This document shows positions 1-64,000 of a DNA stretch of 64,000 nucleotides, piece by piece (positions within the stretch are counted from its first letter, which is position 1; each line of letters starts with the position of its first letter). Position numbers and translations under genes: made by a program. The notes beneath the pieces were generated by a model. That model had not been told where the DNA came from. It made no database searches and saw only the letters and a program-made list of their open reading frames with translations. Source of the stretch: Desulfarculus baarsii DSM 2075 (GTDB lineage Bacteria; Desulfobacterota; Desulfarculia; Desulfarculales; Desulfarculaceae); NCBI RefSeq assembly GCF_000143965.1, contig NC_014365.1, forward strand, positions 895,501 to 959,500. Direction: 5' to 3'.

Positions 1-1773
1 GCCCACGGCGTGGCCCAGGCTGTCGTTGATGTTTTTGAAGTTGTCCAGGTCCAGGAACAACAGGGCCAGGCCGTGGCCGCCGCGATGGGCTTGGGCGATG
101 GCCATGGCCAGGCGGTCGTTGAAGAGCTGGCGGTTGGGCAGGCCCGTCAGGGCGTCGTGATAGGCCTGGTGGGTGATGCGCTCCTCGTTGCGCTTGGCTT
201 CGGTGATGTCGTGGAAGACGCCCACCAGATGGGTGGTGCGATCGCTTTTGTCCTTGATGGCGGTGATGGTCAGCCACTCGGGGTAGGCCTCGCCGTTTTT
301 GCGGCGATTCCAGACTTCGCCCTGCCAATGGCCCTGGTCGGCCAGGCTCCGCCACATCCGCTGGTAAAATTCGGCGTCGTGGCGGCCCGAGGAGAGGATC
401 GACGGCCGCGCGCCCACGGCCTCGGCGGCGTCGAAGCCGGTGATCGCGCAAAAGGCGGCGTTGACCATCTCGATGACGCCGTCGGCGTCGGTGACGATGA
501 TGCCCTCGACGGTGTTTTCAAAGACCCGGGCCAGCAGGCGCATCTGCTCCTCGGAGGCGCGGATGCCGGTGATGTCCTGCACGGCGCCGATCATGGAGAT
601 GGGCTCGCCGCGGTCGTCGCGCAGGACGCTGGCCACCTGGCGCAGCACGCGCTCCTGGCCGTCATGGCGTTTGATGCGGTGTTCGAAGCTGACGGCCTCG
701 TCTTGCAGAAAGGCCTTCTCGAAGCAGCGCGTGACGTAGTCGATGTCGTCGTCGTGCATGCACGAAACGATCTCGCCGAACAGGCTGGCCGGGTCGCGCC
801 GGGGCAGGTCGTAGATGTTGAAGACCTCGTCGGAGCAGCTCAGGCGGCTGTTGGAGAGCTTGAGCTCCCAGTTGCCCAGGCCGGCCAGCTTCTGGGCGCG
901 GGCCAGGCTGGCCTCGCTGTGGCGCAGGGCCCGCTCGGCCTGGATTTGCGAGGACATGTCTTTCAGCATGCCGACCATGCCCGTCACCCGCCCCATGTCG
1001 TCGATGTTGGGCGCGCCGCTCATGGCCAGGTGGCGCACCTCGCCGTTTTTGTGCAGCATGGGGTGGGCCCCGTAGAGGGTTTTTTTGCCGTCGCGCACGG
1101 CCTTGAACAAGCGGCGGTAGTCGTCGACGCTGTCGGGCGGGGCGAACTCGATGAAATAGCGGCCCAGCACCTCCTCGGCGGCGTGGCCCAGGATGCGCCG
1201 CCAGGCCCGGTTGACGTAGGTGAAGCGGCCGTCGGGGCTCAGGGTGTAGATGATGTCCGGGGCGTTTTCACTCAGGCCCCTGAAGCGCTGTTCGCTCTGG
1301 CGCAGGGCCTCGGCGGCCTGGCGGCGCTGGGAGACGTCGGTGAGGATGCCGTCGATCCACAGCAGGCGGCCCTCGGCGTCGCGCTGGGCGGCGGCGCTGG
1401 CCTCGGCCCAGATGGTGCGGCCGTCCTTGCGGCAAAGCGGCAGCTCGAAGTCGGCCACGAAGCCGTTTTGCAACACCTGGCGGGCGAAAAAGGCCCGTTC
1501 GCGCTGATCGGGGTAGACCTGGCTGACCGGCGTGGACATGAGCTCCTCGGCCGAATCGTAGCCCAGCAGGGCGGCCAGGGCCGGATTGGCCTGCAAAAAG
1601 CGCCCCTGGCCGGCCATGGTCAGGCGAAAGACGCCCACGCCAAGGTTTTCGAAAAGGCCGCGGTAGGCGTCGCCGGCCGCTTGGGCCAGCTTGTCCTCCA
1701 GCATGGCGATGCGCCGCTGGGCGCTGGCCAAGTCGCGGCAATGATCCGACTCGTTGGGGCAGGCAGGTCTCAT
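1..1773 (-). CDS. multi-PAS sensor diguanylate cyclase (C-terminus beyond window)
   Basis: Partial gene of 591 codons read from ATG at 1773 with no stop before the window edge. I see about four PAS/PAC modules: near residues 36-150 (FENLGVGVFRL), 165-280 (SENAPDIIYTL), a PAS_3-like fold near 290-410 (LAGLGNWELKLS), and 415-540 (FENTVEGIIVTD). The start of a GGDEF domain follows (DALTGLPNRQLFNDRL, then FLDLDNFKNINDSLGH). The GG(D/E)EF signature itself lies outside the window, so cyclase activity and a possible following EAL domain cannot be judged. No transmembrane segment is visible, which suggests cytosolic sensing. The gene is transcribed away from the flavodoxin gene across a 213-base gap. 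The long plus-strand frame opposite it is a shadow. Confidence 0.88.
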   Translation of the reverse strand, partial: MRPACPNESDHCRDLASAQRRIAMLEDKLAQAAGDAYRGLFENLGVGVFRLTMAGQGRFLQANPALAALLGYDSAEELMSTPVSQVYPDQRERAFFARQVLQNGFVADFELPLCRKDGRTIWAEASAAAQRDAEGRLLWIDGILTDVSQRRQAAEALRQSEQRFRGLSENAPDIIYTLSPDGRFTYVNRAWRRILGHAAEEVLGRYFIEFAPPDSVDDYRRLFKAVRDGKKTLYGAHPMLHKNGEVRHLAMSGAPNIDDMGRVTGMVGMLKDMSSQIQAERALRHSEASLARAQKLAGLGNWELKLSNSRLSCSDEVFNIYDLPRRDPASLFGEIVSCMHDDDIDYVTRCFEKAFLQDEAVSFEHRIKRHDGQERVLRQVASVLRDDRGEPISMIGAVQDITGIRASEEQMRLLARVFENTVEGIIVTDADGVIEMVNAAFCAITGFDAAEAVGARPSILSSGRHDAEFYQRMWRSLADQGHWQGEVWNRRKNGEAYPEWLTITAIKDKSDRTTHLVGVFHDITEAKRNEERITHQAYHDALTGLPNRQLFNDRLAMAIAQAHRGGHGLALLFLDLDNFKNINDSLGHAVG

Positions 1774-1986
1774 CGGTTGTCCTCGGCTTGGGCAGCGGGA
1801 GAGCGGATAGCGCCGGGCCAGCGGTGGCCGGCCTTCAGCACCGCGAAATTCCATACGATAGCCGTTATGGACACCATGCCAAATTACAAGCCGTCCGGTC
1901 AACCCCCTGGATGCCGCCGCTGGCCTGTCGTATGATGGAAGTGTCCTTTTTCACGCAATCGTCGGCCGGGGAGGGCCGCCGTCGTC

Positions 1987-2448
1987 ATGAAACGCATTCT
2001 GATCGTCCATCATTCGCAGTCGGGCAACACCCGGCGCATGGCCCAGGCCGTGGCCCAGGGCGCGGCCCTGGTCGAGGGCGTCGAGACCCTGGCCCGCACC
2101 GCCGCCCAGGCCACGCTGGAAGACCTTTTGTCCTGCCACGGCCTGGCCCTGGGCTCGCCGGAGTATTTCGGCTACATGGCCGGCGCGCTCAAGGACTTCT
2201 TCGACCGCACCTACGAGGCCGCCCGCGGCCGCCGCGAGATCTTCAAGCTGCCCTACGTGGCCTTCATCAGCGCCGGCAACGACGGAACGGGCGCGCTTGG
2301 CCACATCGAGCGCATCGCCCTGGGTTATCAGTTCCGCAAGGTCCAGGAGCCGGTGCTGGCCGTGGGCCCGCTCGGCGACGAGGCCCTGGAGCGTTGCCGC
2401 CTCCTGGGCCAGACCCTGGCCGCCGGCTGCGAGGCCGGGCTGTGGTAG
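1987..2448 (+). CDS. flavodoxin-like / NADPH-dependent FMN reductase-family protein
   Basis: 153 aa cytosolic protein. The N-terminus (MKRILIVHHSQSGNTRRMA) is the flavodoxin phosphate-binding loop for FMN (S-x-S/T-G-N-T). The later GSPEYFGYMAGALKDFFDR is the typical second loop of flavodoxin/WrbA-like proteins (GSPTYFG...KDFFDR), and SAGNDGTGAL resembles the third. It is probably an electron carrier or a small FMN oxidoreductase; the partner is not evident. A GGGGAGGG Shine-Dalgarno lies 11 bases before the ATG. It is monocistronic and faces away from the PAS-GGDEF gene. Family assignment is firm, specific function is not. Confidence 0.8.
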   Translation: MKRILIVHHSQSGNTRRMAQAVAQGAALVEGVETLARTAAQATLEDLLSCHGLALGSPEYFGYMAGALKDFFDRTYEAARGRREIFKLPYVAFISAGNDGTGALGHIERIALGYQFRKVQEPVLAVGPLGDEALERCRLLGQTLAAGCEAGLW

Positions 2449-2468
2449 GCGCGTCAGATACGATTATT

Positions 2469-2484
2469 CGATAAAATATTATCG
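2469..2484. promoter_or_regulatory. perfect inverted repeat, possible operator
   Basis: CGATAA-AATA-TTATCG is a perfect 6-base inverted repeat with a 4-base spacer. It lies in an AT-rich segment just upstream of a good -35/-10 pair for the DUF2975/Xre operon. Being so placed, it could be the binding site of the small Xre regulator encoded two genes downstream. That link is inference. Confidence 0.35.
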
Positions 2485-2502
2485 TTCTATTTTGATTTTT
2501 TA

Positions 2503-2531
2503 TTGACGAAGAATGATGCCGGCCGTATGCT
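2503..2531 (+). promoter_or_regulatory. sigma-70-type promoter for DUF2975-Xre operon
   Basis: TTGACG (2503-2508) and TATGCT (2526-2531) are separated by exactly 17 bases, in an AT-rich gap after the flavodoxin gene and about 85 bases before the next start codon. Confidence 0.5.
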
Positions 2532-2614
2532 CCCCAGAAAACGGGCTGGCGGCGCGGAGGCGCGCCCCACGCCGCCGCCATCGAGGCGCACAACAATTCC
2601 GGGGAGCACCGATC

Positions 2615-3145
2615 ATGAACGATTTGGAACGGATCAAAAGGGCCAGCCGCCGGCTGAAGTCTTTTTGCACGGCGCTTTTGTTTTTCATCCCCCTGGCCGT
2701 GGCGGTGGGCTGGACGTTCTGGGACAAGACGCCCCTGACCCAGCTCAACCTGCCGGTGGCCCCCAATCCCGAGCATCCGGCCATCGTCTTCGTGCTGGGC
2801 TTCATGATCAGCATGATTCCGGCGGGGGTGATGATGTACGCCGTGCAACGCATGGGGCGGCTGTTCGACCTCTACGCCCGGGGGATCATCTTCGGCCAGC
2901 AGAACGTGGCCTGCTATCGGTCGTTGGGCTGGGCGGTCATCGCCTGGGTGGCGGCCGACTTCATCAGCCAGCCCCTGCACGGCCTGGTGCTGACCTGGTT
3001 CAACCCGGCGGGCCAGCGGCTGCTGATCCTGGGGATCAACTCCAACATGCTCATGGGCCTGTTCAGCGGCGCGGCGGTGCTGACGGTGGCCTGGGTCATG
3101 GACGAGGCCCGCAAGATCGAGGAAGACCAGGCGCTGATCATCTAG
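2615..3145 (+). CDS. DUF2975-family integral membrane protein
   Basis: 176 aa when started at ATG 2615, which has GGGGAG 8 bases upstream; the in-frame ATG at 2513 lies inside the promoter and is rejected. Four hydrophobic segments are visible, near residues 16-35, 55-78, 100-122 and 136-160, giving a small four-helix inner-membrane protein. The layout and the downstream Xre regulator (20 bases after the stop) match the DUF2975-YozG pairing known from Bacillus and other bacteria, where the biochemical role is unknown. Residues 80-95 (RMGRLFDLYARGIIFG) correspond to the cytosolic loop typical of DUF2975. Confidence 0.72.
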   Translation: MNDLERIKRASRRLKSFCTALLFFIPLAVAVGWTFWDKTPLTQLNLPVAPNPEHPAIVFVLGFMISMIPAGVMMYAVQRMGRLFDLYARGIIFGQQNVACYRSLGWAVIAWVAADFISQPLHGLVLTWFNPAGQRLLILGINSNMLMGLFSGAAVLTVAWVMDEARKIEEDQALII

Positions 3146-3165
3146 CGCAAAGGCCGGAGGCGAGC

Positions 3166-3372
3166 ATGACGATTGTCATAAACCTGGACGTGGCCCTGGC
3201 GCGGCGCAAGATGAAATCCAAGGACTTGGCCGAGCGCGTGGGCATAACCGAACAAAACCTTTCACTGATCAAGACCGGCAAGGTCAAGGGCGTGCGCCTG
3301 GCCACCCTGGACGCCATCTGCCGCGAGCTGAACTGCCAACCCGGCGACATCCTGGCCTATCAGCCCGATTGA
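3166..3372 (+). CDS. small Xre/YozG-family helix-turn-helix regulator
   Basis: 68 aa protein starting at ATG 3166 with GGAGG 5 bases upstream. It is almost entirely one HTH_26/Xre domain: ARRKMKSKDLAERVGITEQN is the first half of the HTH and LSLIKTGKVKGVRLATLDAI the recognition helix and following helix. The C-terminus (CRELNCQPGDILAY) is the hallmark ending of YozG-like regulators. It lies directly behind the DUF2975 membrane protein and is probably co-transcribed with it, suggesting a local regulator or a membrane-protein-controlled repressor. Target unknown; the inverted repeat at 2469 is a candidate. Confidence 0.85.
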   Translation: MTIVINLDVALARRKMKSKDLAERVGITEQNLSLIKTGKVKGVRLATLDAICRELNCQPGDILAYQPD

Positions 3373-3378
3373 GCCGCC

Positions 3379-3411
3379 CGCCCCGCCGGAAAACTCTTCT
3401 CCGGCGGGGCG
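3379..3411 (+). terminator. rho-independent terminator after Xre gene
   Basis: Perfect 12-base stem (CGCCCCGCCGGA / TCCGGCGGGGCG) with a 9-base loop, 6 bases after the regulator stop, followed by the weak T-containing tail ATTTATATT. Confidence 0.7.
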
Positions 3412-3493
3412 ATTTATATTATGCTTTGGCCTCCTTGGGGTGGGTTATCGTCCCGCCGCCGTCCGACGTCACCACGAAAAGGGGGAGGCTGAC

Positions 3494-4492
3494 ATGCGCG
3501 ACATCCGGCGAAATCGTATTATTTTGCTGGGCCTGGCCTGGCTTGTGCTTTTGCCTGGCACGGCGGCGGCCGCCCAGGCCCCGGCCGCCAGCGCCGACGA
3601 TGGCCAGGCGGTGGTCTGGAGCGTGGACGCCAAAGTCAAACGCCTGTTCGACAGCTACACATCCTACGAATTCGGCAACCCCGATCCGCCCTATCAAGAG
3701 CCGCTGAGCCGCCTGGAGTTCGCCCTGGATTCGTGGTGGGCCGGGGTGGAGATCACCCGCTGGACGCCGCGTTGGTCAGTGGGCTTGCAGATCATGCGCA
3801 ACCTCACCGACAAGGTCGATGGCGTCATGGCCGACTCCGACTGGCTCGACCCCGATCACACCAAGGTGCGCACGGTCTATTCCGAGAGCGACGTGCGTCT
3901 CAAGCCCTGCTATGACGTGCGGGCCTGGGCCGATGTCTCGCTGGCCCCCTGGCTGCCCCTGCCGGCCGGGCTGGATCTGCGGCCGGTGGGCGGCCTGCGC
4001 TGGCAGCGCCTGGACATGATCGCCTTCAATCTGCGGCAGTGGGAGATCCTCCCCAGCGACTATGTCTATTTCTATGGCTATCCCGGCGACAGCATCCGCT
4101 TTCGGCAGATCTATTGGCAGTGGTTCATCGGCCTGAAGCTGGACTGGCGGCCCCTGCCCACGGACTACCCCGGCCTGCGCCTGAGCTTGCAGGGCGACTG
4201 GGCCTACGTGCGCGGCGAAAACAAAGACCAGCACCTGCTGCGCGAGGGCAACCGCATCACCGAGGAAAGCACCAGCGGCCAGGCCTGGCGCGCCGCCCTG
4301 GGCCTGGAAGTGCCGCTGGGCCATAACTTTTCGCTGGAGCTGGAGGCCGAATACCTGACCATCGACACCACCGGCAGCCATCATTTCACCAACAACGTCG
4401 ATCCCTACACCGTTGACGAGACCTGGGACAACGGCGTGCGCGTCTGGTCCCAGCAGTGCAGCGTGATGCTCGCGCTGCGCTACAGCTTCTAG
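3494..4492 (+). CDS. omptin-family outer-membrane aspartyl protease, copy 1
   Basis: 332 aa from ATG 3494, preceded by GGGGGAGG (3481-3488); an upstream in-frame ATG at 3440 has no such site. The signal peptide is residues 1-27 (ILLGLAWLVLLPGTAAAAQA). The protein aligns by eye with OmpT/Pla: VDGVMADSDW carries the Asp pair (D114, D116; OmpT D83/D85), and NKDQH carries the Asp-His pair (D245, H247; OmpT D210/H212). The following GNRITEES matches the OmpT GKRIT segment. The C-terminus LALRYSF ends in Phe with alternating hydrophobics, as expected for BAM-inserted beta-barrels. Omptins cleave surface substrates, often between basic residues, and need LPS. An equal-length paralogue follows. Confidence 0.85.
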   Translation: MRDIRRNRIILLGLAWLVLLPGTAAAAQAPAASADDGQAVVWSVDAKVKRLFDSYTSYEFGNPDPPYQEPLSRLEFALDSWWAGVEITRWTPRWSVGLQIMRNLTDKVDGVMADSDWLDPDHTKVRTVYSESDVRLKPCYDVRAWADVSLAPWLPLPAGLDLRPVGGLRWQRLDMIAFNLRQWEILPSDYVYFYGYPGDSIRFRQIYWQWFIGLKLDWRPLPTDYPGLRLSLQGDWAYVRGENKDQHLLREGNRITEESTSGQAWRAALGLEVPLGHNFSLELEAEYLTIDTTGSHHFTNNVDPYTVDETWDNGVRVWSQQCSVMLALRYSF

Positions 4493-4521
4493 GGCCTTGA
4501 CGCGCCCGAAAAAGGCTCCGC

Positions 4522-4564
4522 GCCACGGGGGCGGTTTTGCCCCATGCCCGGCCCCGTGGCTTTT
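4522..4564 (+). terminator. probable terminator between the omptin genes
   Basis: GCCACGGGG (4522-4530) pairs with CCCCGTGGC (4552-4560), followed immediately by TTTT. The loop is long (21 bases) but can form an inner G/C hairpin. It suggests that the two protease genes are at least partly independent transcripts. Confidence 0.5.
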
Positions 4565-4592
4565 GACCAACACGTGACGGAAAGCTCGGACG

Positions 4593-5591
4593 ATGCCAGA
4601 CCTTAAACTCGGCTCCATGCTCTGCCTGGCCCTGGCCTGGCTGGCGCTTTTGCCCACCCCGGCGGCGGCCGCCCAGGCCCCGGCCCAGGCCGCGAATGCC
4701 GGCGATGGCCCGGCGGCGGTCTGGCTGGTGGAGGCCAAGGTCAAGCGCCTGTTCGACAGCCACACATCCTATGAATTCGGCAACCCGTTCCCGCCCTACC
4801 AAGAGCCGCTCAGCCGCCTGGAGTTCGACCTGGATTCGTGGTGGGGCGGCGTGGAGATCAGCCGGCGCGCGGCCCTGTGGTCGCTTAGCCTGGAGATCAT
4901 GCGCAATCTCACCGCCAAGGTCGACGGCGTCATGGCCGACTCCGACTGGACCGACGAAGAGAGCACCAAGGTGCGCACGATCTATTCCGAGTCGTGCCTG
5001 GACATGAAGCCCAGCTACGCCGTGCGCGCCGAGGCCGATTTTTCGCTGGCCCCCTGGCTGGGCCTGCCGGCCTGGCTGGACCTGCGGCCGGTGGGCGGCC
5101 TGCGCTGGCAGCGCCTGGACCTGATGGCCCACGACGGAACCCAATGGGCGCTTGAGTCCGACGGCTCGTGGCCGGCGATGGCCCTGCCCGGCGACGGCCT
5201 GCGCTTCAAGCAGACATATTGGCAATATTTCATCGGCCTGAAGCTGGACTGGCGGCCCCTGCCCGCGCGCCACCCCGGCCTGCGCCTGGGCTTGCGGGGC
5301 GATTGGGCCTATGTCGACGCCCACAACCTGGACCACCATCTGCTGCGCGAGGGCAACCGCCTCACCGAGGAAAAGACCCGTGGCCAGGCCTGGCGCGCCG
5401 CCCTGGATCTGGAGGCCCCGCTTGGCGGCAATTTCTTTCTGGACCTCGAACTCGACTATCTGACCATCGAAACCACCGGCAATCATCGGCTTTACAACGA
5501 CGCCATCGGTCTGGACTTCATCGTCAACAACGGCGTGCGCGTCTGGTCCCAGCAGTGCGGCGTGATGCTTTCGCTACGCTATGATTTCTGA
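4593..5591 (+). CDS. omptin-family outer-membrane aspartyl protease, copy 2
   Basis: 332 aa paralogue of the preceding gene. The signal peptide is residues 1-27 (CLALAWLALLPTPAAAAQA). Catalytic positions are kept: VMADSDW gives D116 and D118, and NLDHH gives D247 and H249 (OmpT D83/D85 and D210/H212). The barrel ends in LSLRYDF. The Shine-Dalgarno is weak (GGA 2-5 bases upstream), unlike copy 1. The loop after W119 is more acidic (TDEEST) and residues 181-200 differ strongly from copy 1, so cleavage specificity may differ. Its end overlaps the first in-frame ATG of the next gene. Both copies look active rather than one being decayed. Confidence 0.85.
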   Translation: MPDLKLGSMLCLALAWLALLPTPAAAAQAPAQAANAGDGPAAVWLVEAKVKRLFDSHTSYEFGNPFPPYQEPLSRLEFDLDSWWGGVEISRRAALWSLSLEIMRNLTAKVDGVMADSDWTDEESTKVRTIYSESCLDMKPSYAVRAEADFSLAPWLGLPAWLDLRPVGGLRWQRLDLMAHDGTQWALESDGSWPAMALPGDGLRFKQTYWQYFIGLKLDWRPLPARHPGLRLGLRGDWAYVDAHNLDHHLLREGNRLTEEKTRGQAWRAALDLEAPLGGNFFLDLELDYLTIETTGNHRLYNDAIGLDFIVNNGVRVWSQQCGVMLSLRYDF

Positions 5592-5664
5592 TCAACCCGC
5601 CGCGCGGTCGAACCTCCGCGCGGCCGACACGGCCCCGACGGCGGGGCGGAAACGTGGCTTTGCC

Positions 5665-6756
5665 TTGAAACGAGTGCTTATCGCGCCGGGCCGTTACATT
5701 CAGGGCCCGGGGGTGATCGACGAGATCGGCCGTCTGTTGGGCGGGCGCTACAAAAACGCCTTTTTGATCGGCGGGCGGCGGACCCTGGCCCTGGTGGGCG
5801 AGGCCGTGAGCGGGCAGTTGGAACGTAACGGCGCGGCCTGCCGGGCCGAGCTGTTCGGCGGCGAGGCCTGCCAAGACGAGATCGACCGCCTGAGCGCGGC
5901 GGCCCGGGCCGCCGGGGCCGACTTGATCATCGCCGCCGGCGGCGGCAAGGCCATCGATTCGGGCAAGACCGTGGCCGCCGGGCTGGATCTGCCCATGGCG
6001 GTGCTGCCCACCATCGCCGCCACCGACGCGCCGTGTTCGTCGGTGGCGGTGGTCTACAGCCCGCAAGGCGTCTTCGAAAAAGTCAATTTCCTGGGCCGCA
6101 ACCCCGATTACGTCATCGTCGACAGCCAGATCATCGCCCAGAGCCCGGTGGAGTATCTGGTGGCCGGCATGGGCGACGCCCTGGCCACCTATTGGGAGGC
6201 CGACACCTGCCGCCGCAGCCAGAGCCGCAACGCCATCACCGGCGGTTGGCCGCCCACGCGCTCGGCCCTGGCCCTGGCCCGGCTGTGCTACGACACGCTC
6301 CTGGAGCACGGGCGCGGGGCCTTGGCCGCGGCCCGGCGGGGCGTGGTCAGCCAGGATCTGGAGGCGATCATCGAGGCCAACGTGCTGCTCTCGGGCCTGG
6401 GCTTCGAGAGCGGCGGCCTGGCCACGGCCCACGCCGTGCACAACGGCCTGACCGTGCTGCCGGCGGCCCACGGCCGCATGCACGGCTGCAAGGTGGCCTT
6501 TGGCCTGATCGTCCAACTGGTGCTGGAGGGCCGGCCCCGCCGCGACGTGGAGCAGGTGCTGGCCTTTTGCGCCGAGGTGGGCCTGCCTGCCAGCCTGGCC
6601 GCCCTGGGCCTGGCCGAGGCCAGCCGCGACGACATCCGCCGGGTGGCCGAGGCCACGGTGCAGGCGGGCGAGACGGTGCACAACACCTGGTTCAAGGTCG
6701 AGGCGGCCATGGTCGAGGCGGCGATCTGGGCCGCCGACGCCCTGTCCGCGGCCTGA
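5665..6756 (+). CDS. gldA: glycerol dehydrogenase (NAD-dependent, metal-containing)
   Basis: 363 aa from TTG 5665. This start gives MKRVLIAPGRYIQG, which aligns with GldA N-termini (E. coli 367 aa). The alternative ATG 5581 overlaps the omptin stop and adds 28 low-complexity residues. GldA oxidises glycerol to dihydroxyacetone with NAD+. The NAD-loop GGGKAIDSGK is at residues 92-101. Metal ligands are D171 (GMGDALATYWEAD), H256 (GLATAHAVHNG) and H273 (HGRMHGCKVAFG), spaced as in characterised GldA (D171/H254/H271). It is followed by a strong terminator. Related iron-alcohol dehydrogenases such as sn-glycerol-1-phosphate dehydrogenase are less likely, given the GYIQG-type N-terminus. Confidence 0.88.
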   Translation: MKRVLIAPGRYIQGPGVIDEIGRLLGGRYKNAFLIGGRRTLALVGEAVSGQLERNGAACRAELFGGEACQDEIDRLSAAARAAGADLIIAAGGGKAIDSGKTVAAGLDLPMAVLPTIAATDAPCSSVAVVYSPQGVFEKVNFLGRNPDYVIVDSQIIAQSPVEYLVAGMGDALATYWEADTCRRSQSRNAITGGWPPTRSALALARLCYDTLLEHGRGALAAARRGVVSQDLEAIIEANVLLSGLGFESGGLATAHAVHNGLTVLPAAHGRMHGCKVAFGLIVQLVLEGRPRRDVEQVLAFCAEVGLPASLAALGLAEASRDDIRRVAEATVQAGETVHNTWFKVEAAMVEAAIWAADALSAA

Positions 6757-6780
6757 ACCACGGGCTTTTCGCAACGACGC

Positions 6781-6817
6781 GGGGGCGTCCCACGGCTGGG
6801 ACGCCCCCGATCTTTTT
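6781..6817 (+). terminator. rho-independent terminator after gldA
   Basis: Perfect 12-base stem GGGGGCGTCCCA / TGGGACGCCCCC with a CGGC tetraloop, followed by GATCTTTTT. It lies between the convergent gldA and catalase genes. The opposite strand lacks a T-run directly after the stem, so it mainly serves gldA. Confidence 0.85.
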
Positions 6818-6836
6818 GGGCGAGGCGCGCTGGCGG

Positions 6837-8348
6837 TTATTGGCTGGTGGCCGCCGCGCGGGCCTCTTGGCTCATGGCCGCCAGCTCCTTGACCCTGGCC
6901 TCGTCCAGGCCCAGGCCCCGGGCCACGCGCAGGCCGTAGTCCGGGTCGGCTTTGTAAAAGATGGCCGCCTGACGCAGTTGGATGCGCGGCAGGGCCCCGG
7001 CCAGATGCTCGACGATGTTGCCCACCAGGTGCTCGCGGTCCTGGTCGGTCATCACCTTGCGATAGAGGTTGCCGGCCTGGACGAAATCGTCGTTGGGATG
7101 GCCGTAAGGCGTGCGGGCGGCCTGGCCCTCCAGGGGGATGGGCGGCTCCAGATAGGCCGCGTCGGGCCCTGGCCCGCCAAAGCTGTTGGGCCAATAGTTG
7201 GGCCCGGCCCCGCCGCCGTCATCGGTGCGCATGAAGCCGTCGCGCTGATAGCTTCGCTCGGGGGCGTTGCGGGGCTGGTTGATGGGGATGAGGTGATAGT
7301 TGGGCCCCAGGCGGTGAATGTGGGTGTCGTGATAGGAAAACACCCGCGATTGCAGCATTTTGTCGGGGCTGATGCCGATGCCGGGCACCAGGTTGCCGGG
7401 GCTGAAGGCGGCCTGCTCGACCTCGGCGAAGTAGTTGACAGGGTTGCGGTTCAAGACCAGCTTGCCCACCTTGATCGGCGGAACCTCGGCGTGGGGCCAG
7501 ACCTTGGTGATGTCAAAGATATCCCACTGGAAGTCCTTGGCCTGCTCGGGGCTGAGGATCTGCATCTCCAGGGTCCACGAGGGGAACTCGCCGCGCTCGA
7601 TGGCCTGGTAAAGGTCGCGGGTGGCGTGATCGGGGTCGGCCCCGCGCAGGTGCAGGGCCTCCTGGCGGGTGAGGTTTTTGATGCCCTGGTCGGTTTTGAA
7701 GTGATACTGCACCCAGAAATACTCGCCCTGGGCGTTGTGCCACTTGTAGGTGTGGCTGGAATAGCCGTTCATGTGGCGGAAGGTGGCCGGCGTGCCCCGG
7801 TCCGAGAACAGGATCGTCACCTGGTGGATGGACTCGGGCGTCAGCGAGAGAAAGTCCCAGAACATGTTGGGGTCGGGCAGATTGGTGGCCGGGTTGCGCT
7901 TCTGGGTGTGGATGAAGTCGGGGAACTTCAGCGGATCGCGGATGAAAAAGACCGGCGTGTTGTTGCCGGTCATGTCGTAGTTGCCTTCCTCGGTGTAGAA
8001 CTTGACGGCGAAACCGCGCGGGTCGCGGGCGGCGTCGGCCGAGCCTTTTTCGCCGCCCACCGTCGAAAAGCGCGCGAAGACCTCGGTGCGCTTGCCCACC
8101 TGCGAAAGAAACTTGGCCCGGGTGTATCTGGTCACGTCGGCGGTGACCTCGAAGTAGCCGTGGGCCCCGGCGCCCTTGGCGTGGACCACGCGCTCGGGGA
8201 TGCGCTCGCGGTCGAAATGGGCCAATTTTTCCAGCAGATGGGTGTCTTGCATCAACACCGGGCCGCGCGGGCCGGCGGTGAGGCTGTTCTGGTCGTCGGC
8301 CACGGGCGCGCCAAAGGCCGTGGTCAGGCGGTTTTTGTCGTCGGACAT
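6837..8348 (-). CDS. katA: heme catalase (monofunctional, small-subunit type)
   Basis: 503 aa from ATG 8348, with GGAGGG 5 bases upstream; the ATG at 8360 overlaps this site and is rejected. It decomposes H2O2 to water and oxygen. Active-site residues are visible: His56 in [12 protein letters not shown], Asn130 in [13 protein letters not shown], and the proximal heme-ligand Tyr339 in [14 protein letters not shown]. Length fits the clade 3 small-subunit catalases (about 480-510 aa). It is transcribed after a Fur/PerR-type gene on the same strand, with a 155-base leader holding two palindromes. Peroxide-responsive control by that regulator is a reasonable inference in an anaerobe-like organism. 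Confidence 0.96.
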
Positions 8349-8369
8349 GAAACCCTCCAATGGCTACGG

Positions 8370-8389
8370 TCATACTAAAGCTAGTATGA
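8370..8389. promoter_or_regulatory. perfect palindrome upstream of catalase
   Basis: TCATACTA-AAGC-TAGTATGA is a perfect 8-base inverted repeat with a 4-base spacer, 21 bases upstream of the catalase start and beside its Shine-Dalgarno. At DNA level it fits an operator overlapping the promoter or start of transcription; as RNA it could be a leader hairpin. Confidence 0.5.
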
Positions 8390-8436
8390 GTTAGGGTGAA
8401 TGTTGACGTAAAGGCCATTCGGGCGGCCAAAATCGG

Positions 8437-8464
8437 ATAATAATTATTTATAACGAATTATTAT
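8437..8464. promoter_or_regulatory. AT-rich 9-base inverted repeat, candidate Fur/PerR box
   Basis: ATAATAATT-N10-AATTATTAT is a perfect inverted repeat about 90 bases upstream of catalase. It lies in a strongly AT-rich island between the fur-family gene and katA. AT-rich dyads of this kind resemble Fur/PerR boxes (for example TTATAAT-N-ATTATAA), but spacing differs from the classical 15-mer, so the regulator assignment is inference. Confidence 0.5.
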
Positions 8465-8503
8465 TGCATATGGGGCAAAAAAAAGAGCGCCGCGCGGATA
8501 TTT

Positions 8504-8944
8504 TCAGCCCTCGCCCCGGCAGCGCGGGCAGAGGCCAAAAAAATCCAGGCGGTGGTGCGAGATGGCAAAGCCCGATTTTTCGGTCATTTCCTGGTAGAGG
8601 CGCTCCATCGAAGAGTATTCCGGGTCTTCGATGGCCCCGCAGCGGGTGCAGATCACGTGGGGGTGGGGGTAGGGCCGGCGGCCGTCGTAGCGGCAGCCGC
8701 CGTCGGCAAAGGCCAGCTCCAGCACCTGTCCCAACTCCTTGAGCATGGCCAGGGTCTTGTAGGTGGTGGCCAGGCTGGTGCTGGGGAACTGGGCGGCCAC
8801 GGCGGCGTGGAGCTGCTCCACGCTGGGGTGGCCCGGGCCCTGGGCCAGCAGGCGCAGCACGGCCAGGCGTTGGGGCGTCAGGCGACGGCCGGCCCGTTGC
8901 ATGGCCGCGATCATCTGTTCCAGGCGCTGGTCGGGCACGGTCAT
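8504..8944 (-). CDS. Fur-family regulator, PerR-like
   Basis: 146 aa from ATG 8944. The N-terminal winged helix includes RRLTPQRLAVLRLL and SLATTYKTLAML (residues 57-68, recognition helix region). The C-terminal dimerisation/metal domain has HPHVICTRCG (C99, C102) and HHRLDFFGLCPRC (C139, C142), the structural zinc CxxC pair typical of PerR and many Fur proteins. It lies directly upstream of catalase, supporting peroxide sensing (PerR) rather than iron control, but Fur proper cannot be excluded. The start follows GGATGAG on the minus strand. The much longer frame reading upstream into the hotdog gene is rejected. Confidence 0.9.
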   Translation of the reverse strand: MTVPDQRLEQMIAAMQRAGRRLTPQRLAVLRLLAQGPGHPSVEQLHAAVAAQFPSTSLATTYKTLAMLKELGQVLELAFADGGCRYDGRRPYPHPHVICTRCGAIEDPEYSSMERLYQEMTEKSGFAISHHRLDFFGLCPRCRGEG

Positions 8945-8984
8945 GGCCAACTCATCCAAAGCAAAACGCTTTTCGCGCCGCGTG

Positions 8985-9012
8985 AAAAAAGGAGCGGCCG
9001 CGTGGCCGCCCC
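8985..9012 (-). terminator. rho-independent terminator (minus strand) after hotdog gene
   Basis: On the minus strand GGGGCGGCC-ACGC-GGCCGCTCC (8 of 9 pairs) is followed by TTTTTT (8990-8985). It separates the hotdog thioesterase gene from the fur-family gene. Confidence 0.8.
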
Positions 9013-9078
9013 TGGCAGCGTGTCGGGCCGAAGTCACTCCTACCCGGTCCGATGCGCCAAAAGGTTTCGGAGCGGCTT

Positions 9079-9534
9079 CTACGAGCCGTGTTTGCGTATT
9101 TGATACACCCCCCGGGCGATCGCCGCAACCTGCCCTTGGCCGTCGGTGATCTGGCCTTCGAGGATGAACTCGGATTTGCCGCCGGCCTCGACCTCGGCGT
9201 TGATGCGGCCGATCTCGTCCTGGGCCATGGCCACCTCGATGGTCACGTCGCCGGTGGCCGGCCGCCGAAAGCGGATGTTGATTTCCTTGACCACCGGATA
9301 ATATTTTTCTATGTCGAAGGTGGTCAGAAACAGCGCGCCGCCGGGCACCTCGGCCAGGGTGAACAGGGCCCCGGCGTACATGATGCCGATATGGTTTTCG
9401 TTGCCGGCAAAGGGCATCAGCAGCTTGACCCGGCCGGGGGCCAGCTCCAGGGCCTTGAGGCCGGCCCGCCGCACGAAGGGCACGGTGGTTTCCAGCAGTT
9501 CGCGCAATTTTTCCGGGCCGAGGTCGTTTGGCAT
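9079..9534 (-). CDS. hotdog-fold thioesterase-like protein (PaaI/DUF4442 type)
   Basis: 151 aa from ATG 9534 with GGAGAGG upstream. The core ENHIGIMYAGALFTLAEVPG is the hotdog central helix region (compare NHxGxxHGGALFTLAE), and YYPVVKEINIRFRRPATGDV is the following sheet. PaaI/YiiD-like and DUF4442 proteins of this type hydrolyse or bind acyl-CoA thioesters, and quaternary structure is usually tetrameric. The catalytic Asp/Glu is probably in LAEVPGG, but not certain. It is monocistronic, ends in a strong terminator and is divergent from the CBS/DUF294 gene. The substrate is unknown. Confidence 0.75.
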   Translation of the reverse strand: MPNDLGPEKLRELLETTVPFVRRAGLKALELAPGRVKLLMPFAGNENHIGIMYAGALFTLAEVPGGALFLTTFDIEKYYPVVKEINIRFRRPATGDVTIEVAMAQDEIGRINAEVEAGGKSEFILEGQITDGQGQVAAIARGVYQIRKHGS

Positions 9535-9699
9535 GGGGCCTCTCCGCGAAGCGTGAAAGCAACTTTGGCTCACCGCTTCACCATAGGTCATCGGCCGGCC
9601 GCCGGGCAACTGTTTTGCCGTGTTTGGGCGAAACATTGTTCAGTGGCCGCTCTGGCCCCGTGGCGGCTACAATGAGGCTCAGCCGAGAGGAGGCGGGCG

Positions 9700-11631
9700 A
9701 TGGATGATTTTCCCTGGCGGCGGGTGCTGGATTTCGTGCGCGGAGTCGCGCCGTTCGACGCCCTGGGCCCCGACGAGTTGGGCCGCGTCGCCCGGAGCAT
9801 GGAGATAGCCTATTTCCCGCGCGGCCGGCGGATCATCGCCGCCGGCGGAGCGCCAGCCCAGGCCCTGCACATTATCCAGAGCGGCGCGGCCGAGCAGAGC
9901 CTGCCCGCCCGCGACGGGCGGCCGCCGGCCCTGATCGACCTGCGCGGCGAGGGCGACGTCTTTGGCGCGGCCAGCCTGCTGGCGGGCCAGAGCCCGCTTT
10001 TCGACGTCGTCGCCCGCGAGGACATGGTTTGCTATCTGCTGCCGGCCGAGCCCTTCAAGGCGCTGGTGGCCGATCACGCGGCGTTTCAGCGCTTTTTCGG
10101 CTCCAGCCTGGCCCACGACCTGGCCGCCGCGGCCAGCCTGGGGCGGGCCACGCCGGTCGATGGCCTTGACCTGGGCCTGGGCGCGGCCCTTTCGCGCAGC
10201 CGGGTGGGCGAGGTGATGAGCCGCCAGGCCCTGTGCGGCCCGCCCCAGACCAGCCTGCGTCAGGCCGCCCGCCTGATGACCGAGCGCCAGGTGGGCTCGA
10301 TCATCGTCGCCGACGCCGCCGGCCAGCCCATCGGCATCCTCACCGACAGCGATTTTCGCGGCCGGGTGATGCTCTCGGCCCGCCACTTCGATCAACCCAT
10401 CGCCGATTTCATGACCAGCCCCGTGCGGACCATCGCGCCAAACGCCTACGCCTTCGACGCCCTGCTGACCATGAGCCGCCACGGCCTGCACCACCTGGCG
10501 GTGGTCGAGGGCGGCCGGCTGGTGGGCGTGGTCAGCGACCGCGACTTGCAGGCCCTGACCGGGGCCAGCCCCGTGGCCCTGGCCCGCGAGATCGACAAGG
10601 CCGAAAGCGTGGACGAACTGGTGGGCCTGCACGGCCGCGTGGACCGCGTGATCGAGCGCCTGCTGCGCCTGGGCGGTTCGGCCCGCGACATGCTGGAGTT
10701 GGTCACCGAGTTCAACGACCGCCTGACCCACAAGCTGGTGCAACTGTGCGAGGCCGACATGGAGGCCCAGGGCCTGGGCCCCGCGCCCACGCCCTATTGC
10801 TGGCTGGCCCTGGGCAGCGAGGGCCGCCGCGAACAGACCCTGCGCACCGATCAGGACAACGCCATTGTTTTCGCCAACGTCCCGGCCGATTCGCTGGGCG
10901 CGGTCAAGGGCTGGTTTCTGGGCCTGGCCCACCGCGTCACCCGCGCCCTGGAGGCCTGCGGCTTTCCGCTGTGCAACGGCGACGTCATGGCCGACAACCC
11001 CCGCTGGTGCCAGACGCTGGATCAATGGAAAGACGTCTTTGGCGGCTGGGTCAGCCAGCCCAAACCGCTTACGCTGCGCATGGCCTCGATATTTTTCGAC
11101 TTTCGGGCCATCTACGCCGAGAGCGACTATGACGAGGCCCTGCGCGAGCATCTGCGTCAGGCCCTGGAGGGCAACCGGCTTTTTCTGCGCTTCATGGCCA
11201 AAAACGGCCTCTACAACCGCGCGCCGCTGGGCTTTTTGCGCCAGTTGGTGGTCGAGCGCGGCGGCGAGCACAAAAACAAGCTAAACCTGAAAAACAGCGG
11301 CCTGATGCCCCTGGTCGACGGCGCGCGGGTCTTGGCCCTGGACCAGGGCGTCATGGCCACGGGCACCTTGGACCGCCTGGCCGCCGCCGCCGAGGCCGGC
11401 GTGTTGCGGCCGGCCCTGGCCGCCGATCTGGCCGAGGCCTTCGGCTTCATTACGCTAATGCGCATCGGCCGCCACCTGGAGGCCCGCGCCGCCGGCCAGA
11501 CCCCCGACAACTATATCGATCCGGCCAGCCTGGGCAGCCTCCAGCGCAAGACGCTCAAGGAGAGCTTCCGCGTCATCAGCGAGTTCCAGGCCCTGCTCGA
11601 ACACCGCTATCAGACCTGGCTGCTGACCTGA
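9700..11631 (+). CDS. cNMP-binding / CBS-pair / DUF294 nucleotidyltransferase-like signalling protein
   Basis: 643 aa from ATG 9700 with AGAGGAGG upstream. Domain order: cyclic-nucleotide-binding jelly roll (about 5-135), two CBS modules (about 165-290; VGEVMSRQALCGPP and IADFMTSPVRTIAP start each), a DUF294 putative nucleotidyltransferase (about 345-480, LGSEGRREQTLRTDQDNAI carries the GS-x-GRxEQ and TDQD motifs), and DUF294_C (about 500-640, ending KTLKESFRVISEFQALLEHR). It is a soluble regulator sensing nucleotides; some relatives are linked to stress or nitrogen signalling, but no substrate is established. Its stop overlaps the start of the next exonuclease gene (TGATG), so the two are translationally coupled. 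Confidence 0.9.
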   Translation: MDDFPWRRVLDFVRGVAPFDALGPDELGRVARSMEIAYFPRGRRIIAAGGAPAQALHIIQSGAAEQSLPARDGRPPALIDLRGEGDVFGAASLLAGQSPLFDVVAREDMVCYLLPAEPFKALVADHAAFQRFFGSSLAHDLAAAASLGRATPVDGLDLGLGAALSRSRVGEVMSRQALCGPPQTSLRQAARLMTERQVGSIIVADAAGQPIGILTDSDFRGRVMLSARHFDQPIADFMTSPVRTIAPNAYAFDALLTMSRHGLHHLAVVEGGRLVGVVSDRDLQALTGASPVALAREIDKAESVDELVGLHGRVDRVIERLLRLGGSARDMLELVTEFNDRLTHKLVQLCEADMEAQGLGPAPTPYCWLALGSEGRREQTLRTDQDNAIVFANVPADSLGAVKGWFLGLAHRVTRALEACGFPLCNGDVMADNPRWCQTLDQWKDVFGGWVSQPKPLTLRMASIFFDFRAIYAESDYDEALREHLRQALEGNRLFLRFMAKNGLYNRAPLGFLRQLVVERGGEHKNKLNLKNSGLMPLVDGARVLALDQGVMATGTLDRLAAAAEAGVLRPALAADLAEAFGFITLMRIGRHLEARAAGQTPDNYIDPASLGSLQRKTLKESFRVISEFQALLEHRYQTWLLT

Positions 11632-12353
11632 TGGGCCTGACCACCGCGCGCCTGCGCAACCGTTACCGGCGCCTGCGCCTGGGCCGGCGGGGGCTATCGC
11701 CCCTGGCCCGGGCCAACCTGGCCGCCTTGGACGGCCTGGACCGCCGCGCGCCCCTGGACGAGTGTTCCTTCGTGGTGTTGGACCTGGAGACCACCGGCGT
11801 GGACCTGGCCCGCGATGGCGTGGTCAGCGCGGGCGCGGTGCGCCTGCGCGGCGGCCGGGTGCTGTTGGGGCAATACTTCGACGAGATGATCCTGCCCCAG
11901 GGCGAGGTGCCGGCCAGTTCCATCACCATCCACGGACTGACGCCCCAACGTCTGGCCGCCGGCCGGCCCCTGGCCCAGGTCTTCGACGATCTGGCCGGCT
12001 TCATCGGCGCCGATATCGTCGTGGCCCACAACGCCGGCTTCGACCTGCATTTCATCGACCGCCACATGCGCGCCCATCACGGCCTGGCCCTGCAAAACCT
12101 GGCCCTGTGCACCCTGCGCCTGTGCCGGGCCCTGCTGTTGCCCTCCGACCCCTTTGGCGTCGGCCGGCACAAGGGCCAGTGCCGCCTGGACGCCATCGCC
12201 GAGCGCTTCGGCCTGGACACGCCCCAGCGCCACACCGCCATCGGCGACGCCCTGGTCACGGCGCTGATCTTCCAGCGCATGCTCGCCATGATGGAAGAGC
12301 GCGGCCAGGCCCGTCTGGGCCGGCTGATCGCCCTGGGCCAGGCCCCGCGCTGA
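11631..12353 (+). CDS. DnaQ-like DEDDh 3'-5' exonuclease
   Basis: 240 aa, starting at the ATG that overlaps the previous stop. Exo motif I is FVVLDLETTGVDLARDG (Asp, Glu about residues 47-49), Exo II is VVAHNAGFDLHFID, and Exo III is HTAIGDALVTALIF, giving the DEDDh set. Around 40 basic residues precede the nuclease domain (RLRNRYRRLRLGRR). It could be a stand-alone proofreading-type or RNase T-like nuclease. Pairing of a cNMP/CBS/DUF294 protein with a DnaQ-like exonuclease is a recurrent arrangement in Proteobacteria, but the joint function is not established. Confidence 0.88.
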   Translation: MGLTTARLRNRYRRLRLGRRGLSPLARANLAALDGLDRRAPLDECSFVVLDLETTGVDLARDGVVSAGAVRLRGGRVLLGQYFDEMILPQGEVPASSITIHGLTPQRLAAGRPLAQVFDDLAGFIGADIVVAHNAGFDLHFIDRHMRAHHGLALQNLALCTLRLCRALLLPSDPFGVGRHKGQCRLDAIAERFGLDTPQRHTAIGDALVTALIFQRMLAMMEERGQARLGRLIALGQAPR

Positions 12354-12365
12354 GCGGCCGCGTGG

Positions 12366-13664
12366 TCAATAATAGCCGCTGATGATGCTTTGGCTGACGT
12401 CGAAGATCAAGGCCCAGGCCCGCTGGGCGGCTCCCTTGGAAAAATCGGGCGGGTCGGCCCAGAAAGACTTGTCCATGGCCAGGATCTGCCCGACCTTGCC
12501 GGACAGCTTGGTCATCCAGCCGTCCTGGCCCAGCAGCAGTTCTCGCGCGGTGGCGTAGTCGGCCTTGACCGCCTCCGCGAAGCCCTGGCTGACGACGATT
12601 TTGCCCTGGGCCGTGGCCCGCAGGCCGATCTTGGGCAGCAGGCGGGCCAGATCCTCGCCGGGGCGGGTCAGGCGGTCCTTGAGCGAGGGCCGCAGCACGT
12701 CGGCGTGCAGGTCGATGTAGGCGATGATTTCGTTGAATCGCTCGATGATCGCGCTCAAACGCTGGCTCACGGCTGGCGCGCCGGCCGTCACCTCGATGAC
12801 GGCCGCGCCGTCGCCGCTGGCCAATCCCGTCACGGCCCCGCCGTCCAGGCTGATGGCGTTGTCGGTTTGGGCTTGGGCCACGCCGTCGAGCCTGGCCACG
12901 GCCGTGCGCGGCGGCGAAAGCAGATTCAGGCCAAAGGCCTCGACCACGCCGGCCGAGTCCTCGCCGAAATAAAAACTTGGCCCCGTCTGATCCTCGGGCC
13001 CGCTGACCACCAGGCGCACGGTGCGATTCATCGGCCGGGTGCGCGCGCCGGGATCGTAGGCGTCCTCGAAACCGTAGACCGCCTTGGCCTGGATGCGCTC
13101 GTCTTGCGAGGCGATGGCGATGGCCAGCCGGCCGATGAACTCCTCGTTGGTCTGGCCTTCGCCGACGTTCATGTCGATCTGGCGGGCCTGGCCGTCGATG
13201 GTCATGGTGAAGCGATACGCGCCGGCGGCCAGGCTCACCGGGGCGATGGGGTTCATGGTCTTGCCCATGACCACCCCGCCAGTGGCCGTGGGCAAAACCC
13301 GCGCTTCGTGGGTGGTCGGCGCTTGGGCCGTTTGAGCGGCGCTGGCCAGGATGGCGGTGGGATCGGAACTGACGGCCAGGCGGCCGAGGGCGTTGGGCTG
13401 GGCGTCGGGCGTTTGGGGGTAGGTCAGGTTGACCGACAGGTTTTGCAGCATGAAATCCAGTTCGCCCAGCACCCGTTCCTGCTCGGCGGCCCGGGCCAGT
13501 TCGTAGATCGAGCCCTGGGTGGCGCGCGTGGCCAGACCAGCGCCGACCGGGCGCAACTCCAGGCCGCCCGGCGGCGTCACCGGCTCGAAGGGGTAACTGC
13601 CGCTCTGGGTGTGCAGGACGGGGGCGTTTTTGACGACGCCCTGATATTTGACGGTCACGGCCAT
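12366..13664 (-). CDS. FliD-like protein, orphan (flagellar cap / hook-associated fold)
   Basis: 432 aa from ATG 13664 (ATG 13668-13670 is an alternative); no strong ribosome site is seen. There is no signal peptide. The middle (RFTMTIDGQARQIDMNVGEG) resembles FliD segments preceding the hook-IN motif. The second half (DNAISLDGGAVTGLASGDGA, SQRLSAIIERFNEIIAYI, LGQDGWMTKLSGKVGQIL type) follows the FliD_C pattern of sheet, coiled helix and terminal helix. No other filament gene is near. The protein could be a filament-cap variant for a second flagellar system or an adhesin built on the same fold. The assignment is by eye and moderate. Confidence 0.5.
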   Translation of the reverse strand: MAVTVKYQGVVKNAPVLHTQSGSYPFEPVTPPGGLELRPVGAGLATRATQGSIYELARAAEQERVLGELDFMLQNLSVNLTYPQTPDAQPNALGRLAVSSDPTAILASAAQTAQAPTTHEARVLPTATGGVVMGKTMNPIAPVSLAAGAYRFTMTIDGQARQIDMNVGEGQTNEEFIGRLAIAIASQDERIQAKAVYGFEDAYDPGARTRPMNRTVRLVVSGPEDQTGPSFYFGEDSAGVVEAFGLNLLSPPRTAVARLDGVAQAQTDNAISLDGGAVTGLASGDGAAVIEVTAGAPAVSQRLSAIIERFNEIIAYIDLHADVLRPSLKDRLTRPGEDLARLLPKIGLRATAQGKIVVSQGFAEAVKADYATARELLLGQDGWMTKLSGKVGQILAMDKSFWADPPDFSKGAAQRAWALIFDVSQSIISGYY

Positions 13665-13726
13665 GATCATCGCCCGCGCATAATATTCCTCTAACGTTAT
13701 CGGCGGGCGCGGGCGTGAACTTTAAT

Positions 13727-13757
13727 AAAAAACGCCGCCCCGGGGCCCGGAGCGGCG
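13727..13757 (-). terminator. rho-independent terminator (minus strand) after acyl-CoA ligase
   Basis: On the minus strand CGCCGCTCCGG-GCC-CCGGGGCGGCG (10 of 11 pairs) is followed by TTTTTT-A-TTA. It lies between the acyl-CoA ligase stop and the FliD-like gene. Confidence 0.8.
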
Positions 13758-13780
13758 CTTTCCCCCCAACGCGCGCGCGG

Positions 13781-15391
13781 CTATTGCACTTTCTTATCGC
13801 GGCCCTTCCAGGCCTCCTCGCGCAGTTTGAACTTTTGGATCTTGCCCGTGGCCGTCTTGGGCAACGGCCCGAACTCGACGTGCTTGGGGGCCTTGAATTT
13901 GGCCAGGTGCTGGCGGCAGAAGTCGATCAGTGACTGAGCGTCGGGCTTGGCCCCTTCCTTGAGCGTGACGTAAGCCTTGGGCGCCTCGCCCCATTTGTCG
14001 TCGGGCACGGCGATGACGGCCACCTCCAGCACGTCGGGATGGCCATAGAGCACGCTCTCCACCTCGACGGTGGAGATGTTTTCGCCGCCGCTGATGATGA
14101 TGTCCTTGGAGCGGTCCATGATCTGCACGTAGCCGTCGGGGTGGACCACGGCCAGGTCGCCGCTGTGGAACCAGCCGCCGCGGAAGGCCTCGGCGGTGGC
14201 CTCGGGGTCTTTGTAATAGCCAAGCATGACGTTGTTGCCGCGCATGACGATCTCGCCGATGGTCTTGCCGTCGTGGGGCACGGGGGCCATGCTCAGTTGA
14301 TCGACCACGTCCATGTGCAGGGCCACGGTGTAGGGCACGCCCTGGCGGGCCTTGATCGCCGCCCGCTCGTCCAGGGGCAGGTTGTCCCACTTGGTCTGCC
14401 AGGCGCAGATGCTGTGCGGGCCGAAGACCTCGGTCAGGCCGTAGGTCTGGGTGACGTTGGCCCCCAGGTTTTCCATGCTTTTGATCACCGCCGGGGCCGG
14501 CGGCGCGCCGGCGGTCATGATCTCCAGGTGCGCTTTCATGCGCGCGTTGGCCGCGCCGGGATAATTGGCCATGGACACCAGCACCGTGGGCGCGGCGCAG
14601 AGGTTGGTCACGCCTTCGTGCTCGATCAGCCGGAAGATCTCCTCGGGCACGACCTTGCGCAGGCAGACGTGGGTCGCGCCGGCGGCGGTGACGCCCCAGG
14701 TGAAGCACCAGCCGTTGCAGTGGAACATGGGCAGCGTCCACAGATAGACCGAGTTGGTGTTCAGCTTGGCCTCGAGCATCTCGCCCAGGGCGTTCAGGCA
14801 GGCCCCGCGATGGTGGTACATCACGCCCTTGGGCTTGCCGGTGGTGCCGCTGGTGTAGTTGATGGTCGCGATTTGATACTCGTCGTCGACCTCGACGGCC
14901 AGGGGCTCGTCGGAGCCGGTGGCCAGAAATTCCTCGTAGGACGGCCCCTTGAGGGGCGAGGCGTCGTCGATGTCCTGGATGTTGACCCGCAGGCGGAGCT
15001 GGCGCAGGTCGTCGAGCACCGGCAAAATCTGCGGGGCCAGCTCGGTGTCGACAAACAGGGCCTTGGCGTCGGAGTGGTTGACGATATAGCCGATCTCTTG
15101 CGGGCTGAGCCTGGTGTTGATGCTCACCAGCGCCGCCCCGATCATCGGCACGGCGTGGTGGGCCTCCAGCATGGGCGGGGTGTTGGGGCACAGAAAAGCC
15201 ACCTTGTCGCCCTTGCCCACTCCGGCCTTTTTCAGCGCGCTGCCCAGGCGATGGACCCTGGCGGCGAACTGGGCGTAGGTGTAACGATCTTGGCCGTGGA
15301 TCACTGCTGTTTTATCGGGATAGATGGCGGCCGAGCGGGGAAGAAACTTCACCGGGGACAGAACGTCGAAATATACTGACCTGTCGCTCAT
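13781..15391 (-). CDS. fatty-acyl-CoA ligase (AMP-forming)
   Basis: 536 aa from ATG 15391, with GGGAGGT 10 bases upstream. It activates a carboxylic acid to its acyl-CoA through an acyl-adenylate. Motifs: P-loop YTSGTTGKPKGVMYHHRG (about residues 186-203), A5 region TYGLTEVFGP, GWFHSGDLAVVHPDGY (A7) and the C-terminal lid GKIQKFKLREEAW with the catalytic Lys. The N-terminus (LSPVKFLPRSAAIYPDKTAV) resembles medium/long-chain acyl-CoA synthetases of the FadD3/AlkK type. The 160-base upstream region holds a dyad (15555-15573) that may be a TetR-type operator. It is monocistronic; chain-length specificity cannot be read from sequence. Confidence 0.92.
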   Translation of the reverse strand: MSDRSVYFDVLSPVKFLPRSAAIYPDKTAVIHGQDRYTYAQFAARVHRLGSALKKAGVGKGDKVAFLCPNTPPMLEAHHAVPMIGAALVSINTRLSPQEIGYIVNHSDAKALFVDTELAPQILPVLDDLRQLRLRVNIQDIDDASPLKGPSYEEFLATGSDEPLAVEVDDEYQIATINYTSGTTGKPKGVMYHHRGACLNALGEMLEAKLNTNSVYLWTLPMFHCNGWCFTWGVTAAGATHVCLRKVVPEEIFRLIEHEGVTNLCAAPTVLVSMANYPGAANARMKAHLEIMTAGAPPAPAVIKSMENLGANVTQTYGLTEVFGPHSICAWQTKWDNLPLDERAAIKARQGVPYTVALHMDVVDQLSMAPVPHDGKTIGEIVMRGNNVMLGYYKDPEATAEAFRGGWFHSGDLAVVHPDGYVQIMDRSKDIIISGGENISTVEVESVLYGHPDVLEVAVIAVPDDKWGEAPKAYVTLKEGAKPDAQSLIDFCRQHLAKFKAPKHVEFGPLPKTATGKIQKFKLREEAWKGRDKKVQ

Positions 15392-15554
15392 GTTGCCTGG
15401 ACCTCCCAAAGACTCGCGGCCTTGCCGCGGTGCTGCCGTGATGATCGCTTACTTGCCAGCCGGCGCAAAAAGCTAAACCTCCTTTCTAATTGTGAAAAAG
15501 CCGACTGGTTCAGTATAGCCGAAAGGGGGACGGGCATTGCAACAGCGAATTTTG

Positions 15555-15573
15555 ATCGGTCGTTCAGTCCGAT
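15555..15573. promoter_or_regulatory. dyad upstream of acyl-CoA ligase, possible TetR-type operator
   Basis: ATCGGTCGTTCAGTCCGAT has 5-base perfect outer arms (ATCGG/CCGAT) plus a matching inner C/G pair. It lies about 165 bases upstream of the ligase start and just beyond a weak -35/-10 pair on the minus strand (TTGCAA 15542-15537, TATACT 15517-15512, 19-base spacer). Fatty-acid genes are often controlled by TetR-family repressors at such dyads; no TetR gene is in the window. Confidence 0.35.
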
Positions 15574-16631
15574 TATGCGCCCTTGTGCGAAAGGGCCGCG
15601 CGCAACTGATCCAGCGGCGGCGGCAGGTGACGCAGGCCGGCCTTGGCTCGCAGGACGCGCTCCAGTTTGGCCTGGGCCACGGCCGGTTGGATGCGGCCGT
15701 CGATGATCATGTCGGTGATCTCCCGGCCGGCGGTCAGGGCCTCCTCGGCCCGGCGGCAGACCAGCAACAGGTCGCAGCCGGCAATGTAGGCCTGGGTGGC
15801 GGCCTGGGCCGGCGCGAGGCCGTGGGCGGCCAGGGCGCCCATCTCCAGGTCGTCGCTTAGCGTCAGGCCCTGGTAGCCCATCTCCCCGCGCAACAGACCC
15901 TCGATCACCGCCGGCGAAAGCGAGGCCGGGCGGTCGGCGTCCACGGCGGTGAAGACCGCGTGGCAGACCATCACCCCGGCCACGTCGGCGGCGATGGCCC
16001 GGCGGAAGGGCGGCAGTTCCACGGCGTCCAACTCGTCGCGCGACAGCTCCACCAGCGGGCGATGGCGGTGGCTGTCGGCGGTGGTGCGGCCCAGGCCGGG
16101 GAAGTGCTTGGCGCAGGCCAGGCAGCCGGCCTCTTGCTGGCCCTGGATGAAGGCCGCGGCCAGTTCGCCGACCTTGAGCGGATCGGCCCCCAGGCTGCGC
16201 CGGGCCATCACGCCGCCCTGGACGGCGTGGACGTCGACCACCGGGGCCAGGTTGAAGTTGAAACCGGCGGCGGCCAGTTCGCGGCCCATGCGTCGGCCGT
16301 GGGCGGCCAGGGCCGCGGCGTCGGCCGCGCCCAGGGCGGCCATGTCCGGCCCGTCGGTGAAAGGCGCGCGCAGCCGGGCCACGCTGCCGCCCTCCTGATC
16401 GACCATGACAAACAGCGGCGGCAGGCCGACGGCGGCCCGGCGCAGACTTTCGTTGAGGGCCCAGACCTGCTCGGGAGACTCCACGTTGCGGGCGAAGAGG
16501 ATCACTCCGCCCACCCGGCCCTGGGCCACCATGGCCAGTTCATCGGCGCTGGCCTCCAGGCCCTCCAGGCCGATGACCAGCGACTGGGCCACGGCGCTTT
16601 CGATCTGGGCGCGGGCGTAGCGGGCGCTCAC
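15573..16631 (-). CDS. nagZ: GH3 beta-N-acetylhexosaminidase (NagZ-type)
   Basis: 352 aa starting at GTG 16631, which overlaps the stop of the upstream lipoprotein gene (GTGA). It removes GlcNAc from GlcNAc-anhydroMurNAc muropeptides in the cytosol. Motifs: DQEGGSVARLR (residues 78-88), the NagZ catalytic loop KHFPGLGRTTADSHRH with Asp186/His188 as acid-base pair, and LTLSDDLEMGAL with the nucleophile Asp260. No signal peptide is visible from this start, as expected for cytosolic NagZ. The longer open frame upstream of 16631 is the shadow of the lipoprotein gene. The divergent sugar nucleotidyltransferase and kinase genes strengthen a cell-wall recycling role. Confidence 0.9.
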   Translation of the reverse strand: MSARYARAQIESAVAQSLVIGLEGLEASADELAMVAQGRVGGVILFARNVESPEQVWALNESLRRAAVGLPPLFVMVDQEGGSVARLRAPFTDGPDMAALGAADAAALAAHGRRMGRELAAAGFNFNLAPVVDVHAVQGGVMARRSLGADPLKVGELAAAFIQGQQEAGCLACAKHFPGLGRTTADSHRHRPLVELSRDELDAVELPPFRRAIAADVAGVMVCHAVFTAVDADRPASLSPAVIEGLLRGEMGYQGLTLSDDLEMGALAAHGLAPAQAATQAYIAGCDLLLVCRRAEEALTAGREITDMIIDGRIQPAVAQAKLERVLRAKAGLRHLPPPLDQLRAALSHKGA

Positions 16632-17581
16632 GGCCGGGACTCCGGCGCGGGCCAGGAAGCCGGTTGACTTGGCTGGTTCGACTCTTCGCCCTCGCCCGAG
16701 GCGTCTTCCAGGCCCTCTTCGTCCACGTCCTCGTCCACGTCGTCGCTTCCGTCGTCGCTTTTCTTGTTCCGCTTGGGCCGGCCGAAGTCTTCCTCGGGTT
16801 CGGGCTGGCCTGGCCGGAAGATCTGGCTCTGCACCACCATGTTCTTGCCGCCGTAGACGCGCAACACCTGGGTGGAGTAGGCGAAGCGGCCGTCGAAATC
16901 GACGGTGAGGACGATGGTCTCGCGGGTGTTGTCGGCCACCAGGGCCCAGACGGGAAAGGCCCAGTTCACTTCGTGGCGGGCTTGGTTGATCGTCGGGTCC
17001 ACGCGGGTGGAGCCGATGTTGACGCCCCTGGCCTCGGTGATCTCGCCGGGCAGGCGCAAGCGGATGTTGACGAAGTGGCCGTCGAGGGATTTGCGCCACA
17101 GGTTGTTGGCGATGGCCTGGTTGGGATCGCTGGGCGGCTCGGGCGGCGGCGGCGGGTCTAGGGGCTTGTCGGGGAAATCGCCGCGCGTGGCCGGCGAGTC
17201 CTCGGTGGGCAGCAGGGTGATCACCACCCGGTGCAGGCTGTCGCCGATCTCCAGCAGGCTGCCCTCCTTGCGGATGACGGCGTATTGCACGCGCCGGGCG
17301 CCCAGGCGGTCCAGCCGCGAGATCTTGACCTTCTCGACCAAAATGATCTTGTCGCCCTTCACCAGGCGTTGCCGGGTGGGGATGGGCCGCTTGATGTTGT
17401 CGAGCATGCCGGGGGTGGGGGCCTCGGCCATGATATTGGGCGTGGTCAGCGTCTCGCGCAGGCGCGAGGAGCCGTCGGCCTTCAGGTCCAGGAAAAGCTC
17501 GTAATCGAAACAGCCGACCAAGGTGCTCGTCATGGCCAGCAATAGGGCCAGGCTCAGGCGGGCGGCGATTTTGCGCTTCAT
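16628..17581 (-). CDS. uncharacterised lipoprotein with acidic C-terminal tail
   Basis: 317 aa. The signal peptide (KIAARLSLALLLAMTSTLVGC) ends in a lipobox LVGC with Cys23. A beta-rich region (about 25-245) follows, then a disordered, highly acidic tail (DDGSDDVDEDVDEEG) ending in Pro/Ser-rich residues. I recognise no catalytic motif. A GAGGAC site lies upstream of the ATG. It overlaps nagZ by 4 bases and is translationally coupled to it, implying an envelope function, perhaps linked to peptidoglycan or muropeptide handling. Residue Asp after Cys is absent (Phe at +2), so sorting to the outer membrane is predicted by the usual Lol rule. Confidence 0.8.
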   Translation of the reverse strand: MKRKIAARLSLALLLAMTSTLVGCFDYELFLDLKADGSSRLRETLTTPNIMAEAPTPGMLDNIKRPIPTRQRLVKGDKIILVEKVKISRLDRLGARRVQYAVIRKEGSLLEIGDSLHRVVITLLPTEDSPATRGDFPDKPLDPPPPPEPPSDPNQAIANNLWRKSLDGHFVNIRLRLPGEITEARGVNIGSTRVDPTINQARHEVNWAFPVWALVADNTRETIVLTVDFDGRFAYSTQVLRVYGGKNMVVQSQIFRPGQPEPEEDFGRPKRNKKSDDGSDDVDEDVDEEGLEDASGEGEESNQPSQPASWPAPESRP

Positions 17582-17677
17582 GACGTCCTCGGATGGTGGG
17601 CCGTGGGTATTGTTGGGTCCATATTTCTAAAGGGAATACCCCGAGCACGGGGGGTTGGTCAAGGGGTGAGGGGCGCA

Positions 17678-17706
17678 TTGTGCGATTGTTGGCCATATGT
17701 TATACC
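17678..17706 (+). promoter_or_regulatory. candidate sigma-70 promoter for nucleotidyltransferase-kinase operon
   Basis: TTGTGC (17678-17683) and TATACC (17701-17706) have a 17-base spacer, ending 19 bases before the ATG at 17726, which is preceded by GGGAGG. Confidence 0.4.
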
Positions 17707-17725
17707 TGGCCGGGGAGGTGCGCCG

Positions 17726-18667
17726 ATGCGGGCCATGGTTCTGGCCGCCGGCCTGGGCACGCGGTTGCTGCCGCTGACCAGGCTGCGGCCCAAATGTCTG
17801 ATTCCGGTGTGCAACCGGCCGTTGTTGGGCCTGTGGCTGGAGCGCCTGGCGGCGCTGGGCGTCACGCGGGCGGTGGTCAACACCCACCACCTGGCCCACG
17901 CGGTGCGGGCGGCGCTGCCTTTTCTGGCCCCGCCGGGCCTGGAGGCGCTGGAGAGCCACGAGCCCACGCTTTTGGGCACTGGCGGCGGCCTGGTCGCGGC
18001 CAGGGCCAAGCTGGGCGACGAGCCGTTTTTGCTGGCCAACGCCGATGTGCTGGCCGCCGGCGATCCCTTGCCGCTGCTGGCGGCGCTACGCCAAACGGGC
18101 GCGGCGGCCTGCCTGGGCCTGGTGGATTGGCCCGAGGTCAACAGCGTGGCCGTGGGGCCGGGCGGCCGCGTGCGCGGTTTTTACGGCGACATCATGCTGG
18201 CCCCGGAGCGCTGGTTGACCTACAGCGGCGTGGCGGCCATCTCGCCGGAGCTGTTCGAGTTTTTGCCGGCTTCCGGCCCAGGCGGCCTGGTGGAGGCCCT
18301 GCGCGCGGCCTTGCGGGCCGGGCGCTTGGTCTTGGGCCTGGAGCTTGGCGGCTATTGGAGCGACCTGGGCGCGCCCGAACGCTACTTGGCCGCCCACCGC
18401 GACCTGCTGCTGGGCGGGGCCGGTTTCGGCGATCTGGCCGGGCTGGGACCGATGGTCGCCTCGCCGGGGGCGGTGATCGAACCGGGCGCGCGGCTGGAGG
18501 GCTTTTGCGCCGTTGCCGAGGGCGCGCGGGTGGCGGCCGGGGCGCTGGTCAGCGCCAGCGTCCTGCTGCCCGGCGCGCGGGTGGCCCCTGGCGCCACGGT
18601 CTTTGGCGCGGTGTTGGGCGATGGTTTCGTGGCCAGCGGCGAACTGCGCGGCGGGGCCCATGCCTGA
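17726..18667 (+). CDS. sugar-1-phosphate nucleotidyltransferase with hexapeptide tail
   Basis: 313 aa from ATG 17726, with GGGAGG 8 bases upstream. The N-terminal Rossmann-type NTP-transferase domain (1-235) begins MRAMVLAAGLGTRLLPLT (nucleotide-binding loop) and has KCLIPVCNRPLL, LLGTGGGLVAA and LANADVL (metal Asp). The C-terminus (about 240-310) is a left-handed beta-helix-like hexapeptide repeat (PGAVIEPGARLEGFCAVAEG). The first domain resembles MurU (MurNAc-1-phosphate uridylyltransferase) and mannose-1-phosphate guanylyltransferases, but MurU lacks the hexapeptide tail. The adjacent sugar-kinase-like gene and divergent nagZ favour a MurNAc/GlcNAc recycling role. Substrate is not proven. 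Confidence 0.8.
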   Translation: MRAMVLAAGLGTRLLPLTRLRPKCLIPVCNRPLLGLWLERLAALGVTRAVVNTHHLAHAVRAALPFLAPPGLEALESHEPTLLGTGGGLVAARAKLGDEPFLLANADVLAAGDPLPLLAALRQTGAAACLGLVDWPEVNSVAVGPGGRVRGFYGDIMLAPERWLTYSGVAAISPELFEFLPASGPGGLVEALRAALRAGRLVLGLELGGYWSDLGAPERYLAAHRDLLLGGAGFGDLAGLGPMVASPGAVIEPGARLEGFCAVAEGARVAAGALVSASVLLPGARVAPGATVFGAVLGDGFVASGELRGGAHA

Positions 18668-19715
18668 GGAGCGCCTGGCCATGATCGCCGCCTGGGCCGC
18701 CCGCCACTGGCCCGGCGGCCCGGTGGCGCGGCCCGAGGCCACGGCCATGGCCCCCGACGGCTCCACTCGTTTTTTTGTCCGGCTGCGCGCCGCCGGCCGC
18801 CAGTTGGTGGCCATGCACGGCCCCGACAACCCGGCCGAGGCCCGGGCCTGGCTGCATCTGGCCGGAGTGCTGGCGGCGGGCGGCCTGCCGGCGCCCAAGG
18901 TCTGGGCGGCCGAGGAGCGGGCGGGGCTTTTTCTGATGGACGACCTGGGCCAGGCCGACCTGCACGGCGCGGCCCTGGCCCTGGCCGGCGACGCCGACGC
19001 CCTGGCCAAGCTCTACGAGCCCGTCCTGGCCATGCTGGCCCGCTTGCAGGCCGTGGGCGCGGCGGGGCTGGACGTGAGCTATTGCTTCGACGGGGCCGAG
19101 CTTTCGCCCGAGTTCCTGCTGCGGCGCGAGGCCGGCTATTTTATGGAGTGGTTCGTGGAGGCGGCCTGCGGGCTGCGGGAAAGGCCGGCCGGCCTGGCGG
19201 AGGAGCTGGCCTTGGTGGCCGAGCGGGCCGGCCGGGCCGAGCCACGAGGCCTGGTCCACCGCGATTTTCAGAGCCGCAACATCGTGTTGGGCCCGTGCGG
19301 CCCGGGCCTGGTCGACTTTCAGGGTGCGCGTCTGGGCCCGGCCCAGTATGATTTGGCCTCTCTGCTGCACGACCCCTACGTGGACCTGCCCTGGCCCCTG
19401 CGCCGTCGGTTGCTCGGGCGCTACCTCGATTTGCGCCGTGATGTCGGGCCATTCGACGCCGAGGCCTTTGTGGAGGGCTGGCCCTTTGTCTGCCTCAGCC
19501 GGCTGATGCAGGCCTTGGGGGCCTATGGTTTTTTGTGCGGGCGGCGAAAAAAGCCCTTTTTCGCGGCCCATGGCCGGCCGGCGCTGAACTCTTTGCGCCG
19601 CCTGCTGGCGGAGCCGCCGCTGGCGATGTTGCCGGCCCTGGGCCAACTGGCCCGCCGTTTGCCCGATGATCCGGGGCCCCTCTTGGCGGCCCTGGCCGGA
19701 GAAGATTCGCGATGA
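18660..19715 (+). CDS. aminoglycoside-phosphotransferase-fold kinase (AmgK-like)
   Basis: 351 aa from ATG 18660, overlapping the preceding stop by 8 bases. The kinase fold is clear: an N-lobe LFLMDDLGQADLHG, catalytic loop LVHRDFQSRNIVL (HxD with a following Asn) and metal-binding GLVDFQGARLGP. This is the APH/choline kinase family. Immediate coupling to a sugar-1-phosphate nucleotidyltransferase matches AmgK-MurU, the kinase and uridylyltransferase that convert anomeric MurNAc/GlcNAc to UDP-MurNAc in Pseudomonas recycling. The same fold pair also exists for other sugars, so the gene symbol is withheld. Confidence 0.8.
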   Translation: MPEERLAMIAAWAARHWPGGPVARPEATAMAPDGSTRFFVRLRAAGRQLVAMHGPDNPAEARAWLHLAGVLAAGGLPAPKVWAAEERAGLFLMDDLGQADLHGAALALAGDADALAKLYEPVLAMLARLQAVGAAGLDVSYCFDGAELSPEFLLRREAGYFMEWFVEAACGLRERPAGLAEELALVAERAGRAEPRGLVHRDFQSRNIVLGPCGPGLVDFQGARLGPAQYDLASLLHDPYVDLPWPLRRRLLGRYLDLRRDVGPFDAEAFVEGWPFVCLSRLMQALGAYGFLCGRRKKPFFAAHGRPALNSLRRLLAEPPLAMLPALGQLARRLPDDPGPLLAALAGEDSR

Positions 19716-21151
19716 GCGCCATCATGGCCATCGTCGGCCGGCCCAACGTGGGCAAGTCGACTCTGTTCAACCGCCTGACCCGCACGCGCCAGGCCCTGGT
19801 CCACGACCTGCCCGGCGTCACCCGCGATCGCCTCTATGGCCGGGCGATCATCGACGACCGCCAGGTCACGGTCATCGACACCGGCGGCTTCGACCCGCCG
19901 GCCGATCAACCCTTCGCCGCCGAGGTCCACGCCCAGATCGCCATGGCCATGGAGGAGGCCGATCTGATTCTCTTCGTCTGCGACGGCCGGGCCGGCCTCA
20001 ACCCGGCCGACCTGGAGATCGCCACCCGCCTGCGGCGTTCGCAAAAGCCGGTGATCCACGCCGTCAACAAGATCGACGGCCCGCGCCAGGAGGACGAGGC
20101 CAGCGAGTTTTTCGCCCTGGGCGTGGAAAAGCTGCACTTCATCAGCGCCGCCCACGGCTATGGCATGAGCGATCTGGCCGACGACATCCTGGCCCATCTG
20201 CCGCCCGACGACGAACTCACCGAGCGTCTGGAGACGCCCGGCGGCGCGGTTTTCCTCAGCCCCAGCCGCCTGGCCGAGCGCGACGAGCCGCCCGAAGACG
20301 AGGACATCGACCCCAAGCGCCTGGCCGTCGACGAGATCCGCGTGGCCCTGATCGGCCGACCCAACGTGGGCAAGTCATCGCTTTTGAACGCCCTGTTCGG
20401 CGGGCCGCGGGTGGTGGTCAGCGACGTGCCGGGCACCACCCGCGACGCGGTGGACACGCCCATCCAGGTGGGCGACAAAAAATACGTCATCATCGACACC
20501 GCCGGCATCCGGCGGCGGGGCAAGGTGGCCCCGGGCATCGAAAAGGCCGGGGTGTTCCGTTCGTTGCGGGCCATTGACCGGGCCCACGTGGTGGTGGCCA
20601 TGATGGAGGCCGGCGAGGGCGTCACCGATCAAGACCTGCACCTGATCGGCGCGGCCATGGAGCAAAACCGCGCCCTGATCGTGGTGATGAACAAGTGGGA
20701 TCTGCTGGCCGGCGACGAGCGGCGGCGCAAGCAGCTCGACGCCCGCCTGGAGGAGGCGCTGCGCTTCGCGCCGTGGGCCCCGGTGCTGCGCCTGAGCGTG
20801 CTGAAGGGGCGGGGAGTGGACAAGATCCTGCCCCTGGTCGACCAAATCTTCGCCCAATACAACTCGCGCCTGGGCACCGGTCGGCTCAACCAGGTGCTGG
20901 AGCAGGCCCAGATCAAGCACACCCCGCCCAGCGTGGGTTCGCGCCGCCTGAAGATCTACTACGCCGCCCAGGTGGCCGTGCGGCCGCCCACGGTGGCTCT
21001 GGTGGTCAACGACCCCAAGGCGGTGCATTTTTCCTATCGTCGTTTTCTGACCAACGAGTTTCGCAAGGCCATGGGCCTGGAGCAATCGCCGCTGAAGCTG
21101 ATCCTGCGCGGCCGTTCGGGTCGCCGGGCCAGCGCGCCCAAGAAAAAATGA
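19712..21151 (+). CDS. der: ribosome-biogenesis GTPase Der (EngA)
   Basis: 479 aa, overlapping the kinase stop by 4 bases (ATGA). Der assists 50S subunit assembly. Two G domains are present: GRPNVGKST (about residues 9-17) with DTGGF and NKIDG, and GRPNVGKSS (about 214-222) with DTAGIRRRG and NKWDLL. The C-terminal KH-like domain (about 390-479) ends in basic residues (RGRSGRRASAPKKK). The linker between G domains has an acidic patch (DEPPEDEDID). Length fits the family (about 450-500 aa). Confidence 0.97.
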   Translation: MSAIMAIVGRPNVGKSTLFNRLTRTRQALVHDLPGVTRDRLYGRAIIDDRQVTVIDTGGFDPPADQPFAAEVHAQIAMAMEEADLILFVCDGRAGLNPADLEIATRLRRSQKPVIHAVNKIDGPRQEDEASEFFALGVEKLHFISAAHGYGMSDLADDILAHLPPDDELTERLETPGGAVFLSPSRLAERDEPPEDEDIDPKRLAVDEIRVALIGRPNVGKSSLLNALFGGPRVVVSDVPGTTRDAVDTPIQVGDKKYVIIDTAGIRRRGKVAPGIEKAGVFRSLRAIDRAHVVVAMMEAGEGVTDQDLHLIGAAMEQNRALIVVMNKWDLLAGDERRRKQLDARLEEALRFAPWAPVLRLSVLKGRGVDKILPLVDQIFAQYNSRLGTGRLNQVLEQAQIKHTPPSVGSRRLKIYYAAQVAVRPPTVALVVNDPKAVHFSYRRFLTNEFRKAMGLEQSPLKLILRGRSGRRASAPKKK

Positions 21152-21156
21152 GTGGC

Positions 21157-21183
21157 TTGACAAGCGGAGGCTGTGTGTATAAT
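21157..21183 (+). promoter_or_regulatory. sigma-70-type promoter for gmhA
   Basis: Consensus hexamers TTGACA (21157-21162) and TATAAT (21178-21183), 5 bases after the der stop. The spacer is 15 bases, shorter than the usual 17. About 90 bases separate it from gmhA. Confidence 0.6.
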
Positions 21184-21272
21184 TTCAGTTCGTTTGCCAA
21201 CTTGAGGGCCTATAACGACAATCGCTCACGGGCGGTCGCCAATAACAAACCGCCCAGGCCACGGGAGTTTGC

Positions 21273-21854
21273 ATGATGCAGGCCGTCGCCGCCGCTGGCG
21301 TTCAAAAAACCATCGCCGCCATGGAGCAGCTTTTGGCCTCGGGCCTGGGGGCGGTGACCACCGCCGCCGCGGCCATCGCCAAGGCTTTTTCCGACGACAA
21401 GAAGATGCTTTGCTTCGGCAACGGCGGTTCGGCGGCCGACGCCCAGCATCTGGCCGCCGAGATGGTCAACCGTTTCATGCTCGAACGACCCAGCCTGCCT
21501 TGCCTGGCCCTGACCACCGACGCCAGCGTGCTGACCTCCATCGCCAACGATTACGCCTTCGGCGAGATCTTCTCCAAGCAGATCAAGGCGTTGGGCGCGG
21601 CCGGCGACGTGGCGCTGGGCATTTCGACCTCGGGCAACTCGCCCAATGTGCTCGAAGGTCTGCGCGTGGCCCAGCAACGCGGCCTGCTGACCATCGGCCT
21701 GACTGGACGCGGCGGCGGGGCCATGGCCGCCCTGTGCGACATCCTGGTGGCCGCGCCCACCGACGAAACGCCGCGCATTCAAGAGGTGCACGCCGTGGTG
21801 ATTCACCTCATCTGCGAGTTGGTGGACCTCACCCTCTTTGGACGCGCCAAATGA
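21273..21854 (+). CDS. gmhA: phosphoheptose isomerase (SIS domain)
   Basis: 193 aa from ATG 21273 (ATG 21276 is possible); GGGAG precedes. GmhA converts sedoheptulose-7-phosphate to D-glycero-D-manno-heptose-7-phosphate, the first step of LPS heptose synthesis. SIS-domain features: CFGNGGSAADAQHLAAEMVN (phosphate loop), ALGISTSGNSPNVL (Ser/Thr sugar-phosphate site), and the C-terminal EVHAVVIHLICELV carrying Glu/His. The size (190-200 aa) fits GmhA and not the longer sugar isomerases. Translation is coupled to the next gene by ATGA overlap. Presence is consistent with heptose-containing LPS and lptD in this window. Confidence 0.92.
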   Translation: MMQAVAAAGVQKTIAAMEQLLASGLGAVTTAAAAIAKAFSDDKKMLCFGNGGSAADAQHLAAEMVNRFMLERPSLPCLALTTDASVLTSIANDYAFGEIFSKQIKALGAAGDVALGISTSGNSPNVLEGLRVAQQRGLLTIGLTGRGGGAMAALCDILVAAPTDETPRIQEVHAVVIHLICELVDLTLFGRAK

Positions 21855-22792
21855 AACCGACCCCGGCCGACCTGCGGCTCCTCAAGCTGACCGACCTGGA
21901 AGTTCGCAAATCAAAAGTAGACGGCGGCAACCTGGGCCGCCCCTGGCGCGCCGGCGGGACGTTCGGCGATTTCGTCGAGTCGCTGCCCCACGTGCTGGCC
22001 GCCGGCGACCTGCGCCGGGCCGCCGAGGCCGTGGTGCGCGCCCGCCGCGCCGGCCGGCCGGTGATTCTGGCCATGGGCGCGCACGTGATCAAAGTGGGCC
22101 TGAGCCCGCTGCTGATCGACGCCATGGAGCGGGGGCTGATCACGGGCCTGGCCTTCAACGGGGCCTGCGTGATCCACGACACCGAGATGGCCCTGGCCGG
22201 CCGCACCTCCGAGGACGTGGCCGAGGCCCTGGCCGACGGCAGCTTCGGCACCGCCCGCCAGACCGGCGAGTTCATTAACAACGCCGTCAGCGCCGCGCCG
22301 GAACTGGGCATCGGCCGGGCCGTGGGCCAGGCCCTGTTGCAACGGGCGCCGGCCAACGCGGCCTATTCGCTCTTGGCCGCCGCCGCCCGGCTGGATCTGC
22401 CGGTGACGGTGCATATCGCCGTGGGCGCCGACATCATCCACATGCACCCCAGTTTCGACCCGGCCGCCGCCGGCCTGGCCAGCCACAACGATTTTCGCCT
22501 GCTCATCGGCCAGGTGGCCAAGTTGAAGGGCGGGGTCTACCTCAACGTGGGTTCGGCGGTGGTGCTGCCCGAGGTCTTCCTCAAGGCCCTGTCGGCCGCC
22601 CGCAACCTGGGCCACGACGTGCGCGACTTCACCACCGTCAACATGGACATGATCCAGCACTATCGGCCCAACACCAACGTGGTGCGCCGGCCCGTGCTCA
22701 CCGGCGGCCTGGGCCTGAGCATCACCGGCCACCACGAGATCAACCTGCCGCTGTTGCTGGCCATGATCGTCGAGGGGATCGAGCGCGCCTAG
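21851..22792 (+). CDS. deoxyhypusine-synthase-like conserved protein of unknown function
   Basis: 313 aa, overlapping gmhA by 4 bases. I see a Rossmann-like fold with HVIKVGLSPLLIDAM, GLAFNGACVIHDTEMALAG and DGSFGTARQTGEFINNAV. These recall the DHS-family pattern (a GhhxHD-type segment, then a DGSFG loop), and the C-terminal half has HIAVGADIIHMHPS and NVGSAVVLPEVFLKAL. The eukaryotic/archaeal enzyme modifies eIF5A using spermidine; bacterial relatives have unknown or homospermidine-type roles, and the usual DHS active-site Lys context is not obvious. Coupling to gmhA suggests an envelope or sugar role rather than eIF5A. Identification is by motif only. Confidence 0.5.
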   Translation: MKPTPADLRLLKLTDLEVRKSKVDGGNLGRPWRAGGTFGDFVESLPHVLAAGDLRRAAEAVVRARRAGRPVILAMGAHVIKVGLSPLLIDAMERGLITGLAFNGACVIHDTEMALAGRTSEDVAEALADGSFGTARQTGEFINNAVSAAPELGIGRAVGQALLQRAPANAAYSLLAAAARLDLPVTVHIAVGADIIHMHPSFDPAAAGLASHNDFRLLIGQVAKLKGGVYLNVGSAVVLPEVFLKALSAARNLGHDVRDFTTVNMDMIQHYRPNTNVVRRPVLTGGLGLSITGHHEINLPLLLAMIVEGIERA

Positions 22793-22901
22793 ATCGGCGC
22801 TTGCGGCTTGGGTGGGGCGGTCATACTATTTCCATGAACGGCCCATGCGCTCATGATTCACCATCCAGGGCGGGGCAAACGCCCGCCGGAGAAGTGTCGC
22901 C

Positions 22902-23120
22902 ATGCCGATATACGAATATAAATGCAACAAATGCGCCAAGGAATTCGAGGTGTTGGTCCTCGGCTCCCGCGACGACGTCCGCTGCCCCCAGTGCGACGCC
23001 GCCGATGTGTCGCGCCTGATGAGCGGCTTCGCCCACAAAAACGAGGGCGGGACTCTGGTTTCGTCCTCGGGCGGCGGCTGCTCCAGTTGTTCGGGTGGTT
23101 CATGCTCGACCTGCCACTGA
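22902..23120 (+). CDS. FmdB-type zinc-ribbon protein
   Basis: 72 aa. The start MPIYEYKCNKCAKEFEVL plus VRCPQCD forms the FmdB zinc ribbon (C-x2-C ... C-x2-C: Cys 8, 11, 28, 31 by count). A Ser/Gly/Cys-rich tail (GGGCSSCSGGSCSTCH) follows with further Cys pairs, perhaps a second metal site. These proteins are common next to diverse genes and regarded as putative regulators; function is unknown. It precedes hemC by 22 bases and may be co-transcribed. Confidence 0.88.
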   Translation: MPIYEYKCNKCAKEFEVLVLGSRDDVRCPQCDAADVSRLMSGFAHKNEGGTLVSSSGGGCSSCSGGSCSTCH

Positions 23121-23142
23121 TTTTCCAGCGCCCGGATCGATC

Positions 23143-24075
23143 ATGCCAAAACTGATCATCGCCACCAGGGGCAGCGAACTGGCCCTGGCCCAGGCCCGTT
23201 GGGCCGCCCGGCAGTTGTCCGCCCTTTCGCCGGGGCTGGAGGTCGAACTCCAGCTCTTCAAGACCAAGGGCGACAAGATTCTCGACGCGCCGCTGGCCAA
23301 GGTCGGCGGCAAGGGCCTGTTTGTCAAGGAGATCGAGGACGCCCTGCTCGACGGCCGGGCCCGCGTGGCCGTGCATTCCATGAAGGACATGCCCGCCGAG
23401 CTGCCGCCGGGGCTGTGCATCGCCGCCGTCAGCCGGCGCGAGGATCCCCGCGACGTGCTGATCAGCCGCGACGGCCTGGGCCTGGACGAACTGCCGGCCA
23501 CGCCCCGCCTGGGCACCAGCAGCCTGCGCCGCCAGGCCCAGCTTCTGGCCCGGCGGCCCGACGCCATGGTCGTCTCGGTGCGCGGCAACGTCCAGACCCG
23601 CCTGCGCAAGCTCGAGGAACTGGGCCTGGACGCCATCGTCCTGGCCGCCGCCGGCCTGGATCGCCTGGGCCTGAGCGACCCCCGGCGGGTGGACCTGGCC
23701 CCGGAGCTCATGCTGCCGGCGGTGGGGCAGGGGGCGCTGGCCATCGAGGCCAGGGCCGACGACGCCTTTTGCCTGGAGCTGTGCGCCCGCTTGGCCCACC
23801 AGCCCACGGCCGTGGCCGTCGAGGCCGAACGGGCCTTTTTGGGCCGGCTGGAGGGCGGCTGCCAGGTGCCCATCGCTGGCCACGCCGTGGTCGATGGCGA
23901 CGAAATCGTTTTCGAGGGCCTGGTGGCCAGCCTGGACGGCAAGCGGCTGATTCGCCGCCGGGCCGTGGGCCGGGCCGACGAGGCCGGCCCGCTGGGGCTG
24001 GCCGTGGCCGAGGAGATACTGGCCGACGGCGGCCGCCAGATTCTGGCCGAAGTTTATGGAAGGGGCCCCCAATGA
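23143..24075 (+). CDS. hemC: porphobilinogen deaminase (hydroxymethylbilane synthase)
   Basis: 310 aa from ATG 23143. It condenses four porphobilinogens to hydroxymethylbilane in the cytosol. IIATRGSELALAQARW is the conserved N-terminus, SLRRQAQLLARRPD and VSVRGNVQTRLRKL are substrate-binding Arg regions, and FLGRLEGGCQVPIAGHA has the dipyrromethane-cofactor Cys (about residue 241). The Asp of VHSMKDMPAEL is the catalytic Asp. It overlaps the next gene by 4 bases, so it is coupled to uroporphyrinogen-III synthesis and methylation. Confidence 0.98.
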   Translation: MPKLIIATRGSELALAQARWAARQLSALSPGLEVELQLFKTKGDKILDAPLAKVGGKGLFVKEIEDALLDGRARVAVHSMKDMPAELPPGLCIAAVSRREDPRDVLISRDGLGLDELPATPRLGTSSLRRQAQLLARRPDAMVVSVRGNVQTRLRKLEELGLDAIVLAAAGLDRLGLSDPRRVDLAPELMLPAVGQGALAIEARADDAFCLELCARLAHQPTAVAVEAERAFLGRLEGGCQVPIAGHAVVDGDEIVFEGLVASLDGKRLIRRRAVGRADEAGPLGLAVAEEILADGGRQILAEVYGRGPQ

Positions 24076-25601
24076 GCGGCAAGGTTTATCTCATCGGCGC
24101 CGGACCAGGCGACCCGGAGCTGATCACCATGAAGGCCGCGCGCTGCCTGGCCCAGGCCGACGTGGTGGTCTACGACTTTTTGGCCAACCCCGAGCTGCTG
24201 GGCTTGGCCCCGGCCGAGGCCGCCCATGTCTACGTGGGCAAAAAAGGCGGCGACCACACCATGAGCCAAGAGGGCATCAACGCCCTGTTGTGCGACCTGG
24301 CCGCCCAGGGCAAGACCGTCGCCCGGCTCAAGGGCGGCGACCCGTACGTCTTTGGCCGCGGCGGCGAGGAGGCCAGCGCCCTGTGGGAACGGGGCCTGGC
24401 CTTCGAGGTGGTGCCCGGCGTTTCCAGCGCCGTGGCCGCGCCGTGCTACGCCGGCATCCCCGTCACCGACCGCCGCCACGCCACCGAGGTGGCCTTTGTC
24501 ACCGGCCACGAAGACCCCACCAAGGCCTCCTCGACCATCAACTGGCAGGCCTTGGCGGCCATGGGCTCGCTGGTGTTTCTGATGGGCGTGAAAAATCTGC
24601 CCGAGATCTGCGCCCAGCTCATCGCCCACGGCAAGCCGGCCGAGACCCCGGCCGCCTGCGTGCGCTGGGGGGCCACCGCCCGCCAGCAAACCATCGTCGG
24701 CGCCTTGGCCGATCTGCCGCAAAAGGCCGCCGCGGCCGGCCTCAAGCCACCGGCGGTGACCATCGTCGGCGGGGCGGTGGCCCTGCGCGAACAGCTCAAC
24801 TGGTATGAGCGCATGCCACTGTTTGGCCGACGCGTGCTGGTGACCAGGGCCAGGGCCCAGGCCAGCAAGCTTTCGGCGGGCCTGCGCGCCTTGGGGGCCG
24901 AGGTCGTCGAGTGCCCGACCATCGAGATCAGGCCCATGCCCGACGATGGCCAACTGCGCTGGGCCGCCGCCCACGCCGCCGACTACGACTGGGTGCTCTT
25001 CACCAGCGCCAACGCCGTCGAGCCGTTTTTACAGGCCCTGCTGGCCAGGGGCCGCGACGTGCGCGCCCTGCACCGGACCAAGATCGGGGCCATCGGCCCG
25101 GCCACGGCCCAGGCCCTGGCCCGGCGCGGCCTGAAATACGACCTGATGGCCAAGAGCTTCGTGGCCGAGGGCCTGCTGGAGGCCCTGGCCGACCACGACC
25201 TCGCGGGCAAAAAAGTGCTGCTGCCCCGGGCGACCAGGGCCCGCGACGTCTTGCCCGAGGAGCTGCGCAAACGCGGCGCGTTGGTCGACATCGTCGCCGC
25301 CTACGAAACCTTCGCCCCGGCCGGGGCCAAGGAGCGCCTGGAGGCGATCATGGCCGACGGCCTGGGCGTGATCACCTTCACCGCCTCGTCGACGGTCGAC
25401 AACCTCATGGACATGCTCGACGAGCCGACCAAGGCCAAGCTGATCGCCGAGAGCGCCTCGGGCGCGCTGATCGTGGCCTCCATCGGCCCGATCACCAGCC
25501 AAAGCGCCCGCCGGCACGGCATGACCGTCCACGTCGAGCCGGCCGAATACACCATCCCCGCCCTGATCGAGGCCCTGGCGGCCCATTGCCAACAATCGTG
25601 A
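24072..25601 (+). CDS. cobA-hemD: fused uroporphyrinogen-III C-methyltransferase / uroporphyrinogen-III synthase
   Basis: 509 aa, two enzymes in one chain. Residues 1-245 are SUMT (CobA): VYLIGAGPGDPELITMKA and RLKGGDPYVFGRGGEE (SAM motif), PGVSSAVAAPCYAGIPVTDR. Residues 255-509 are HemD-like: RRVLVTRARAQASKLSAGLR, TSANAVEPFLQAL, IGPATAQALARRG and TFTASSTVDNLM. The fusion makes precorrin-2 from hydroxymethylbilane with hemC, feeding siroheme, cobalamin and alternative heme pathways. Such a fusion is typical of Desulfobacterota and Clostridia. ATGA and GTGA overlaps flank it on both sides. Confidence 0.96.
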   Translation: MSGKVYLIGAGPGDPELITMKAARCLAQADVVVYDFLANPELLGLAPAEAAHVYVGKKGGDHTMSQEGINALLCDLAAQGKTVARLKGGDPYVFGRGGEEASALWERGLAFEVVPGVSSAVAAPCYAGIPVTDRRHATEVAFVTGHEDPTKASSTINWQALAAMGSLVFLMGVKNLPEICAQLIAHGKPAETPAACVRWGATARQQTIVGALADLPQKAAAAGLKPPAVTIVGGAVALREQLNWYERMPLFGRRVLVTRARAQASKLSAGLRALGAEVVECPTIEIRPMPDDGQLRWAAAHAADYDWVLFTSANAVEPFLQALLARGRDVRALHRTKIGAIGPATAQALARRGLKYDLMAKSFVAEGLLEALADHDLAGKKVLLPRATRARDVLPEELRKRGALVDIVAAYETFAPAGAKERLEAIMADGLGVITFTASSTVDNLMDMLDEPTKAKLIAESASGALIVASIGPITSQSARRHGMTVHVEPAEYTIPALIEALAAHCQQS

Positions 25602-27823
25602 GCGGGGCCGGCGAAAGCATCCTGGGCGGGCTCAACCCGGCCCAACGTCAGGCCGTGGAGCTGTTGGGCCGGCCGGTGCTGGTCATCGCCGGGGCCGGCA
25701 GCGGCAAAACGCGCACGCTGGTCCACCGGGTGGCCCATGTGGTCGAACTGGGCGTGGACCCGCGCGAGATCCTGCTGTTGACCTTCACCCGCCGGGCCGC
25801 CGCCGAGATGCTGGCCCGCGCCCGCCAGCTCAACCCGGCCTGCGCGGCCGTGGGCGGCGGCACGTTCCATTCGCTGTGCAACCGTTTGCTGCGCCGTTAC
25901 GCCGCCCGGGCCGGCCTGATGCCAAACTTCACCATCATCGACCCGGCCGACGCCGAGCACCTGGTGCGCGGCTGCATCGACGAACTGGGCCTCAAAGGCG
26001 GCAAGGACGAGCGTTTTCCCAAGCCGCGCACGGTTTTCGGGTTGATCAGCGCCTCGCGCAACCTGGAACTGAGCCTCGCCGAGTTGATCCAGACCCGCGA
26101 GCCCCATCTGTGGCCCATCTCCAAGGAGATCGAACGCATCGCCCTGGCCTACGCCCAGGCCAAGCAACGGCAAAACCAGGTCGATTACGACGACCTGCTG
26201 TTCATGGCCGAGGCCCTGCTGCGCGACAACCCCGACATCCAAGACGATCAGCGCCGGCGCTGGCGACACGTGCTGGTCGACGAATACCAAGACACCAACG
26301 CCGTCCAGGCGCGCCTGTTGGAGCTGATCTGCGGGCCGGGGCAAGAGCTGATGGTCGTCGGCGACGACGCCCAGAGCATCTATCGCTTTCGCGGGGCGCG
26401 CATCGACAACATCTTCGAATTCCCCGAGCGCTTCGCCGGCGCGGCCGTGGTCAAGCTCGAACGCAACTATCGCTCGACCCAGCCCATCCTCGACCTGACC
26501 AACGCCATCATCGAAGGGGCCGGCCAGCGCTTTGACAAGCGCCTGTTCACCGAGCTGCTGGAGGGCCCCAAGCCCCGTCTGGAGCGGCCCCGCGACGAGC
26601 GCGGCCAGTCGCGCCTGGTGCGCGAGCGCATCCAGAAGCTCTTGGCCGACGGCGCCCGTCCCGAGGACATCGCCGTGCTTTTCCGGGCCGGCCGCGACTC
26701 CTTCGACCTGGAGCGCGAGCTGACCGCCGAGCATCTGGCCTATGTCAAATACGGCGGGCTCAAGTTCCTGGAGGCCTCGCACATCAAGGACGTTCTGGCC
26801 CATCTGCGGGTCATCGCCAACCCCCTGGATTTCGTCTCGTGGCAGCGGGCGCTGATGTTGTTGCCCGGCGTGGGCCCCACCACCGCCCAGCAGATCGTGG
26901 CCCATCTGGCCCTGGCCGCTGGGCCGGCCGACTTCGGCCCCCGGCTGCGGGCCTGTCCCCAGGGCAAACGCAGCGCGCCCGTGCGGCAGTTGGCCGAACT
27001 GATGGACGAACTCAGCGATCCGGCCGCGCCGCCCCTGGACAAGGTCGAGGCCGCGCTGGAATATTACGAGCCCTTCTGCCGCGAGCAATACGAAGACTAC
27101 CCCCGCCGCCTGCGCGACCTGGAGGAACTGCCCGGCCTGGCCCGGGCCTTTGGCTCGCTGGAGGACATGCTGGCCGAGCTGGTCCTGGACCCGCCGGCCG
27201 CCCACGCCGAGGAGATGGGCGGCGGACGGATCACCCTCTCGACGGTGCATTCGGCCAAGGGCATGGAGTGGCCCCATGTTTTCGTGATCTGGGCCACCGA
27301 CGGCCGGCTGCCCTCGTCGGCCAGCCTGGACGACCCCGACGGCCTGGAAGAAGAACGCCGCCTGCTCTACGTGGCCTGCACCCGCGCGGCCAAGGGGTTG
27401 CTGCTCGTCGCGCCCAGGGAGAGCTTCAACCGTTTTGACGGCGCGCGCGACCAAGAACTCAGCCGTTTCCTGGACGATCTGCCCGCGGCGGTGATGGAAA
27501 GCTCCGGCGGCGCGGTCTTTGGCGAGGCCTTCACGCGCCTGGCCGCGGCCGCCGCGCCCGATGAAACGCCGGTCGCCCGGCCCGTGGCCGCGCCCCGGGC
27601 GGTCAAAGAGCCGGCCGGGCCCAAGGTGGGCAGCGTGGCCGGCAAGATGGCCCTGTTGCAATACGATCGACCCTTCCCGGTGGGCGAGATGGTCAGCCAC
27701 GCCAAGTTCGGTCGGGGCAAGGTCATCGGCTATCGCGGCGACGACAAGATCATGGTCCACTTCACCGGATATGGGCTCAAAACCCTCGTGTTGAAATTCG
27801 CCGGCCTGCAACCGGCCCAGTGA
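25598..27823 (+). CDS. UvrD/Rep-type (PcrA-like) superfamily 1 DNA helicase
   Basis: 741 aa from GTG 25598, overlapping the previous stop (GTGA). Motifs: Q motif GGLNPAQRQAVE, Walker A VIAGAGSGKTRTL (about residues 29-41), motif Ia LLLTFTRRAAAEML, Walker B VLVDEYQDTNAVQ (about 225-237), motif III VGDDAQSIYRFRGA, motif IV LERNYRSTQPIL, motif V STVHSAKGMEWPHVFVI and motif VI EERRLLYVACTRA. It unwinds DNA 3' to 5'. The C-terminus FPVGEMVSHAKFGRGKVIGY resembles the PcrA/UvrD C-terminal Tudor-like domain that binds RNA polymerase. Context with heme genes is not functional, only operonic. Confidence 0.93.
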   Translation: MSGAGESILGGLNPAQRQAVELLGRPVLVIAGAGSGKTRTLVHRVAHVVELGVDPREILLLTFTRRAAAEMLARARQLNPACAAVGGGTFHSLCNRLLRRYAARAGLMPNFTIIDPADAEHLVRGCIDELGLKGGKDERFPKPRTVFGLISASRNLELSLAELIQTREPHLWPISKEIERIALAYAQAKQRQNQVDYDDLLFMAEALLRDNPDIQDDQRRRWRHVLVDEYQDTNAVQARLLELICGPGQELMVVGDDAQSIYRFRGARIDNIFEFPERFAGAAVVKLERNYRSTQPILDLTNAIIEGAGQRFDKRLFTELLEGPKPRLERPRDERGQSRLVRERIQKLLADGARPEDIAVLFRAGRDSFDLERELTAEHLAYVKYGGLKFLEASHIKDVLAHLRVIANPLDFVSWQRALMLLPGVGPTTAQQIVAHLALAAGPADFGPRLRACPQGKRSAPVRQLAELMDELSDPAAPPLDKVEAALEYYEPFCREQYEDYPRRLRDLEELPGLARAFGSLEDMLAELVLDPPAAHAEEMGGGRITLSTVHSAKGMEWPHVFVIWATDGRLPSSASLDDPDGLEEERRLLYVACTRAAKGLLLVAPRESFNRFDGARDQELSRFLDDLPAAVMESSGGAVFGEAFTRLAAAAAPDETPVARPVAAPRAVKEPAGPKVGSVAGKMALLQYDRPFPVGEMVSHAKFGRGKVIGYRGDDKIMVHFTGYGLKTLVLKFAGLQPAQ

Positions 27824-27836
27824 GGCGAAAAAGGCG

Positions 27837-29135
27837 ATGGAAACCTACGAGCAGGCGGTTCAGAGGCTCTACGACCTGCAAAAATTCGGCATCAAGCTGG
27901 GGCTCAACTCCACCGAGCGCCTGCTGGCCCGCTTGGGCGACCCCCACCTGAAGTTGCCCACCGTGCACCTGGCCGGCACCAACGGCAAGGGTTCGGTGGG
28001 GGCCATGCTGGAGGCCACGTTGCGGCAGGCCGGCCTGAAGACCGGCTTTTACACCTCGCCGCACCTGGTGCGCTTCACCGAGCGCTTCAAGATCGACGGC
28101 CAGGAGATCGCCGAAAACGAGGTGGCCGCCCTGGCCGACGACGTCTGGTGGGTGGTCGACCCCAGCCAGCCGCCGACGTTTTTCGAGATCGTCACGGCCA
28201 TGGCCTTTTTGCATTTCGCGCGGCGCGGGGTGGATGTGTTGATTCTGGAGACCGGCCTGGGCGGCCGGCTCGACGCCACCAACGTCTGCCGGCCGCTGGC
28301 CTCGCTGATCACCAACATCGGCCTGGAGCACCAGGATTTTCTGGGCAAGACCCTGGCCAGCATCGCCTTCGAGAAGGCCGGGGTGATCAAGCCGGCCACG
28401 CCGTTGATCCACGGCGTGAGCCAAAAGCCGGCCCGGGCGGTGATCGAGGCGCGGGCGCGGGAGATGGCCGCGCCGGAGATTCGCCTGGGCCGCGAGATCA
28501 CTTGCCGCCGCCGGGCCGACGAGAGTTTCGCCCTGCGTGGGCGGCTGTGGCGGTTCGATGATCTGCGCTGCAACCTGCGTGGCCGCCATCAGCCGCTCAA
28601 CGCCGCCCTGGCCCTGGGCGCGACCGAGGTTTTGGCCGAAAAGGGCTTGGCCGTGGGGCCCGAGCACTTCGCGGCGGGGCTGAGGCGGGTGGACTGGCCG
28701 GGCCGCCTGGAGCGCTGGCCCACCGACGAAGGCGAACCGGCCCTCTGGCTGGACGGGGCCCACAACATCCCTTCGGCCAAGGCCCTGCTGGCCAGCATCG
28801 ACCTGCTGCGCCGCCCCGGCGGGCCGCTGGTGATGGTGGTGGGCGTGATGGCCGACAAGGCCGTGGACAAGATTCTTGCCATCGTGCTGCCGGCGGCCGA
28901 CAGGGTGGTCTTTTCGCGGCCCGGCTACAGCCGGGCGGCCACGCCCCAGGCCCTGGCCGCGGCGGCCCCGAAAGACTGCCCTCCCAGCGAAATCAATGAC
29001 GATTTGGCTTCGGCCATCCAACGGGCCAGGGAATTGGCCGGGCCCGAGGGCGTGGTGTTGATCACCGGGTCCTTGTTCACGGTGGGAGAGGCCCGGGCAA
29101 TACTTGGCGGAATGCCCACAAGCGACTTGCCTTAG
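27837..29135 (+). CDS. folC: bifunctional folylpolyglutamate / dihydrofolate synthase
   Basis: 432 aa, starting 13 bases after the helicase stop. It adds glutamate to folates or dihydropteroate in the cytosol. The P-loop HLAGTNGKGSVGAML lies at about residues 43-57, the SPHLVRFTERF omega-loop segment and LETGLGGRLDATNV are typical of Mur-ligase-type FolC, and GRLERWPTDEGEP plus LDGAHNIPSAKALL are in the C-terminal glutamate domain. Its short distance to lptD (about 64 bases) makes a joint transcript possible. Confidence 0.95.
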   Translation: METYEQAVQRLYDLQKFGIKLGLNSTERLLARLGDPHLKLPTVHLAGTNGKGSVGAMLEATLRQAGLKTGFYTSPHLVRFTERFKIDGQEIAENEVAALADDVWWVVDPSQPPTFFEIVTAMAFLHFARRGVDVLILETGLGGRLDATNVCRPLASLITNIGLEHQDFLGKTLASIAFEKAGVIKPATPLIHGVSQKPARAVIEARAREMAAPEIRLGREITCRRRADESFALRGRLWRFDDLRCNLRGRHQPLNAALALGATEVLAEKGLAVGPEHFAAGLRRVDWPGRLERWPTDEGEPALWLDGAHNIPSAKALLASIDLLRRPGGPLVMVVGVMADKAVDKILAIVLPAADRVVFSRPGYSRAATPQALAAAAPKDCPPSEINDDLASAIQRARELAGPEGVVLITGSLFTVGEARAILGGMPTSDLP

Positions 29136-29199
29136 CACCTGCGATTTGCTAAGTTGCGGCAGAACTGCAACCTCGTGGTGAGTGCGGGAGGAGAGGCAC

Positions 29200-31524
29200 G
29201 TGCGCAAATCCTGGCGTTTGTCTTGCGCTAACTATCTTGTTTTGATGATAGTGGCGGCGTTGTTGGTCTTTTCGGCCGGTCCGGCCTTGGCCCAGAGCAA
29301 CGAATTGGTCAGGCTGGAGACTTCGACGCCGGTGGACGTGCGGGCCGACAAGTTGACCTACGACGACAAGACCAATTCATACCTGGCCGAGGGCGAGGTG
29401 GAGATCACCCAGGGCGCCAACCGCCTGGTGGCCGACAAGGTGCGGCTGTTCTCCCAATCGATGATCGCCGAGGCCGAGGGCAACGTCTCGATGGTCAGCC
29501 CCTCGCAGGTGGTCAGCGCCGCGAGCCTGGTGGTCAACCTCAACACCAGCACGGGCAAGCTCTACGATGCGCGCATCTTCCTGCCGGCCACCCACTATTA
29601 CCTGCGTGGCGAGGAGATCGTCAAAACCGGCGAGGACACCTACACCATGGCCCAAGGCGGGTTCACCACCTGCGACGGCGACAGCCCCAACTGGGAAGTC
29701 ACCGGCTCGGAGGTGGACGTGACCATCGAGGGCTACGGCACGGCCAAAAACACCGCTTTCCGCATCAAGGACATGCCGGTGTTGTGGTCGCCCTACATGG
29801 TTTTCCCGGTCAAGACCAAGCGCCAGTCGGGCCTTCTGCCGCCCATGTTCGGCCAGGGCCAGCGCGACGGCTTTTTGATGAGCCTGCCCTATTATCATGT
29901 GCTGGGCGAGGACCAGGACGCCACGATCACCCTCAACGTCATGACCAGCCGTGGCGTGGGCATCGGCGCGGAGTATCGCTACGCCCTGGATGAATTCTCC
30001 AAGGGCATGATCATGGCCGACCTGCTGCCCAGCGACAACAACAGCCAGAGTCTCTACGAAGAGGGCAAGCTGGCCGAGCCCTACGACAAGCGCTGGTGGG
30101 TGCGCGGCATGGCCGACCAGAAGCTCTTCGGCGGGGCCATGGAAATGCGCATGGACCTGGACCTGGTCAGCGACCGCGACTACATGCGTGAGTTCACCTT
30201 CGGCTACACCGGCTTCAACACCTCCAGCTACCGCCTGGCCGAGATGTTCAACCGCACCCTGGAGCCCAACTCCTCGTGGCTGCGCACCAGCAAGGTCAAC
30301 CTGCTGCGCTACTGGTCGTCGAGCACCCTGAACATGACGGCCTATTACTTCGACCAGATCAACACCGACAACAAGTCCACCCTGCAGCAGTTGCCGGCCA
30401 TCAGCTACGACGCCGTGCGCCAGGCCATCGACGATCGCGGCATGTTCTATTTCCAGATGACCTCCGACTTCACCTACTACTACCGCGAGACCGGCAGCAC
30501 CGGGGCCATCCTCAACTTCAACCCGGCCGTCAGCGCGCCGCTCAACTTCCGCGACTACCTGGAGGTCGAGCCGGTCTTCACCTGGAACCAGCGTCTCTAC
30601 TCGGCCACCCTTGGCGAGTCCGAGGACCAGGACAAAGACAAATACGGCGCCAGCTACGGCTGGAACTTCCAGTTGAAGAACTCGACCTACCTCTACCGGG
30701 TCTATGATTTCGGCGAGGCCGAGACGCCCTTCAAGGTCAAGCACGCCGTGCGGCCCAAGGTCGACTACCTCTACCGGCCCAACATCTACGACGGCGAGGC
30801 CCCAGAGCTGGCCCAGATGTACCAGAACAGGCTCAACTATTTCCGCTACGGCTTCAACAACGCCTTCACCTACAAATACATGCAGGAAAACGAGGAGACC
30901 GGCGAGATCGAGCCGGTTTACCGCGAATTCCTCAAGGTCAACGTCTTCCAGGTCTACAGCCTGGATGAGCGCAGCTACAACGGCTCCAGCGGCATGACCT
31001 ACACCGGCGCCGACAACAGCGCCCAACTGGGCTACGACACCTGGGACGGCTCGTACAGCCTGCCCTATCGCCACGACGGCGAGAACTTCGGCAACTTCGG
31101 CGCGCGCGTCGAATTCGACCCCTGGGACGGCCTCTACTTCGAAAGCGACGTGGAGTACGATCCCTACGAGAGCCGGATCTACACCTTCAACTCGAGCATG
31201 ACCTTCAGCGACTACCGCGGCGACATGCTCAGCTTCGATTATCGCTACACCCACGACATCCTCAAGCAGTTGCGCTCGATGGTCCGCGTCGCGCTCAACG
31301 ACAAGTGGAGCGTGGGCATGCAAAACCGCCATGATTTCGACAACGAGATGGACTTCGACACCATCTACCAGCTCGAATACAACGACCAGTGCTGGGGCGT
31401 GCGCGTGTTCTACCGCGACGACTCCACCGAGCGCGGTTTCTTCCTGGTCTTCAGCATCGGCGGCTTCGGCGAAATCTTCGGCACCGGCTTCGGCGGCGAG
31501 GACACCAAGGAGCGCACGTACTAG
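29200..31524 (+). CDS. lptD: LPS-assembly outer-membrane protein LptD
   Basis: 774 aa when started at GTG 29200, preceded by GGGAGGAGAGG; the in-frame GTG 29182 is part of that site. The signal peptide is about residues 1-31 (YLVLMIVAALLVFSAGPALA). An OstA-like N-terminal domain (about 45-150: VDVRADKLTYDDKTNSYLAE) is followed by the LptD barrel with many acidic and aromatic strand repeats. LptD inserts LPS into the outer leaflet with LptE. The C-terminal barrel end is GEIFGTGFGGEDTKERTY. It shows the organism makes LPS, as the two omptins need. Cys positions are few, so the E. coli disulphide pattern is not assured. Confidence 0.93.
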   Translation: MRKSWRLSCANYLVLMIVAALLVFSAGPALAQSNELVRLETSTPVDVRADKLTYDDKTNSYLAEGEVEITQGANRLVADKVRLFSQSMIAEAEGNVSMVSPSQVVSAASLVVNLNTSTGKLYDARIFLPATHYYLRGEEIVKTGEDTYTMAQGGFTTCDGDSPNWEVTGSEVDVTIEGYGTAKNTAFRIKDMPVLWSPYMVFPVKTKRQSGLLPPMFGQGQRDGFLMSLPYYHVLGEDQDATITLNVMTSRGVGIGAEYRYALDEFSKGMIMADLLPSDNNSQSLYEEGKLAEPYDKRWWVRGMADQKLFGGAMEMRMDLDLVSDRDYMREFTFGYTGFNTSSYRLAEMFNRTLEPNSSWLRTSKVNLLRYWSSSTLNMTAYYFDQINTDNKSTLQQLPAISYDAVRQAIDDRGMFYFQMTSDFTYYYRETGSTGAILNFNPAVSAPLNFRDYLEVEPVFTWNQRLYSATLGESEDQDKDKYGASYGWNFQLKNSTYLYRVYDFGEAETPFKVKHAVRPKVDYLYRPNIYDGEAPELAQMYQNRLNYFRYGFNNAFTYKYMQENEETGEIEPVYREFLKVNVFQVYSLDERSYNGSSGMTYTGADNSAQLGYDTWDGSYSLPYRHDGENFGNFGARVEFDPWDGLYFESDVEYDPYESRIYTFNSSMTFSDYRGDMLSFDYRYTHDILKQLRSMVRVALNDKWSVGMQNRHDFDNEMDFDTIYQLEYNDQCWGVRVFYRDDSTERGFFLVFSIGGFGEIFGTGFGGEDTKERTY

Positions 31525-31541
31525 AAAATGCGGGGCGGCCC

Positions 31542-31568
31542 TTGACAGAAGGCCGCCTCTACTATAGA
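31542..31568 (+). promoter_or_regulatory. sigma-70-type promoter for rplM-rpsI
   Basis: TTGACA (31542-31547) and TATAGA (31563-31568) with a 15-base spacer, about 70 bases before rplM. An alternative TAGAAA -10 would give 17. The leader contains GAAAACAGCCTTCGATCGCC, with no clear L13-binding structure visible. Confidence 0.55.
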
Positions 31569-31638
31569 AAACAGCCTTCGATCGCCCGAATTTTTTGGGG
31601 GCGCCCGCAAGACATTTGTTGATAGATAGGCAGGAAAG

Positions 31639-32067
31639 ATGAAAACCTTCGTTGCCAAACCCAACGACGCCACCCGCGAGTGGTTCGTGATCGACGCCAC
31701 CGATCTGGTCCTGGGCCGCATGGCCACCCAGATCGCCATGCGCCTGCGCGGCAAGCACAAACCCACGTTCACGCCCCACGTGGACACGGGCGATTTCATC
31801 ATCGTCGTCAACGCCGACAAGGTGAAGCTGACCGGCCGCAAGTGGGATCAAAAGAAATACTATCGGCACAGCGGCTACCCCGGCGGCATCACCGAGATCT
31901 CCGCCGACAAGGCCCGCGGCAGCCACCCCGAGCGTCTGATCTTCAGCGCCGTGCGCGGCATGCTGCCCAAAAACACCCTGGGCCGTCAAATGCTCAAGAA
32001 ACTCAAGGTCTACGCCGGGCCCGAGCATCCCCACCAGGCCCAGACGCCCCAAAGCCTTAGCCTGTGA
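31639..32067 (+). CDS. rplM: 50S ribosomal protein L13
   Basis: 142 aa, AGGAAAG upstream. [40 protein letters not shown], and the GGITEI and [15 protein letters not shown] blocks are diagnostic. L13 is an early-assembly 23S rRNA-binding protein of the large subunit. Paired with rpsI as nearly always in bacteria; 15 bases separate them. Confidence 0.98.
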
Positions 32068-32082
32068 TGATGGGAGACTACA

Positions 32083-32478
32083 ATGGCTGACAATCGCTAC
32101 TACGCCACCGGCAAACGCAAGACCTCCGTCGCCAGGTGTTGGCTGGTTCCCGGTGGTTCGGGCAAGATCGTCGTCAACAAAAACGACGTGGACAAGTACT
32201 TCTGCCGCGAGACCGACATCATGCTGCTGCGTCAGCCCCTGGTGCTGACCGAGACCGGCGCTCAGTTCGACGTCATGGCCACCGTGGTCGGCGGCGGCAC
32301 CAGCGGCCAGGCCGGCGCGGTGCGTCACGGCATCGCCCGCGCGTTGCTGGAGTTCAACCCCGAGCTGCGCACGGCCCTCAAGCGGGCCGGGTTCCTCACC
32401 CGCGACCCCCGCAAGAAAGAGCGCAAGAAGTACGGCCAGAAGGGCGCGCGCGCCTCGTTCCAGTTCTCCAAGCGCTAA
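32083..32478 (+). CDS. rpsI: 30S ribosomal protein S9
   Basis: 131 aa, GGGAG 5 bases upstream of [19 protein letters not shown] is the conserved start; [13 protein letters not shown] and the C-terminal [20 protein letters not shown] ending in KR is the S9 tail that reaches the P-site tRNA. A strong terminator follows 25 bases after the stop. Confidence 0.98.
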
Positions 32479-32502
32479 GTCGACACGGTCGAAAGTTCCT
32501 CG

Positions 32503-32537
32503 GGGCGGGCCGCTGGCGGCCTGCCCTGATTTTTTTT
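32503..32537 (+). terminator. rho-independent terminator after rpsI
   Basis: GGGCGGGCCGC / GCGGCCTGCCC stem (10 of 11 pairs plus a G-U) followed by TGA and eight Ts. It closes the rplM-rpsI unit immediately before argC, whose GGAGGGG site begins three bases after the T-run. Confidence 0.9.
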
Positions 32538-32550
32538 ATGGAGGGGCCAA

Positions 32551-33588
32551 ATGCATGGCGTGGCGATAGTTGGTGGTTCGGGTTACACCGGCGTGGAGTT
32601 GATGCGTCTGATCGACGCTCACCCGGATCTGCGGCTGATGGCGGTCAGCTCCAGGCAATACCTGGGCCGGCCGGTGGCCGATGTTTTCGGGGCGTTGCGC
32701 GGCCGGGTGGAGTTGAGCTTCAGCGCGCCCGACGCCCCGGAGTTGCTCGACGGCGTGGAACTCGTTTTCCTGGCCGTGCCCCACAAGGCGGCCATGGCCG
32801 CCGCGCCGGGTCTGTTGGCCGCCGGCCGCAAGGTCGTCGATCTCTCGGCCGATTTCCGCCTGCGCGACGCGGCGGTCTATGAAAAATGGTATGGCCCGCA
32901 CACCTGCCAGGATCTGCTGGCCAAGGCCGTCTATGGCCTGCCCGAGTTTTATCGCCACCAGGTGCGGCGGGCCCAGTTGACGGCCAACCCCGGCTGCTAC
33001 GTCACCAGCGTGCTCGTGCCGCTCGTGCCGCTGTTGCGGGCCGGCCTGGTCGACAGCCAGAGCCTGATCGCCGACAGCGCCTCGGGCGTTTCCGGGGCCG
33101 GTCGCGGGGCCAAGATGAACCTGATTCATGGCGAGGTGCACGAGGACTTCAAGGCCTACGCCGTGGCCGGCCATCGCCACACGCCAGAGATGGAGCAGGA
33201 GCTTTCCCTGGCCGCCGGCCGCGAGGTGCGCCTGACCTTCACGCCGCACCTGCTGCCCATGGACCGGGGCATCCTCAGCACCATCTACGCCCGGCCCGTG
33301 GCCGGGGCCGGCGAGGAAGACGCGCGCCGTTGCTGGCAAGAGGCCTTTGCCGACGAGCCCTTCGTGCGGGTGCTGCCGGCCGGGGTTTTGCCCCAGACCA
33401 AGCACGTGCGCGGCGGCAACATGGTCGATATCGCCGTGGCCAGCGATCCGCGCAGCGGCCTGCTGAAGATCTTTTCGGCCCTGGACAACCTGACCAAGGG
33501 CGCCAGCGGTCAGGCCGTGCAAAACGCCAACCTGATGCTGGGCCTGAACGAAACGACCGGCCTGCTGGGCCTGGCCACCACGCCCTAA
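32551..33588 (+). CDS. argC: N-acetyl-gamma-glutamyl-phosphate reductase
   Basis: 345 aa, GGAGGGG upstream. It reduces N-acetylglutamyl-phosphate to the semialdehyde in arginine synthesis, using NADPH. VAIVGGSGYTGVELMRL is the nucleotide-binding start (GxSGYTG), VFLAVPHKAAM follows, and LTANPGCYVTSVLVPL contains the catalytic Cys (about residue 149). SGVSGAGRGAKMN and HRHTPEMEQEL are further active-site blocks. The stop is 3 bases before truA, forming a likely transcript; other arg genes are not in the window. Confidence 0.97.
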   Translation: MHGVAIVGGSGYTGVELMRLIDAHPDLRLMAVSSRQYLGRPVADVFGALRGRVELSFSAPDAPELLDGVELVFLAVPHKAAMAAAPGLLAAGRKVVDLSADFRLRDAAVYEKWYGPHTCQDLLAKAVYGLPEFYRHQVRRAQLTANPGCYVTSVLVPLVPLLRAGLVDSQSLIADSASGVSGAGRGAKMNLIHGEVHEDFKAYAVAGHRHTPEMEQELSLAAGREVRLTFTPHLLPMDRGILSTIYARPVAGAGEEDARRCWQEAFADEPFVRVLPAGVLPQTKHVRGGNMVDIAVASDPRSGLLKIFSALDNLTKGASGQAVQNANLMLGLNETTGLLGLATTP

Positions 33589-33591
33589 GCC

Positions 33592-34431
33592 ATGGGCGCG
33601 CCGTCTTTATGGAACCGCCTGGCCGGTGACTTGCCGCCCTTGCACGCGCCGTTTCTGCCGCCGGAGCAAGGGCCGCCGTCGCCGGGCCGGGCGCGCGCCA
33701 TGGCCCTGGCCCTGGCCTACAACGGCGCGGGGTTCGCCGGCTGGCAGATCCAGGCCCGAGGCCGCACCATCCAGGGCCAGGTCGAGCGCGAGCTTTCGCG
33801 GCTGTGCGGCCACGCCGTGCGCCTCTGGGCCGCCGGCCGCACCGACGCCGGGGTTCACGCCTTTGGCCAGGTGGCCAGCTTTCAGACCGACAGCCGCCTG
33901 GAGGAAGGCCGTATGGCCCAGGCCCTGGCGGCGATGCTGCCGCCCGATATCTGGCTGCGCCGCCTGGGCCGCGCGCCCGAGGGCTTTCACGCCCGCTTCG
34001 ACGCCGCGGGCAAGACCTACGAATATTATCTGTGGCCCAAGGCTCGGCCGGGCGTGTTTCTCGACGGCCTGTGCTGGCCGTTGGCCTGCGATCTGGACAT
34101 GGAGGCCATGGCGCGGGGGGCGGCGTTTTTGCTGGGCGAGGTGGACCTGGCCGCCTTTGCCGCCCACTCCAGCGAGGTGGAAGGCCCCACCGTGCGACGG
34201 ATCAGCGAGGCCACGGTGACGCCGGCCGAGGGCGGCATGATTCTGGTGCGCCTGAGCGGCAGCGGATTTTTGCGCCACGTGGTGCGCAACGTGGTGGGGA
34301 CGTTGACGCAGATCGGCCAGCATCGCCTGGAGCCGGAGGCCGTGGGCCGCATGCTGGCCGCCGGCCGGCGCATATACCCAGGCCCCAAGGCCCCGCCGGG
34401 CGGGCTCTATCTGGGCCAGATTTATTATTGA
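33592..34431 (+). CDS. truA: tRNA pseudouridine(38-40) synthase
   Basis: 279 aa, starting 3 bases after argC. TruA modifies uridines 38-40 of the anticodon arm. ALALAYNGAGFAGWQIQARG and RLWAAGRTDAGVHAFGQVA contain the catalytic Asp (in GRTDAGVHA); AGKTYEYYLW and RLSGSGFLRHVVRNVVG complete the signatures. Roughly the first 36 residues (PSLWNRLAGDLPPLHAPF) are additional to typical family N-termini; the ATG at 33700 would match the family start but lacks a ribosome site. Confidence 0.95.
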   Translation: MGAPSLWNRLAGDLPPLHAPFLPPEQGPPSPGRARAMALALAYNGAGFAGWQIQARGRTIQGQVERELSRLCGHAVRLWAAGRTDAGVHAFGQVASFQTDSRLEEGRMAQALAAMLPPDIWLRRLGRAPEGFHARFDAAGKTYEYYLWPKARPGVFLDGLCWPLACDLDMEAMARGAAFLLGEVDLAAFAAHSSEVEGPTVRRISEATVTPAEGGMILVRLSGSGFLRHVVRNVVGTLTQIGQHRLEPEAVGRMLAAGRRIYPGPKAPPGGLYLGQIYY

Positions 34432-34610
34432 CCCTCGGCGTCCTCGACGGCCTTTTTGACGCCGGCGTAGATCTGGGCGAAGGTCTCGCCAAAGCTGGCC
34501 ATGGTCAACCGGCCGGTCTCGATGAACTTGACGGCGATTTCCTTGCTGGCCTTGAGGTAGGCCTCTTGGCGGTTGCTGAGCTTGTCGGTGGTCTGGCGAT
34601 CGTCGGTCAT
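34425..34610 (-). CDS. small uncharacterised soluble protein
   Basis: 61 aa from ATG 34610, preceded by GGAG, tail-to-tail with truA and overlapping its last 7 bases. Sequence is mostly helical and charged (KLSNRQEAYLKASKEIAVKF, then ASFGETFAQIYAGVKKAVED), with no signal peptide or membrane segment. I do not recognise the family; the composition suggests a small helix-bundle protein. The upstream half of the longer frame to 34778 lacks a good start and is ignored. Confidence 0.55.
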   Translation of the reverse strand: MTDDRQTTDKLSNRQEAYLKASKEIAVKFIETGRLTMASFGETFAQIYAGVKKAVEDAEGQ

Positions 34611-34827
34611 GGAGGCTCCGTGAGGCGAAGGCTGCCCGGGCGCGCCCGCCGCGTAAGGAAGAAGGCGCTCTTCACTTAATTGTCCCCAAGGTTTCACGGC
34701 GGGGGCCCGGCCCGAAAATGAACCGATAAAGCCCATCCCCGGCCCCGACACTCTACCAAATGGCGCGGCGAGGCGCAATGGTCGGCCGAGGTGGCGCGGC
34801 GGCGGGTGGCCGTGTTATGTTTCTGGC

Positions 34828-36675
34828 ATGGTCGAACAAAGCCAAATCAGGCCGGTGCGCCTTTTGCCCGACGAGGTGGCCAACCAGATCGCCGCCGGCG
34901 AGGTGGTGGAGCGGCCGGCCTCGGTGCTCAAGGAGTTGGTGGAAAACGCCCTCGACGCCGGCGCGCGGCGGGTGCAGATCGACGTGGAGGCGGCCGGCCG
35001 GGGGTTGATCCGCGTGGCCGACGATGGCCACGGCATGAGCGCCGACGACCTGCTGCTGGCTGTCGAGCGCCACGCCACCAGCAAGCTCGGCCAGGCCGAC
35101 GACCTGATCGGCGTGCGCACGCTGGGCTTTCGCGGCGAGGCTTTGCCCTCGATCGCTTCCGTCAGCCGCCTGCGCATCACCACCCGCCAGGCCGCCGACG
35201 AAGTGGGGGCGCTGTTGGTCATCGAGGGCGGGGTGATCCGCCAAAGCGGCCAGATCGGCTGCCGCGTGGGCTCCACCGTCGAGGCCCGCGACCTGTTTTT
35301 CAACATCCCGGCCCGGCGCAAGTTCCTGCGCGGCCAGATCACCGAGGCCGGGCATCTTTCCGCCGCCCTGACCCGCCTGGCCCTGGGCTGGCCCGGCGTG
35401 GCCTTCCGCTACGCCGTGGGCGGCAAGGCCCTGCACGACCTGCCTGCCACCGATGACCTGACCGGCCGCGTGGCCGGCCTGCTGGGCCGCGAGGCGGCGG
35501 CGCACATGGTCGGGCTGGATCAACGCGTGGGGCCCATCCGCCTGTGGGGCCTGGCCGCCACGCCGGCCCACAGCCGCAGCGCCGCCGATCAGGTCTTTGT
35601 TTTCGTCAACGGCCGCTTTGTGCGCGACAAGATTTTGCTGCACGCCGTGGGCCAGGCCTATCACGGCCTGCTGCCGGCCGAGCGCCGGCCGGTGGCCGTG
35701 TTGCATCTGGAACTGGACCCGGAGTTGGTCGACGTCAACGTCCACCCGGCCAAGATCGAGGTGCGCTTTCGCCAGCAGCGCGAGGTCCACGACGCGCTGG
35801 TTCTGGCCCTGCGCCGGGGCCTGGCCCAGGCCGCGCCGGCTCGTGGCGTTGCGCCGGCCTTTGGCGGCGACGCCTCTGCTCCCGCGCCGCTGGCCGTCGA
35901 GAAGGCGGCGTGGACGCCGGCCAGTCAAGAGGCTCCGCCGCCGGCCAGCACGCCCGCCTGGTCGCCCGCGCCGCGCGTCCCGCCGGCGGAGACGCCGCCG
36001 AGGCGGCCCTGGCTGGACGATCCGCCCGCGCCCCAACCCTGGGCCGGGCCCGCGCCCCGCCTCGAGCCGCTTTTCGGCCCGGCCGGCGAGCTTTCGCTGA
36101 TCGGCCAACTGCACGGGCTATATATTCTGTGCTCCGCGCCCGATGGCCTGGTGATCATCGACCAGCACGCCGCCCACGAACGCCTGACCTTCGAGCGTCT
36201 GAAAGGCCAACTGGCCCGGGGCGCGGTGGCCAGCCAGGGTTTGTTGGCCCCGGTGGTGCTGGAGCTCAGTCCCCAAGAGGCGGCCTGGGCCGCCTTGCAA
36301 GCCCCGATCTGGGCCAGGCTGGGCCTGGAGATCGCGCCCTTTGGCGGCAACGCCTGGGCCGTGCGTTCGTTGCCGGCCCTGGCCGCCGGGGCCGATCCCG
36401 GCCGGTTGGCCCGCGACATGCTTTCGACCATGAGCGCCAGCGGCATGCCCGTGGACACGCCGGAGTTTCTGGAGGCGGCCCTGATCAGCCTGGCCTGCCA
36501 CGGCTCGATCCGCCAGGGCCAGCAACTCAGCCGGCCCGAGATGGACGAACTCGTGCGCGCCTGCGCCCAACTGCCGCCGCCGGTGACCTGCCCCCACGGC
36601 CGGCCGGTGTTTCTGAGCCTGGGCCGCCGCGAATTGGCGCGCTGCTTCAAGCGCGGCTCGGAGCCCCGGTCGTGA
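34828..36675 (+). CDS. mutL: DNA mismatch repair protein MutL (endonuclease type)
   Basis: 615 aa. The GHKL ATPase domain shows LPDEVANQIAAGEVVERPAS, ELVENALDAGA, DDGHGMSADDLLLAVERHAT and TLGFRGEALPSIASVS. A proline/alanine-rich linker (about residues 340-410) leads to the C-terminal dimerisation domain. DQHAAHERLTFE (about 444-455) fits the DQHA-x2-E-x4-E endonuclease motif and CPHGRP near the end is the zinc-site motif. This is a nicking MutL, as in organisms lacking MutH. No Shine-Dalgarno is visible; a TATGTT hexamer ends 6 bases before the ATG, so a leaderless message is possible. The stop overlaps miaA (GTGA). Confidence 0.96.
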   Translation: MVEQSQIRPVRLLPDEVANQIAAGEVVERPASVLKELVENALDAGARRVQIDVEAAGRGLIRVADDGHGMSADDLLLAVERHATSKLGQADDLIGVRTLGFRGEALPSIASVSRLRITTRQAADEVGALLVIEGGVIRQSGQIGCRVGSTVEARDLFFNIPARRKFLRGQITEAGHLSAALTRLALGWPGVAFRYAVGGKALHDLPATDDLTGRVAGLLGREAAAHMVGLDQRVGPIRLWGLAATPAHSRSAADQVFVFVNGRFVRDKILLHAVGQAYHGLLPAERRPVAVLHLELDPELVDVNVHPAKIEVRFRQQREVHDALVLALRRGLAQAAPARGVAPAFGGDASAPAPLAVEKAAWTPASQEAPPPASTPAWSPAPRVPPAETPPRRPWLDDPPAPQPWAGPAPRLEPLFGPAGELSLIGQLHGLYILCSAPDGLVIIDQHAAHERLTFERLKGQLARGAVASQGLLAPVVLELSPQEAAWAALQAPIWARLGLEIAPFGGNAWAVRSLPALAAGADPGRLARDMLSTMSASGMPVDTPEFLEAALISLACHGSIRQGQQLSRPEMDELVRACAQLPPPVTCPHGRPVFLSLGRRELARCFKRGSEPRS

Positions 36676-37595
36676 GCGGTCGTCCGCCGCTGCTGGTCGT
36701 GGTGGGGCCCACCGCCGTGGGTAAGACCGGCCTGGCCATCGCCTTGGCCCAGGCTTTGGACGCCGAGATCGTCAGCGCCGACAGCGTGCAGGTCTACCGA
36801 GGCCTGGACGTGGGTTCGGCCAAGCCCACCGCCCGCGAACAAGCCCAGGCCCGGCATCATCTGCTCGACGTGGCCGATCCGGCCGAGCCCTTCAGCGCCG
36901 CCCGTTACGTGGAGTTGGCCGACCAGGCCATCGCCGACATCGCCAGCCGGGGCAAGCGCGCGCTGGTGGTGGGCGGCACGGGGCTCTACGTGCGGGCGCT
37001 GTTGCACGGCCTGGCCCCGGCCCCGCCGGCCGCGCCGGAACTGCGCGAGGAGCTGCGCGCCCAGTGGCAAGAGCTGGGGCCGTTGGCCATGCACCGGCGC
37101 TTGGCCGAACTGGACGCCCAGAGCGCCGCGCGCCTGCACCCCAACGACCGCCAGCGGGTGCTGCGCGCCCTGGAGGTCTGTCTGGGCAGCGGCCGGCCCA
37201 TGAGCGCCTGGCAGGCCAGCCATCGTTTTGGCCAGCGGCGCTACGAGCATCTGACCCTGGGCCTGGATCGCCAGCGTCAGCAGCTCTACCAACGCATCGA
37301 GGAGCGCGGCCGCCAGATGTGGGCCGAGGGCCTGCTGGAAGAGGCCAGGGCCGCCCTGGCCGCCGGCGCGTCGCCCCAGGCCCATGGCCTGGACAGCCTG
37401 GGCTATCGCCAGGCCGTGGCGCTGATCCTGGGCCGCCTGACGCCGGAGCAGGCCGTGGCCGAGACGATCAAGCAGACCAAGGCCTACGCCAAGCGCCAAC
37501 TGACTTGGTTTCGCGGCCTGGAGGGTATAAACTGGCTTTCCGCCGACGATTTGGTGGGGGCGCTGGCCCTGGCCAGGCGATTTTTCGGGTTGTGA
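36672..37595 (+). CDS. miaA: tRNA dimethylallyltransferase
   Basis: 307 aa from GTG 36672, overlapping mutL. It prenylates A37 of tRNAs reading U-starting codons. LLVVVGPTAVGKTGLAIAL carries the P-loop; IVSADSVQVYRGLDVGSAKP, RHHLLDVADPAEPFSAARY and VVGGTGLYVRALLHGL are the diagnostic blocks, and QTKAYAKRQLTWFRG is the C-terminal tRNA-binding segment. The mutL-miaA neighbourhood is widely conserved. Confidence 0.97.
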   Translation: MSGRPPLLVVVGPTAVGKTGLAIALAQALDAEIVSADSVQVYRGLDVGSAKPTAREQAQARHHLLDVADPAEPFSAARYVELADQAIADIASRGKRALVVGGTGLYVRALLHGLAPAPPAAPELREELRAQWQELGPLAMHRRLAELDAQSAARLHPNDRQRVLRALEVCLGSGRPMSAWQASHRFGQRRYEHLTLGLDRQRQQLYQRIEERGRQMWAEGLLEEARAALAAGASPQAHGLDSLGYRQAVALILGRLTPEQAVAETIKQTKAYAKRQLTWFRGLEGINWLSADDLVGALALARRFFGL

Positions 37596-37654
37596 GCATG
37601 GGGCTCGTGGGGCTGGCGGGCGCGCCGGCGGCCAAGGGCCGGGAGACGGAGCCG

Positions 37655-38803
37655 ATGAAACTGACGCCGTGGATTTTGCTGATAATATTGCTGGTGGCGA
37701 CCCCGGCGGCGTGGGCGGCCGAAGGGCCGGTGGTGGCCATGGGCCGAGCGGCGGTGGCGGGCAACGAGTTGAAGGCCCGCGACCTGGCCGTGGAGGACGC
37801 CTTGCGTCAGGCCGTGGGCCAGAGCGCGGCCAAGCTGCTGGACCCGGCCACGTTGCGCGCGGGCTTGCAGGTTCTGGACCAGAAAGTGCTCGCCAAGGCC
37901 AAGCAATACGTCGGCAGTTTCACGCTGGAGGCCAGCTCCATCAGCGATGGCCAGATGCTGGTGCTGGTTTCGGCCAACGTGGACGCCCGCGCCCTGGAGC
38001 AGGCCCTGGCCCTGGCCGGCATCCGCGTGCCCACGGGCAACCTGGGCCGGGTGCTGGTGCTGGTGGCCGAGGAAAACGCGCCGGGCCGGCCGCCGGTGTT
38101 TTGGTGGTCGGGCTATGGCCAGGACGACTGCGCGCCGCGGGTGGTGGCCAAGACCCTCAAGGCCATGGGCCTGGAGCTGGCCGACTGCGCGCCCCTGCGT
38201 CAGGGTCTGCCGCCCGAGCTGAAGGCGCTGGAGATCACCGACGAGCAGGCCCTGCAACTGGCCCGCCTGGCCGGGGCCGACATAGTTTTGCGTGGCGCGG
38301 CGCGGACCTATCCGCTGGTCAGCCGGCCGGGCCAAGCCGAGACGCCGCTTTTGGATGTCCAGGCCATTGAGGCGGCCAGCGGTCGGGTGCTGGCCAAGCA
38401 GAGCGCGCCGGGGCCCAAGTTCAGCCAGACGCCGGGCGTGGAAGGGGCTGAACAGAACGACGCGGCCCTGGCCCAGGCCGTGCGCGACCTGGTGGCCCAG
38501 GTCGTGGTGGCCCGGCCGATGTCGGCCCAGGATCAAGGCGTGCTGGAGATCGAACTGAGCGGCGTGGGTTCGCTGGGCCAGTTGATGCGTTTCGAGCAGG
38601 TGGTCTCATCGCTGACATCGATGGTCGACAGCCTGCGGCGGCAGTCGTTGGGCGGCGGCAAGGCGGTTTATCGCGTCGAGGCGCGGGTGAGCGCCTCGCG
38701 GCTGGCCGACGAAATATTGGTGCAGAATTACGGCGGATTTTTGGTCAACGTGCTGGAGGTCGCGCCGGGTCGCTTGCGCCTTGCGCTGCTGGCCAACCAT
38801 TAG
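37655..38803 (+). CDS. exported FlgT-N-like / LPP20-type protein of unknown function
   Basis: 382 aa from ATG 37655, with GGGAG and GGA upstream; the ATG at 37598 is the alternative. The signal peptide is MKLTPWILLIILLVATPAAW. MGRAAVAGNELKARDLAVED (about residues 30-50) has the N-terminal FlgT-like pattern (an A-rich helix with a D-A/V-E-D block), and a middle domain (about 130-260) and LPP20-like third domain follow. FlgT builds the H-ring of polar flagella; no flagellar gene is adjacent. It could equally be a general periplasmic protein with this fold. It follows miaA closely and may share its transcript. Confidence 0.6.
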   Translation: MKLTPWILLIILLVATPAAWAAEGPVVAMGRAAVAGNELKARDLAVEDALRQAVGQSAAKLLDPATLRAGLQVLDQKVLAKAKQYVGSFTLEASSISDGQMLVLVSANVDARALEQALALAGIRVPTGNLGRVLVLVAEENAPGRPPVFWWSGYGQDDCAPRVVAKTLKAMGLELADCAPLRQGLPPELKALEITDEQALQLARLAGADIVLRGAARTYPLVSRPGQAETPLLDVQAIEAASGRVLAKQSAPGPKFSQTPGVEGAEQNDAALAQAVRDLVAQVVVARPMSAQDQGVLEIELSGVGSLGQLMRFEQVVSSLTSMVDSLRRQSLGGGKAVYRVEARVSASRLADEILVQNYGGFLVNVLEVAPGRLRLALLANH

Positions 38804-38848
38804 GTGACAAAAAGAGCGCAAACCGCCCACGCCAGGCCGGCAACGGCC

Positions 38849-38877
38849 TTGACACGGCCGCCGGCTGCTGGTACTAA
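38849..38877 (+). promoter_or_regulatory. promoter of tRNA-Val
   Basis: TTGACA (38849-38854) and TACTAA (38872-38877) with a 17-base spacer; -10 ends 11 bases before the tRNA 5' end. Confidence 0.7.
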
Positions 38878-38888
38878 TTGGTTCGCTT

Positions 38889-38963
38889 TGGCACGTAGCT
38901 CAGGGGGAGAGCACTACCCTGACACGGTAGGGGTCCTGGGTTCAAATCCCAGCGTGCCAACCA
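38889..38963 (+). tRNA. tRNA-Val (anticodon GAC)
   Basis: 75 bases including an encoded CCA. Acceptor TGGCACG/CGTGCCA, D-stem GCTC/GAGC, anticodon arm CTACC-CTGACAC-GGTAG with anticodon GAC (reads GUC/GUU), variable loop GGGTC, and T-arm CTGGG-TTCAAAT-CCCAG. All stems pair fully. The gene is single and has its own promoter and terminator. Confidence 0.97.
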
Positions 38964-38991
38964 ACAAATCAAGCGTGATTATCATGGGTTG

Positions 38992-39030
38992 GCCGCTCGG
39001 TCCCCGGATCGGGGTCGGGTGGCTTTGTTT
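38992..39030 (+). terminator. probable terminator of tRNA-Val
   Basis: GCC-GCT-CG-GT-CCCCG-GAT-CGGGG-T-CG-GGT-GGC forms a hairpin (stem with small internal loops) followed by TTTGTTT, about 30 bases after the tRNA 3' end. Confidence 0.5.
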
Positions 39031-39113
39031 CAGGGGCTCTGGCCCGATGTCACCGCCTTGGCGGCCATGCCCTTGCGGTTGAGGCTTCCGGCGGCTTAAG
39101 ATAGCTGGAGCCA

Positions 39114-39169
39114 CCCCAGGTTGGTCGCAGCCACTGGCATGCGCTGACCGGGGCGTTGTTTGTTTTTTT
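39114..39169 (+). terminator. terminator-like hairpin in thrS leader, possible attenuator
   Basis: CCCC (39114-39117) and GGTC (39123-39126) pair with GACC-GGGG (39146-39153), followed by TTGTTTGTTTTTTT, ending 16 bases before the thrS start. It could be readthrough control of the thrS-pheT operon, or a second terminator for tRNA-Val. No leader peptide is evident. Confidence 0.35.
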
Positions 39170-39185
39170 GCTGGACCGGTGAATT

Positions 39186-41069
<1,884 letters not shown>

Positions 41070-41137
41070 TTGGTCCGCGCCGGCGACGAGGCCGGGGCGT
41101 GCAGTGAAATATCGAATAATAGCTGGAGGATGAGGCC

Positions 41138-41650
41138 ATAGCCAAGGAACAGCGCGTGAGGGTCAACGAGAGCGTTCGGGCTCCGCAGGTCAGGCTGATT
41201 TCGGCCGACGGCGAGCAACTAGGCGTGGTCAGCGCCGATCAGGCTCTCAAAATCGCCCAGGAGGCGGGGCTCGATCTGGTGGAGGTGGCGCCCAACGCCG
41301 CACCGCCGGTCTGCCGGGTCATGGACTACGGCAAGTACAAGTACGAGCAGGCGAAAAAGCTCCAAGAGGCGAAAAAGAAGCAGGCCCAGACCCAGGTCAA
41401 GGAAGTCAAGATGCGCCCCAAGATCGACGAGAACGACTTCCAGGTCAAGATGCGCAACGTCCAGCGCTTCCTGGAGGAGCGCAACCGGGTCAAGGTGACG
41501 GTGCAGTTCCGGGGCCGCGAGATCGCCTACGCCGAGGCCGGCGAGCGGCTCTTGGCCCGGGTGGCCGAGACCGTCCAGGAAATGGCCAGCGTCGACGCGC
41601 CGCCCAGCCGCATGGGCCGGCTGATGCACATGATCCTGGCGCCCAAATAG
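41138..41650 (+). CDS. infC: translation initiation factor IF-3 (AUA start)
   Basis: 170 aa when started at ATA 41138, with GGAGGA 7 bases upstream. The next in-frame standard start (GTG 41156) has no ribosome site and would remove the conserved AKEQR segment; the ATG at 41130 stops after three codons. IF-3 discriminates initiator tRNA and start codons and splits ribosomes. [20 protein letters not shown] and [20 protein letters not shown] are the N-domain, and [14 protein letters not shown] plus [18 protein letters not shown] the C-domain. Rare starts (AUU/AUC/AUA) on infC are known to give autoregulation, because IF-3 rejects them. Confidence 0.93.
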
Positions 41651-41712
41651 GGGCTTTGCCCATCTCGAGATTTTTGACACCAACCCCCGGCCGCGCCGGA
41701 GGAGGAGCGATC

Positions 41713-41910
41713 ATGCCTAAAATCAAGACGAACCGCGCCGCGGCCAAGCGCTTCCGCGTCACCGGCAGCGGTCGGATCAAACGCAGCAAGGCCAACAAGA
41801 GCCACATCCTGACCAAGAAAAACACCAAGCGCCTGCGCAACCTGCGCAAGAGCGACCTGGTCGACCGCAGCAACATGGCCGGCGTGCGCAGACTGCTGCC
41901 CAACCTCTAA
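41713..41910 (+). CDS. rpmI: 50S ribosomal protein L35
   Basis: 65 aa from ATG 41713 with GGAGGAG upstream. [20 protein letters not shown] and [17 protein letters not shown] are diagnostic for L35. It lies between infC and rplT with the standard order. The in-frame ATG at 41656 is upstream of the ribosome site and rejected. Confidence 0.98.
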
Positions 41911-41937
41911 GCGCCAAGGCTATCTGGAGATACGATC

Positions 41938-42288
41938 ATGCCAAGAGCAAAACGCGGCTTCAAGGCGCGCCGCCGCCGCAACAAAATCATGAAGTTGGCC
42001 AAGGGCAACGTGGGCGGCCGCCGCAAGCTGTTCCGCACCGCCAAAGAGACCGTCCATCGCGGGCTGGTCTACGCCTATCGCGACCGCAAGGTGCGCAAGC
42101 GCGAGTTCCGCGGTCTGTGGATTGTGCGCATCAACGCGGCGGTGCGTGAGCACGGCCTGAATTATTCGCGCTTCATCTACGGCCTGGGCAAGGCCAACGT
42201 GGAGCTGGACCGCAAGGTTTTGGCCGACCTGGCCGTCAGCGACCCGGCCGGTTTCGCCGCGGTGGCCGCCCTGGCCAAGAGCGCCTGA
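41938..42288 (+). CDS. rplT: 50S ribosomal protein L20
   Basis: 116 aa, start [20 protein letters not shown] with the long basic N-terminal arm typical of L20, followed by [20 protein letters not shown] and [21 protein letters not shown]20 is essential for early 50S assembly and represses its own operon in many bacteria by binding the rpmI-rplT leader; no obvious structure is seen here in the 27-base gap. The neighbouring pheS start is 23 bases downstream. Confidence 0.98.
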
Positions 42289-42311
42289 GCCAAAACCCCA
42301 CGGGGAGCCAC

Positions 42312-43319
42312 ATGTTCGACGAACTCAAGGCCCTGGGCGCGGAGGCCGTGCGGGCCATCGCCCAGGCCGCCGACGCCGCCGCCCTGGAGGCCTTGCGCAC
42401 TTCGCTCATGGGGCGCAAGGGCTCCTTGACCCAGGCCCTGCGCAAGACCGGCGGTCTGCCGCCCGAGTTGCGGCCCCAGTTCGGCGCCCTGGTCAACCAG
42501 GTCAAGGCCCAGGTCGAGGCCGCCCTCGATGAGGCCAAGGACCGCCTGGGCCAGGGCGCGGCCGCCTCTGGCGGCGCGCTGGACTTGAGCCTGCCCGGCG
42601 CGCGCCAGCGGCGGGGGCGGCTGCACCCGGTCAGCCAGACCGAGCGCCTGATCCTCGAAGTGTTCGGCCGCATGGGCTTCGATGTCCGCGAGAGCCCCGA
42701 GGTCGAGACCGACTGGTACTGCTTCGAGGCGCTCAACATGCCGCCCGACCACCCCGCCCGCGATATGCAAGACACCTTCTATGTCGACCGGGGCGTGGTG
42801 CTGCGCACCCACACCAGCCCGGTGCAGATCCACGTCATGGAGACCACCCCGCCGCCGGTGCGCGTGGTGGCCCCGGGCAAGACCTATCGCCGCGACTCCG
42901 ACGCCACCCACACGCCCATGTTCCACCAGGTCGAGGGCCTGCTGGTCGACAAGGGCGTCTCGCTGGCCCATCTGAAGGGCGTGCTCACCGAGTTTTTGCA
43001 CCAGATCTTCGATGCCGACGCGCCCGTGCGCTTCCGGCCCAGCTTTTTCCCTTTCACCGAGCCCAGCGCCGAGGTCGACATCGGCTGCGTGGTCTGCGGG
43101 GGCAAGGGCTGCCGGGTCTGTTCGCACACGGGCTGGCTGGAGATCATGGGCTGCGGCATGGTCGACCCCAACGTCTTCCGCAACGTCGGCTACGACCCGG
43201 ACGAGGTCTCGGGCTTCGCCTTTGGCATGGGCGTGGAGCGCATCGCCATGCTGCGCCTGGGCATCGACGATCTGCGCATGTTCTACGAAAACGATCTTCG
43301 CTTCCTGCGCCAGTTCTAG
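42312..43319 (+). CDS. pheS: phenylalanyl-tRNA synthetase alpha subunit
   Basis: 335 aa. N-terminal coiled-coil (about 1-90: LMGRKGSLTQALRKTGGL), then the class II core: HPVSQTERLILEVFGRMGFD, DTFYVDRGVVLRTHTSPVQI (motif 2 region), GKTYRRDSDATHTPMFHQVE, and FPFTEPSAEVDIGCVVCGG. The motif 3 region GFAFGMGVERIAMLRLGIDD is complete. It works as an alpha2-beta2 enzyme with PheT. A Cys-rich loop (VCGGKGCRVCSHTGW) is as in long PheS. Start has GGGGAG upstream. Confidence 0.98.
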   Translation: MFDELKALGAEAVRAIAQAADAAALEALRTSLMGRKGSLTQALRKTGGLPPELRPQFGALVNQVKAQVEAALDEAKDRLGQGAAASGGALDLSLPGARQRRGRLHPVSQTERLILEVFGRMGFDVRESPEVETDWYCFEALNMPPDHPARDMQDTFYVDRGVVLRTHTSPVQIHVMETTPPPVRVVAPGKTYRRDSDATHTPMFHQVEGLLVDKGVSLAHLKGVLTEFLHQIFDADAPVRFRPSFFPFTEPSAEVDIGCVVCGGKGCRVCSHTGWLEIMGCGMVDPNVFRNVGYDPDEVSGFAFGMGVERIAMLRLGIDDLRMFYENDLRFLRQF

Positions 43320-43331
43320 AGGGGTTTGCTT

Positions 43332-45740
43332 ATGCTGGTTCCACTGAAGTGGCTGCGCCAGTTTGTCGACTACAATGTCGCCGACCAGGATCTGGCCGAT
43401 CTGCTTAGCCTTTCCGGCCTGGAGGTCGAGGGGCTGCAACGGCGGCATCAGGGCCTGGAACTGGTGCTGGCGGCCAAGGTTCTGCGTGTCGAGCCCCATC
43501 CCAACGCCGATCGCCTGCATCTGGTAACGGTCGATGATGGCCGGGCCGAGCATGTGGTGGTCTGTGGCGCGCCGGGCGTGGCCCCGGGGCAGATCGTGCC
43601 GCTGGCCCTGGAGGGCGCGGTGCTGGGCGAACTGACCATCAAGCGGGCCAGGATTCGCGGCGTGGAGAGCCGGGGCATGCTCTGCTCCGAGCGCGACCTG
43701 GGCCTGAGTGACGACCACGGCGGGCTGCTGAACCTGGATCCGACCACCCCCTTGGGCGCGCCCCTGACCGAGGCCTTGGGCCTGGAGACGGCGGTGATGG
43801 AGATCTCCATCACGCCCAACCGTGGCGACGCCTTGGGCGTTCTGGGCGTGGCCCGCGAGGTCGGGGCGCTGTTGAATCTGCCGGTGCGCGACATCGACTG
43901 CGCGCCCCCGGAGGACGACCAGCCCGTGGCCGCCCTGGCCAGCGTGGAGATTCAGGCCCCCGACGCCTGCCGCCGCTACGTGGCCCGCATGGTGCGTGGC
44001 GCGGTCGTGGGCCCCTCGCCGCTGTGGCTGCGCGACCGCCTGGCCGCCTGCGGCGTGCGGCCCATCAACAACCTCGTCGACGTGACCAACTACGTGATGA
44101 TGGAGCGCGGCCAGCCCCTGCACGCCTTTGACCACGCCCGCCTGGCCGGCGGGCGCATCGTGGTGCGCCGGGCCGTTGCCGACGAGCCCTTCACCACCCT
44201 CGACGGCCAGCAGCGCAAGCTGCAAGAGGGCATGCTGCTGATCTGCGACGCCGAAAAGCCCGTGGCCCTGGCCGGCGTGATGGGCGGGCAAAACAGCGAG
44301 ATCGAGGCCCACACCAGCGACGTGCTCATCGAGAGCGCCTTTTTCGAGCCCGGCGGCATCCGTCGCACGGCCAAGGCCCTGGGCATGGGTAGCGAGTCAT
44401 CCTACCGTTTCGAGCGGGGCGTCGATCTGGAAGGCTGCGCCAAGGCCGCCGACCGGGCGGCCCAACTCATGGCGATGCTGTCCGGCGGGCGGGTCTGCGC
44501 CGGCCGCGTTGACGCCTATCCCCGGCCTTATCAGGCCCCGGCCATCGCCGTCAGCGCCGCGCGGACCTCGGCCCTGCTGGGCCTGCCCCTGGACGTGGCG
44601 GCGATCAAGCGGCCTTTGGAGGCCCTGGGCCTGAGCGTGGAGGCCGTCGGCGACGACAGCCTGACCGCCTGGCCGCCGGCGGCGCGCACCGACCTGGAGC
44701 GGCCGGTGGACCTGATCGAGGAAGTGGCGCGGATCATCGGCTACGACAAAATCCCCGTCAGCACGCCCTGCGGCGTCATCGGCGGCAAGCCGCGGGCCAG
44801 GGAGCAACTCGTCCGTGAACGCCTGCGCGATCTCATGACCGCCCAGGGCTTCGACGAGGCCATCAATTATTCCTTTGGCCACCCCGATTGGCCCGACAAA
44901 CTGCGCCTGGCCGCCGACGATCCCCGGCGCGGCGCGGTGGCCATGCAAAACCCCCTGGCCGAGGATCAGTCGGCCCTGCGCACCAGCCTGCTGCCCGGCT
45001 TGCTGGGCTGCGTGCGGCGCAACCTGGGCCACCGCGTGGCCGACGTGGCCCTGTTCGAGGTGGGCAAGACCTTCATCGCCCGTCCCGACAATCCCCAGCC
45101 CCACGAGTCCATGCGCCTTGGCGCGGTGCTCTGCGGCCTGGCCCAGCCGGTTTCGTGGTTCGCCGGCGAGGCCGAAGTGAGCTTCGCCCACATCCGTGGC
45201 GCGGTGGAATACCTGGCCGAGGCCATGGGCCTGGCTGATCCGCGCTTGGCCCAGGAAGGCCCGCGGCCGCCCTATCTGGAGGCCGGCCAGTGGCTGGCGG
45301 TGTTGGTGGGCCAACGGCGGCTGGGCGAGATCGGCCTGGTCGCGGCCCAGGTCGCCGCCGACTTCGAAGTCAAAAAACCGGTCTACTACCTGGACCTGGA
45401 CGTGGATTTGCTGGTACAACTAACTCCAGAGCGCGGTCAATTCCGCCATCTGCCCCGCTTCCCCGAGGTCATGCGCGACGTGGCCCTGGTGGTCGACGAG
45501 GCGGTGGCCGCGGGCGAGGTGTTGGCCGAGGCCAGGGCCTGGGGCGGCAAACTGCTGCGCGAGGCGCGCCTGTTCGACGTCTACAAGGGCAAGCCTCTGG
45601 ATAAGCGGCAAAAATCCCTGGGCCTGCGCCTGACCTACCGCGCCGACGACCGCACGCTGACCGAAGAAGAAATAGTGCCCGATTTCGAGGCCATGGTGGG
45701 CAGGCTCGTGGAGCGCTTCAAGGCGGCCCTGCGCGCCTAG
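43332..45740 (+). CDS. pheT: phenylalanyl-tRNA synthetase beta subunit
   Basis: 802 aa from ATG 43332, 12 bases after pheS, with GAGGGG upstream; the in-frame TTG 43326 overlaps this site. Domains: EMAP-like tRNA-binding (about 40-150, VLRVEPHPNADRLHLVTVDD), B3/B4 editing (about 200-400, NNLVDVTNYVMMERGQPLHA), B5, a degenerate class II core (about 480-690) and FDX-ACB C-terminal (about 705-800, FPEVMRDVALVVDEAV). Editing residues are in the usual region but not checked singly. It is followed by merR after 30 bases. Confidence 0.97.
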   Translation: MLVPLKWLRQFVDYNVADQDLADLLSLSGLEVEGLQRRHQGLELVLAAKVLRVEPHPNADRLHLVTVDDGRAEHVVVCGAPGVAPGQIVPLALEGAVLGELTIKRARIRGVESRGMLCSERDLGLSDDHGGLLNLDPTTPLGAPLTEALGLETAVMEISITPNRGDALGVLGVAREVGALLNLPVRDIDCAPPEDDQPVAALASVEIQAPDACRRYVARMVRGAVVGPSPLWLRDRLAACGVRPINNLVDVTNYVMMERGQPLHAFDHARLAGGRIVVRRAVADEPFTTLDGQQRKLQEGMLLICDAEKPVALAGVMGGQNSEIEAHTSDVLIESAFFEPGGIRRTAKALGMGSESSYRFERGVDLEGCAKAADRAAQLMAMLSGGRVCAGRVDAYPRPYQAPAIAVSAARTSALLGLPLDVAAIKRPLEALGLSVEAVGDDSLTAWPPAARTDLERPVDLIEEVARIIGYDKIPVSTPCGVIGGKPRAREQLVRERLRDLMTAQGFDEAINYSFGHPDWPDKLRLAADDPRRGAVAMQNPLAEDQSALRTSLLPGLLGCVRRNLGHRVADVALFEVGKTFIARPDNPQPHESMRLGAVLCGLAQPVSWFAGEAEVSFAHIRGAVEYLAEAMGLADPRLAQEGPRPPYLEAGQWLAVLVGQRRLGEIGLVAAQVAADFEVKKPVYYLDLDVDLLVQLTPERGQFRHLPRFPEVMRDVALVVDEAVAAGEVLAEARAWGGKLLREARLFDVYKGKPLDKRQKSLGLRLTYRADDRTLTEEEIVPDFEAMVGRLVERFKAALRA

Positions 45741-45770
45741 GCGATATTATTTCCGGGAAGGGGCGCGATT

Positions 45771-46148
45771 ATGGCCAAGGGCGACATCCCGGACAAGCCC
45801 TATTATCGCATCGGCGAGATCGCCCGCATCCTGGGCATCGAGACCCACGTGCTGCGTTACTGGGAGAGCGAGTTTCCCCAGCTAAGGCCCGTGCGCGCCG
45901 CCAGCAAGCAGCGGCTCTACCGCCGCGAAGACCTGGGCACGCTCTTTTGCATCAAAGGCCTCCTGCACGATCAACGCTACACCATCGCCGGCGCGCGCCA
46001 GCGCCTCGACGAACTGGCCGCCGCCGAACGCCAGACCCAGGCCACGCCCGCGCCGGAGCAACCCGCCCAGCCAACCGCCGAGGACGCCGCCGACGTGCGC
46101 GGCCAGGTGCTGGCTGAACTCAAAGACATCTTGAGACTGTTGTCCTAG
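45771..46148 (+). CDS. MerR-family transcriptional regulator
   Basis: 125 aa. YRIGEIARILGIETHVLRYW is the MerR winged HTH, then FPQLRPVRAASKQRLYRRED and the wing/second helix; the C-terminal tail (ERQTQATPAPEQPAQPTAED) is Pro/Ala-rich, ending in a short helix, and carries no Cys metal motif. The place behind pheT is common in Desulfobacterota and other bacteria, where the target is unknown. Co-transcription with pheT is likely. Confidence 0.9.
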   Translation: MAKGDIPDKPYYRIGEIARILGIETHVLRYWESEFPQLRPVRAASKQRLYRREDLGTLFCIKGLLHDQRYTIAGARQRLDELAAAERQTQATPAPEQPAQPTAEDAADVRGQVLAELKDILRLLS

Positions 46149-46197
46149 GCTTCGCATGAAGCTCGCGTGGCCGGGGCTGGCCGTGCTTTGGGCGGCG

Positions 46198-46534
46198 TCA
46201 ATCCGCTTTCGCGAGCATCGACGCCACGACCGCTCCCAGACCGGGCAGGTCGTGTCGGCAAATATCCCAAACGGTCGACTGGTTCACTCCCAGATAATCA
46301 TGCGCCAACAGATTGCGGAATCCGCTAATGGCTCGCCAGGGAACATCTGGATATTTCGCTTTGAGCTCCTCTGGCAGCCGCTGGGTGGACTCGGCAAGCG
46401 TCTGCAAATTGCGAAGGACGGCGTCTTGCGTCTTGGTGTCCGACAAAAAGAACTCTTTTCCTGGGGCCGTGTACGCCTCCACCCCTTCGGATGCACTCTT
46501 GGATGTGCAGGATATAGAGCCTTGTGTCCTTCAA
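46198..46534 (-). pseudogene. HepT-like (DUF86) HEPN toxin, one-base frameshift
   Basis: Two reading frames together form a complete HepT-like protein of about 111 aa. The first (TTG 46534) reads MKDTRLYILHIQECIRR; the second gives VEAYTAPGKEFFLSD and on to the RX4H catalytic motif RNLLAHDY. They join across a run of four C on the plus strand (46482-46485). Removing one C restores a continuous frame, consistent with a +1 insertion. HepT is an RNase of the HEPN family. The TTG overlaps the mntA-like stop (TTGA), so the pair is coupled. The frameshift may be real inactivation, sequencing error or recoding. Confidence 0.75.
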
Positions 46535-46848
46535 AGCGGGATCGCCTCCGCGATAATCCGGTCCTTGATGAGCCAGTGAAGCCCCTCTGGCTCCACCACA
46601 TCCACCTGTCGGCCCAGCAGCTCTTCAAGATCGGCAATAAGGCCGCCGGGGAAAAAAGGAGAGCGTCGTTGGCCCGCCTCCACCAGGAAATCCACGTCAC
46701 TTTGGGCTGACGCCCGTCCCCTGGCGAAGGATCCGAAAACTCGGATGCTGCGAACGCCATGCCGGGCGGCAATATCCAGAATCTCCGCCCGTTTGCTCAG
46801 CAACTGTTCGTCCATGGGTTTGGCCTGTCCAAACTTGGCTTTAAACAT
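46531..46848 (-). CDS. MntA-like nucleotidyltransferase antitoxin
   Basis: 105 aa from ATG 46848 (ATG 46815 possible). VRSIRVFGSFARGRASAQSD then VDFLVEAGQ is the MNT signature GSxARGxxxxxSDxDxLV with the metal Asp pair. MntA antitoxins are adenylyltransferases that polyAMPylate HepT near its RNase motif and neutralise it. The downstream hepT gene overlaps by 4 bases. A promoter lies right upstream in an AT-rich segment, unlike neighbours, indicating acquired DNA. Confidence 0.85.
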   Translation of the reverse strand: MFKAKFGQAKPMDEQLLSKRAEILDIAARHGVRSIRVFGSFARGRASAQSDVDFLVEAGQRRSPFFPGGLIADLEELLGRQVDVVEPEGLHWLIKDRIIAEAIPL

Positions 46849-46857
46849 ACTTATTTA

Positions 46858-46887
46858 ATTTTAGCCATTGAACGGACCGCCTTGCAA
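46858..46887 (-). promoter_or_regulatory. promoter of mntA-hepT
   Basis: On the minus strand TTGCAA (46887-46882) and TAAAAT (46863-46858) with an 18-base spacer. -10 ends 9 bases from the mntA ATG, so the leader would be nearly absent. Confidence 0.5.
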
Positions 46888-46908
46888 CGGCTTACCCCTT
46901 TGGTTGTC

Positions 46909-47628
46909 CTAAACCTTGCCGGCCGCGTCAAGGGGCTTGAGGGCGTAGAGGATCACCTCCACCGGACCGGCCTCGCCGTTGATGAGGCGGCGCGTGCCCT
47001 TGATGCGAAAGCGCTCCTTGGCCAGATTGAAAAAGGCCGGCACAAAGGGTCGCGCCTCGTGGCCGAGGAAGATCACGCCGTCGGGCGCGGTTACGCTGGC
47101 CAGGAAATCCACCAGAATGGGATAAATCTTGGGCTGATAGACGATCTCGGCGCCGTAGATCGTCCGAAAACGGCCCAGATCGGCCGGCGGGGCGGCCCAG
47201 TCCAGGGCCATCACCCGCGCCCGGCCCTCCAGGCCGTTGGCCTCAACCGCCGCCTGGGCAAACTCCAGGGCGTCGGGCTCCAGGTCGGTGATCAGCGCCT
47301 GGCGGCCCAGGGCCGCGGCCACCAGGCCCGGCAGGCCCAGGCCGGCCCCCAATTCCAGGATCGGACCGTCGTCGGTTGGCGGCGCCTTGGCCACCATGCT
47401 GGCCAGGACCATGGCCGCCGGCCAGAGGGTGGTCCAGAAGGGCAGGGTGTCGATTTCGTCGCCGCCGGCGGCCAGTCGTTGGTTGATGTAGGCCAGCGGG
47501 TCGCGGTGTTCGGGCAGGATCAGGCTGACCTCGCCGATGCTCACCGGGTTCCAGACCAAATCAAAACGCTGTTCTATCCTCTGCCTGGCCCCGGCCGAGC
47601 CGGGAGCGGCGTTGTGTTCGTTTGTCAT
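46909..47628 (-). CDS. class I SAM-dependent methyltransferase (protein-lysine methyltransferase-like)
   Basis: 239 aa. Motif I ILELGAGLGLPGLVAAALG (about residues 90-108), ITDLEPDALEFAQ (SAM acidic residue), and MALDWAAPP are clear; GAEIVYQPKIYPILVDFL follows. The fold and the PFWTTLWPAAMVLA segment resemble the METTL16/20-type and EEF1A/ETFB lysine methyltransferase group. A substrate is not known. It overlaps the BrkB-like gene by 4 bases (ATGA), so the two are coupled. Confidence 0.85.
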   Translation of the reverse strand: MTNEHNAAPGSAGARQRIEQRFDLVWNPVSIGEVSLILPEHRDPLAYINQRLAAGGDEIDTLPFWTTLWPAAMVLASMVAKAPPTDDGPILELGAGLGLPGLVAAALGRQALITDLEPDALEFAQAAVEANGLEGRARVMALDWAAPPADLGRFRTIYGAEIVYQPKIYPILVDFLASVTAPDGVIFLGHEARPFVPAFFNLAKERFRIKGTRRLINGEAGPVEVILYALKPLDAAGKV

Positions 47629-48980
47629 GATGTTTTTGTGGCGTCCGTGTCGGTGAGGGGTGTTTGGTTCCGCCGCACCAGCTCCAGCAGGCTGACGCGC
47701 CCCAGGGCCTCGGCCTGGGTGTTTTCCATCTGGCCCAGCAGCCGGGCCATGGCTTGGTCGTTCAGGCAGGCCGACGCCCCCTGGCGCGGGCCCGCGCCCA
47801 CGGCCTGGACCAACTCCAAGGCGCTGATGTTGCTCAGGTCACGCAGCGGCATGACCAAGCCGTCCTGATCGGGCGGGGCGATCAGCCCGGCCTGGCTCAG
47901 GCGCTGGGCGGCGGCGGCGGCCTGGTCCGGGGCCACGCCCAGCAGGGCGGCCAGGCGGACAAGGGGCAGGGGCTTCAGGCCCTGATGAAAACGATGGGCC
48001 ACGATCATCATCAGATCCAGGCCCAGGGTCTGGCGTCTGGCCGGCGACAGCGGCGGCAGCAGGGCCCGGGGCAGCATGTCGTTGCGGCAGAGGTAGTCGG
48101 CGTGGGCCAGCTCCGCGCCGTAGAGCACCACCGTCCAGCTCACCTGCAACCAGACCAAAAACAGCGGCAACGTGGCGAAACCGCCGTATATGGCGTTGTA
48201 GCGGGCCACGCCGATCTGAAACTGCAGATAGGCGTGTTGCACGCCCCACCACAGCCCGGCCGTGACCACCCCGGCGATGACCGCCGAGACGAAAGGCACC
48301 CTGGTGTTGGGCAAAAACATGTACATGAACACGAAGGCCACGGCCAGCATCAGCACCGGGCCCAGTTGCAGGCCCATGGCCGCCACCTCGCCGATGAGGG
48401 CCTGGCCCATCAGCCACTGGACGAAACCGTGGGCGGCCATGCCGGCCCAGATGCCCGTGCCGGCCACGATCAAAAGCGGGCAGATGATCAGCACCGAGAG
48501 GTAGTCGGTGAACTTGCGGAACAGCGAGCGGGTCTCCTTGACCTCCCAGATGCGGTTGAAGGCGTCCTCGGCGTTGGAAAGGGCCAGCACCAGCGAGACG
48601 ATCAGCGCGGCCAGGCCCATCACGCCCAGGGCGCCCATGTTGGTGCGCTCGACGTATTGCAGGATGTATTCCATCACCTGGTGCTGGCTGGCGGTGAACT
48701 CGTTGAACAGCGCCGCGCGCATGGCGTCGGCAAAGCCCAGGCCCTTGGCCAGCGAAAAGCTGATGGCCAGGGCCGGCACCAGGCCCAGCAGGGTAATGAA
48801 GGTCAAGGCGCTGGCCTGGAAGGCCAGGCGGCGGCCGAAAAAGTTGCGCACCGACAGATAGGCCACCTGGAGGGCCAACAGCGCCGCCCGGCCCGGGCCG
48901 CCGGCGGGGCGATCGGGCCGCCAGAGCCAGCCCAGGGCGAGGCGGTCGAGTTTATCGAGCCAGTCCAGGTCTTGGGTCAT
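47625..48980 (-). CDS. YihY/BrkB-family inner-membrane protein with C-terminal winged helix
   Basis: 451 aa. Six to seven hydrophobic segments lie between about residues 55 and 315 (LTFITLLGLVPALAISFSLA, VMGLAALIVSLVLALS, LSVLIICPLLIVAGTGIW, VLMLAVAFVFMYMFLPNT, SAVIAGVVTAGLWWG, LPLFLVWLQVSWTVVLYGAE), the characteristic YihY/BrkB core. From about 345 a cytosolic domain with an HTH-like segment (LVRLAALLGVAPDQAAAAAQ) follows. The family was once called RNase BN; no nuclease activity is accepted and the role remains uncertain. It overlaps the methyltransferase gene. Confidence 0.88.
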   Translation of the reverse strand: MTQDLDWLDKLDRLALGWLWRPDRPAGGPGRAALLALQVAYLSVRNFFGRRLAFQASALTFITLLGLVPALAISFSLAKGLGFADAMRAALFNEFTASQHQVMEYILQYVERTNMGALGVMGLAALIVSLVLALSNAEDAFNRIWEVKETRSLFRKFTDYLSVLIICPLLIVAGTGIWAGMAAHGFVQWLMGQALIGEVAAMGLQLGPVLMLAVAFVFMYMFLPNTRVPFVSAVIAGVVTAGLWWGVQHAYLQFQIGVARYNAIYGGFATLPLFLVWLQVSWTVVLYGAELAHADYLCRNDMLPRALLPPLSPARRQTLGLDLMMIVAHRFHQGLKPLPLVRLAALLGVAPDQAAAAAQRLSQAGLIAPPDQDGLVMPLRDLSNISALELVQAVGAGPRQGASACLNDQAMARLLGQMENTQAEALGRVSLLELVRRNQTPLTDTDATKTS

Positions 48981-49017
48981 GGGGCCACGGTCCTCCGTGG
49001 TTTTGCGTGTGAAGGGC

Positions 49018-50742
49018 TCAATCCACGTACAAGCTTACGTGGCCGAAGGCGTCCACGTCAACCAGGCCCTGGTCGGTGAGCTTCAAGTGGGGGATGACCT
49101 CCAGGGCGGCGAAGGACAGGGCCATGAACGGGTCGCGGAAGCGACAAACCTGGGCCGCGGCCATGTTGAGTTCGCTGATTTCGGCGGCCACGTCCTCGTA
49201 GGGCGCATCGCTCATCAGCCCGGCCAGGGGCAGGGCCAACGTGGCCAACACGCGGCCGCCCTTGGCCACGGCCAGGCCGCCGCCCATGGCGGCCACGGCG
49301 CGGGCCGCCGCCAGCATGGAGGGCCTGTCGGCGCCAACCAGCACCAGGTTGTGGCTGTCGTGGGCCACGCTGCTGGCCAGCGCGCCGTCGATGATCCCCA
49401 GGCCGCGCATCAGGCCCACGCCCCGGCGGCCGCTGGCCTTGTGGCGCTCGATGATGAAAAGCAGGGCCAGGTCGCGCTCGGGGTCGGCCACCAACTGGCC
49501 GTCGCGCTGGGGCGTGGCCACGACGTTTTCGTCGGTGAGGATCTGGTTGGCGATCAGGGCCATCGCCCTGGCCCGCTTGCCGCCGGCCGGGGCGCGCAGC
49601 AGGTCTTCGTTCAGCGCGGGCAGGCGCATGGTCTGGCGGGCGGCGTCGCTGAAGGGCGTCTGGCAGGGGTGCAGGCAGCGACCGTTTTCGGCCACCAGTT
49701 TGCCGGCGCGCCAGACCTTGGTCACCTGAAAATCGCGCAGATCCTGCAGGGCCACCATATCGGCCACGTAGCCGGGGGCGATGGCCCCGCGCCGGCTCAG
49801 GCCAAAGCGCCGCGCCGGGTTGAGGCTGACCAGCCTGATGGCCGTGGGCGCGTCCAGGCCGTTGTCCACGGCCAGGCGCAAAAGGTCGTCCAGGTGGCCG
49901 CGCTGGGCGATGGTGTCGGCCTGGCGGTCGTCGCAGACGAGCAGGCAGCGGCGCTCGGTCCGGGGCGTGACCAGGGGCAGGAGGTCGAGCATGTTGTGGG
50001 CGTGGGTGCCCTGGCGGATCATGATCCACATGCCCTTGGCCAGCTTTTCCTCGGCCTCGGCCAGGGATGTGCACTCGTGGTCGGAGTCGGCCCCGGCCAG
50101 CAGGTAGGCGTTGAGGCCCTTGCCGCCCAGCAGCGGCGCGTGGCCGTCGATGGGCCGGCCGCGAAAGGCCTCCAGCTTGGCCAGGATATCGGGAAAGCCG
50201 GCCACCGTGCCGGGAAAGTTCATCAACTCGGCCATGCCCAGCACCCGGGGGTGGCGGGCCAGCAACGACATCTCGGCCGCGCCCAGCACGGCCCCCGAGT
50301 CTTGCAGGGGGCTGGCCGGCACGCACGAGGAAGCGTTGAAGAAAAACGTGACCGGCAGATCCTCGGAGGCGTCGATCATGGCCGAAAAGCCCTCGACGCC
50401 CATGACGTTGGCGATCTCGTGGGGGTCGGCCACCACGGCCGAGGTGCCCAGCGGGCAGACGGCGCGGGCGAATTGGGCCGGGCTGAGGAACGATGATTCG
50501 ACGTGCAAATGGCCGTCGATGAAGCCCGGCGACAGGTAGGCCCCGTCCAGGTCGATGCGCTCGATGCCCTCGTAGCCCTCGCCCAGGCCGACCACCACGC
50601 CGTCGTCGACGGCCACGGCGGTTTGCTCCACCTGGCCGCTGAAGACGTTGACCAGGCGGCAGTTTTCCAGCAGTAGCTGGGCCGGCCGGTCGCCCCTGGC
50701 GGCCTCGAGCAGATGGGCCATGCGCCCTTGCCAGTCGCTCAT
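49018..50742 (-). CDS. ade: adenine deaminase
   Basis: 574 aa, a metal-dependent amidohydrolase converting adenine to hypoxanthine. FIDGHLHVESSFLSP has the metal-binding HxH, VVADPHEIANVMG follows, and SSCVPASPLQDSG, IDGHAPLLGG and SDHECTSLAEAEEKL match Ade (YerA/AdeC) sequences. The C-terminal part (VAHDSHNLVLVGAD and VAKGGRVLATLALPLAG) is the family-specific second domain. It is divergent from tamA. Purine salvage is independent of the neighbours. Confidence 0.95.
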   Translation of the reverse strand: MSDWQGRMAHLLEAARGDRPAQLLLENCRLVNVFSGQVEQTAVAVDDGVVVGLGEGYEGIERIDLDGAYLSPGFIDGHLHVESSFLSPAQFARAVCPLGTSAVVADPHEIANVMGVEGFSAMIDASEDLPVTFFFNASSCVPASPLQDSGAVLGAAEMSLLARHPRVLGMAELMNFPGTVAGFPDILAKLEAFRGRPIDGHAPLLGGKGLNAYLLAGADSDHECTSLAEAEEKLAKGMWIMIRQGTHAHNMLDLLPLVTPRTERRCLLVCDDRQADTIAQRGHLDDLLRLAVDNGLDAPTAIRLVSLNPARRFGLSRRGAIAPGYVADMVALQDLRDFQVTKVWRAGKLVAENGRCLHPCQTPFSDAARQTMRLPALNEDLLRAPAGGKRARAMALIANQILTDENVVATPQRDGQLVADPERDLALLFIIERHKASGRRGVGLMRGLGIIDGALASSVAHDSHNLVLVGADRPSMLAAARAVAAMGGGLAVAKGGRVLATLALPLAGLMSDAPYEDVAAEISELNMAAAQVCRFRDPFMALSFAALEVIPHLKLTDQGLVDVDAFGHVSLYVD

Positions 50743-50844
50743 AGTGGTTTCTCCCGGCGGCGGGGCCGGCCGTGCGTGACGAAAAATCCTTTGGCCGCCC
50801 GGGGCGGTTGTGGCCAGGGGCGTGATACAATATCATGCAATGCC

Positions 50845-52761
50845 ATGATCAAGCTTTTTTACAGAATAATGATCATTTGCGCAATAAGCGCTTTGTGTTG
50901 GCCGGGCCCCGGCCAAGCCCTGGAGCGGCCGGGCCTGGTGGGGAAGGCCCTGGAGGCCCCGCGCGCCATTGGCCAGGCCCTGGAAACGGCCGTGGGCGCG
51001 CGCGACGACCAGGGCGGCCCGCCGCTGATCACGGCGGTGGACCTGACCGGCGTGGACAACGCGCCCAAGGACACGTTGCTAGGCATGTTGGAGGCCGCGC
51101 CGCGCGTGGAGCCTGGCGCGGAAAAAGCCAAGCGTTACGACCCGTTGATGGCCCAGCGCGACATCAGGCGCATTCAGCGGGCCTACGAGGCCCATGGCTA
51201 TTTCAACGTCCAGGTCAAGGCGCGTCTGGAGCCGGGGGCCTTGCCCGGCGTCACGCGGCTGATCTACGACGTCCACGAGAACTCTCCCGTTTTGATCGAC
51301 AAGATTCTGCTGACCTTGCCCGACGAGCCGGCCCAGCGGCGTTGGTCGCGGCGCTTGGTCAGGGTCAGCGGCCTGAAAGCCGGCGAGCGCTTTTCCCTGG
51401 CCGCCTACGAAAAAGCCAAGGGGGCCATCAAGGCCTACTTGGCCGAACGGGCCCACCCCAAGGCCAAGGTGCGGGGTCAGGCGCGCATCTACCCCGAGGA
51501 GCTGCGGGCCGAGGTGGCGCTGGAAATCGACCCCGGGGCCCAATACTTTTTCGGCCCGCCGGTGGTGGTGGGCAACAAGCGCATGAGCGAGCGCTACATC
51601 CTCTCGCGGCTGAAGTTCACCCCCGGCCAGCCCTTCAAGGCCAGCGTCCTGGAGGCCAGCCAACAGGAGCTTTTGAACAGCGGTTTTTTTGATTCGGCCG
51701 TCCTCAGCCCGGATTACCTGGCCCCGATTCAGGGCAAGCGCCTGCCCATCCAGGTCGTCGTGGACGAACGACCGGCCCACGGCGTGCAACTGGGCCTGGG
51801 TTGGGGCACCGAGGAGGGCGCGCGCCTGCGCCTGGACCAGACCAACCGCAACATTCTGGGGCTCAACGAAGAGATCAGCTTTCGCGGCAAGATCAGCGAG
51901 ATATACCAGGGCCTGGTGGCGGCCGTGCGTCTGCCCCAGACGCCCCTGGAACGCACCGAAACGCTGGTGCGCGTGGGCGTGGAGCAGCCCGACAACCAGG
52001 CCTACGAAAGCCGCAATCATTTTGCCATGCCGGTGCTGGAGACCCATCTGGACAAATACGCCAGGGCCTGGGTCGGCTATCTCTACGAACAATCGCGGAT
52101 GGTCAACCTCAAGGCGGCCGTGCCCGACAAGGCGTTCGAAAATCAGACTTTTTTGATTTCTTCGGTCAAGGCTGGCGTCAATTTCGACAGCCGGGACTCC
52201 CCGCTCAACCCCACCAGGGGCTCGCAGATCGCCCTGGAGGTGGAGTGGGCCACCAACGGCCTGGGCTCGGAACTGAGCTTTGTCCGGCCGCAGATCGAGG
52301 CCTCGCAGATCTTTGGCCTGCCGGGCTGGCGCGGCTGGTACGTGGCCTTGCGGGCCAAGGCCGGTTTCACCATCGGCTACGGGGACGACCAGCGCATCCC
52401 GCTGATCCGGCGGTTTTTTCCCGGCGGGCCAGACAGCGTGCGCGGCTACCCCTACCAATGTCTGGGCCCGCTGGACTCGGCCGGCAAGCCCCTGGGCGGC
52501 GAGGCCATGATCGTCGGCAACGCCGAACTGCGCTTTCCGCTGTGGCGCGAACTGGGCGGGGTGATCTTCCTCGACGCCGGCAACGCCTATGAATCCATCG
52601 ACACCGACATGGGCGCTCTACGCTATGCCGCCGGCCTGGGCCTGCGTTACAACACGCCGGTGGGCCCGGTGCGCGTGGACTGGGGCTATCAGCTAAACCC
52701 CGACCCCAACGCGCCCATCGACGACAACCAGTTCTATTTCAGCGTGGGGCAGGCCTTCTGA
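50845..52761 (+). CDS. tamA: TamA-like POTRA/Omp85 outer-membrane protein
   Basis: 638 aa from ATG 50845. The signal peptide is MIKLFYRIMIICAISALCW, then three POTRA-like domains (about 65-340; ITAVDLTGVDNAPKDTLLGM, ILSRLKFTPGQPFKASVL). The C-terminal Omp85 barrel (about 350-638) has the lid-lock loop FFPGGPDSVRGYPY (the R-G-F/Y motif) and ends QFYFSVGQAF. The longer frame starting at 50713 is discounted. It overlaps tamB by one base (TGATG). Together TamA-TamB inserts certain outer-membrane proteins or moves phospholipids. Confidence 0.9.
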   Translation: MIKLFYRIMIICAISALCWPGPGQALERPGLVGKALEAPRAIGQALETAVGARDDQGGPPLITAVDLTGVDNAPKDTLLGMLEAAPRVEPGAEKAKRYDPLMAQRDIRRIQRAYEAHGYFNVQVKARLEPGALPGVTRLIYDVHENSPVLIDKILLTLPDEPAQRRWSRRLVRVSGLKAGERFSLAAYEKAKGAIKAYLAERAHPKAKVRGQARIYPEELRAEVALEIDPGAQYFFGPPVVVGNKRMSERYILSRLKFTPGQPFKASVLEASQQELLNSGFFDSAVLSPDYLAPIQGKRLPIQVVVDERPAHGVQLGLGWGTEEGARLRLDQTNRNILGLNEEISFRGKISEIYQGLVAAVRLPQTPLERTETLVRVGVEQPDNQAYESRNHFAMPVLETHLDKYARAWVGYLYEQSRMVNLKAAVPDKAFENQTFLISSVKAGVNFDSRDSPLNPTRGSQIALEVEWATNGLGSELSFVRPQIEASQIFGLPGWRGWYVALRAKAGFTIGYGDDQRIPLIRRFFPGGPDSVRGYPYQCLGPLDSAGKPLGGEAMIVGNAELRFPLWRELGGVIFLDAGNAYESIDTDMGALRYAAGLGLRYNTPVGPVRVDWGYQLNPDPNAPIDDNQFYFSVGQAF

Positions 52762-55700
52762 TGACGCGCAAACTGCCAGGCATGGGGGTGCTGCTGAAAA
52801 TCGCCGCCGGCGTGGCCCTTTTCGCGGCGCTGGCCATCGGCGGGCTGATCGCGGCCTTGCAGCATCCGGCGGTGGAGGGCTGGCTGCTGGCCCAGGCCAA
52901 CCAGGCCCTGGCCCAGACCCTGGACGCCAGGGTGAGCGTGGCCAAGCTTTCGGGCAGCAAGCTTTTCGGCCTGCGCGGTCGGGGCGTGGAGTTTTGGCAC
53001 GGCGGCCGGTTGATGGCCAGGGCCGACGACCTGCGCGTGCGCTATTCGCTTTTCGACCTGCTGGGCGGCGAGCGCGTCAAGCTCGATGGCGTCAAGATCG
53101 AGGGCCTGTGGGTCGACCTGGATGTGGTGATGGCCCTGGCCGACTACGCCGCCGGGCCGGATGACGATCCGGCGGCCGGGGCCGCGGGCGGCGCGGACGA
53201 GGCGGTCGTGGAGCTTTGGTTCCCGCGCATCGAGCTGCGCGGCGCGGCGGTGGAGGGCCGGGGGTGGATGGGCCCGGTGCGCTGGGCGCGGGCCATCGAT
53301 CTGAAGGCCTCGCTGCGCCTGAGCGCCGCCGGCCGGCTGCGCATCGCCGCCAGCGTCGCCAAGGCGCGGGCGGCCATGGACGGCGTGGGCCAGGAACTGG
53401 AGGTCAGCGCCCAGGCCCTGCTGGACGGCGACGGCGTCACGGCCGAGGATCTGCGGGTGCGAGCCGGTCAGGCCACGGCCCAGGGCCGGGCCATGGTGAA
53501 TTGGGGCGACAAGCTGCTGCTGGAAGGCGACCTGCGCCTCGACAACCTGTTGGCGGCCGGGCTGACCGGTCTGCAAAAGTTGCCGCCGGCGTTGGGCCAG
53601 GGCCTGGCGCTGAAGGTGGACGGCGGTTTGGACGGCCTGAACGTCGCGCTGGACAACCAGCCGCTACAGGCCCGGCTGCGGACGATTTTCAGCTACGAGG
53701 CCGGCGTGCTGGCCTTGCGCCAGATCGACCTGCAAGCGCCGTGGGGCCGGGCCGAGGGACGCTTGTCGCTGGGGCTGGAGCAGCCCGGCCTCTGGCGCGA
53801 GATCGACCTGCGCGTGAAAGATTTGCGCGCGCCGGCGCCGCTGGCCGGGCTGTTGCCGGCCGACCTGGGCCAGGCCAGGCTCAGCGGTCATCTGGCCCTG
53901 GGGCCCGAGGGCCAGGAACTGGCCTGGCGTTTGACGCTGAAAGACACCACGCTCTGGCCCTGGCTGAGCCTGACCAGCCTGACCGCCCAGGGCCTGATGG
54001 CCCCAGAGCCTGAGCTGCGCGCGCTGAAGGCCGAACTGGGCTGGGCCAGGGCCGAACTTGACGGCCGCGTGGGATTGGCTGGCGCCCAGGCCAGGCTGAC
54101 GTTGGTCATCGACGACCTGGCTCGAGGCGCGGAGCTGGCCGCGCAAGCCGGCTGGAGCCCGCCCGCGCCGCTGGCCGGCCGGCTAACGGCCGATGTGGCC
54201 ATCGACGGCCCCTGGAGCGCCCCCGACCTGGCGCTGACGGTCCAGGGCCATGAACTGGTTTTGCCCAACGTGGCGGCCCGGCGCGCCAGCCTGGAGGGCC
54301 ATGTCAGCGGCTTGCTGGCCCCCACCGGCCGTCTGCGTCTGGAGGCCCAAGGCGTTCGCAGCGGCGAGGTGTCTTTTGACCGCCTCGACCTGGACTACGA
54401 CCGCCAGGTCGCCACGGCCGGCCTGGATTTCGCCGCCCAAGGCCCAGATCTGCGGGCCCAGGGCCGCCTGAGCCACGCCGGCGGCGGCTGGCTGCCGACC
54501 AGCGGCGCGCTGGAGGAGCTTCGTCTCTGGGCCCTGGGCGGCGGGCCCTGGGAGTTGAGCCGGCCGGCCGGCTGGCGGCAAAAGGACGGGGCCTTCTGGC
54601 TGGAGCGCCTGGAGTTGGTCAGCCAGGGGCAGAAGGTCGCCGTCTGGGGCATGATCGACGCGGCCGGGCCGGTGGCGGCCAACCTGGCGGTGGAGAACCT
54701 GCGCCTGGCCACCCTGGACGCCGAGCTGCCCGGGGCCTTGGCCGTGGGCCAACTGCGCCTGGACGCCGCGCTGGGCGGCACGCTGGCCGCGCCGACGCTG
54801 CGCTTCGAGGGCCTATTGGACGAGGCCGCCGGCCCGGCCGCGCCCGAGCTGGACCTGGAGTTCGCGGGCGGCTACGAGGCCGGCCGGCTGGAGTTGGATG
54901 GATTGGTGCGGGCCAAGGGCCGGCCGACGCTTTCGCTGGCGGCCCGGCTGGGCCTGGCCCTCAGCCTGCGGCCGCCGGTTGTGGAGCCGACCGCGCCGGG
55001 CCTGGACTGCCGGCTGTGGGCCGACGACCAGGATTTGGCCTTGTTGGGGCCATATCTGCCCGGCGTGGGTGAATTGAGCGGGCGGCTCGACCTGGATTTG
55101 ACCTGCCGCGGGCCGTGGGAGCGCCCGCGTCTGGACGGCCGAGCGGCCATCGACGACGGCCGGCTGGTGATCCTGGCCGGCGACCAGGCCATCGAGGGCC
55201 TGCGCGCCCGGCTAAGTCTGGATGACCACGAGCTGGTGGTCGAGGAAGTCAGCGCCAGGACCGACCCCGGCGCGCCGCCGTTGACCCTGCGCGGCCGGGT
55301 GAGTCTGCCCCTGGGCCGGGAGGACGGCCGCTGGGATCTGCGCCTGGCCGGCCGGGGCGTGGTCGTTGGCTTGGGCGATCTGGGCTGGGTGAGCACCGAC
55401 GTGGACGTCGGTTTGGCCGGGCCCTGGGCAGCGGCCGCCTTGCAAGGCAAGATCAGCCCGCGCCGGGCCTTGGTGCGCTACAAGATGCTGCCGCCGGCGG
55501 GCATGAGCGAGATAGTCGTGCTGCGGCCGGGCCAGGAACCGCCGCCCATCGGCCGGGACCAGACCATCTGGCGGCCCGGCGGCCTGCTGGCCGGCTGGAG
55601 CATGGACGTGCTGGTTGACCTGTCGGAACGGCTGCGCGTGGAGATGGAGGAAGGCTGGCTGAGCGCCGTGGGCGGCCTGCGCCTGACCAAAGCCCCGGGT

Positions 55701-56312
55701 GGCCACATCGTTTATTCCGAAACCGTCACCATCGAAAACGGTCTGCTGGTCGTTTTTGGCCGGCGCATCAGCATCGACCGGGGCAAGATCGCCTTCGGCG
55801 GCAAGACCAGCCTGGACCCCAACCTGGACATCCAGGCCAGCCTGAACATGGGCTCCATCGCCGTGTTCGCCAACATCATGGGCGCGGTCAGCGAGCCCAG
55901 CGTGCACCTCAGCTCCCAGCCGCCGCTGAACCAGGCCGACCTGCTCAGCACCATCGTCTTTGGCCGGCCCTCGCGGGAACTCAGCGGCGCGCAGCAGGAA
56001 TACCTCTCGGCCCAGGCCCTGGCCCTGCTGGGCCTCCGGGGCAGCCAGGAACTCAGGCGTTTCCTGGGCCCGGAACTGGCCCCCGACGTCGTCACCGTCC
56101 ACGACAGCCGCCAGTTCGGCTCCTCGCTGGAGGCCGGCAAGTTCATCGGCGAGGACTTGTACCTGCGCTATCGCAAGAACCTGGGCGAGGACGGCGGCCA
56201 AAACGTGGGCGTGGAATATCGTTTCAGCCCGCATTTCTCGGTGGAAAGCCAAGTGGGCACCACCCGCGACACCGGCGTGGACGTGCTCACCAACTGGCAG
56301 TGGGGCGACTGA
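52761..56312 (+). CDS. tamB: TamB-like translocation and assembly module (DUF490)
   Basis: 1183 aa. An N-terminal transmembrane signal anchor (about 8-33, MGVLLKIAAGVALFAALAIG) is followed by a long beta-rich periplasmic region of AsmA/TamB repeats. The C-terminal DUF490 domain (about 910-1183) shows LRLTKAPGGHIVYSETVTIE, GKIAFGGKTSLDPNLDIQAS and SVHLSSQPPLNQADLLSTIV, ending in DTGVDVLTNWQWGD. It forms an envelope-spanning partner of TamA, consistent with the immediate upstream gene. Length is similar to E. coli TamB (about 1260). Confidence 0.92.
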   Translation: MTRKLPGMGVLLKIAAGVALFAALAIGGLIAALQHPAVEGWLLAQANQALAQTLDARVSVAKLSGSKLFGLRGRGVEFWHGGRLMARADDLRVRYSLFDLLGGERVKLDGVKIEGLWVDLDVVMALADYAAGPDDDPAAGAAGGADEAVVELWFPRIELRGAAVEGRGWMGPVRWARAIDLKASLRLSAAGRLRIAASVAKARAAMDGVGQELEVSAQALLDGDGVTAEDLRVRAGQATAQGRAMVNWGDKLLLEGDLRLDNLLAAGLTGLQKLPPALGQGLALKVDGGLDGLNVALDNQPLQARLRTIFSYEAGVLALRQIDLQAPWGRAEGRLSLGLEQPGLWREIDLRVKDLRAPAPLAGLLPADLGQARLSGHLALGPEGQELAWRLTLKDTTLWPWLSLTSLTAQGLMAPEPELRALKAELGWARAELDGRVGLAGAQARLTLVIDDLARGAELAAQAGWSPPAPLAGRLTADVAIDGPWSAPDLALTVQGHELVLPNVAARRASLEGHVSGLLAPTGRLRLEAQGVRSGEVSFDRLDLDYDRQVATAGLDFAAQGPDLRAQGRLSHAGGGWLPTSGALEELRLWALGGGPWELSRPAGWRQKDGAFWLERLELVSQGQKVAVWGMIDAAGPVAANLAVENLRLATLDAELPGALAVGQLRLDAALGGTLAAPTLRFEGLLDEAAGPAAPELDLEFAGGYEAGRLELDGLVRAKGRPTLSLAARLGLALSLRPPVVEPTAPGLDCRLWADDQDLALLGPYLPGVGELSGRLDLDLTCRGPWERPRLDGRAAIDDGRLVILAGDQAIEGLRARLSLDDHELVVEEVSARTDPGAPPLTLRGRVSLPLGREDGRWDLRLAGRGVVVGLGDLGWVSTDVDVGLAGPWAAAALQGKISPRRALVRYKMLPPAGMSEIVVLRPGQEPPPIGRDQTIWRPGGLLAGWSMDVLVDLSERLRVEMEEGWLSAVGGLRLTKAPGGHIVYSETVTIENGLLVVFGRRISIDRGKIAFGGKTSLDPNLDIQASLNMGSIAVFANIMGAVSEPSVHLSSQPPLNQADLLSTIVFGRPSRELSGAQQEYLSAQALALLGLRGSQELRRFLGPELAPDVVTVHDSRQFGSSLEAGKFIGEDLYLRYRKNLGEDGGQNVGVEYRFSPHFSVESQVGTTRDTGVDVLTNWQWGD

Positions 56313-56328
56313 GGCGCGCCCGGCCGGC

Positions 56329-57147
56329 TCAGGGCAAGAACTTCATCAGCGTGGGCGAGACCTCCAGGGCCGAGCGCACCTCGGCCACGCCGGGCGTCTG
56401 GCGCGCCAGATTCAGGGCCCGACGCCTGTCCTCGGGCGAGGCCACGTAGCCGGCGATGGTCACCACGCCGTCTTCGCTGGTCACCTCCAGGGCGTGGACG
56501 TCGACCTCGGCGACCATCTGACGGCGGACCTTGGAGGCCATGACCATGTCGGCGATCAAGCGCCGGCTTTCGTCGGAGAGCTGGAACTCGGGGTGGGCGG
56601 CCAAGTCCAGCACGGTGGTGGCGGCCTGGTCCAGCGAGAGCCGGCCCATGTTGAGCACCATGTCGTAGCTCAGCGGCGAGGACCAATCGGCCCCGAAGAC
56701 GTGGGCCAGGTAGGCCCGGCGCTGCTGATCGACCACCGTGGCCAGTTGGCGGGCGCGGTCCATCTCCAGGTTGTCGCGCTGGGCCAGGCGGCTGGCGCGC
56801 AGCTCCAACGGAGCCACGGTGCGCACCCTGAGCACCCCCGGCACCAGGCGCAAAAGCAGGTTGGCGCCCCGCCCCACCAGCACCACGTCGCCCTTTTGGG
56901 CGTATTGCAACACGACTGTCTCCAGGAAGGCCGCGAACACCCGCCGCCGGCGGATGCTCATGTCCAAAAGGGCCGGGCCCTGTTCGGCCAAAAGCTGATG
57001 CTCGTCCCTGGAGAGTTCGACCAGGCCCTCGACGGCCTCCATGAGCGTGCGGCGGTCGACGCACTCCAACCCGCCTTGCTGGCTGATGCACAGGGCCAGT
57101 TCGTCCCTTAGCGAGCCCATTTCCCCGGATACGGTGATGATGCTCAT
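56329..57147 (-). CDS. cytidylate-kinase-like domain fused to a BON domain
   Basis: 272 aa. Residues 1-190 resemble the cytidylate-kinase-like (CLK) family: VSGEMGSLRDELALCISQQG is a divergent P-loop (GxxGS with an Arg where Gly is common, and no clear Lys), then VVLVGRGANLLLRLVPGVLR and a lid-type AQRDNLEMDRARQLATVVDQ. Residues 205-268 form a BON domain (HALEVTSEDGVVTIAGYVAS, RRRALNLARQTPGVAEVRSA). BON domains usually bind lipid or membrane; this combination is not one I know. No signal peptide is present. It converges on tamB. Confidence 0.7.
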   Translation of the reverse strand: MSIITVSGEMGSLRDELALCISQQGGLECVDRRTLMEAVEGLVELSRDEHQLLAEQGPALLDMSIRRRRVFAAFLETVVLQYAQKGDVVLVGRGANLLLRLVPGVLRVRTVAPLELRASRLAQRDNLEMDRARQLATVVDQQRRAYLAHVFGADWSSPLSYDMVLNMGRLSLDQAATTVLDLAAHPEFQLSDESRRLIADMVMASKVRRQMVAEVDVHALEVTSEDGVVTIAGYVASPEDRRRALNLARQTPGVAEVRSALEVSPTLMKFLP

Positions 57148-57269
57148 GAGCGGTCCTCCCTTTTCGCGGCATGGCTGAAGGGGCGGCGCGGTGATTTCCG
57201 ACCGCCGCTGATTTCAGCTTAGCACGACCAAGGGGGTTGAACGCAATCGGGCCGAAGGGCTAATCGCGG

Positions 57270-58121
57270 TCACGCTGGTTGCCGGCGGCGGTTCAGGCGC
57301 GTGACGATCTTGCGGCCGAGCCTGATTCCCGGCTTTTCGATGAGTGCGACCAGCAGGGAACACAACGTGAACAAAACTATAAGCACTTGGATATCAAGGG
57401 GGATGAAGGGGATTCCCCAAGGGCCAATAGCATGTTTTATGATGCCGAAAAGCCACTTATGAAACAAGTAGACAGAATACGTTAAATCTGAAAGAAACAG
57501 GATGAATGGCGTGACTTTCAGATGCGAACGGAAGGCCCACATAATGATAAATAACAAAAAAGCCAAGGCTGAAAAATGGCTATTGATTAGACGCGGTTGA
57601 TAGGTCGCCGTCTGCCAAAATAGATTGCCAAAAACCATGCAAACGAAGATTAATAGGAAGCTGAGCTTAACTTGACGTATTTCATAAAGATAGATCATCG
57701 ATCCCAACAACAAAAAGGGCCCGTACATGGTTAGGTACGATTTGGTCCAGCCAACATGAGGAAACGGAGAGCAAAGAGCGCAAATGAAGATGGTCGCCAC
57801 CATGACGCATGGTAGGATAATTTTACGTTGTTTTATTAAATTCAGGTACGATAAGGCGGCCATGAAAACATAAAATGTAATCTCGACGCGAAGGGTCCAC
57901 TCGACTCCGCCCAGAGCGAGATTTGTTTGAAAAACATCGCCGATTAGCAGCAGGCGTGGGATCAAAACAGACAGCTTTGGCGCCTCTGCGCCATGATAAA
58001 TGGAGAAGGCCCCCTCTGTCAGCACCGCGACAATAAACAGTGGATAGATTCTGAATACTCGTTTGATCAGGAACTCGCCAGAAGTTTCGCTTTGTGTACA
58101 GATATAGTATTTACCTGACAC
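57270..58121 (-). pseudogene. acyltransferase-3 (OafA-like) C-terminal fragment
   Basis: The open part runs 284 codons and contains the membrane helices of an acyltransferase-3 protein: FLIKRVFRIYPLFIVAVL (the R-I-Y-P motif), VEWTLRVEITFYVFMAAL and several later helices ending EKPGIRLGRKIV. Family members O-acetylate surface polysaccharides. The N-terminal helix with the catalytic R-x10-H motif is absent, and this reading frame begins at the border of an IS element. The base composition is clearly AT-richer than the flanks. The start (GTG 58121) lies in the IS end, so this is a truncated gene. Confidence 0.8.
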
Positions 58122-59294
58122 TGCCGCCCCTGGCGGGGTGATTTTTAGGCGGCCTTTTGGGACGCCTTTTCCTTGGGCTTCTTACGCCCGGGCAGGCCCT
58201 CCAGGAAAGCCTGACTCGGCGTCCTGCCGTTCATGTTCCGGCCCTGGTGCGCCCGCTCATGGTTGTAATGGCGCAGATACTCATCCAAGTCGGCCTGCAT
58301 CTCATCCAAGGTTTCATACCATTTCTGACGGCCCTTGATCCGGAAATGCTCGTCCAAGAGCGTCCGGTGAAGCCGTTCCACGAAGCCATTGCTCTGAGGC
58401 CGACGCACCCTGGTGGTGCGGTGTTCGATCCCCTCAAGCTGCAGAAACAGCTCATACGGATGCTGGTCTGGCCGGCCGCAAAACTCTCGCCCATTGTCCG
58501 AAAGCACCGTCTCAATCACCGCGTCGTGGGCCTCAAAGCACGGCAGCACTTCCTCGTTGAGCACATGCACCGCCGTGACCGGAAGCTTGCTGGTGTACAG
58601 GCGACCCCAGGCGTGGCGGCTGTGGCAGTCGATGACCGATTGTAGATACACCTTGCCCACGCCCTTGAGCGCGCCAACGAAAAACGTGTCCACCGCCACC
58701 AGGGCCCCGGTGTGCCGGGCCTCGATGTGGCGGTCGCGAAACTCCGGGCTGAAGCGCTCCAAAGCCCGAATCTGCTCGTCGCTGAGTTGAATGTCCTGGG
58801 CGCGAACCGATTGCTCGAGACGCAAAAGACGCTCGTGCCGCGTGAGCATCTCGTGGCGACTCCACACGCCTCGCACGCCGCCGGAACTCACTTGCACGCC
58901 GCGAAGGGCCAATTGCTGCGACACGCGAAGCGCTCCGTGGGTCGGATACTCCAGGCTGTAAGCCATGATCGCCGCCTCAACCTCCGCTTCCACACGATTG
59001 GGATGCGGCCCCTTGGGGCCGGGCAAACGGTCCACAAGGCCCTGTGCGCCGTAGGTCTGGAAATTGCGCCGAATCTCGTAAAACTGCTGCCGCGAGTAGC
59101 CCATCAGTTTGCAGGCCCGGCTGACGTTGCTCAATTCCCCAGCAAGCTCTAGCAGACTCAGCTTCCTTCGTGCTACCTTCTTCTCCGTGGTCATGTTGCC
59201 CTCCTGTGTTGAGGTTTGTTCGAGTTTCGCAACTACAAACCTACCCCAACCAAGGGCGGCATGACCACTTCCTCTACGTGGTCGACTGTCAGGT
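58113..59294 (-). mobile_element. IS481-family insertion element
   Basis: About 1.18 kb. ACCTGACA (58113-58120) and TGTCAGGT (59287-59294) are perfect 8-base inverted ends. Inside them TGCCGCCC (58122-58129) is mirrored by GGGCGGCA (59254-59261) with further similarity over about 28 bases, so the true tips may be a few bases inside. It carries one transposase. No exact target duplication is visible; part of the host gene also seems lost, which could have removed it. Confidence 0.7.
58145..59194 (-). CDS. IS481-family transposase
   Basis: 349 aa. N-terminal helix-turn-helix (about 1-60: LLELAGELSNVSRACKLMGY then SRQQFYEIRRNFQTYGAQGL) and a DDE integrase core: VAVDTFFVGAL (first Asp), SDNGREFCGRP (second Asp) and SNGFVERLHRTLLDEHF with the Glu in NGFVERLH. 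NHERAHQGRNMNGRTPSQAF is the typical IS481 C-terminus. The frame is intact, so the element may be active, although the gene it sits in is broken. Confidence 0.93.
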   Translation of the reverse strand: MTTEKKVARRKLSLLELAGELSNVSRACKLMGYSRQQFYEIRRNFQTYGAQGLVDRLPGPKGPHPNRVEAEVEAAIMAYSLEYPTHGALRVSQQLALRGVQVSSGGVRGVWSRHEMLTRHERLLRLEQSVRAQDIQLSDEQIRALERFSPEFRDRHIEARHTGALVAVDTFFVGALKGVGKVYLQSVIDCHSRHAWGRLYTSKLPVTAVHVLNEEVLPCFEAHDAVIETVLSDNGREFCGRPDQHPYELFLQLEGIEHRTTRVRRPQSNGFVERLHRTLLDEHFRIKGRQKWYETLDEMQADLDEYLRHYNHERAHQGRNMNGRTPSQAFLEGLPGRKKPKEKASQKAA

Positions 59295-59299
59295 CATTA

Positions 59300-59365
59300 C
59301 TAGATCAGCACACGCAGGTAATCCAGAAAAGCAATTCGGGTGGCGATCGTCGGTTGTTTATCCAT
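59300..59365 (-). pseudogene. acyltransferase-3 N-terminal remnant
   Basis: ATG 59365 encodes MDKQPTIATRIAFLDYLRVL followed by a stop next to the IS end. LDYLRV is the start signature of acyltransferase-3 proteins (LDxLRGxAA). It is on the same strand as the larger C-terminal fragment across the IS, so both belonged to one gene. Fragment is too short for an ordinary gene caller. Confidence 0.7.
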
Positions 59366-59589
59366 GATGGTCGTGCTCTTGCGCGTTTGAACGGCTAAGG
59401 CAATGTGGGGTGTTGAGCAAATGATGCAACCGAATGGCAGGGGTTCAGTTGATCATGACGCGAAGTCGAGTTTCCCCTGATGGGCAAGCTCGTTTCTCCG
59501 TGTAGTATTTTAAAGTGCCCGAGTCACCACATTTTGTCAACTCGCTAATTCGGCCGTAGCGCGGCGCTTTGCCGCCCAGACGGGGGGCG

Positions 59590-60933
59590 TCACTTAGCCA
59601 GGGCGGCTTGGCGGGCGTCGTCTTGCACCTGGCGCAGCAACGGGCTGACGGTCGGGGCCAGGGGTTGCGGCGCGCGGATGAGCCGGCATTGGGCTGGCAG
59701 GCTGGCCAACTCGGCTTGCAGCACCTGCTGGGCCGCTGCCCAGCCGACGGGCGGCGCCAGGCGGCGGCCGCCTTGCATCATCGGTTGCAGGAGGGCCTTG
59801 GCCGGGCGGGCTTCGTGGCGCAGGCAAAGCTCGTCGCCGCTGATGATCCCGGCGGCGTCGTGGGAGCGGTAGATCTGCTTGGCCCCGGCCCAGGTCATCT
59901 TGCCCTCGCTGAGCTTGAGGGTGGGCCGGCCCTGGTAGGCCACCAGCTTGAAGGTGAAGTCGGTGTAGGGCTGGTCGGCCGAGGCGCCCATCCTGGTGCC
60001 CACGCCGAACATGTCGATGGGCGCGCCGGCGGCCAAAAGATCGGCGATGCGATATTCGTCCAGGTTGCCCGAGACCATCACCAGCGCGCGCTCCAGGCCG
60101 GCCGCGTCGAGCGTCTGGCGGGCCAGGCGGCTCATGGCCGCCAGATCGCCCGAATCCAGGCGCACGCCGATCATGGCGTGACCCTGGGCGGCCAGGGTTC
60201 GGGCCGTCTCCACCGCCCGCGCCAGGCCCCGGGCGGTGTCGTAGGTGTCGACCAACAGCACCGTGTGATCGGGGAATGTCTGGGCGAACAGATCAAAGGC
60301 GTTTTTTTCGTCGCCCACGGCCTGGATGAACGAATGGGCCATGGTGCCCACGGGCTTGAGCCCCAGGGCCATGGCCGCGGCCACGTTGCTGGTGCCGCCA
60401 AAGCCGGCGATGGCCGAAGAACGCGCCGCGGCGAAGCCGGCGTCCAGGCCCATGGTGCGGCGCAGGCTGAAATCCACGCAGGCGCGGCCGGCGGCGGCCT
60501 GCTGGCAGCGGGCGGCCTTGGCGGCGATGGTGCTGTTGTGGTTGACGGTGTTGACCAGAAACGTCTCGACGAGCTGGGCCTCGATCAACGAGGCGCTCAG
60601 TTCGAGGATGGGCTCCTCGGCGAAAAACACCGTGCCCTCGGGCGCGGCCCAGACCTCGCCGCCAAAGCGCATTCCCGCCAAGTAGTCGACGAACCCCCGG
60701 CTGAAGCGGCCCAGCGAACGCAGATAGTCGATCTCCTCGGCGCTGAAACGGAAGTTTTCCAGGTATTCCAGGCAGTCTTCCAGACCGGCGGCCACCATGT
60801 AGCCCCGCTCCGGCGGCGTGGCGTGGGCAAAGAGGCTGAAGGTGGCTTGCTGGTCCAGCCCGTGCTCAAAATAGCTGGCGGCCATGGTCAGTTGATAAAA
60901 ATCGGTGTGCAGGGCCAAGGCTGCTGGGCGCAT
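59590..60933 (-). CDS. pncB: nicotinate phosphoribosyltransferase
   Basis: 447 aa from ATG 60933. It makes NAMN from nicotinate and PRPP (NAD salvage). LHTDFYQLTMAASYFEHGLD is the family start, then GYMVAAGLEDCLEYLENF, VDFSLRRTMGLDAGFAAARS, GGTSNVAAAMALGLKPVGTM, TYDTARGLARA and DSGDLAAMSRLARQTLDAAG (PRPP-binding). The active-site His may be in TMAHSFIQAVGDE. The longer upstream frame to 61134 lacks a plausible start. Confidence 0.95.
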   Translation of the reverse strand: MRPAALALHTDFYQLTMAASYFEHGLDQQATFSLFAHATPPERGYMVAAGLEDCLEYLENFRFSAEEIDYLRSLGRFSRGFVDYLAGMRFGGEVWAAPEGTVFFAEEPILELSASLIEAQLVETFLVNTVNHNSTIAAKAARCQQAAAGRACVDFSLRRTMGLDAGFAAARSSAIAGFGGTSNVAAAMALGLKPVGTMAHSFIQAVGDEKNAFDLFAQTFPDHTVLLVDTYDTARGLARAVETARTLAAQGHAMIGVRLDSGDLAAMSRLARQTLDAAGLERALVMVSGNLDEYRIADLLAAGAPIDMFGVGTRMGASADQPYTDFTFKLVAYQGRPTLKLSEGKMTWAGAKQIYRSHDAAGIISGDELCLRHEARPAKALLQPMMQGGRRLAPPVGWAAAQQVLQAELASLPAQCRLIRAPQPLAPTVSPLLRQVQDDARQAALAK

Positions 60934-61152
60934 GCGCTGTGTCTCGCTTCCTGTGACTGACGGGCCGGCGGCGGCCCGGCCCCGTTTAACGCGGGGCGGC
61001 TTGAACGACGAAAGGCCAGGGCCAGAGCCGAGCGCCTCGTCTTGCTTCGCATCGTTGGGCCCAAAACTAGTCCGAAATGCCCTTTTCGTCAACGCCGGGA
61101 TTTCCGCCTTGGGCTCTCTTGCGCGGGGGGGCAACGATATGTTACAAATGGA

Positions 61153-61162
61153 ACAAATTTGT
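61153..61162. promoter_or_regulatory. ACAAATTTGT palindrome upstream of response regulator
   Basis: A perfect 10-base palindrome lies about 25 bases upstream of the sigma-54 response regulator start and a related half-site ACAAAT precedes it by 9 bases. It could be an operator; no regulator is known. Confidence 0.3.
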
Positions 61163-61187
61163 GAGGGAGCCCTTGGTAGCCAACCAG

Positions 61188-62543
61188 ATGAAAATATTGG
61201 TCATTGACGATGATCCCGCCCTGCGCGACGCTTGCCGCGAGATTTTGCGCCGTCAGGGCCACCACGTGGAGCTGGCCGAGGGCGGCAGGGGCGGCCTGGC
61301 CCTTCTGGGCAAGTTCGCCTTTGACGTGATCATGCTCGACCTGCGCATGCCAGACATCGACGGCATGACCGTCCTGCGGCGCATCATCGAACAAGACCCC
61401 CACGCGGTGGTGATCATCATCAGTGGTCACGGCTCCATCGAGCGGGCGGTGGAGGCCATGAAGCTGGGGGCCTTTGATTTTGTCAGCAAGCCTTTCACGC
61501 CCGACCGCCTGCGGGGCGCGGTGGAAAAGGCCCGAGAAAAACGCCAGCTCATCCTCGAAAACGCCTACCTCAAAGACGAAATCAAACGCCGCAGCCCCAC
61601 CCGCATGATCTATCGCTCCGCGGCCATCGAAAAGATCATGGACCTGGCCCGACGCGTGGCCATGTCCGACGCCACCGTCTTGCTCACCGGCCAGAGCGGC
61701 ACCGGCAAGGGCATCCTGGCCCGCATCATCCACGAGCTGTCGGCGCGGCGCTCCTCGCCATTCGTGGCCGTGGACTGCTCGACCCTGGTGCCGACGCTTT
61801 TCGAGTCCGAGCTTTTCGGCCACGTCAAGGGCTCTTTCACCGGGGCCGACGCCGACAAGATGGGCAAGTTCGAGCTTTCCGACGGCGGCACGCTGTTTTT
61901 CGACGAGGTGGCCAACATCAGCTGGGAGATTCAGGCCAAGCTGCTCAAGGCCGTCGAGGACCGCGCCGTCTGCCGGGTGGGCTCCAACCGTCTGATCTCG
62001 GTGGACACCCGCCTGGTGGCCGCCACCAACCAGAATTTGGCCCAGGCCGTCCAGGCCGGAACCTTTCGCCAGGATCTTTTCTATCGGCTCAACGTCGTGC
62101 ACATCGAGCTGCCGCCGCTCAAGGATCGGCCCGAGGACGTGCCCGTTCTGGCCGAATATTTTCTGGACCGCTATCGCTACCGCAGCCCCTCGCGGGTGCG
62201 CGGCTTCGCGCCCCAGGCCATGGAGGCCCTGGCCCGCCAGCCCTGGCCGGGCAACGTGCGCGAGCTGGAAAACGCCGTCCAGCGCCTGGCCGTGCTGGCC
62301 GGCGGCGAGCTGATCACCCTGGCCGACATCGAGGCCGGCTCGCCGGCGGCGGTCCACAGCGGCGCGGACGACGGCGAGCTGCTTTCGCTGGCCGAGCTGG
62401 AAAAACGCCAGATCATCCGGGCCATGAACCGCCTGGCCGGCCATCGCGGCGAGATGGCCAAGGCCCTGGGCATCGACCGCAAGACGCTGCGCCTCAAGAT
62501 CCGCAAATATGGCCTGGAAGACCAGGGCCCCGACGCCGACTGA
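61188..62543 (+). CDS. sigma-54-dependent response regulator
   Basis: 451 aa from ATG 61188 (TTG 61173, five codons upstream and nearer a GGGAG site, is possible). The receiver (1-118) starts MKILVIDDDPALRDACREIL with phospho-acceptor Asp in DVIMLDLRMPD. The AAA+ domain (about 140-370) has LLTGQSGTGKGILARII (Walker A), the sigma-54-contact loop reads GSFTGAD rather than the usual GAFTGA, and GGTLFFDEVANIS is Walker B. A Fis-type HTH (about 415-445, LAGHRGEMAKALGIDRKTLR) ends it. Its kinase is not within the window. Confidence 0.93.
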   Translation: MKILVIDDDPALRDACREILRRQGHHVELAEGGRGGLALLGKFAFDVIMLDLRMPDIDGMTVLRRIIEQDPHAVVIIISGHGSIERAVEAMKLGAFDFVSKPFTPDRLRGAVEKAREKRQLILENAYLKDEIKRRSPTRMIYRSAAIEKIMDLARRVAMSDATVLLTGQSGTGKGILARIIHELSARRSSPFVAVDCSTLVPTLFESELFGHVKGSFTGADADKMGKFELSDGGTLFFDEVANISWEIQAKLLKAVEDRAVCRVGSNRLISVDTRLVAATNQNLAQAVQAGTFRQDLFYRLNVVHIELPPLKDRPEDVPVLAEYFLDRYRYRSPSRVRGFAPQAMEALARQPWPGNVRELENAVQRLAVLAGGELITLADIEAGSPAAVHSGADDGELLSLAELEKRQIIRAMNRLAGHRGEMAKALGIDRKTLRLKIRKYGLEDQGPDAD

Positions 62544-62650
62544 CCTACCCCCTTGACCTGAGCGCCCCGGGCTGGGCAATATCATGGTATGCGCCTAGGC
62601 AATGCGGTCATTGCCCGCGCGCCCCATTATCACCCCAGCGGGAGCGCCCC

Positions 62651-63274
62651 ATGCCCGAGCCCGGCAGCGACCCCTTCAGCCCCGAAAACACGCGCGTTCT
62701 GATAATCGATGACGAGGCGTCCATGCGCGAGGCCTGCCAGGAGGTTCTGCGCCGCGAAGGGTTCCAGACGACCATCGCCGGCGAGGGCGGCGAGGGCCTG
62801 CGCTTGGTCCGCGAACTCAAGCCCCATGTCATCTTCGTGGACCTGAAGATGCCGGGCATGGCCGGCCTGGAGCTTCTGGACCACATCGGCCTGGCCGCGC
62901 CGGGGGCGGTGCTGGTGGTCGTGACGGCCTACGCCACCGTCAGCCTGGCCATGGCGGCCCTGCGCCACGGGGCCTTCGACTTTCTGGCCAAGCCCTTCAC
63001 GCCCGACGAACTGCGCCTGATGGCCAGCCGGGCACAGGAGCAGCGCCGCCTGCTGGAGCGCGGCCAGCGCTTGCAAAACGAGCGCGATCAGGCCAAGCGC
63101 CGCTTCATGGAGCTGGTCACCGGCGAGGTCAACGAGCCGCTGCGGGCGGCCCTGGCCGAACTGCGTGGGCTCTGCGAAAAGCTGGCCGACCGGCCGGCGG
63201 CCCTGGCCCAGGCCCAGAACGCCAGCGAGCGCCTGCGCCGCCTGCTGGAGATGGTCCAGCATCTTTCGGCCTGA
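62651..63274 (+). CDS. receiver-domain protein with degenerate HisKA-like C-terminus
   Basis: 207 aa. The receiver (about 15-135) has VLIIDDEASMREACQEVLRR and phospho-acceptor VIFVDLKMPGM. A long helix and then FMELVTGEVNEPLRAALAEL (about 155-175) follow; this is the place of a HisKA H-box (H-E-L-R/x-P-L) but the His is replaced (G-E-V-N-E-P-L). No ATPase domain is present and the protein stops. It may act as a phosphosink or dimeric adaptor linked to the preceding response regulator. Start ATG 62651 has only GGGAGCG nearby. Confidence 0.82.
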   Translation: MPEPGSDPFSPENTRVLIIDDEASMREACQEVLRREGFQTTIAGEGGEGLRLVRELKPHVIFVDLKMPGMAGLELLDHIGLAAPGAVLVVVTAYATVSLAMAALRHGAFDFLAKPFTPDELRLMASRAQEQRRLLERGQRLQNERDQAKRRFMELVTGEVNEPLRAALAELRGLCEKLADRPAALAQAQNASERLRRLLEMVQHLSA

Positions 63275-63282
63275 CAAGAAAA

Positions 63283-63310
63283 CGCCCCTCCCGCCGGAGC
63301 GGGAAGGGCG
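63283..63310. terminator. bidirectional terminator between receiver gene and ilvE
   Basis: CGCCCCTCCCGC-CGGA-GCGGGAAGGGCG (11 of 12 pairs) lies between convergent genes; minus strand is followed by TTTTCTTG, plus strand by CTTTGG. It mainly serves ilvE. Confidence 0.75.
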
Positions 63311-63334
63311 CTTTGGTCGCGCGTTGGTCGGGCC

Positions 63335-64000
63335 TCAGGCCACTTTGACCACCCAGCCGAAGGGATCGGGCTTTTTGCCAAGCTGAATGCCGGTGATCTC
63401 GTCATAGAGCTTGAGGCTGAGCGCCCCGGTCTGACCGTCGGCCACCTGGTAATCCTGGCCCTTGAAGTGGATCGAGCCCACCGGGCTGATCACCGCGGCG
63501 GTGCCCGTGCCGAAGGCCTCCTCCAGCGTGCCGGCCTTGGCCGCGGCGATGATGTCGTCGATGGTCAGTTGGCGCTCACTGACGTTCATGCCCCAGTGGC
63601 GGCACAGGGCCAGCACCGAGTCGCGGGTCACGCCGGGCAGGATCGAGCCGTCCAGGGGCGAGGTGATCACTTCGCCGGCGATCTTGAAGAAGATGTTCAT
63701 CGTGCCCACTTCCTCGATGCTCTGGCGGTCGCAGGCGTTGAGCCACAGCACCTGGGTGAAGCCCTTTTCGTGGGCCTCGGTGGCCGCCTTGAGGCTGGAG
63801 GCGTAGTTGCCCGACGTCTTGGCCTCGCCGGTGCCGCCGATGGCCGCGCGCACGTATTTTTCCTCGACCCAGATGCGCACCGGGTTGAAGCCCTCGGCGT
63901 AGTAGGCCCCCACCGGCCCGGTGATGATGTAGAACAGATACGTGGCGCTGGTCTTGACGCCCAGGCAGGCCTCGGTGGCGATGATCGTCGGCCGCACGTA
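63335..64000 (-). CDS. ilvE: branched-chain amino-acid aminotransferase (N-terminus beyond window)
   Basis: Partial gene, 222 codons with the stop at 63335 and no start before the right edge. It transaminates leucine, isoleucine and valine with PLP. YVRPTIIATEACLGVK, GPVGAYYAEGFNPVRIWVEE, KTSGNYASSLKAATEAHEKG, VLWLNACDRQSIEEVGTMNI and GTGTAAVISPVGSIHFKG are the conserved blocks of class IV IlvE of the BCAT eukaryote-like group. The PLP-Lys lies upstream of or near the GGTGEAKTSGNY segment. Confidence 0.93.
   Translation of the reverse strand, partial: YVRPTIIATEACLGVKTSATYLFYIITGPVGAYYAEGFNPVRIWVEEKYVRAAIGGTGEAKTSGNYASSLKAATEAHEKGFTQVLWLNACDRQSIEEVGTMNIFFKIAGEVITSPLDGSILPGVTRDSVLALCRHWGMNVSERQLTIDDIIAAAKAGTLEEAFGTGTAAVISPVGSIHFKGQDYQVADGQTGALSLKLYDEITGIQLGKKPDPFGWVVKVA

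Follow-up and report, generated by a model that had tools for sequence, protein, structure and literature searches.

Do the two adjacent open reading frames near the start of the window (the whole stretch of 64,000 nucleotides of Desulfarculus baarsii DSM 2075 that was analysed) encode omptin proteases, do they cut like the omptins known so far, and why are there two of them? In the literature, omptins are enzymes of animal and plant pathogens, which cleave at dibasic sites and need LPS. Our search found no publication joining omptins with Deltaproteobacteria or environmental bacteria. We consider it fairly probable that the pair are active, divergent omptin-fold proteases with a non-dibasic preference, duplicated in tandem and, with less confidence, at work in processing or shedding surface or secreted proteins.

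The two tandem frames of 332 aa each, on which the initial annotation was based, were recovered at the same positions (Table 1). Their products are 67–68% identical (68% by BLASTP). VMADSDW is common to both, and D-x-H occurs as NKDQH in A and as NLDHH in B, confirming that the OmpT-type catalytic residues noticed by eye are intact in each. The N-terminus of copy A is Sec-type as judged by eye, and its C-terminal residue is Phe. No third family match was present in the genome (3,655,731 bases, single contig, of which the window is 895501–959500). Upstream, window positions 2597–3369 hold a DUF2975 membrane protein, then a small Cro/C1-type HTH gene, and a strong hairpin separates both from the pair. 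This hairpin is possibly a terminator, with a weak U tract; it was absent from the calls of the terminator scan, which was near background over the locus. The promoter scan of the locus gave no match, and in the spacer between the copies the hairpins were no better than those of shuffled sequences.

Table 1 Features of the tandem pair and its upstream region, in window coordinates.
Feature	Position	Strand	Basis
Copy A, omptin-fold outer-membrane protease (predicted), 332 aa	3494..4492	+	PF01278 27.3 bits
Copy B, omptin-fold outer-membrane protease (predicted), 332 aa	4593..5591	+	PF01278 31.4 bits; modelled fold
Copy A D114-S-D116-W117, equivalent to OmpT D83/D85/W86	3833..3844	+	alignment
Copy A D245-Q-H247, equivalent to OmpT D210/H212; Asn243 just before, equivalent to OmpT D208	4226..4234	+	alignment
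Copy B D116-S-D118-W119, extracellular end of strand 3	4938..4949	+	alignment, model
Copy B D247-H-H249, extracellular end of strand 7	5331..5339	+	alignment, model
Copy B Asn245, equivalent to OmpT D208	5325-5327	+	alignment
12-bp GC-rich hairpin between upstream HTH gene and copy A	3379..3411	+	-28.5 kcal/mol, z -4.9

Both copies scored above the gathering cut-off of the PF01278 Omptin profile (22.6 bits), the check proposed with the initial annotation, and NCBIfam gave a name to neither. Copies A and B were aligned with 57 relatives from genome contigs (alignment A2, 59 sequences). These relatives were picked by the conserved peptide patterns SHTSY and SWW, the catalytic motifs not being part of the selection, and PF01278 matched 51 of the 59 sequences. 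Searched against the PDB, the A2 profile gave five significant matches, every one an omptin: pOmpT (E 3.6e-9), two Pla sequences (2e-6), OmpT (3.3e-6) and a further Pla (2.9e-5). The 59-sequence profile was required for this significance; an eleven-sequence profile found only OmpT, at E 0.25, and phmmer with copy B alone found no PDB match at E up to 1. In the resulting alignment DSDW lies on DxDW and NxDxH on DNDEH. This sets D116/D118 (copy B numbers) on OmpT D83/D85 and D247/H249 on D210/H212, so that all four catalytic residues of OmpT are matched in the pair. The Pla catalytic pairs, D84/D86/D206/H208, are likewise the same.

The AlphaFold model of copy B, computed on the 59-sequence alignment (pLDDT 90, pTM 0.83), had ten strands when split strands were counted once. 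D116/D118 close strand 3 and D247/H249 close strand 7, as in omptins. The best 11 Foldseek matches of the model were OmpT or Pla (E 7e-18 to 4e-12), and VIA-align gave Z scores of 27–31 for these two proteins. For example, the ten-strand barrel of E. coli K-12 OmpT (PDB 1i78) was matched with Z 30.5 over 278 residues at 2.1 Å, and Yersinia pestis Pla (PDB 2x4m, 2x55) with Z 28–30 and an rmsd of 1.8 Å. The modelling suggested at the outset thus returned an omptin barrel with the tetrad at the correct strand ends in copy B. From the alignment register and the 2 Å superposition on OmpT/Pla, the four residues would meet at the barrel mouth. Copy A, given its identity to the modelled copy, is expected to form the same ten-strand barrel.

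After the omptins, the next folds in the structure search were OpcA, at a Z of 19, and a Legionella Dot/Icm-associated porin. This resemblance, and the ability of omptins to act also as adhesins (PMC7696990), would fit catalytically dead barrels serving as adhesins or channels, like OpcA. We regard such a function as very improbable. The Z score of OpcA is far below that of OmpT, and D116, D118, W119, D247 and H249 are invariant in 59/59 A2 sequences, as are G254, R256 and T258 (copy B numbers), a pattern hard to explain without catalysis. In all profile-found loci, the tetrad columns differ only by gaps in fragments and one X. Such invariance across 59 divergent sequences argues against a dead barrel; the tetrad in 31 further Desulfobacterota sequences was not counted as evidence, because the motif was part of their selection. 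Active proteases are the reading we prefer. In the outer-membrane barrels, the D116/D118 pair would face the D247/H249 pair at the outer mouth, and the tetrad would activate a water molecule for peptide cleavage at the cell surface, as in OmpT and Pla.

The same fold and tetrad could also belong to ordinary omptins, which cleave at dibasic sites and either shield the cell against cationic antimicrobial peptides or break down foreign proteins. The dibasic preference of OmpT is set by Glu27 and Asp208 (S1) and Asp97 (S1') (PMC11410778). At the Asp208 position, both copies and all other clade members have Asn (59/59), in a gap-free stretch beside the catalytic pair. Asp occupies this column in OmpT, in Pla and in four near-classical Desulfobacterota omptins (L106–L109). 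Among 31 intermediate sequences, 17 have Asp too, and most of the remaining 14 belong to the Asn clade. The Asp97 position corresponds to Thr129 (MAFFT) or Ile/Val130 (profile alignment), and no acidic residue occurs at 126–132 of copy B or in the matching stretch of copy A. The Glu27 column is an invariant Tyr60 by MAFFT, also when reached via the intermediate group, and Glu61 in a direct, low-confidence alignment. Tyr60 is probably the equivalent, the register being ambiguous with respect to Glu61, which might replace Glu27 if ordinary omptins were at hand. Ser132 lies on OmpT Ser99 in one alignment and one position off in another, and OmpT His101 is kept in neither.

With respect to LPS, the position of the contact residue Arg175 is Ile or Thr in the pair, and the Lys226 contact is absent as well. 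The Arg138 contact falls on Arg in copies A and B, yet in only 30 of the 59 sequences. LpxC is encoded in the genome, so lipid A is probably made.

Together, the Asn at position 208 throughout the clade, the missing acid near the Asp97 position in both copies and the Ile or Thr at Arg175 make ordinary omptins distinctly unlikely. For the preferred reading, the Asp208 to Asn exchange, a non-acidic Asp97 site and a probable Tyr at Glu27 mean that the dibasic preference has most likely been lost, at least part of the pocket behind it being gone. Specificity would then probably have changed to a non-dibasic one, as read from the aligned residues and most firmly from Asp208. The pair is 16% identical to OmpT and 17–18% to Pla, and for known omptins 45–80% similarity (PMC11410778) and over 50% identity (PMC3048539) are quoted. 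This low identity, against some 40–50% or more among classical omptins, and the departures at the S1 and LPS sites place the pair inside the PF01278 fold family and outside the classical omptin group. The original assignment to omptin-type proteases is thus upheld for homology, barrel fold and tetrad topology, but not in the sense of a classical, dibasic-cutting omptin.

Omptins had been taken as essentially a family of gammaproteobacterial pathogens, which is contradicted by PF01278 matches in 35 of 395 sampled Desulfobacterota genomes. The present clade (>150 bits) was found in 20 of the 395. Its relatives are common in environmental Desulfobacterota, and some occur in Methylococcaceae, Comamonadaceae and Planctomycetota. 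Named relatives are from Desulfarculus, Desulfocarbo and Dethiosulfatarculus, and also from Syntrophus, Smithella, Geobacter, Methylobacter, Curvibacter, Rhodoferax and Planctomycetota bins, for which the bin taxonomy may err. The near-classical omptins L106–L109, all from one Desulfobacterota family, share phylum, Pfam family and tetrad with the pair. They score 211–224 bits, in contrast to 27–31 bits for the pair, and keep Glu27, Ser99, His101 and the Asp208 that the pair has lost. Another set of omptin-like proteins from Desulfobacterota (L095–L104, L110, L112, L114, L117, L129, L130 and L135) has Asp at OmpT 208 (one has Asn) and mostly Tyr at the Glu27 column. This second group is possibly intermediate between the classical omptins and the present clade.

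Tandem pairs, for which a copy-number survey of relatives had been suggested, were seen only in Desulfarculaceae loci: in this genome, in L055 with L059, and in L056. In the tree, the L055/L059 duplication predates the split of those two, the L056 copies are each other's closest relatives (97/91), and the pair analysed here stands apart from them. These three placements indicate that tandem pairs arose at least three times in Desulfarculaceae. Dethiosulfatarculus grouped with copy A (93/87). The dS between copies A and B is 0.41, compared with 2.2–2.5 to Dethiosulfatarculus, which suggests to us that, despite this fork, the duplication that gave A and B is later than the Dethiosulfatarculus split, or that the copies have been homogenised since. 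The window pair is probably lineage-specific, and gene conversion between A and B is possible. Additional copies were found outside tandem pairs. The L056 bin (see L056, L070) has a third copy, truncated by the contig end, and dispersed copies number four in genome G161 and two or three in G362.

Tandem duplication recurs in the family and may simply be frequent. The second copy could then be redundant, a duplication for dosage with unchanged substrates, which is compatible with either protease reading. Loops L1 (10/11 identical residues) and L4 (6/6) are nearly identical between A and B, as redundancy would have it, whereas loops L3 and L5 have zero identical residues and part of L2 differs (7/11 identical). 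The divergent external loops of the initial annotation are thus real for L3, L5 and part of L2, and not for L1 and L4. In the extracellular half, 62% of the residues are identical between the copies, compared with 76% in the rest of the protein (Fisher p 0.016); the boundaries of this half were drawn by us from the copy B model. The omega between the paralogs is 0.83 in the extracellular half and 0.38 elsewhere (bootstrap 0.975), by a Nei–Gojobori estimate that is crude in GC-rich DNA. With the outer parts differing in this way, redundancy appears somewhat unlikely to us. Faster outer divergence is consistent with two substrate ranges, and the omega values lend indirect support to the earlier idea of two cleavage specificities. 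For diverged proteases, a lineage-specific tandem duplication would have been followed by change mainly on the outer half, giving each copy a substrate range of its own.

Which proteins the pair may cut was approached through gene neighbours. No conserved operon was found across relatives, the neighbours within 6 kb being different. Only one neighbour cluster recurred (18 loci), a large group built by chaining, whose example member resembles a sensor kinase. Directly upstream of the protease gene, L023 and L071 encode a 1.2–1.3 kaa subtilase with a proprotein-convertase P-domain and an autotransporter barrel (L023:2174-5917, L071:2059-5880). In L064, an autotransporter barrel (L064:3-1115) is encoded ~0.9 kb upstream of the protease gene. 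A subtilase adjoins the protease gene in L035, and a protein with a two-partner-secretion domain in L045. Neither this pair nor most relatives had an autotransporter neighbour. Elsewhere in this genome there are five strong autotransporters and no subtilase. Autotransporters were present in 10 of 20 clade-positive genomes and in 80 of 375 others (Fisher p 0.006, ignoring phylogeny).

The cleavage of IcsA by IcsP offers an established precedent (PMC3723647). By analogy with Shigella IcsP/SopA and its autotransporter substrate IcsA, we tentatively propose, as the most likely role, that the pair process surface proteins of the cell that makes them, autotransporters for example; two relatives sit directly behind an autotransporter, whereas the pair itself has no such neighbour. 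The pair would then process or shed proteins that the cell displays or secretes, and protection from cationic peptides would be the less likely job; the defence or nutrient role of the initial annotation is conjectural.

A sizeable environmental branch that keeps the tetrad and lacks both Asp208 and Arg175 would uncouple the catalytic core of omptins from dibasic specificity and from the need for LPS. It suggests an infection-independent role, and provides natural omptin-fold proteases of different specificity to study. A more far-reaching version, which we put forward as a speculation and judge unlikely as a whole, is that of a distinct environmental branch of wide distribution, whose S1 pocket is neutral and which lacks the classical LPS switch. 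Its members would mature or shed their own autotransporters and exoproteins, and the Desulfarculaceae would have duplicated them repeatedly for different substrate ranges.

Thirteen of the 59 A2 sequences were also matched by PF17251, Pom (Protochlamydia outer membrane protein), which may point to a connection of omptin-fold barrels with the porins of chlamydiae.
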